A DNA stretch of 22,114 nt from a virus: the IMG/VR virus record IMGVR_UViG_3300025010_000240, positions 1-22,114 of that record; one strand, given 5' to 3'. The stretch's first letter is position 1. Each line of letters starts with the position of its first letter. The notes below the pieces were generated by a model that was given only the letters and a program-made list of their open reading frames with translations, had not been told where the DNA came from and ran no database searches. The position numbers were made by a program, and so were the translations under genes. This document shows positions 1-22,114 of the stretch, piece after piece.

Positions 1-114
1 CACCGCCGCCCGCTCGCTCTCGACCCGCGCGCGCAGGTCCATCATCATGTGCCACTGCGGCGATCCGAGCGGCACCACGGCCGCGATTTTGTCAATCATT
101 TCAATGGTGGTCAT
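1..114 (-). CDS. Hypothetical protein, 3' end cut by window edge
   Basis: Only the first 38 codons are visible; the frame stays open to base 1. The start is the ATG at 114-112, with the strong site TTGGAGG eight bases upstream and only two bases after the stop of the preceding gene. It therefore belongs to the same leftward operon. The peptide begins MTTIEMIDKIAAVVPLG and continues with a Met-rich, then Arg/Glu-rich helix. I do not recognise a family. Confidence that it is a gene rests on the RBS and operon position. Confidence 0.6.
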   Translation of the reverse strand, partial: MTTIEMIDKIAAVVPLGSPQWHMMMDLRARVESERAAV

Positions 115-116
115 GG

Positions 117-410
117 TCAATCCTCCAAATCGTCCATGATATCGATCACGTCCCGGAGCGCCGCCACGGACTGCGATGACAGATCATGGTACTGCATGAG
201 TTTCTCGATCCGCTCCCGCAACTCCACCCACGCCCCGAGATCACGCGCGTACTGCACCGTGGTCCCGGTGTGCAAGATGGCGTTGGTGTACATCACGATC
301 CCTGCCGCATCACCGCCGTCCCGCTGAAACTTCTCCGACCGTCGCGTCAGGTCGCCGCAGAGCGCGGCCGCCTCAAGTCGCACCTCGTTGAGATCATTAA
401 TGGTTTTCAT
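117..410 (-). CDS. Hypothetical protein (97 aa), helical
   Basis: This 97-residue, mainly alpha-helical protein starts MKTINDLNEVRLEAAAL and ends in an acidic tail (DIMDDLED). The ATG overlaps the stop of the upstream gene as ATGA, and GGGAGGTGAGGG lies directly before it, so start and operon membership are well supported. No catalytic motif, membrane segment or cysteine pair is visible; the single Cys is at residue 18. The function is unknown. Position in a leftward early-type operon suggests an accessory or host-interaction role, which is inference only. Confidence 0.75.
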   Translation of the reverse strand: MKTINDLNEVRLEAAALCGDLTRRSEKFQRDGGDAAGIVMYTNAILHTGTTVQYARDLGAWVELRERIEKLMQYHDLSSQSVAALRDVIDIMDDLED

Positions 411-709
411 CCCTCACCTCCCGTAAACTCCGCCTGCGCGGCCACCTTCGGAGGTGGATTGCCGTCGCCGTCAATCACGACCGGGGTTGATCCGACAAGT
501 TGCAGATTTTCCCACATGAGATGGTCGCAGATCCACGCCGCACACGCGGCAACGGTCCGAAACCCGCGCTCAGGCGCAGAGCGATCACGTTCGTCAAAAA
601 TAATGTAGTCGCCCGGCTCGCCCCGGATGCGAAAAGCGCGCGGGCCGCTTGTTGTGTAAATGTCCCAATGTCCATAGTTGCGCCAAACAAAAGAAAAGCC
701 TGACTTCAT
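407..709 (-). CDS. Hypothetical protein (100 aa)
   Basis: The frame is open further upstream, but the start is placed at ATG 709 because it overlaps the amidohydrolase stop as ATGA and follows GTAGGTGGAAA. The longer version is low-complexity Gly/Arg sequence antisense in character. The N-terminal half is rich in aromatic residues (KSGFSFVWRNYGHWDIYTT), then GEPGDYIIFDERD, a pattern like a small beta-rich domain, followed by a helix with AACAAWICDHL. No known family is recognised. Its C-terminus (VAAQAEFTGGEG) nearly copies that of the upstream amidohydrolase (VAAQEEFVGGK); see findings. Confidence 0.75.
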   Translation of the reverse strand: MKSGFSFVWRNYGHWDIYTTSGPRAFRIRGEPGDYIIFDERDRSAPERGFRTVAACAAWICDHLMWENLQLVGSTPVVIDGDGNPPPKVAAQAEFTGGEG

Positions 710-1659
710 TTTCCACCTACGAATTCTTCCTGCGCGGCCACCTGATCGCCCCAATACGCCCGCCCCCACGCCGCCGCCTGCTGATACGACCACCCCGACA
801 GGTGAAGCGGCCAATCCGACCCCCACAGCACCCTCCACGGGGCCCCTGCGGCCATCACCGCCCGCCGGTAGGCATCCGTGCCCTGCCCATCGTGGAACGC
901 CGTGTCGATGAAGAGACGGCCGCCCCACTCAGTCGGTGGGCACGCCTCGCGCATCATGTAGTCGAGGGTGTCGGCGTGGTAGTGGTTGCTCGCCAAGCGC
1001 TTGGCCCATCGCGCCCCGCCTCCGTGCGCCAGGCAGAGCCGGATCGGGCGGTCCCTGACGATCTCCAGCAACTTCCCCGGCTGATTCAGCGCGATGGCCG
1101 CGCCCTTCGACATCCCCGACGCCCGCACCCCACCAGGCGAGCAGTGACTGATCACCGGCAGGTCGAGCGCGCACGCCGTGTCCGCGCACTGCACCCACTC
1201 ACCGCCCTGCAAACTGGGGTAGTGTTTGATCCCGGCGACGCCCTTGATGTTGGCATGGATCCACGGGACGAACACCCGCAGCCGCGTCCCCTCACACGCG
1301 CCGATGGTCTCGTAGATGGCCGCCTCAGGCGTGCCCGGAATCAGCAGGATGTTACCCCCGCTGACGCCGTTCATTTTGAGCATGCGGCTGATCAACTTGA
1401 CCTGTTTCTCGATGCTCATGTTCCACAATGCGAGCAGTAGCCGGAGCCGCTTCCACTTCGACGAGTACATCTTCAGCACGTCGTCGACGGCCTCAAGCGC
1501 GCCATCGAGCGTGTCCGGCAGCATGTCCGAATCCACGAACCGAGACAGGAACAACACCATGCTCATTTCCGCGCGCGACAGATCGAAGCGACCGGCCGCC
1601 AATGCGGGCGGCGTGGTCGCCGGGTTGACGATATGCAGGTGGTTATCGTAGAGGGTCAT
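706..1659 (-). CDS. Amidohydrolase-type metal-dependent hydrolase
   Basis: This 317-aa protein carries the ordered signature of a TIM-barrel amidohydrolase of the Amidohydro_2 type, the group containing ACMSD and isoorotate decarboxylase. The N-terminal metal-binding HxH is H7/H9 in DNHLH. GIKHYPSLQGG follows around 143-153, then a His in PVISHCSPGG (H172), a His in LAHGGG (H212) and the closing Asp in GSDWPLH (D282). All expected metal or catalytic positions are present, so it is probably an active cytosolic hydrolase or decarboxylase. The substrate cannot be read from sequence. The start follows a clear AGGAGG, and the ATG overlaps the preceding stop as ATGA. The base composition and stop-start overlaps match the neighbours, so it is integrated into the phage operon. 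Such an enzyme is unusual as phage cargo. Confidence 0.85.
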   Translation of the reverse strand: MTLYDNHLHIVNPATTPPALAAGRFDLSRAEMSMVLFLSRFVDSDMLPDTLDGALEAVDDVLKMYSSKWKRLRLLLALWNMSIEKQVKLISRMLKMNGVSGGNILLIPGTPEAAIYETIGACEGTRLRVFVPWIHANIKGVAGIKHYPSLQGGEWVQCADTACALDLPVISHCSPGGVRASGMSKGAAIALNQPGKLLEIVRDRPIRLCLAHGGGARWAKRLASNHYHADTLDYMMREACPPTEWGGRLFIDTAFHDGQGTDAYRRAVMAAGAPWRVLWGSDWPLHLSGWSYQQAAAWGRAYWGDQVAAQEEFVGGK

Positions 1660-2003
1660 AACCCCGCCTCCTGTATCATTCGTTCGGTGATTTGTCGCCG
1701 GGTCAGTTTGCGGTCACGCAGCAGCTTCCACGCCACACGGGCCGCACTACGTCTCCCCTCCCGGAGGCCGTGCGCAAACGATGCGTTGTCACGTTCGGCG
1801 ATCCGCACCTCCACCGCCTCGCAGATCGCACGCATCGCGCGCCCGGCCTTGATCGCCGCGCCGCGTCGCGTCTCGGCCGCATAGTGATCACTGCGCAGTC
1901 CGCACTCAGAGCACTGCAACCACGCGAGCACCCACGGAGTATCACCCGCCGACCCCGCATCCATCCTCGCCCCGCACGCAGGGCAGTTGATTGGTTTACT
2001 CAT
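1656..2003 (-). CDS. Lar-like zinc-ribbon protein
   Basis: This 115-aa protein begins with a zinc ribbon: CPAC at residues 8-11 and CSEC about 20 residues later, then YAAETRRGAAIKAG. The arrangement (CPxCG, spacer, C..CG, then an Ala-rich helix) resembles Lar-type restriction-alleviation proteins of phages and prophages. In that family the small ribbon protein modulates host type I restriction, but that role here is inference. The C-terminal part (RKLTRRQITERMIQEAGL) is basic and could be a helix-turn-helix-like DNA-binding tail, making it longer than typical Lar proteins of 60-80 aa. The start follows GGAAGGAGACAAAG. Confidence 0.7.
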   Translation of the reverse strand: MSKPINCPACGARMDAGSAGDTPWVLAWLQCSECGLRSDHYAAETRRGAAIKAGRAMRAICEAVEVRIAERDNASFAHGLREGRRSAARVAWKLLRDRKLTRRQITERMIQEAGL

Positions 2004-2193
2004 CTTTGTCTCCTTCCCTTCTCCATCGCCGCGCTGCTTGCCATTCCTTGACGTCCCGCAGCCACGTTTCCGCCCTGGTGATCTCGGCCTCGGCCTCGTC
2101 CCGGCTCAGTTCCCGCGCCATGCGATCCCCTACCGCCTCGGGATCGCGGTCGAGGAACGTGAACGGTTGATATGGTTTGGTTTTTTCGGTCAT
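1996..2193 (-). CDS. Hypothetical charged protein (65 aa)
   Basis: The start at ATG 2193 (MTEKTKPYQPFTFLDRD) is chosen because it overlaps the stop of the upstream 58-aa gene as ATGA. The upstream in-frame extension is just the opposite-frame reading of that gene. The product is highly charged, with a long amphipathic helix (SRDEAEAEITRAETWLRDV) and a basic tail (RRWRRE). No family is recognised. It ends in GAAGGAGACAAAG, which doubles as the RBS for the next gene, with an 8-base overlap. Confidence 0.7.
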   Translation of the reverse strand: MTEKTKPYQPFTFLDRDPEAVGDRMARELSRDEAEAEITRAETWLRDVKEWQAARRWRREGDKDE

Positions 2194-2366
2194 GATTGAA
2201 CCTCGTCTTTTTTCTGCAACTCTTCGCGACACTCCGCGCAGAGTTCGCCATACGGGACCACGAAGCCGGGTTGCAATCCATGGGACCACGTCATCAGCGT
2301 TTGCCGCCTCCGATGGCACCCACGGCACATCGTGCGACGTTCATATTTGCCGGTTTCAATCTTCAT
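2190..2366 (-). CDS. Small zinc-ribbon protein (58 aa)
   Basis: This gene is short and easily missed. Translation from ATG 2366 gives 58 residues beginning MKIETGKYERRTM, with CRGC at 14-17 and CAEC at 43-46, a CxxC-N25-CxxC zinc ribbon or zinc knuckle. Both ends are locked into the operon: its ATG overlaps the preceding stop as ATGA after AAGGTGACGCC, and its TGA overlaps the next ATG. It is strongly basic between the pairs (CHRRRQ), compatible with nucleic-acid binding. The function is unknown. It is one of at least six CxxC-pair proteins in this operon. Confidence 0.75.
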   Translation of the reverse strand: MKIETGKYERRTMCRGCHRRRQTLMTWSHGLQPGFVVPYGELCAECREELQKKDEVQS

Positions 2367-2863
2367 GGCGTCACCTTTTTCCCGGCGTCAGGAAAATGGC
2401 CATCTTCGGGCTTCCATTTCCCGCAGACCTCGCAGCAGTCTCCATCGCACGGAGTCAGATCATACCAATTTGTGCAGTGCGACGGGTGATATTTGTGCTC
2501 GTACGCGCAGGAGCACCCGGACGGGTCACAGCCACATGAAATGCACCCGTCGCAGGCGCACTCGTCGTCGCCGACGAGCCCGTCATACCCCAGGGCCACG
2601 AGCCCGGCTTGGAGCGCGTCGGATCCGTCAGGATGTCGCCCGGTTATGCGCGGGATCGCCGTGCTCGGGCCGCCGATGCGCAGCCAGGCGACTGCACAAA
2701 CGTGCCGCATCACCGGGCGAAGCGCCTTCCCCGCGAGGTATGCAAACCCGTACGGCGCCTCCGGATCGCCCTCGGTCCTAACCAATCCATCCCACCCATC
2801 CGGCGGCAACTCCACCTTCGGATCCACCCACTCCGCGTCAACTTTGCCGATGTAATTATTCAT
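2363..2863 (-). CDS. Cysteine-rich hypothetical protein (166 aa)
   Basis: The chosen start is ATG 2863 (MNNYIGKVDAEWVDPKVEL), preceded by an AGGGGG-type site and overlapping the small membrane-protein gene by 8 bases. The N-terminal two thirds has no recognised domain. The C-terminal 60 residues hold more than ten cysteines (ECACDGCISCGC, then GCSC, then PCDGDCCEVCGKW), together with His residues (HKYHPSHC). This is most simply a multi-zinc or disulphide-rich module. It ends in KKVTP, a C-terminus shared with other genes of the operon. The function is unknown. Confidence 0.7.
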   Translation of the reverse strand: MNNYIGKVDAEWVDPKVELPPDGWDGLVRTEGDPEAPYGFAYLAGKALRPVMRHVCAVAWLRIGGPSTAIPRITGRHPDGSDALQAGLVALGYDGLVGDDECACDGCISCGCDPSGCSCAYEHKYHPSHCTNWYDLTPCDGDCCEVCGKWKPEDGHFPDAGKKVTP

Positions 2864-3026
2864 GTTTTTGCCCCCTGCAATGCGCCTGCTCCATCGGCGC
2901 GTCAATCTCGCACGCCCGCTGCCCGTCATCGGCCGACAGCACGCCCCAAAACCACAGCGCCGACATCACCACGTAGAGCAGGATGATCGCGATCCCTGCG
3001 TAGAGTTCGGATCGGTCGTGTTTCAT
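2856..3026 (-). CDS. Small single-TM protein (56 aa)
   Basis: This short gene begins at ATG 3026, overlapping the preceding stop as ATGA after GGAGGGCG. The 56-residue product has a charged N-terminus (MKHDRSELY) followed by one strong hydrophobic segment at about residues 9-31 (AGIAIILLYVVMSALWFW). The tail is hydrophilic with two Cys (ACEIDAPMEQAHC). A single transmembrane helix with a short cytoplasmic N-terminus and external tail is predicted. Size and topology would fit a pinholin/holin-like or superinfection-exclusion protein. Its nearness to the putative cell-wall protein at 3223-3957 makes a lysis or envelope role possible. This is inference, with no signature motif. Confidence 0.7.
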   Translation of the reverse strand: MKHDRSELYAGIAIILLYVVMSALWFWGVLSADDGQRACEIDAPMEQAHCRGQKHE

Positions 3027-3223
3027 CGCCCTCCCTCCTGCAACTCCGCGTACTCGTCCCGCTCATGTCGCATCTGATCCAGTGTGTCCCGCGCGATCTG
3101 ATCCGCGAGCTCGTGGGCGTCGAGGTCGTCGCGGCAGATGGAGCACAGCAGCCCCGCCGAGACCTGCTCGTAGTCGTCGACTTCGAGGATGGTACCATCA
3201 CACGTTAGGCAATATTGCAGCAT
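3023..3223 (-). CDS. Small zinc-ribbon protein (66 aa)
   Basis: The 66-residue product starts MLQYCLTCDGTILEV and has CLTC and CSIC pairs about 18 residues apart. A charged helix rich in Asp, Glu and Arg follows (DDLDAHELADQIARDT). The start ATG shares one base with the preceding stop (TGATG) and has GGAGGTG upstream. The frame is open further 5', but that part is the antisense-like reading of the neighbour. It resembles a treble-clef or zinc-ribbon microprotein, possibly DNA- or protein-binding. The function is unknown. Confidence 0.75.
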   Translation of the reverse strand: MLQYCLTCDGTILEVDDYEQVSAGLLCSICRDDLDAHELADQIARDTLDQMRHERDEYAELQEGGR

Positions 3224-3957
3224 CACAGCACCTCCCACCAGCCGAAGTCGGCCCTGGCCTTGAACCCCGCCGCCCGGTACGCCCCCGGCGCGATGTCGAG
3301 CTTGAACCGCCACGGCTTACCCTCCATCTCGGGCCGCCCGGCCGCCTCGGCAAGCGCCTTGGTCCACTTGGCCGTCGGTCCCCAATCGATGACCCGGAGC
3401 AGCACGGACCGCACCTTGCCGTTTTCAACGATGGCCGGGTTGTACAACAGCAGGTAGATAGGTTCACCCGCCCGAGCCCGTCGCAGCAGATCGCCCGACA
3501 CCCGCGCGGCGCAGTAGTACACCGGTTCGTCGTTGAGGTACTCGCCCGGCTCGTCGGCTCGCAGAAAATACGAGACCCCGACCGATTTGCCCTTGAGTTT
3601 CGGCCACGTGTCGAGCGTGCCCATGATAGGGTTGAGATACCCGCGCAGCGAGTCCGGCACGATCCGCTCGTAGTAGTCCCGGGGCGTGTACATCGCCGGC
3701 TTCGGGCCGCTTCCGTCCGGGTCCGCGATGGGGAAAAACGCCTGCCCCTCGTACAGGTCGCCGTAATCGGTCGGCCCGCCGTAGGTCGAGACCTGGCCCC
3801 ACTCGTGCGGGATCATCCCGGCGACCCCGCGCCGGATAAATGAGGTAGCCGCGCGCATGGCCGTCTCGGTCCGCGGGCCGGGGAGGCCGTCCTGCGTCAG
3901 GCGGGCGTTGTAGTGGCCGTTCAAAAATGCCTGTGCTGCAAATACGATATTGATCAT
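3223..3957 (-). CDS. Peptidoglycan-binding / double-psi-barrel protein
   Basis: This is a 244-aa protein. Residues about 8-42 (FLNGHYNARLTQDGLPGPRTET...) match a PG_binding_1-like repeat, with the Asn/Tyr-rich loop, DG and the T..A helix. The C-terminal part has the hallmarks of an RlpA/expansin-like double-psi beta-barrel: VLLRVIDWGP (185-194), then KLDIAPGAYRAAG (219-231), comparable to RVxDRGP...xDLSxAAA in RlpA. Such proteins bind or cleave glycan strands, so it may be a phage cell-wall lytic enzyme. No signal peptide is visible. The start at 3957 is set by AAGGAGACGAC just upstream and an ATGA overlap. A 42-base longer in-frame form lacks an RBS. The substrate is unproved. Confidence 0.6.
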   Translation of the reverse strand: MINIVFAAQAFLNGHYNARLTQDGLPGPRTETAMRAATSFIRRGVAGMIPHEWGQVSTYGGPTDYGDLYEGQAFFPIADPDGSGPKPAMYTPRDYYERIVPDSLRGYLNPIMGTLDTWPKLKGKSVGVSYFLRADEPGEYLNDEPVYYCAARVSGDLLRRARAGEPIYLLLYNPAIVENGKVRSVLLRVIDWGPTAKWTKALAEAAGRPEMEGKPWRFKLDIAPGAYRAAGFKARADFGWWEVL

Positions 3958-4166
3958 GTCGTCTCCTTTTTCGGTAATTCCATGTAGTAAATTGCGCATT
4001 CCTTACAGACGTGGCGGGTGATGTCGAGATCGGCGTTATGATCGCCCAGCTCGACAAGCGCCGTCACCGGCCGCGCCTTGCACCGTTGACACGTCGCAGG
4101 CATCCACGCCGAGCGGACAACCCACAGCCCGGTCTCGTCGTCGTAGGGGCAGTCGAGGAGGCTCAC
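3954..4166 (-). CDS. Small zinc-ribbon protein (70 aa)
   Basis: The 70-residue product has CQRC and CKEC pairs separated by about 24 residues (QRCKARPVTALVELGDH...RHVCKECAIYY), a clear zinc-ribbon pattern. Its last codons (KKETT) are written in the AAAAAGGAGACGAC that serves as RBS of the downstream gene. It starts by ATGA overlap after a GGGGGCG site. The family is unassigned. Together with the genes at 2190, 3023 and 6176 it forms a set of similarly sized two-knuckle proteins. Confidence 0.75.
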   Translation of the reverse strand: MSLLDCPYDDETGLWVVRSAWMPATCQRCKARPVTALVELGDHNADLDITRHVCKECAIYYMELPKKETT

Positions 4167-4519
4167 ATTTCGCCCCCGTTTTCGAGGCGACGCACTTCAT
4201 CTGCGATCACGCGCATCCCGCTGCACAGGGTATGTCCGCATGTGGCGTTGTTCGCGCTCCACCGCAGCGCCTTGATCATCGCCGCGCGCTCGATCTCCGC
4301 GACCGTTGTTGCCGTCACGGTGCCGACGTACTCGACACGGGTCCGCGGCTCGTTCTCCGCCCACGCCACTTTCGGCGGCTGCTCCATCGCCTCGAGGCGC
4401 TCCATCACGGAGAGGAGGGCGTCACAGAGGATCGCGCTGTAGTGGTCACGCGCAAGGGCCACGTCCCGAACCTTTTCGAGTCTCCTGATATGCTCATCTG
4501 TATCAATCATTTCCTTCAT
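4163..4519 (-). CDS. Hypothetical protein (118 aa)
   Basis: The start is placed at ATG 4519 (MKEMIDTDEHIRRLEKV), which has AAGGAG seven bases upstream. An in-frame ATG at 4510 is a less likely alternative, and the ORF opens further upstream without support. Residues 8-45 look like a helical hairpin (IRRLEKVRDVALARDHYSAILCDALLSVMERLEAM). The C-terminal half contains TCGHTLC, a short Cys/His cluster that may bind metal. No family is recognised. It ends GGEM with an ATGA overlap to the next gene. Confidence 0.7.
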   Translation of the reverse strand: MKEMIDTDEHIRRLEKVRDVALARDHYSAILCDALLSVMERLEAMEQPPKVAWAENEPRTRVEYVGTVTATTVAEIERAAMIKALRWSANNATCGHTLCSGMRVIADEVRRLENGGEM

Positions 4520-4523
4520 CTTC

Positions 4524-4928
4524 CTACTCCTTCGCGGCCTTCCGCGCCACGTAGTCATCATGCCTTTTCTGTTGTTCCGGGGTCCGCTGCGCCGCCCGGA
4601 TGCGCTCGTTCTCGGCCCGCCTCTCGGCCGCCGTCTCCATCAGTTTCAGTTTTTTCCTGCCCCACGCGGCGCGGTTGTTGATGCGGTGCCTCAACCGCTC
4701 GCTTTCGGACATCACATACGCCACCTTCGGCGGGTAGAGCGTCGTCCGCTGCGCCTGACGATGGATACGATCCGCCCACGGATCACCAATCACCTGCGGC
4801 ATCACGTCCACCCATCGGGGGCTGATGTTGCCACGGTTGAGCATGATCAGTGCGGCGGAGGCCTGTATCCGGCGCTCTTCGGCGGCGTCGACGTAGGTCG
4901 TGTTGGTGGGGATGTTCATCGGCTTCAC
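4524..4928 (-). CDS. Hypothetical basic coiled-coil protein (134 aa)
   Basis: The start is the GTG at 4928-4926. It overlaps the preceding stop as GTGA and has the near-perfect SD GGAGGTGA seven bases upstream; the ATG three codons later is too far from that SD. The protein begins (V)KPMNIPTNTTYVDAAEERR and includes PPKVAYVMSESERLRHR. It ends in a long Arg/Lys/Glu-rich helix (AAERRAENERIRAAQ, then QQKRHDDYVARKAAKE), likely a coiled coil or nucleic-acid-binding tail. No family is recognised. Confidence 0.7.
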   Translation of the reverse strand: MKPMNIPTNTTYVDAAEERRIQASAALIMLNRGNISPRWVDVMPQVIGDPWADRIHRQAQRTTLYPPKVAYVMSESERLRHRINNRAAWGRKKLKLMETAAERRAENERIRAAQRTPEQQKRHDDYVARKAAKE

Positions 4929-5449
4929 GGCGTCACCTCCGTCGGCGTGACGCCGGTGTGATCCTCGATCATGCGCAGGCGGCATTCGTCGCACGTCATC
5001 ACGAGACACTGATCAGTGTCATGGCACGGGCTCGAGATCACATCCACCGCCGCCTGTACCTGCCCCGCCAAATCGCGCGGCAGGTAGGGTTCGATTTGGG
5101 CGAGGGTTACGGTCATGATCCGGAACCCGGGACGCACCCACGCCTTGGTGTATGCGTAGGTGTCTTTTTCCATTCCGCTTGTCGCCTGATACCACCCCGG
5201 CACGATGGCCACACCACCGGCCACACCCACCATCCGCGCCCTCGTCGCGCTGCGTTCCAAGGCCGCCTGTCTCACCGCCGGATCACTGTCGCAAGGCGGG
5301 TCGATGGTGTCGAGGTCGTCCCACCACCCGATGGGGCAATACCCATTCGCGGCCGCCCACCTCGCGAGGGCGATCCCCTCACGCACGTTGCGCCTGCGGT
5401 TGTTGATGTCGGTGTCGGCGTACCGGCTAATGATGATCGCGGGGGTCAC
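4925..5449 (-). CDS. Nucleoside deoxyribosyltransferase-like (DUF4406-type)
   Basis: The N-terminal 110 residues follow the pattern of DUF4406-like nucleoside 2-deoxyribosyltransferase-fold proteins, which are common in phages. AIIISRY opens the Rossmann-like strand. N21 and the helix REGIALARWAAANGYCPIGWW follow, then VAIVPGWYQATSGMEKDTYAYT (80-101), where Trp and Glu sit in the position of the family's GW..S.G...E active-site segment. Members act on or sense nucleotides or bases, but the substrate here is unknown. Residues 142-157 add a Cys cluster (PCHDTDQC...CDEC) not typical of the family. The GTG start overlaps the upstream stop as GTGA after AAGGTGACGCT. Confidence 0.6.
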   Translation of the reverse strand: MTPAIIISRYADTDINNRRRNVREGIALARWAAANGYCPIGWWDDLDTIDPPCDSDPAVRQAALERSATRARMVGVAGGVAIVPGWYQATSGMEKDTYAYTKAWVRPGFRIMTVTLAQIEPYLPRDLAGQVQAAVDVISSPCHDTDQCLVMTCDECRLRMIEDHTGVTPTEVTP

Positions 5450-5739
5450 AGCGTCACCTTCCCCTTCCGCTCGCGATACGACGCGAGATCATGCGGGTAC
5501 AACCGTTTGCACTTGCGCGTGATCGTCGTGACCCTCGCGACGGTGTAACCCGTGCTGCTGGCGATTTTCTCGACGCTGTCGCCACGTCGCCACAGGTCCC
5601 AGACGTTACCGAATTCCTCGCCGGTGATACGGCGGGGGCGCATCTGCTCCAGGGCCTCGATCACACGCACGAGGGCCAGTCGCTCGTTACCGGTCGAGAG
5701 CGCCGTTTTTGCCAAGTTGATTAATTCGTCGTACTTCAT
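5446..5739 (-). CDS. HTH DNA-binding protein (97 aa)
   Basis: This 97-residue protein has a helical N-terminus (MKYDELINLAKTALSTG). Residues about 43-72 (FGNVWDLWRRGDSVEK, then IASSTGYTVARVTTI) form a helix-turn-helix resembling resolvase- or sigma-4-type HTH, with the turn at SSTGYT. A basic stretch follows (TRKCKRLYPHDLASYRERKGK). It is probably a sequence-specific regulator of phage or host promoters; the target is unknown. The start has GTAGGAGAGA directly upstream. It follows the previous gene by 30 bases, one of the few real gaps in the operon. It ends KVTL, part of a shared junction sequence. Confidence 0.7.
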   Translation of the reverse strand: MKYDELINLAKTALSTGNERLALVRVIEALEQMRPRRITGEEFGNVWDLWRRGDSVEKIASSTGYTVARVTTITRKCKRLYPHDLASYRERKGKVTL

Positions 5740-5769
5740 TCTCTCCTACCTCCGTTTTGTTCCATGATA

Positions 5770-6186
5770 TCAATACTTTTTCACAAACCTTGTTCCGTCT
5801 TCCGCGTTCCAACGGCCCCACCGGCCGCCGTCGTTGTCGAGTACGATCCGCGCGTCCTCACGCGGGATCCCGTGGTACTCCACAGTACACAGGATCGCGT
5901 CCTCGTCAATCACCGTGCCCGGAAAATCGGACACGACTTTTTCGACGATCCGGAGTGCGCGTTCCCGGGTGTCGATGATGGTGTTGACCTCGATCTTCAA
6001 CCGGTGGATCCGTTCCGATTCGCGCGTGGCTTTGGCTTCAGAAGCCGCCTCCCGTGCCGCCTGTTGCGCTCGTTCGCGTGCCGCGTCGTCCTCTACCACT
6101 GCGGTGTCGTCGGCGATGGCCACGGCCTCGGCTGCGCGTTCGGTGGCCTCGGCTTTGGGGGTTCTGTGAGTGCGGTTATTTTTCAT
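5770..6186 (-). CDS. Hypothetical coiled-coil protein (138 aa)
   Basis: The start at ATG 6186 (MKNNRTHRTPKAEATE) follows GAGGAGATCGCCA and overlaps the upstream gene by 11 bases. Residues 10-75 are an Ala/Glu/Arg-rich, coiled-coil-like helix. The C-terminal 60 residues (from about IVEKVVSDFPG) form a small globular part ending with RWGRWNAEDGTRFVKKY. No enzymatic motif or family is recognised. Possible roles include an adaptor or a DNA-associated early protein; this is not determinable from sequence. Confidence 0.7.
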   Translation of the reverse strand: MKNNRTHRTPKAEATERAAEAVAIADDTAVVEDDAARERAQQAAREAASEAKATRESERIHRLKIEVNTIIDTRERALRIVEKVVSDFPGTVIDEDAILCTVEYHGIPREDARIVLDNDGGRWGRWNAEDGTRFVKKY

Positions 6187-6421
6187 TGGCGATCTCCTCG
6201 ATGAGCACACCCGGCACGTTGCGGATAAAAACCGGATCAGTTTGGATTCCGATCTCCCGGCGCGCTTCCTCCGCGCATTCATCGCAAACGATCTCAAAAA
6301 AGTTGTGCCCCGTGAGATCTGAAAATTCCCAGATCACGTACCACCCGAGTCCGCTGATCGGATTCTGGCATTTTTCGCACTTTTTAGGCTCTCGCTGGGT
6401 AACGCTGATTATTGTCCGCAT
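6176..6421 (-). CDS. Small zinc-ribbon protein (81 aa)
   Basis: The 81-residue product has CEKC (15-18) and CDEC about 27 residues later, separated by a beta-rich segment (GLGWYVIWEFSDLTGHNFF), then an acidic helix (AEEARREIG). This is a canonical two-knuckle zinc ribbon, similar in layout to the genes at 2190 and 3954. The start overlaps the upstream HTH gene by 13 bases. The function is unknown. Confidence 0.75.
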   Translation of the reverse strand: MRTIISVTQREPKKCEKCQNPISGLGWYVIWEFSDLTGHNFFEIVCDECAEEARREIGIQTDPVFIRNVPGVLIEEIANEK

Positions 6422-6960
6422 GATTCGATCTCCTCTAGTCCCGTCCCATCGTTGTGATAGATGTAGCAGTAGCCCCCTAGGTCGAGCGCCTTCCCAGCCT
6501 CGATCCTGCGGTACACCGATTCAGCGGCCGATCTCGACACGTCACACGCCCGTGCTGCAATCGCCGCCCGGACATGACCCCGGTGACACGCCTCCAGCAT
6601 GGCCAGTCTCCGCCCTCGGATCTGCGGTCCCCGTGGCCGGTGCCAGGTCCCGGCTATGTGCACACGGAGCGCCCGGAATACGTGGATCGTGATGTTGCAC
6701 GCCCGGGTGATGTACAGTTCGTCGTGGCCCGTTTTGAGCAATCCCCGGACACGGTAGGCCATCGCAGCGCCCCACATGCGGAGCCGTTTCTCACCGCGGA
6801 TCGTCTCCCAATCGCCGAACTCGGTGATGATGGTATGCGCGATCATCGCTGCGATCACCTCGCGTTTGCTGTGGCGCTCGGTGGCGATCTCGTCCAGGGT
6901 CAAGCCCTCCATCCACAGCCGCCAGGTTTTTTCCTTGGGGGATTCCTCACGTTCACGCAT
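6409..6960 (-). CDS. Putative two-HTH regulatory protein
   Basis: The 183-aa product from ATG 6960 (MREREESPKEKTWRLWMEG) has two candidate helix-turn-helix segments. The first is at residues about 12-42 (LWMEGLTLDEIATERHSK...), the second at about 120-155 (HRGHVRAAIAARACDVSRS, then AAESVYRRIEAG). The second has a Trp/Fis-like pattern of Ala-rich helix, CDVSRS turn and recognition helix. The basic middle (HRPRGPQIRGRR) fits DNA contact. It is encoded second in the operon, a common place for early regulators. The longer 5' open frame is antisense-like; the chosen ATG overlaps the upstream gene by 8 bases. Function as a transcriptional regulator is inference. Confidence 0.65.
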   Translation of the reverse strand: MREREESPKEKTWRLWMEGLTLDEIATERHSKREVIAAMIAHTIITEFGDWETIRGEKRLRMWGAAMAYRVRGLLKTGHDELYITRACNITIHVFRALRVHIAGTWHRPRGPQIRGRRLAMLEACHRGHVRAAIAARACDVSRSAAESVYRRIEAGKALDLGGYCYIYHNDGTGLEEIESCGQ

Positions 6961-7285
6961 CCTGTTTTTCCGCCTCTTCCATGGCCTCGTACTTGGTGAG
7001 GTTCGCAGTCCGGACCTTGATCGCGTCCTTGAAGCGCGCGATCTCGCGGTCCAGCCACGCCTCACGCCTGGCCAGGTCATTAACGATCTGCTGGCTCATC
7101 TCGGAGCCGATCTTGTCCGCCCACTCCGATCCGTGGTAGGACTCGATCACATTGGTGATCGCGTTCCCGCCGATGATCGCCTGTCGGATCGCCCGTCGCT
7201 CGGTCTTGGTATCCGAGAGCGAAACGATGAATGCGTCGAGCTCCTCACGTACCTGCTCCATTGCACTTCTGATTTCGTCGTTCAT
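6953..7285 (-). CDS. First gene of leftward operon, hypothetical (110 aa)
   Basis: The product starts MNDEIRSAMEQVREELDAF at ATG 7285, which has a near-perfect SD (AAAGGAGG, 8-base spacing). An in-frame ATG at 7321 lies at or before the predicted transcription start and lacks an SD. The protein is helical and charged, with a C-terminal coiled-coil segment (REAWLDREIARFKDAIKV). No family is recognised. As the promoter-proximal gene, with the best RBS of the operon, it should be the most strongly expressed early protein. Confidence 0.75.
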   Translation of the reverse strand: MNDEIRSAMEQVREELDAFIVSLSDTKTERRAIRQAIIGGNAITNVIESYHGSEWADKIGSEMSQQIVNDLARREAWLDREIARFKDAIKVRTANLTKYEAMEEAEKQDA

Positions 7286-7303
7286 TTTGTCAACCTCCTT
7301 TGC

Positions 7304-7316
7304 GCGGGAAACCCGC
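7304..7316 (-). other. 5'-leader stem-loop of leftward operon
   Basis: GCGGG-AAA-CCCGC is a perfect inverted repeat lying at about +4 to +16 of the leftward transcript, between promoter and SD. It could stabilise the mRNA 5' end, or as DNA serve as a small operator. It is followed at once by the SD of the first gene, so it does not sequester it. Confidence 0.4.
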
Positions 7317-7326
7317 ATCACTGCAA

Positions 7327-7355
7327 GTTGTAGCCGATAAAAAAGGGGTTGTCAA
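7327..7355 (-). promoter_or_regulatory. Leftward early promoter (sigma-70 type)
   Basis: On the minus strand, TTGACA (7355-7350) is followed by a 17-base spacer and TACAAC (7332-7327). This is a perfect -35 and a 4/6 -10 at optimal spacing. The region just upstream is A/T-rich (TTTTTTGCAAAAATATC), like an UP element. The start site is expected near 7320, 35 bases before the SD of the first leftward gene. It uses the same hexamers as the promoter at 8597-8625. Confidence 0.8.
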
Positions 7356-7510
7356 GATATTTTTGCAAAAAAGTGAGAGAAAATGAAAATGACAGCAAAA
7401 ACGGTGAAAATCATTTTGTTACCGGTACCGAGAGAATGAACTATGTCCATGCGAAAACTAGCAATGACAGTGACTTTTCGCGCTTTCTGGCATAGCGCGC
7501 GTCGCGTGCA

Positions 7511-7545
7511 TGTGCGCGCGGGTAATAGGATCGTGCGCACATACG
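7511..7545 (+). repeat. Bipartite repeat A, copy 1
   Basis: TGTGCGCGCG (7511-7520), 11 unrelated bases, then CGTGCGCACATACG (7532-7545). Copy 2 keeps both blocks exactly and the 11-base gap. The second block contains the palindrome GTGCGCAC, suggesting a dimeric DNA-binding protein. Confidence 0.75.
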
Positions 7546-7562
7546 GGTTAGGGAGGCCTCGC

Positions 7563-7581
7563 AAAGCCGCTCTGCTGGCCG
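7563..7581 (+). repeat. Repeat B, copy 1
   Basis: AAAGCCGCTCTGCTGGCCG; 18 of 19 bases match copy 2 at 7714-7732, in direct orientation. It lies 17 bases inside repeat A copy 1, on the side facing the AT-rich island. Confidence 0.7.
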
Positions 7582-7620
7582 CGCGTACGAACTTTTGCCT
7601 CACCTACGACTCCCTCTGCT

Positions 7621-7680
7621 TTCTTTTACTATGCAAAAAAAAAAATCAATTCTTTTTCTTTCTTCTCTATATATAGGATA
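7621..7680. other. AT-rich island
   Basis: About 60 bases stand out from the GC-rich genome: an 11-A tract (7635-7645), a pyrimidine-rich run and TATATATA near 7668. It sits almost midway between the two copies of both repeats A and B. It is a candidate DNA-unwinding element; the A-tract may also bend DNA. Confidence 0.5.
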
Positions 7681-7713
7681 CCGCATAGGCTGGCAGGTGC
7701 GTCAAATCTCCGG

Positions 7714-7732
7714 AAAGCCGCGCTGCTGGCCG
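7714..7732 (+). repeat. Repeat B, copy 2
   Basis: AAAGCCGCGCTGCTGGCCG, differing from copy 1 (7563-7581) by one base. It lies 29 bases from repeat A copy 2, again on the side facing the AT-rich island. Confidence 0.7.
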
Positions 7733-7761
7733 GTTTCTTGCGTGTCCCTATCATCATTTCT

Positions 7762-7796
7762 TGTGCGCGCGATCAGATTCCCCGTGCGCACATACG
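7762..7796 (+). repeat. Bipartite repeat A, copy 2
   Basis: TGTGCGCGCG (7762-7771), 11 bases, CGTGCGCACATACG (7783-7796). Both blocks are identical to copy 1 while the 11-base spacers differ, so the blocks look selected rather than merely duplicated. It is followed by CGTGCACG, a further short palindrome. Confidence 0.75.
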
Positions 7797-7929
7797 CGTG
7801 CACGTTGCCCGTTCGCACGGTGGCCTGTGGCGCGTCCGGTTACTGCGGTAGGGTGATTCTGCGTTTCTGCGTTTCAGATGGCACCACGGGCACGGTAGAC
7901 GCCTTCTCAAGGCCGCCTTCGTTCCGATT

Positions 7930-7957
7930 GGGGGTTGGGGGTGCGGGGGAAGGGGGG
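7930..7957 (+). other. G-quadruplex motif
   Basis: Four G-runs of 5, 5, 5 and 6 bases are separated by loops TT, TGC and AA. This fits the strict G4 consensus with unusually long tetrads. It starts one base beyond the stop codon of the leftward 58-aa gene and lies on the strand that is template for leftward transcription. It could stall RNA polymerase or a replication fork. Confidence 0.6.
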
Positions 7958-7958
7958 A

Positions 7959-8135
7959 TTAGCGGGTGATGCGGGCGGAGATCAGCGCGTTCTTCTCGGC
8001 CGGTGTCAGGGTGGCGTTTGCAACGTCCACGGTCTCAAGCGGTTGACGCAGGCTGTACTTCTTCGCCGGGCGGGCGTCGGTCAGGGCGAATTCGGAATCA
8101 ACGGTCATCGCGGTGAGGTCGTTCGGGGTAGTCAT
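7959..8135 (-). CDS. Hypothetical protein (58 aa)
   Basis: The start at ATG 8135 (MTTPNDLTAMTVDSEFAL) follows GGAAGGAGAACCATC. The longer open frame upstream is Pro/His-rich non-coding-like sequence. The product has no cysteines or membrane segment; it contains PAKKYSLRQPLE and a C-terminal helix TPAEKNALISARITR. No family is recognised. It follows the ParB-like gene by 49 bases containing a GC-rich hairpin, and is the last gene before the control region, so it is probably co-transcribed with the ParB-like gene. Confidence 0.65.
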   Translation of the reverse strand: MTTPNDLTAMTVDSEFALTDARPAKKYSLRQPLETVDVANATLTPAEKNALISARITR

Positions 8136-8149
8136 GATGGTTCTCCTTC

Positions 8150-8172
8150 CGGGCCGGTGGTGTCCCGGCCCG
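8150..8172 (-). other. GC-rich hairpin between ParB-like and 58-aa genes
   Basis: CGGGCCGG (8150-8157) pairs with CCGGCCCG (8165-8172) around a 7-base loop, a perfect 8-bp stem. In the leftward transcript it lies immediately upstream of the GGAAGGAG of the 58-aa gene and has no U-run after it. An mRNA-stability or attenuation element is more likely than a terminator. Confidence 0.45.
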
Positions 8173-8184
8173 TGTGTGTGGGGT

Positions 8185-8550
8185 CTAATCGGCGAAGTTG
8201 TACCATTGCGAGTCGTTGGACAGCACTGCAAACCGTTCGATCTTGTTCCAAAGGTCGCCCATGCTTAGCTCGAAATCGCCCATTTCTTCCAGGATATCGG
8301 CGGGGGCGGGGTTCTCGTCGGCGTCGGCGTCGATGTCGCCGATGTCCATCACGTCAAGGACCGGGGTCAGTCCAAGACGGTGCGCCGCTTCAATCCGGTG
8401 GCAGCCTTCAGCGGCCATGTACACGCCTTCGCCGTCGTTGTAAAAGCAGCGGATGACCGGCGCGCCCATGGTGCGCATCTGCTCGATCACGTCGTTCAGG
8501 TGGGCGTTGCCTTCGGTCTTGTCGATGGTGTGCAGCGTGATGATCATCAT
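8185..8550 (-). CDS. ParB-like nuclease-domain protein (121 aa)
   Basis: The ATG at 8550 (MMIITLHTIDKTEG) has GAGGAG upstream; the next Met codon is an alternative start. Residues about 18-70 match the ParB/sulfiredoxin-like N-terminal fold, above all GVYMAAEGCHRIEAAHRLGL (42-61), the counterpart of ParB box II GxxRxxAAxxLG. The usual ParB HTH and dimerisation domains are absent; instead there is a very acidic tail (DIGDIDADADENPAPADIL). Stand-alone domains of this type in phages are reported as nucleases or nucleotide-binding proteins. Location beside the repeat-rich control region makes a DNA replication or segregation role attractive, but no ParA partner is visible. Confidence 0.6.
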   Translation of the reverse strand: MMIITLHTIDKTEGNAHLNDVIEQMRTMGAPVIRCFYNDGEGVYMAAEGCHRIEAAHRLGLTPVLDVMDIGDIDADADENPAPADILEEMGDFELSMGDLWNKIERFAVLSNDSQWYNFAD

Positions 8551-8596
8551 GGTCTCTCTCCTCGGTTCCGGTCCGCGCCATTGCTGACCTGTTATC

Positions 8597-8625
8597 GTTG
8601 TACCTCGCAAGTATCATTGTGTCAA
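8597..8625 (-). promoter_or_regulatory. Leftward promoter of the ParB-like gene
   Basis: On the minus strand, TTGACA (8625-8620), 17-base spacer, TACAAC (8602-8597). The hexamers and spacer length are identical to the promoter at 7327-7355, and A-rich sequence (GAAAAGTGAGAAAAAGTG) precedes it. Transcription should start near 8590, about 40 bases before the ATG at 8550. Confidence 0.8.
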
Positions 8626-8653
8626 CACTTTTTCTCACTTTTCGTAACTTTTC

Positions 8654-8670
8654 TTCAAACCTGTTGAAAT
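8654..8670. promoter_or_regulatory. Putative operator, repeat copy 1
   Basis: AAACCTGTTGAAAT (8657-8670) recurs with one change at 8754-8767. This copy is also an interrupted palindrome, TTCAA-N5-TTGAA (8654-8668), flanked by GTAAC/GTTAC arms. It lies about 32 bases upstream of the -35 of the leftward promoter, a normal place for a regulator. Confidence 0.4.
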
Positions 8671-8720
8671 TGTTACGCTTTTTCATCGGTGATCCATGTG
8701 TAATTCCCTGGTGATTCTTG

Positions 8721-8740
8721 CGCGGTTCACGTTCACCGCG
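8721..8740. repeat. Inverted repeat between divergent promoters
   Basis: CGCGGT (8721-8726) and ACCGCG (8735-8740) flank 8 bases that include parts of a GTTCAC direct repeat. It lies between the two divergent promoters and has no T-run, so an operator is more likely than a terminator. Confidence 0.35.
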
Positions 8741-8753
8741 TGCTCGCCTGCCC

Positions 8754-8767
8754 AAACCCGTTGAAAT
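8754..8767. promoter_or_regulatory. Putative operator, repeat copy 2
   Basis: AAACCCGTTGAAAT matches 13 of 14 bases of 8657-8670. It ends 15 bases before the -35 of the rightward late promoter, where an activator or repressor could act. Confidence 0.4.
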
Positions 8768-8782
8768 GATTCCACTTTTCCC

Positions 8783-8811
8783 TTGACACGGGCGTGCAAA
8801 TCCGCTATACA
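8783..8811 (+). promoter_or_regulatory. Rightward late promoter (sigma-70 type)
   Basis: TTGACA (8783-8788), exactly 17 bases, TATACA (8806-8811). This is a perfect -35 and 5/6 -10 match at ideal spacing. The expected start is near 8818. It is the only promoter-like sequence upstream of the structural operon, and it needs no activator by sequence, which is notable because a terminator follows in the leader. Confidence 0.8.
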
Positions 8812-8843
8812 ACAGTCCTCCTTCCTCCTGTCTGACGCGCCTC

Positions 8844-8876
8844 GGGGTCCTCTTCGGAGGGCCCCACTTTTATTTT
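8844..8876 (+). terminator. Intrinsic terminator in late leader
   Basis: GGGGTCCTC (8844-8852) pairs with GAGGGCCCC (8857-8865) in a 9-bp stem with one G-U pair, closed by the extra-stable C(UUCG)G tetraloop and followed by ACTTTTATTTT. It is strong and oriented for rightward transcription. The U-tract ends about 58 nt after the predicted start at 8818 and 52 bases before the small-terminase start codon. Late genes must be read through it, implying antitermination, attenuation or a small leader RNA. Confidence 0.8.
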
Positions 8877-8928
8877 CCGTTGCAATTTCAATGACTTCGG
8901 GCTATTGATACGGTGGAGGGTTGCCCCT

Positions 8929-9432
8929 GTGTCTATTGCCGAGCCTTCGATCCATGAGATCATCAACCGACGAGTGAGAGCGCTTGCCCGCGAGGGGAAG
9001 AAACCTACTCGCATTGCTGCGGAATTGCGCCTGCAAAATTTCGACATCAATGCAGCGCAGGTTCGGTTGATTCTCGAAAACACCGAAGACGATCAGCAGC
9101 CCGCGCCCCCGGCGGCTGCACTTGATGCGGTTGCCATCGCCCATGAAAATCAAAATGCGATCCGGCAGCTGGTTGACGACGCAATGGAGGTTGCCAAGCG
9201 CAAGGCAGAGGAGGAGGGAAAAGATGCTCTTGGTGTTCGGATCGCGATGGGCGCGGCCCGCCTGTCGATGCAGGACTACATCAACAACGCGATTGCCGGC
9301 ACGTGCAAGGCTGGCGCTTTGTACAAGCTGCTCGGTGGCCAGGCGGATGATCTTCCGAAGGCGCTCGAAGTTCGCGTGCACGTTGTCAGGCGCGAAGATC
9401 CGGTTACTACACCCACTCCGGAGCCTGTCTAA
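8929..9432 (+). CDS. Terminase small subunit (putative)
   Basis: The 167-aa protein starts at GTG 8929, which has GGAGGG eight bases upstream; a TTG at 8905 is in frame but lacks an SD. The N-terminus (IHEIINRRVRALAREGKKPT, then RIAAELRLQNFDINAAQVR) is a helix-turn-helix, as expected for a DNA-recognition subunit. A helical centre and a basic Pro/Thr-rich tail (VRREDPVTTPTPEPV) that could contact the large subunit follow. It ends in TAATG overlap with the large terminase. The assignment rests on HTH plus position, since small terminases diverge strongly. It corresponds in place to Mu gp27. Confidence 0.7.
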   Translation: MSIAEPSIHEIINRRVRALAREGKKPTRIAAELRLQNFDINAAQVRLILENTEDDQQPAPPAAALDAVAIAHENQNAIRQLVDDAMEVAKRKAEEEGKDALGVRIAMGAARLSMQDYINNAIAGTCKAGALYKLLGGQADDLPKALEVRVHVVRREDPVTTPTPEPV

Positions 9433-10688
9433 TGGTCGCCGTTTACGATCTCGATCTTTACGAATTCCAGGCGGACGCCGTTGAACTCGACGGTACCGTT
9501 AAAGCGAAACAGAAAAACGTTTTGCTTTCCGGTACGGGCGCAGGGAAGTCGTTCCTCGGTGCGTTCATCTTGACGCGGTGGTGTGCAGGCGGAAACCCTC
9601 GTGATGAGTACTACGCTGTAGGACCAACGCGAACTCATTTGAGACAAAATCTGTGGAAGGAATTCCGCTTCATGCTTACCCGTTTTGGGTTTCGCGAGGA
9701 TCGGCATTACGAGTACAACCGAACCGATTTGACGATCACGATGTTTCACAACGGGGTTGTGATTTACGGCAAGACCGCAGACGCCCCAGGGACCATGCAG
9801 GGAACTCACGTAAAGGGCGTTGTTGCCGACGAGATGGGTATGTACACAGCAGAGGCATGGCACGTGATCCAGCAGCGGTGCAGCTTCAACAAGGCGGTGC
9901 TGTGGGTCTGTACTACCCCGTATTCATGGAACTTTTTGAAAAAGGATCTGTACGATCCTTGGTTAGCGAGCGGCAAGGATCACCCCGAGATTAACGTGTT
10001 TCAGGTGCCGTCGATTTCCAATCCGTTCTTCCCGCTTGACGAGTACGAAAAGGCAAAGCGGAATTTTCCTCGATGGAAGTTTGACATGTTTTATCGTGGC
10101 ATGTTCACACGCCCGGCTGGCCTTGTCTACAGCGACTATACGACGACGACGATTCCACTTGCAAATCCGGTGCGGACGTTTGCGGGCTTCGACTATGGGT
10201 ACAACAACCCCGCTTCCATCGTTTGGATCATTGAAGACGGGCGCGGAAATTATCAGATCCAGCGCGTCTGGAAGAAGTCACAGGCCGATCACGACGTGCT
10301 TGCAAGTGCAATGAAATCAACACGTTGCGAGTACTACGGCGATCCGAGTGCAGCCGGTGTCATCAATGAAATGAAGAAGCGCGGGATCTCGATTGAGCCG
10401 GGCAAGAATGACGTCATGGCCGGTATCGGCGTCGTTGATTCCATGTTCCGAACCGGCCGGTTGACGATCCTTGAAGGCGAGACATCCGACCTCATCGAAG
10501 AGCTGGGCCTCTACTCGTGGCAGACGGATGGCAGCGGCGAACCCGTTGAAAAGATTGAGAAATCCAATGATCACACCTGTGACGCGTTGCGATACGCGAT
10601 CTTCACGGGCATGGGCGAGAACCGAGCACACACGGCCGTGCACAGCGGCGGTGTGCTCCAAACGATCCGCGAAACAGCGAGGTTTTAG
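9432..10688 (+). CDS. terL: Terminase large subunit (ATPase-nuclease)
   Basis: This 418-aa DNA-packaging motor has the Walker A site SGTGAGKS (33-40), Walker B VKGVVADE (127-134, catalytic E134) and the coupling motif CTTP (160-163). The C-terminal RNase H-like nuclease has acidic residues D254 (GFDYG), D304 (YYGDPS) and D384 (DHTCDALRY). Both domains look intact. It is expected to dock on the portal and translocate and cut concatemeric DNA. The start codon overlaps the small subunit stop by one base (TAATG). It resembles the Mu gp28-type / Terminase_6-like group in size and in being followed by a DUF935 portal. Confidence 0.93.
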   Translation: MVAVYDLDLYEFQADAVELDGTVKAKQKNVLLSGTGAGKSFLGAFILTRWCAGGNPRDEYYAVGPTRTHLRQNLWKEFRFMLTRFGFREDRHYEYNRTDLTITMFHNGVVIYGKTADAPGTMQGTHVKGVVADEMGMYTAEAWHVIQQRCSFNKAVLWVCTTPYSWNFLKKDLYDPWLASGKDHPEINVFQVPSISNPFFPLDEYEKAKRNFPRWKFDMFYRGMFTRPAGLVYSDYTTTTIPLANPVRTFAGFDYGYNNPASIVWIIEDGRGNYQIQRVWKKSQADHDVLASAMKSTRCEYYGDPSAAGVINEMKKRGISIEPGKNDVMAGIGVVDSMFRTGRLTILEGETSDLIEELGLYSWQTDGSGEPVEKIEKSNDHTCDALRYAIFTGMGENRAHTAVHSGGVLQTIRETARF

Positions 10689-10690
10689 CG

Positions 10691-11953
10691 ATGGCTGACA
10701 AATCACTTCTTGAGAAAATCACCGAACGATTGTTGTACGATTTTTCGGGAAACTACGCGGCGAACCTGAGCAACTGGACGGCTCAGAACGTTTATGAAAT
10801 CTTTGAGAAAATGTGGATCCTGGACGATCACATTAAAGGCGGGTTGCGCATTCGCAAATCCAAGGCGTTCTCGTTTCCGTGGGACGTGGTACCGGCTGAG
10901 GAAACACCGCAGGCGGAGGAAATCGCCCTATGGGTAGCCGACGCCCTCGAACGTCTCGACATCGCAGAGACTGCCGGAGACCTGTGGACAGCGGTCCCGA
11001 TGGGCTTCGGTGTCAACGAGGTGGTGTGGGGACAGCGTGAGGATCGCCTTGAAATCATGGAAATTAACGGCGTGCATCCCAAGTTCGTGACGCAGAACGC
11101 CAGCGGTCCGATCATCAAGGCAACGGGAATCGAAATCGAGACCTGGAAGATCCCGTACAAGTTTCTCACCATGAAATACGATCCGCTTTTTGACGCTCCG
11201 GACGGCCTGCCCGTGCTGGCCGCGTGTTACTGGCCGTACACGTTCAAACGCCTGGGGCTCAAGTTTTGGGCAACCCTTTTGGAGCGGTTCGGAGTGCCCT
11301 CGTTGGCTGCAATGTTTGATTCGTCTGCACCTGTGGCAAAAACCACGCCGGAGGTTGAAACCATTGGTGAAATCGCAACTGCGATCACCGTGGAAATGAG
11401 CCGCCTTGCCAACGGCGGCGCGATTGCGATCCCGAACATCCGGGACCTCAAGGTGCTGAACCCCACCGGCGGCGGTGCGGACTTCGAGCTTTTTCAGATC
11501 GCGTGCAACAACGCGATCAGCGTCGCGATCCTCGGTAACACGATGACGATGGATTCGCAATCACGCGGATCACAGGCACTCGGCACGGTGCATGCGCAAA
11601 TCACGGAGGACATCGGCAAGGGCGACTCCCGCTTCATCGCACGTGCCATCAACACACTGATCCGGTGGATGGTGGATCTCAATTTCGGTGTGGACGTGCC
11701 CGCGCCGATCTTTGGATGGGACACGGCCGGGTCCGCCTCGTGGGACGCCGTGGTACAGGCCATGGATCGGGGCGTCCCGGTCTCGAAGAAGAAAATCTAT
11801 GAGACTCTCCACGGTTACGAACCCGCCGATGATGATGACGCCTTCGTCAAGGCCCCGGACGCAACCGGAGCAGGCTCCGGCAACGGGGAGGTCGGCATGT
11901 CCGCCCGCCCTTTCGTGCGTTGTTCGCTGCCCGGAAGGAGAAAGAGAAAGTAG
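10691..11953 (+). CDS. Portal protein, DUF935 / Mu gp29-like
   Basis: The 420-aa product begins MADKSLLEKITERLLYDF and shows the DUF935 pattern: early YEIFEKMWILDDHIKGGLRIRK, central MKYDPLFDAPDGLPVLAACY...FWATLLERFG, then ILGNTMTMDSQSRGSQALGTVH. It is the dodecameric DNA gate of the capsid vertex. It starts two bases after the terminase stop. It is shorter than typical Mu gp29-like portals (about 500 aa), and its last residues become basic and atypical (CSLPGRRKRK) where it overlaps the next frame, suggesting that the C-terminal portion is encoded in the following -1 frame (see findings). Confidence 0.88.
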   Translation: MADKSLLEKITERLLYDFSGNYAANLSNWTAQNVYEIFEKMWILDDHIKGGLRIRKSKAFSFPWDVVPAEETPQAEEIALWVADALERLDIAETAGDLWTAVPMGFGVNEVVWGQREDRLEIMEINGVHPKFVTQNASGPIIKATGIEIETWKIPYKFLTMKYDPLFDAPDGLPVLAACYWPYTFKRLGLKFWATLLERFGVPSLAAMFDSSAPVAKTTPEVETIGEIATAITVEMSRLANGGAIAIPNIRDLKVLNPTGGGADFELFQIACNNAISVAILGNTMTMDSQSRGSQALGTVHAQITEDIGKGDSRFIARAINTLIRWMVDLNFGVDVPAPIFGWDTAGSASWDAVVQAMDRGVPVSKKKIYETLHGYEPADDDDAFVKAPDATGAGSGNGEVGMSARPFVRCSLPGRRKRK

Positions 11954-12900
11954 CCGCGCTCCTGAACGCACAGGATCGGGTTGTCGACGTGTGGATCACA
12001 GACGCGGCGGAGGCCTTCTCAGACGTGCTCACGGCCTGGGGTGACACGGATTCCACCCGCCTCGAATGGGACGCGTTGGAGACAGCGATAGACGCCACGG
12101 AAGACGCGATCTTTTGGACGCTGCTGTACTCTCACGCCCGGGGTTGTGTTGACGTACGGGATCGGCTCGGGATTCCCGCGCCCAAGGCGGATTTCGCCGA
12201 CTTCATGCCCGTGGACGCGGTACGGGCCGCCCTCGATGCGGCCGGGTACTCCTACGACGTGCAACGTGGCTTCGCGTTTCAGTTCGGTGAGTTCGCTTCC
12301 GTCCTCGCGACGAAGGCGGGGCATGAGGTCTATTCCAGGGTCGCGCAGAGCCTCGGTGACGCCCTCGGTAGAGGCGAAACCAAGGCGGAATGGGTCGCGA
12401 AGAACGGCATCAACAGCATCGGCGTGTTGAAGGACAACCCGCATTACATTTCGAACGTGTTCCGCACCAATCAGGCGACGTACTACGCCGCCGGGAAATG
12501 GCACGCGATCAAGGAGATGCCCGATCTGAAAGACGTGGTCGAGTCCCTGGAATTTATCGCGATCCTGGACGATCGCACCACTCCGGTTTGCGAGGGCATG
12601 GACGGCACGATCAGGCCCGTTGACGATCCCATTTGGGCGACTCACTACCCACCCAATCACTACATGTGCAGGTCCACGGCGGAGCCCGTGAGCAAGTACG
12701 AACGGCAGAAGCATAAGGACCCCGCGCATGTGCACGATCCTGGCAAGGGGTTTGCAACCAACGTTGGGCAGGACTACGCGGAAATTATCCATGGTATCAA
12801 CGGGGATCTTTCGCGCGAAGGACTGGGCTCGGAAGTGGCCAATCGGCAGGAGGACATAAAAAATCGTATAATTTCAAGCACCTTGCTTGACAAGCAGTAG
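11920..12900 (+). CDS. MuF-type head morphogenesis protein
   Basis: The 326-codon frame ends with a classical MuF/SPP1 gp7-like domain: RTNQATYYAAGKW (182-194), DDRTTPVCEGMDGT (217-230) and PPNHYMCRS (244-252). MuF proteins bind the portal and enter the procapsid, and one copy or a few help DNA ejection or assembly. No convincing start exists: the frame opens at 11839, the only initiator before residue 11 is TTG 11920 without an SD, and it overlaps the portal by 34 bases. Residues 1-85 look like the helical C-terminal part expected of DUF935 portals. It may therefore be translated by -1 frameshifting as a portal-MuF fusion. Coordinates are those of the TTG version. Confidence 0.85.
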   Translation: MFAARKEKEKVAALLNAQDRVVDVWITDAAEAFSDVLTAWGDTDSTRLEWDALETAIDATEDAIFWTLLYSHARGCVDVRDRLGIPAPKADFADFMPVDAVRAALDAAGYSYDVQRGFAFQFGEFASVLATKAGHEVYSRVAQSLGDALGRGETKAEWVAKNGINSIGVLKDNPHYISNVFRTNQATYYAAGKWHAIKEMPDLKDVVESLEFIAILDDRTTPVCEGMDGTIRPVDDPIWATHYPPNHYMCRSTAEPVSKYERQKHKDPAHVHDPGKGFATNVGQDYAEIIHGINGDLSREGLGSEVANRQEDIKNRIISSTLLDKQ

Positions 12901-12982
12901 TTTTTGCGCTAGCGTGATTGTGTCTAGTAGGTTTTCGAGGGTGTCAACGGTTGGCATCGTCGAAAGCCAATTGGAGATCGCA

Positions 12983-13798
12983 ATGCCTCGGCTCGAATTG
13001 GCGAAGACCGGCACTTGGTCCGGTAAAAAGCTCACGAAATCAATGCTCAACGATGCAGCGGGCAACTTCTCGGATCGCGTCCCCGTGATCGTGGGTCATG
13101 AGTCCGCGTTCTGGTCCGATGCGGCTCCGGCCGTTGGCTGGATCGATGCTGTAGAGGTCGTTGGATCGGCTCTCGTTGGAGAGGTCAACTTCACTGCCGA
13201 TGGCCTGAAACTGTGGGACTCGAAGGCCTACCGCAACTGGTCCGTTGGTCTGCGCAAGGACAGCGAGGAAAGCCCGTGGGAGCTGGCTCATTTGGCCCTG
13301 CTCGGTGCTGCCAATCCTGCGATCAAGGGACTGAAAGTACTCGAATTCTCGGAGGGCGCTCCCGCTTTCCGTGCTGAATTTTTCAACTTTTCCAAGGAGA
13401 CTGAAATCATGGATACCGAGAAACTGAAAGAGGAAATGCGCGTCGAATTCGCAGCGAAGGAAGAGGCCATCAAGGCCGAATACGCCGCTCGCGAAGCAGC
13501 CAAGGACGTCGAGATCGCGAACCTGAAGGCCGAATCGGATAAGGCCCGCCGCGCGGAGTTTGCCGCTCGTGTCGAGGCCACCTTCAAGGCCGCCGAAACC
13601 AAGGTCCCCGCCGAAAAGGTGAAGGATCTCAAGGCGTTGTTCTCCAAGGAGAACGTCACCGTGTCCGAACTGATCGAAGGCCTCAACGCCATGTTCTCGG
13701 GCATGCCTCCGATGGTTGCCGGTGGTAAAATCGTCACTCCCAGTGAGTCGGCTCCCGCCCTGTGTGGAACGGATCTGACCAAGAAAGGCCTGCTGTAG
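12983..13798 (+). CDS. Mu I-like prohead protease with scaffold domain
   Basis: The 271-aa protein starts at ATG 12983 with GGAG six bases upstream; the longer frame back to 12887 lacks an SD. The N-terminal 140 residues match Mu I-like proteases, with VPVIVGHE (H39) and RNWSVGL (candidate nucleophile S87), then the typical LALLGAANPAIKGL. The C-terminal 130 residues are a charged coiled coil (KLKEEMRVEFAAKEEAIK...) typical of scaffolds. It should direct capsid assembly and then self-cleave with the scaffold. It is preceded by an 82-base gap after MuF. Confidence 0.85.
   Translation: MPRLELAKTGTWSGKKLTKSMLNDAAGNFSDRVPVIVGHESAFWSDAAPAVGWIDAVEVVGSALVGEVNFTADGLKLWDSKAYRNWSVGLRKDSEESPWELAHLALLGAANPAIKGLKVLEFSEGAPAFRAEFFNFSKETEIMDTEKLKEEMRVEFAAKEEAIKAEYAAREAAKDVEIANLKAESDKARRAEFAARVEATFKAAETKVPAEKVKDLKALFSKENVTVSELIEGLNAMFSGMPPMVAGGKIVTPSESAPALCGTDLTKKGLL
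13409..13798 (+). CDS. Nested scaffold protein (in-frame internal start)
   Basis: Inside the protease gene, ATG 13409 (MDTEKLKEEMRVEF) is preceded by AAGGAG nine bases upstream and begins exactly where the protease domain ends. It would yield a 129-aa coiled-coil scaffold. This parallels Mu I/Z and lambda C/Nu3, where the scaffold is made from an internal start of the protease gene. The SD is at least as good as that of the full-length gene, fitting a need for many scaffold copies. Confidence 0.7.
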   Translation: MDTEKLKEEMRVEFAAKEEAIKAEYAAREAAKDVEIANLKAESDKARRAEFAARVEATFKAAETKVPAEKVKDLKALFSKENVTVSELIEGLNAMFSGMPPMVAGGKIVTPSESAPALCGTDLTKKGLL

Positions 13799-13800
13799 TC

Positions 13801-14196
13801 ATGAGCGATCTCTCTTCCGCTTCCTATGATTTCGATGCGATCCTCGGTGGCGTCGGTGGCGAAGTCATCCAGGGCCGTTCTATCATTCGCCCGTCGTCCT
13901 CCGATCTCACGCTGATCCCTGGCACCGTCCTTCAGTTCGTCGCCGCGACCCCGCAGCACGTGACCGTGTGGGACGGCCAGACCAACACTGTGGTGGCCGG
14001 AATCCTGCTCGAGCCAATCGTCGCCGCAGCGGCTGCGAAGGTCTGCTCCGTTCTCGTCTCCGGCTCGTTCAAAAACGAGCACGTGAACGTGTACTCCGAC
14101 GGCGACGGCGATCCCAATCCGACGGCCGCGCAGCTCAATCAGATGCAGGTCCAGGCCGGCCTGATCGCCACGGGTTACGAGTACGCTTCGGCGTAA
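13801..14196 (+). CDS. Head decoration protein (lambda D-like)
   Basis: This 131-aa protein starts MSDLSSASYDFDAILGG. It resembles HDPD-family capsid cement proteins: ILLEPIVAAAAAK, VLVSGSFKNEHV and TAAQLNQM are the conserved core, and it is directly upstream of the capsid gene. It is expected to trimerise on the capsid exterior and stabilise the expanded shell. The start is two bases after the protease stop; GAAAGG lies about 12 bases upstream, a weaker RBS than its neighbour's. It is clearly paralogous to the first 125 residues of the next gene. Confidence 0.75.
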   Translation: MSDLSSASYDFDAILGGVGGEVIQGRSIIRPSSSDLTLIPGTVLQFVAATPQHVTVWDGQTNTVVAGILLEPIVAAAAAKVCSVLVSGSFKNEHVNVYSDGDGDPNPTAAQLNQMQVQAGLIATGYEYASA

Positions 14197-14208
14197 AGGA
14201 GAACATCC

Positions 14209-15132
14209 ATGAGTGACGTTTCTTCGGCCTCCTATAACATGCTCGCGATCCTCGCGGGCACCGGGCCTCATTTCATCGTTTCCCGGGCCGTCGTCCGTGC
14301 CGGTGGCAGCGTGAACGAAGCCCTGGTCCCGGGCTGCGTCTTGCAGGCGGACACCAACGCGCACAATCTCGAACCGTGGAACGGCACCAACACGCCCCTT
14401 GGTATCCTGTTGCAGCCGATCACGGCGACGACCTCCGCGCAGCTCGCGGACGTGCTCGTCCGGGGTCACGTCAAGCCGGAACACGTGCACATCTTCAACG
14501 CTACCGCGAACGTCAAGTTGACGGCCGCGCAGTGGAACCAGATGAAGGCTTCCGGCCTGCCCTCCGCGTCGTATGACTATCGCCCGATTGGCGCGATCAG
14601 CGGCGCTCTGGAAGACGAGGATGGCACCGCACGCGCTGGCATCGTGGTAACCCTGAAGGACGCCGCAGGAACCACCATCGGAACGGCCACCAGTGCGGTT
14701 TCGACGGGCGCGTACTCGTTCACCGGAATTACCACCGGAGAGTACTACCTGAACGTGCCCGCCACGTCGGTTTACTACGCGACGACCTCGCAGCCGGTTT
14801 CCGTCACGGAGAACGCGACGACCACGGCCAACATCACGAGCCTGTTCAAGGTCGGTTCCATCGCCGGTATCTGCACGGACGACGATACCCCGGCCGTGGA
14901 ACTCGAGGGCGTGTCCCTGATCTGCTACCTGACTGGCCACAGCGGCGATCCGGAGTACGGTCCTGTGCTGAGCGGTGCTGATGGTGCCTACGAATTCGAA
15001 AACGTCCGTGTGGGCACCGCGTGGATCATCACGGCGAGCCTGACCGGCCACGACACGGAAACCGTGTCTTCGATCACGGTCGAAACCGACACCGAAACTG
15101 AACTCGACATCGTTCTGGATGTTACCACCTAA
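14209..15132 (+). CDS. Head decoration protein with two Ig-like domains
   Basis: In this 307-aa protein, residues 1-125 are a second decoration domain (MSDVSSASYNMLAIL, GILLQPITA, VLVRGHVKPEHVHI, LTAAQWNQM) related to the preceding gene. Residues about 126-208 (GAISGALEDEDGTARAGI...) and 213-305 (GSIAGICTDDDTPAVELEG...) are two beta-sandwich domains of the carboxypeptidase-regulatory / SdrD-B type. Each opens with G.I.G and carries the GAYSFTGITTGEYYL or GAYEFENVRVGTAW motif. Such domains on a capsid should project outward and bind weakly to surfaces or glycans, as proposed for Hoc of T4. The SD AAAGGAG is strong. Confidence 0.75.
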   Translation: MSDVSSASYNMLAILAGTGPHFIVSRAVVRAGGSVNEALVPGCVLQADTNAHNLEPWNGTNTPLGILLQPITATTSAQLADVLVRGHVKPEHVHIFNATANVKLTAAQWNQMKASGLPSASYDYRPIGAISGALEDEDGTARAGIVVTLKDAAGTTIGTATSAVSTGAYSFTGITTGEYYLNVPATSVYYATTSQPVSVTENATTTANITSLFKVGSIAGICTDDDTPAVELEGVSLICYLTGHSGDPEYGPVLSGADGAYEFENVRVGTAWIITASLTGHDTETVSSITVETDTETELDIVLDVTT

Positions 15133-15158
15133 CCCGTTGATATCATAGGAGATTTCAC

Positions 15159-16178
15159 ATGTTCCCCGATGTTACCCTCACCCCCGCTCAGGTTCAGGAT
15201 CTGTTGGTTCTGGACGACCGTCCCGTTCCCGCTACTCCGGTTCTCGATCTCGTCGTCCCTGCGACCAAGTGGAAGTTGCACAACTCCGATGTCGTTCAGG
15301 TCAACCTGAAGACCCGCGAGATCGGCGCGATCCCCCACACGCAGTACGGCGCGGCCGCCTTCACCAACGACGGTTTCGAGTTGGACGAGCGCATTTACCG
15401 TCCCCGCCCGATCAAGCAGGTCAACACCATCCCCGGGCACATCGTCGCGCAGATGTCCACCCGCGAACCGGCCTTTCTTCAGGCCGAGATCGCCCGCATC
15501 CTGGCCGATCACCGCGACAACATCCGCATGACCAAAGAGGCCATGGTTTGTGCCGGTATCCTGGGCACGTTCACCTATGCGGTGAACACACAGGCCGGTG
15601 TTGTCGCCGCTACCCAGACCGCCATGGGTTCGGTTGCGGCCCCGACCGTGACCAACAAGTGGGACGCCTCCGGCGCGAAGTTCTCCGCTGTGGAGCAGGC
15701 CTGGCGCGCGTTCCAGGACTCGATCATCGCAGGTTCCAATGGTGCGTTCGGCAACGACCCCGGGAGCCTGGTCATGCTGGTCGGTTCGGACGTGTGGGCC
15801 ATCCTCGTGGGCCTGCTGACCGCGCAGTTCGCGAACTCCGGATCCGCACTGATCGCTCCGGCTCTCGCGGCTCAGGAATTCGTGTTCGGCAACATGCGGA
15901 TCAAGCGCATCTCCGGCACGTACAACTCCTACTCCGGGACCACCAAGTCCGCCACCGCGAAGATCGCCGCCAAGCGCGCGGTCATGATCGACCTGGCTGC
16001 CCAGCATCACGGCCGGTACTGCGTTCTGGAAGACATCGGCGCGAACGGTCGCCCCATGGAGATGTTCGCCAAGCAGTACGAAAACCAGAACCCGTCGGGA
16101 CTGAACCTGTTCTCCGAGTCCAAGCCGTTCGTGTTCCCGGATGTCCGGGGAATCGGCGTCCAGGACGTGCTCGCGTAA
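15159..16178 (+). CDS. Major capsid protein, lambda E-type
   Basis: This 339-aa protein belongs to the Phage_cap_E type (HK97 fold). It begins MFPDVTLTPAQVQDLL and contains AAFTNDGFELDERIYRPRPIKQVNTIPG (written here by its key residues: long E-loop with D/E and RPRPIK). A helix (LADHRDNIRMTKEAMVCAG, the spine region) and GSDVWAILVG follow. The end FVFPDVRGIGVQDVLA is the family's usual C-terminus. It follows the decoration genes with a 26-base gap and the SD TAGGAG. The expected role is the icosahedral shell, assembled on the scaffold above. Confidence 0.88.
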   Translation: MFPDVTLTPAQVQDLLVLDDRPVPATPVLDLVVPATKWKLHNSDVVQVNLKTREIGAIPHTQYGAAAFTNDGFELDERIYRPRPIKQVNTIPGHIVAQMSTREPAFLQAEIARILADHRDNIRMTKEAMVCAGILGTFTYAVNTQAGVVAATQTAMGSVAAPTVTNKWDASGAKFSAVEQAWRAFQDSIIAGSNGAFGNDPGSLVMLVGSDVWAILVGLLTAQFANSGSALIAPALAAQEFVFGNMRIKRISGTYNSYSGTTKSATAKIAAKRAVMIDLAAQHHGRYCVLEDIGANGRPMEMFAKQYENQNPSGLNLFSESKPFVFPDVRGIGVQDVLA

Positions 16179-16193
16179 TCACAAGGAAACACC

Positions 16194-16580
16194 ATGGCCG
16201 CCGCTTCCATCGCCGACGTAAAAAACGCAATGAAATCCTACAGTTACGACACCGTGACTGGCAAAGATAATCACGTTTGCACGAGAGCCCTGGAAGCGGC
16301 GGAACTGTGGACTTCCGGCAAGATGGCGAAGGCGGGATACACGGACGTGGACACGACCACGGACTACCTGAGACAGGTTGTCGTCGCCTACGCCGTCTAT
16401 CACCTCCACGCCTACAACGATCAAGAAGGTGTTGCCGAGGACAAGTTGAAAATGGCTCGGGAACTGCTCGAAGCGGCCATCGGACTTTCGGCCACCTCGA
16501 ACGGTTCGAATTCGCCCGCTGCACGGCCTGTCGCAGTCGTGACCAACCCTGAGGTGTCGTCATGGCTGACAGCATTCTGA
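16194..16580 (+). CDS. Head-tail connector / adaptor (putative)
   Basis: The 128-aa helical protein (MAAASIADVKNAMKSYSY...) has a terminal helix pair YLRQVVVAYAVYHLHAYNDQ and AEDKLKMARELLEAAIGL, the usual layout of gp6/gp36-type adaptors that sit below the portal. The position directly after the capsid gene supports this. The SD AAGGAAA precedes ATG 16194. It overlaps the next gene by 19 bases. The sequence is too divergent for a firm family call. Confidence 0.6.
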   Translation: MAAASIADVKNAMKSYSYDTVTGKDNHVCTRALEAAELWTSGKMAKAGYTDVDTTTDYLRQVVVAYAVYHLHAYNDQEGVAEDKLKMARELLEAAIGLSATSNGSNSPAARPVAVVTNPEVSSWLTAF

Positions 16581-17155
16581 TCGACTTCAAAGCGGCCGCG
16601 CAATTCCTCAATGAGAAGCGGTTCAAGCATGGGCTCGATGGTCGTCTTCAGGCTGCCCTCGGCTCGTACCTCTCCCGCATCACGCAACGCGAGATGGGCA
16701 ACGGAACGAAGGGCCTTGCGCCGCTCACCATGCGGTTGCGCACGAAGAGCAGCAAGCGGCCCTTGCAGGACACCGGAGGGCTTCGCAAGTCCATCGTGTG
16801 GGATCGCGTGACCAATGGCGTCGAAGTGGGCTCTGTGCTGCGGTACGCACGCATTCACCAAGAGGGGGGCACGATCACCCCGAAGAAGGCCAAGAAATTG
16901 GCCATCCCGGCGACCAAGGAAGCCCGCGCCATGTCCTCGGCTTTCGGCGTTCGGAAGGCCCTGGAAAACTTCGCGAAGAAATACGGTGCGATCCGGTTCA
17001 CGCCTGGCACGATTCGCGCCGGCAATGTGATCCTGTTCTACCGTCGCGATTCGGTGGACGTGCCCGCGCGGCCGTACCTGTTCATGAACGCGGATCGCGA
17101 AGCGAAGATCGTTGAAATCATGCAAAATTACCTTGAAGACGGGCAGGTGAAATAA
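16562..17155 (+). CDS. Tail completion / virion morphogenesis protein (gpG/S-type)
   Basis: This 197-aa protein fits the Phage_tail_S family (P2 S, Mu G). It shows PLQDTGGLRKSIVWDRV (the LxDTGxLRxSI signature), VLRYARIHQEGGTI (YAxIHQxGG), and a C-terminal VPARPYLFMNADREAKIVEIM (IPARxF/YL). These proteins finish the head-proximal end of the tail or help head-tail joining. In Mu the equivalent lies between F and I; here it has moved after the capsid. GAGGTG precedes the ATG, and it ends in TAATG overlap with the next gene. Confidence 0.85.
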   Translation: MADSILIDFKAAAQFLNEKRFKHGLDGRLQAALGSYLSRITQREMGNGTKGLAPLTMRLRTKSSKRPLQDTGGLRKSIVWDRVTNGVEVGSVLRYARIHQEGGTITPKKAKKLAIPATKEARAMSSAFGVRKALENFAKKYGAIRFTPGTIRAGNVILFYRRDSVDVPARPYLFMNADREAKIVEIMQNYLEDGQVK

Positions 17156-17712
17156 TGCTTTGGGTCTTCAAGGAACTCTCGCGATGGATCACGGATCAGA
17201 CGGGCCTTCCGGTGCTGCTCCCGGGGCAACCGGACACGTTGTCAGAGCCGCACGTGTGGTTTGAAGTCCTCAAGATGACCGTGGACCATCCCGACTTTGG
17301 GCAGCTCGAATTCAACGAGATGATCGCGGCCGGTTCGCAGGATTCCCGGTATCGCGGGCCGTCCGTCGTCGGCATGGAAATGGCTATCGTTCTTTCTGCT
17401 CTCGGGTCTTCTCCTGACTTCGCAAACGCCTATTTCGAGGCCGCGCGGAAGCTTGCGAAGATCCTGAAGATCGGGAACGTCCCGGTGCCGTTCGTTGCTC
17501 AGCAGGACGGTCACGCGCACGGCGCGGGCCTCGAAGTCAAGGACATGGGAATGTTTCGTGACTTCGCGAAGGCGGACGGCAAGGACGCGACTGAGTGGGG
17601 ATCCGCATGGGAATGCACGTTGCGCTTCCCGACTCGTGAGGACGAGGAATACACGGTGGAACCGATTGACTACGAAGAAACAGCACCCGAAGGCCCCGTG
17701 CCAATCGGGTAG
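17155..17712 (+). CDS. Putative tail terminator-position protein (185 aa)
   Basis: The 185-aa product (MLWVFKELSRWITDQTGLPV...) lies between the gpG/S-type gene and the sheath, exactly where Mu has gp37 and many phages have the tail terminator that caps tube and sheath. An alpha/beta pattern and a C-terminal strand region with an acidic tail (REDEEYTVEPIDYEETAPEG) are compatible. No signature motif is seen, so the role rests on synteny. The start shares one base with the preceding stop. Confidence 0.5.
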   Translation: MLWVFKELSRWITDQTGLPVLLPGQPDTLSEPHVWFEVLKMTVDHPDFGQLEFNEMIAAGSQDSRYRGPSVVGMEMAIVLSALGSSPDFANAYFEAARKLAKILKIGNVPVPFVAQQDGHAHGAGLEVKDMGMFRDFAKADGKDATEWGSAWECTLRFPTREDEEYTVEPIDYEETAPEGPVPIG

Positions 17713-17728
17713 AAAGTGAAGAATTTCA

Positions 17729-18937
17729 ATGGCTTACGCACATGGTTTGACTGTCCTTATCGGTGGTGTCGTCGGCACTCAGATGCGCCTGGGCGGGTCT
17801 GCGGTTCCGGTGTTTTTCGGTTGTGCTCACGGCGTCGGTGCAACGGCTGGCGTTGCGGACTCTGATCCGCACCTGATCAGCAACCTCGCGGAGTACGTCG
17901 AGGCCCTCGGCTGGGGCAACCTGGACGACGACGACGAGCCGGATCTGTCCGGAGTGGATCACGATTACACCCTGGACGAAGTGGCCTGGGTGCTGTTCAA
18001 GTTGAACGGCGTCGGGCCTGCCGTGTTCATCAACATCTACAACTCCACGGACTTCGTCGGTGGCGTGTCCACAGTCGTTGGTGGCGATTTCACGGCCTCC
18101 CTGCCCCTGGTCGAAACCGCTATCGTGGACCTCGGGATCATCCCCTCGCATGTCCTCGTCCCGCGCTACTCTCAGGTAGCCGCGTTGAAGACGGCGATGG
18201 CCGCGTTGGGTCCCTACAACGGCGTACCGGTGATGAAGCTCGTGGACATGGCCGACGACCCCGCAGACGATGACGGAGAAGCCAAGGCGGCGGCCGTGAT
18301 CGAAGGCGCGGCCCTGACGCATGAGAACATGCTCGGATGCTGGCCGGAGTTCGGCGGCTTCCCGCTCTCGACCATCGCGATGGCAACCGCGTTGTGGCAG
18401 GACGTGTACCGCGCGGATGGTATCCCGCTTCACACGCCATCGAACAAGCTCATCCGAGGCGGCATCACCCGCATCACGGACGAGCGCGTGGTGTTGTCCT
18501 CGTGGCTCGACAGCCTCAACGAAGTTGGCATCATGAGCATCAAGACGCTCGGCTCCCGGTCGCGTCTGTACGGCTCGCAGACGTTCTCCTACGACTCCTC
18601 CGGGGATGCGGACTACGTCAACGATTCGTATATTCCGCGCCGCCTGACCAACTACGTTTTCGAGCGCATCATGAGCGACGTTGACGAGTACGTCGATGAC
18701 CCGCTGAACACGCGCCTGATCGAAGACGTTCTGGCCAAACTGAACCAGTTCGGCACGGGCCTGGTTGGCCGTGGCGCCATGCTCGGATTCAACGCCTCGT
18801 TCTACTCCGAGAAAAACCCGGTCGCCGATCTCGCAGCGGGCAAGATCACGTTCACCGTGACCCTGCTCCCGGCTCGCGAAGCATCCAACATCGTGATCGA
18901 TCTCATCATCGATCTGAACCTGTTCGGAACCCTGTAG
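17729..18937 (+). CDS. Contractile tail sheath protein
   Basis: The 402-aa protein starts MAYAHGLTVLIGGVVGTQM, with the short N-terminal arm typical of P2 FI-like sheaths. It contains LDEVAWVLFKLNGVGPAVF, VPRYSQVAALKTAMAAL, a long domain with GIMSIKTLGSRSRLYG, and the conserved end block SYIPRRLTNYVFERI, then IDLIIDLNLFGTL. These features and the following tube gene make the call firm. It polymerises around the tube and contracts to drive injection, defining a myovirus-like tail. Confidence 0.88.
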   Translation: MAYAHGLTVLIGGVVGTQMRLGGSAVPVFFGCAHGVGATAGVADSDPHLISNLAEYVEALGWGNLDDDDEPDLSGVDHDYTLDEVAWVLFKLNGVGPAVFINIYNSTDFVGGVSTVVGGDFTASLPLVETAIVDLGIIPSHVLVPRYSQVAALKTAMAALGPYNGVPVMKLVDMADDPADDDGEAKAAAVIEGAALTHENMLGCWPEFGGFPLSTIAMATALWQDVYRADGIPLHTPSNKLIRGGITRITDERVVLSSWLDSLNEVGIMSIKTLGSRSRLYGSQTFSYDSSGDADYVNDSYIPRRLTNYVFERIMSDVDEYVDDPLNTRLIEDVLAKLNQFGTGLVGRGAMLGFNASFYSEKNPVADLAAGKITFTVTLLPAREASNIVIDLIIDLNLFGTL

Positions 18938-18947
18938 GAGGTACATC

Positions 18948-19466
18948 ATGAACAAGCCCGGAAAACTCATCAAAGCCGCTCTGTACCTCGAAGGTAACAC
19001 CCTCATCGGTCAGGGCCAGGTCACGCTTCCTCAGATCCAATTCGAGCCGCTCGATTGCGAGGGGTTCGGGTTCGGAGGCTCGATTGAAGTGCCCATGCGC
19101 CGTTTGCAAAAGATGGAGATGCAGGTGCAAACCACGGTCCCGAGCGCGGAACTGATCAGCAAGTCGCTGGACCTCAACAGCACGTTCCGCCTGCAATGCC
19201 GGGGCGCGTTCCAGACTTTCGACGCGCTTTCCGGGACCGGCGGACTGGTTTCGGATCGCATGGATGTTGTTCTGATGCCGAAGATCTGGAATCCCGGCAC
19301 TCGGCAGCAGGGTGAAGGTGGAGAGCTGGAACACTCGTTCAATGTTTACGGCGTTGCGTACTACGTGGACGGCGTGGAAAAGCTCTACGTGGACGTGCCC
19401 GCCGGTATCTATCGCGTGGACGGCGTTGACAAGTTCGCGGGTGACCGCGCGGCCCTCGGTTTCTAG
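18948..19466 (+). CDS. Tail tube protein (P2 FII-like)
   Basis: This 172-aa protein lies 10 bases after the sheath gene with GTAGGAGG upstream. It has the Phage_tube layout: N-terminal ALYLEGNTLIGQGQVTLPQI, a PMRRLQKMEMQVQTT strand region, then RLQCRGAFQTFDAL, and SDRMDVVLMPKIWNPG, then the YVDGVEKLYVDVPAG hairpin. It forms the hexameric-ring DNA conduit inside the sheath. Confidence 0.88.
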   Translation: MNKPGKLIKAALYLEGNTLIGQGQVTLPQIQFEPLDCEGFGFGGSIEVPMRRLQKMEMQVQTTVPSAELISKSLDLNSTFRLQCRGAFQTFDALSGTGGLVSDRMDVVLMPKIWNPGTRQQGEGGELEHSFNVYGVAYYVDGVEKLYVDVPAGIYRVDGVDKFAGDRAALGF

Positions 19467-19482
19467 GAAAGGTGTTGATATC

Positions 19483-19788
19483 ATGGGTAAAATCGTTCTC
19501 GTTGACTCGAATGCTCCGACGTTTGAGAAGTGCGAATTGCGCAAGCCGTGCATCGGCGACCTGAAACACGCCACCCGCTTGGCAGGCGGTGGATTTGACG
19601 GTGAGGCATCCCCGGATCAGCAGATCCAGGTGAGCCTTGTCATGATCCACCTGTGCGCCAAATTCGACGGGCAGAAGTGGCCCGTGGAAGAGATTGAAAA
19701 GCTCGGTGTGGATTTTTTTACCGAAGTGTCTACCGTTTGGGGGATCACCGTAAGCGCGATTCCCGAGGCGGAAAAAGCTCCGGCCTAG
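19483..19788 (+). CDS. Tail assembly chaperone (gpE-like)
   Basis: The 101-aa product starts at ATG 19483 (MGKIVLVDSNAPTFEKCEL) with GGAAAGG about 10 bases upstream; the longer frame from 19312 is inside the tube gene and not credible. Position directly after the tube gene and a mid-helix QIQVSLVMIHLCAKFDGQKW fit the P2 gpE / Mu gp41 family, which binds the tape measure and recruits tube protein. The gene ends EAEKAPA over a GAAAAAG run that is the candidate -1 frameshift site. Confidence 0.75.
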   Translation: MGKIVLVDSNAPTFEKCELRKPCIGDLKHATRLAGGGFDGEASPDQQIQVSLVMIHLCAKFDGQKWPVEEIEKLGVDFFTEVSTVWGITVSAIPEAEKAPA

Positions 19789-19904
19789 CATCCTGCTACG
19801 CGGCCGGGGTTGTTGCGGGCATGTCGATTGCGGACATTGACATGCTCACAATTCGTGAGTTCGAAGCGGTGATGAAGGAGATCGCGGCGATATGGAAGAC
19901 TTGA
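19483..19904 (+). CDS. Tail assembly chaperone frameshift product (E-E' type)
   Basis: In the -1 frame, translation continues past the gpE-like stop. From the AAA codon for K98 (19774-19776, in the run A19772-19776) a -1 slip gives SSGLASCYAAGVVAGMSIAD, then IDMLTIREFEAVMKEIAAIWKT, ending TGA 19902-19904. The result is about 140 aa. A 3' extension of about 40 residues made by -1 frameshift on a slippery A-run is the conserved arrangement of tail chaperones in many myo- and siphophages. The tail overlaps the start of the next gene by 13 bases, and otherwise 100 bases would be non-coding in a packed operon. Confidence 0.65.
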
Positions 19905-20209
19905 AAATCTTCGAATTATATCAAAGCGTTTCCGGCGTCGAGTGGGCACGGCAGGCCGTTCTTTCTCGCGTCTCCACGCAGTTGGGAGAGATGCCGTTTT
20001 ACTCCCGTTTCGGCACGCAGACGGAAGATCAAGTGGACGAACCGAACACGCTTGCGATCCCGGCGATCAAGGCCTCGATTGCGGAGGCTTTGGACGGCAC
20101 GATCCCGGGTGTGAAACTGATCTCTGTTGTGCACGAAGTGATTGATCTCACGGATAAATTCTCAATCGTGTTCGCCTATTCGGGCGAAGAAATCGCGGTG
20201 ACGCTGTGA
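19892..20209 (+). CDS. Baseplate wedge protein (gp25 / W-like)
   Basis: This 105-aa protein, MEDLKIFELYQSVSGVEWAR..., has the gp25/W core: RVSTQLGEMPFYSRFG, AIPAIKASIAEALDGTIPGV, and the final strand pair HEVIDLTDKFSIVFAYSGEE. It joins the sheath to the baseplate. It is encoded directly before baseplate J, as in P2 (W-J) and Mu (gp46-gp47). The SD AAGGAG lies about 11 bases before the ATG, and the start overlaps the frameshift extension of the previous gene. Confidence 0.75.
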   Translation: MEDLKIFELYQSVSGVEWARQAVLSRVSTQLGEMPFYSRFGTQTEDQVDEPNTLAIPAIKASIAEALDGTIPGVKLISVVHEVIDLTDKFSIVFAYSGEEIAVTL

Positions 20210-21327
20210 CGATGGGACCGAAATTTCTCGACACGGATTTTCAGCAAGTCATTCTTGCGTGGCTTGCGCAGTGGGAAGCCGAGACCGGCACCCCGGTCCC
20301 GGGGACCTCGCTTCTTCGGCACGTTTTCACCGTCGCCGCCTATCGCGAGATCCTGATCCGCACGCTCGCCAATGAGGCGGCCGGTCAGTCGTTCTTGCAG
20401 TACGCGGCCGGGTCCAATCTCGACTTGATCGGCGACATGTTCGGAGTCCCGCGCCTGGCCTCACAGGCGGCTCAGTGCAACATGCAGTTCACCTTCTCTC
20501 CTGCGGTCGCGGTAGCCTACACCATCCCAGCCGGGACCCGTGTGCAGTCCTCCGACGGCCTCGCGATCTTCGCGACTACCGAAGCAGTCACGGTTGCGGC
20601 CGGTGGCCTGACTGCAGACGTGCTCGCAGAAGCGGCCACCCCCGGCACGGATGCGAACGGGATCCCCGTGGGAGAGGTCAACGTCCTCCTGGACACGCTC
20701 GCGATTACCCCGGCGGCCGTGGGCAACACCACGACCACGGAGGGCGGTGGGGACGCCGAGACAGACGCTCGTTACCGCACACGGATCGCGGCCTCTGTGA
20801 CGCAGCCGAGCACGGCCGGAAGCGCGGCCATGTACCGGGCGTTGGCCCTCGGGTGGAACTCTGGGATCGTTTCTGTTGACGTGCATTCCCCGAACCCGGG
20901 AGAGGTGCAAATTTACCCGCTGCTGGCCGGTGGCGAGATCCCGGAGGAGGTGTTTTGCGGCGAGCTCCAAACCTACCTCCGCGACGACGAGATCAAGTCG
21001 ATTTGCGACACCGTGATCGTGTCCCCTCCGCAGGCAACCGCGTTCACGCTCGTGGTGCGTCTCGATTTCCGCATGGACGAAGCGCAGCAACAGACGGCCA
21101 CGCTTGCCGCAGCCGAGCGTCTGTGCGAGGAATGGGCCGCCGTGCGTATCGAGCAGCTCGGGCGCGACATCGTGCCGGAGGAAATCGTTGATCTCTGTCA
21201 GGGCCTTCCGGGCGTGTACCGTGTCCGCGTAACCTCACCCTCCTGGAATCAGGTAGGCATTGGTCATTTCCCGTCTTGCACCTCGATTGACGTTCAGATC
21301 GGGAACGAATACGATGAGGCCGGGTGA
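20206..21327 (+). CDS. Baseplate J-like protein
   Basis: This 373-aa protein (GTG 20206 by GTGA overlap, or ATG 20212) has the Baseplate_J pattern: LANEAAGQSFLQYAAGSNLDLIGDMFGV at the N-terminus, IPAGTRVQSSDGLAIFATTE, GGGDAETDARYRTRIA, then SVDVHSPNPGEVQIYPLL. It ends with EIVDLCQGLPGVYRVRV. The residues are quoted in short pieces of a longer conserved domain. It forms the periphery of the baseplate wedge and anchors fibres. It ends in TGATG overlap with the next gene. Confidence 0.88.
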   Translation: MTMGPKFLDTDFQQVILAWLAQWEAETGTPVPGTSLLRHVFTVAAYREILIRTLANEAAGQSFLQYAAGSNLDLIGDMFGVPRLASQAAQCNMQFTFSPAVAVAYTIPAGTRVQSSDGLAIFATTEAVTVAAGGLTADVLAEAATPGTDANGIPVGEVNVLLDTLAITPAAVGNTTTTEGGGDAETDARYRTRIAASVTQPSTAGSAAMYRALALGWNSGIVSVDVHSPNPGEVQIYPLLAGGEIPEEVFCGELQTYLRDDEIKSICDTVIVSPPQATAFTLVVRLDFRMDEAQQQTATLAAAERLCEEWAAVRIEQLGRDIVPEEIVDLCQGLPGVYRVRVTSPSWNQVGIGHFPSCTSIDVQIGNEYDEAG

Positions 21328-22114
21328 TGCTGACAGCGTTTCCGATCACAGCCAAACGCAAGCCCGGTGAAGACATCACCGTCGTGGTCCCGATCTACTC
21401 CACCGAGCCCGGCACCGTCACCGCAGCGGCCCCGGGATGCACGTTCCCGGATGGCGCGGATGTGGTGATCGCTGGGACGCGGGAATACCGACTCGACGGC
21501 CAAGGCGGGGATTATTTGGCGATCCCGTCCGTGGGTCAAGAACGGACGGATTGTAGCATCTATATCAAAGTTGATCTTGCGAGATTGGCCGCGTTTTCGC
21601 TTGGCGCGGTCGCAGCGGCGCTGACTTACGTACCAATTGCGGAGAGCGTTAGGTATGATACGGCAAGAAAATATAATTGGTTTTTTGGCCTGAGAGTTGC
21701 GGCAAGCGGCCGCGTGATTTATTTGATGCAATCTGCGACATCTGCATCAACGGAAATAATTTACATGACCGGCGGGGACGCCGTACCAGTAGACGGAATT
21801 TTGCGTATTGTTGCCGTTTTTGGCAACGGCGATCCTGATCTAAATGTTGCTGTATATCGCAACTCGCTGGCAAACGTGTCGAATCTAACTCGTGCAGCGA
21901 CATCCGGAACCATGGGCGGATCCGAAGCATTGATCCTACATAGCGGCATCGAGCTTGCGACATTTGCACGCCAATTGAGCAATGACGACATTGACCTTCT
22001 AATGTCCGATACGATGCCCGCAAATCCGGAAATCGCGTATCGTGGAAATCATGAAATCATCGAAGGAAGTGAAAAAATCTGGGATAGCGCCGGTACAAAC
22101 GATCTGTATCGGTT
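21327..22114 (+). CDS. Lectin-like tail fibre protein, 3' end outside window
   Basis: The frame from ATG 21327 remains open to the last base (262 codons seen). The first about 85 residues (MLTAFPITAKRKPGEDITVV...) look like a beta-rich attachment domain with normal GC-rich codons. From about residue 105 the sequence resembles a LamG / concanavalin-A-like lectin domain: NWFFGLRVAASGRVIYLM, then LNVAVYRNSLANVSNLT and ELATFARQLSNDDIDLLMS, the pattern of a final strand plus 'fnraLs..EI..L' turn. This suggests binding to a surface glycan or receptor. It occupies the slot where P2 has I and then the fibre H. Codon use shifts strongly inside the gene (see findings). Confidence 0.75.
   Translation, partial: MLTAFPITAKRKPGEDITVVVPIYSTEPGTVTAAAPGCTFPDGADVVIAGTREYRLDGQGGDYLAIPSVGQERTDCSIYIKVDLARLAAFSLGAVAAALTYVPIAESVRYDTARKYNWFFGLRVAASGRVIYLMQSATSASTEIIYMTGGDAVPVDGILRIVAVFGNGDPDLNVAVYRNSLANVSNLTRAATSGTMGGSEALILHSGIELATFARQLSNDDIDLLMSDTMPANPEIAYRGNHEIIEGSEKIWDSAGTNDLYR

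Follow-up and report, generated by a model that had tools for sequence, protein, structure and literature searches.

The region from 7511 to 7796 of IMG/VR virus record IMGVR_UViG_3300025010_000240 is well supported as a cis-acting nucleoprotein site, and we propose that it is most likely a theta-type replication origin of this phage, or one of several, with a probability of about 0.4. The record was analysed whole (22,114 bases, referred to here as the window) and comes without a completeness estimate. In this region, two pairs of repeats, A and B, are nested around an A/T-rich core in an apparently non-coding setting by leftward genes.

The repeats and the A/T-rich core

The features of the region and of its surroundings are as follows (window coordinates):

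7322-7958, no strand: apparently non-coding stretch of about 640 bp containing the element, flanked by two leftward transcription units
7327-7355, minus strand: promoter-like TTGACA-N17-TACAAC (exact match), preceding the leftward early genes (from 7288 down)
7511-7545, plus strand: repeat A copy 1, the dyad TGTGCGCGCG-N11-CGTGCGCACA (7511-7541) plus TACG
7563-7581, plus strand: repeat B copy 1, AAAGCCGCTCTGCTGGCCG
7620-7680, no strand: A/T-rich core with an A11 run (7635-7645) and CTATATATAG
7644-7656, plus strand: IHF-like site AATCAATTCTTTT, at the centre of symmetry and with one mismatch to WATCAANNNNTTR; a hint only
7714-7732, plus strand: repeat B copy 2, AAAGCCGCGCTGCTGGCCG
7762-7796, plus strand: repeat A copy 2, the dyad TGTGCGCGCG-N11-CGTGCGCACA (7762-7792) plus TACG
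8597-8625, minus strand: second, identical promoter-like TTGACA-N17-TACAAC (exact match), preceding the genes for a 121-aa and a 58-aa protein

The nested order A-B-AT-B-A and the coordinates given in the initial annotation were confirmed. Read as a direct repeat, A is TGTGCGCGCG-N11-CGTGCGCACATACG with identical blocks in both copies and different 11-base gaps (GGTAATAGGAT vs ATCAGATTCCC), and the two copies of B (pattern AAAGCCGCKCTGCTGGCCG) agree at 18 of 19 positions. The longest direct repeat with at most one mismatch in the stretch is 19 nt, compared with a maximum of 14 nt in Markov sequences of the same composition (n=100). At up to 3 mismatches, the window contained no further copy of A, except its own reverse-strand reading, and no third copy of B; the chance expectation is about 0.02 matches per shuffled window for A and B each. 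The repeats exist at the annotated positions and exceed chance by far.

Repeat A is also an inverted repeat, which had been overlooked. Its 10-bp arms have one mismatch, a G-U pair in plus-strand RNA, and TGTGCGCGCG-N11-CGTGCGCACA differs from its own reverse complement at 2 of the 20 specified bases. The earlier statement that all copies point in the same direction thus holds for B and for the ATACG tail of A, but not for the A dyad. Likewise, the description of conserved blocks with variable spacers does not fit A, since N11 is the spacer between the arms of a single dyad. Each arm itself comes close to the palindrome GTGCGCAC. With their centres separated by 21 bp, or two helical turns of B-DNA, the arms have a spacing that would be expected for a dimer contacting one face of the DNA, and we predict from this arrangement that A is likely a dyad bound by a protein dimer. 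Copy 2 of A lies 251 bp, or about 24 turns, from copy 1.

In the whole window, a run of 8 or more A or T occurs once, as the A11 tract at 7635-7645, and CTATATATAG is found at about 7668-7677. Both had been noted as lying in the centre of an otherwise GC-rich record, and indeed 40-bp windows within 7621-7680 go down to 17-20% GC, compared with 60% for the whole window. An A/T-rich region beside repeat sites, such as a theta origin would need for unwinding, is present, and the island is crossed by ad hoc ORFs only. The IHF-like site in the core is a hint only, because after shuffling of the island a comparable site arises at the centre in 3.8% of cases and at any position in 22%. The midpoints of the A dyads (7651.5) and of the B pair (7647.5) agree with the proposed near-symmetry about 7650. 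However, midpoints within 4 bp of each other are also found in 6% of random nested pairs, so that the nested symmetry is mildly unusual by chance and, by itself, weak evidence.

The phage record and the search for relatives

The source phage has a contractile tail and a Mu-like head. Rightward genes in the right part of the record encode the large terminase (terL, 9432-10688) and a Mu-type portal (10691-11953), followed by a minor head protein, head protease, decoration, major head, neck, tail sheath and baseplate-like proteins. The late rightward genes start at about 8905, beyond a terminator-like hairpin at 8844-8865, with a putative small terminase gene (terS, 8905-9432) assigned from position only. 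The left part consists of small leftward genes, nearly all of which have no family match; the early operon encodes HTH_40/HTH_28-type and other HTH-like proteins. Among the scanned proteins of the 22,114-base record, none was recognised as a transposase, integrase, ParA or replication protein; the window contained no tRNA, and no convincing ORF was present in 7322-7958 as judged by eye. The record is probably incomplete.

Several other features were observed in the window. An amidohydrolase gene (Amidohydro_2, E 3e-12) at 706-1659 on the minus strand is unusual cargo for a phage leftward early region. Direct repeats of AACCYGTTGAAATKRTT at 8658-8674 and 8755-8771 occupy the divergent gap that separates the leftward unit from the terminase genes, with a similar sequence upstream of the major head gene at 15131; these direct repeats are possible late-control sites. 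The only G-quadruplex-type motif of the window (runs of 4 or more G), GGGGGTTGGGGGTGCGGGGGAAGGGGGG at 7930-7957 on the plus strand, ends beside the stop codon of the leftward gene for the 58-aa protein, in whose transcript it would form a C-rich, Rho-site-like tract. A small transposon with outer ends ATGTGCGC...GCGCACAT was considered and dropped, as a clean target duplication was not seen in the sequence.

Searches with DNA, motifs and proteins, in collections from which near-identical records may be missing, found no relatives carrying the region. The DNA search of phages and plasmids gave no significant match, the exact A pattern had 0 matches in IMG/VR, and searching the literature with the A core sequence turned up unrelated papers only. 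Paired GTGCGCACA at 227-257 spacing was found in 10 contigs, nearly all in open frames or in other repeat arrays, and none of them resembles the region. The B pattern was found in 17 contigs, but these matches are attributed to chance because each is one copy in a long open frame (mostly read KAALLA) with no GTGCGCAC nearby. In IMG/VR, protein searches with the first early protein, the 121-aa protein and the protein encoded at 3223-3954 found no relatives. Relatives of terL in IMG/VR and bacterial genomes are 28-32% identical (at most 32%), the portal has one IMG/VR relative at 25%, and the gene layouts upstream in these relatives differ from that of this phage.

Three other loci were examined for comparable arrangements, two of them (L028 and L032) on contigs with paired GTGCGCACA. 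At L028:1395-1645, GTGCGCAC and TTTGTGCGC repeats lie directly 3' of a tyrosine-integrase-like gene (112-1365) and are probably attP arm-type sites. At L032:3172-3424, six GTGCGCAC palindromes are packed into 250 bp where an ORF without assigned function begins, near a gene for a ParB-like nuclease-type protein, and could be an iteron array. The paired hairpin at L004:3730-3985 was rejected as an analogue: it is a 150-bp tandem duplication upstream of terS with a terminator-like hairpin in each unit.

A replication origin as the favoured reading

An origin fits the region because of the A/T-rich core, the dyads, the setting beside the early genes and the analogy to ori-lambda. The repeats are unique in the window and beyond chance, A is a dyad, the core extends over 60 bp, the A and B pairs are centred within 4 bp of each other on the IHF-like site, and the location is an apparently non-coding one between leftward units with identical promoter-like sites. 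Protein binding at the blocks around the A/T-rich island, as proposed in the initial annotation, is a fair inference, and a replication origin, one of the two roles it named, is still the best single guess.

For the binding proteins, the bending, the melting and replication itself, we infer the following scheme. A phage-encoded dimeric initiator would bind the two A dyads, with its half-sites two turns apart on one face of the DNA, while the B boxes may be bound by a second factor or by the initiator in another mode. The A-tract and the IHF-like centre would bend the DNA and join the two A-B arms, and the A/T-rich core would then melt for helicase loading.

In ori-lambda, O dimers are bound by nearly perfect inverted repeats of 19 bp next to an A+T-rich region of 40 bp, so that dyad-type sites, here putative initiator sites, and an A+T-rich region in an early segment are common to ori-lambda, iteron origins and the region described here (PMC5043065). 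The arrangement differs: ori-lambda and iteron origins have a phased cluster on one side of the core, whereas the phage studied here has two dyads 251 bp apart, one on each side. Furthermore, ori-lambda is located in gene O, whereas 7511-7796 lies outside any convincing gene and no initiator was recognised among the scanned proteins, most early proteins having no family match and the record being a fragment. The two copies per repeat, widely spaced and flanking the core, count against an origin, as an iteron array would sit on one side; the symmetry (6%) and the IHF-like site (3.8%) are each weak alone.

The cumulative G-C skew has its minimum at 7818, just past the right A copy, which at first sight favours an origin. 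However, the skew at third codon positions stays level across the region (-0.078 on the left and -0.082 on the right), and the shift sits in codon position 1, from -0.263 to +0.329. Therefore, the minimum follows coding direction (codon positions 1 and 2), not replication. Right of the element, the two small leftward genes show a skew opposite to that of the other leftward genes, but over a total of only about 540 bases. A switch in replication strand asymmetry at 7511-7796 is absent by third-codon skew, which counts against an origin, but a phage origin may show none.

It is also conceivable, though we consider it quite unlikely, that an undescribed phage lineage uses the region as a symmetric origin, or as an origin and packaging site combined. 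The two 31-bp dyads and both B boxes would then bracket a central core for bending and melting and would be bound by proteins without a known family.

Packaging, operator and other readings

A packaging site (pac or cos) is an unlikely alternative: the small terminase subunit would bind A and/or B flanking the bent A/T-rich centre and direct the first cut. To the right of the element, about 1.1 kb away, are the putative terS and terL. A cos or pac site usually adjoins terS or sits inside it, but here two leftward genes separate the element from the putative terS. No cos-like symmetric nick site was identified in the region; the record is a fragment. A packaging site fits because terminase genes are near and a bend would lie between paired sites, as in SPP1 pac and lambda cosB. 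In SPP1 pac (pacL-pacC-pacR), the cut site pacC lies between the TerS sites pacL and pacR, the former being intrinsically bent, and in lambda cosB (R3-I1-R2-R1), an IHF bend joins two R sites and the AT-rich I2 segment has poly-dA and poly-dT, so that in both a bent, A/T-rich or IHF-bound segment near terminase genes is flanked by paired sites (PMC4856287). Unlike these sites, the element here has about 1.1 kb and two oppositely directed genes between it and the putative terS. Moreover, pacL and pacR share no sequence, whereas A and B are each present here as near-identical copies.

A looped operator, which we also consider unlikely, would have a dimeric phage regulator on the A dyads that bridges them or reaches the promoter at 7327-7355 and controls the leftward early operon. 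Repeat A has the form of a classic dimer dyad, and the about 24 helical turns between its copies recall the looped operators of phage repressors, in which dimer dyads are found at integral helical-turn spacing. A promoter-like site is present about 155 bp downstream in the leftward sense, and the early operon encodes the HTH-like proteins described above. On the other hand, the promoter lies 155 to 435 bp away from the dyads, which, unlike those of phage repressors, overlap no promoter recognised here; the second, identical promoter has no A copy, and the A/T core and B would be left unexplained.

The remaining readings are weaker than the origin, packaging and operator readings. In an attP site, which is improbable, a tyrosine integrase would bind A and B as its arm-type sites, with a bent core between them. 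The repeated outer sites and the central A/T-rich, IHF-like segment resemble lambda attP with its arm-type sites and IHF bends, and the GTGCGCAC array at L028 is directly 3' of an integrase-like gene. However, that match was selected by pattern and the L028 phage is unrelated in sequence; in the window, unlike in lambda attP, neither an integrase nor core-type inverted sites were recognised, and a tRNA is absent.

It is very improbable that the A hairpins work in a transcript, as a regulatory RNA or leader, and not as DNA sites. A does fold as a stable hairpin on both strands, with the G-U pair of the plus strand being an A-C mismatch on the minus strand. However, the two copies of B keep no single conserved fold, no T-run follows the hairpins, and neither A1 nor A2 was called as a terminator or had the features of an intrinsic terminator pair. 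A DNA-binding site is preferred because the folding of wider windows (120 nt) does not exceed that of shuffled sequence and no Rfam model was matched at gathering score (chance-level matches only, E 0.3-0.9).

A partition centromere, bound by the 121-aa protein (8185-8550) that the initial annotation had called ParB-like, is the least probable reading, with very little probability: repeats are commonly found near par genes and the protein has a stretch resembling a ParB/Srx-type motif (GCHRIEAAHRLGL, by eye), but it has no Pfam, PHROG or NCBIfam match and no recognised HTH, its structure model was unusable (models built without alignments had mean pLDDT of 40 and 48 and were discarded), and no ParA was recognised among the scanned proteins.

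As it stands, the finding is an ordinary one, by itself a typical phage cis-acting region and nothing categorically new. If the region is an origin or a packaging site, it would provide a defined 286-bp segment for work on a lineage in which most early genes have no family match, and from the A dyad one can predict the symmetry of the protein that would bind it.
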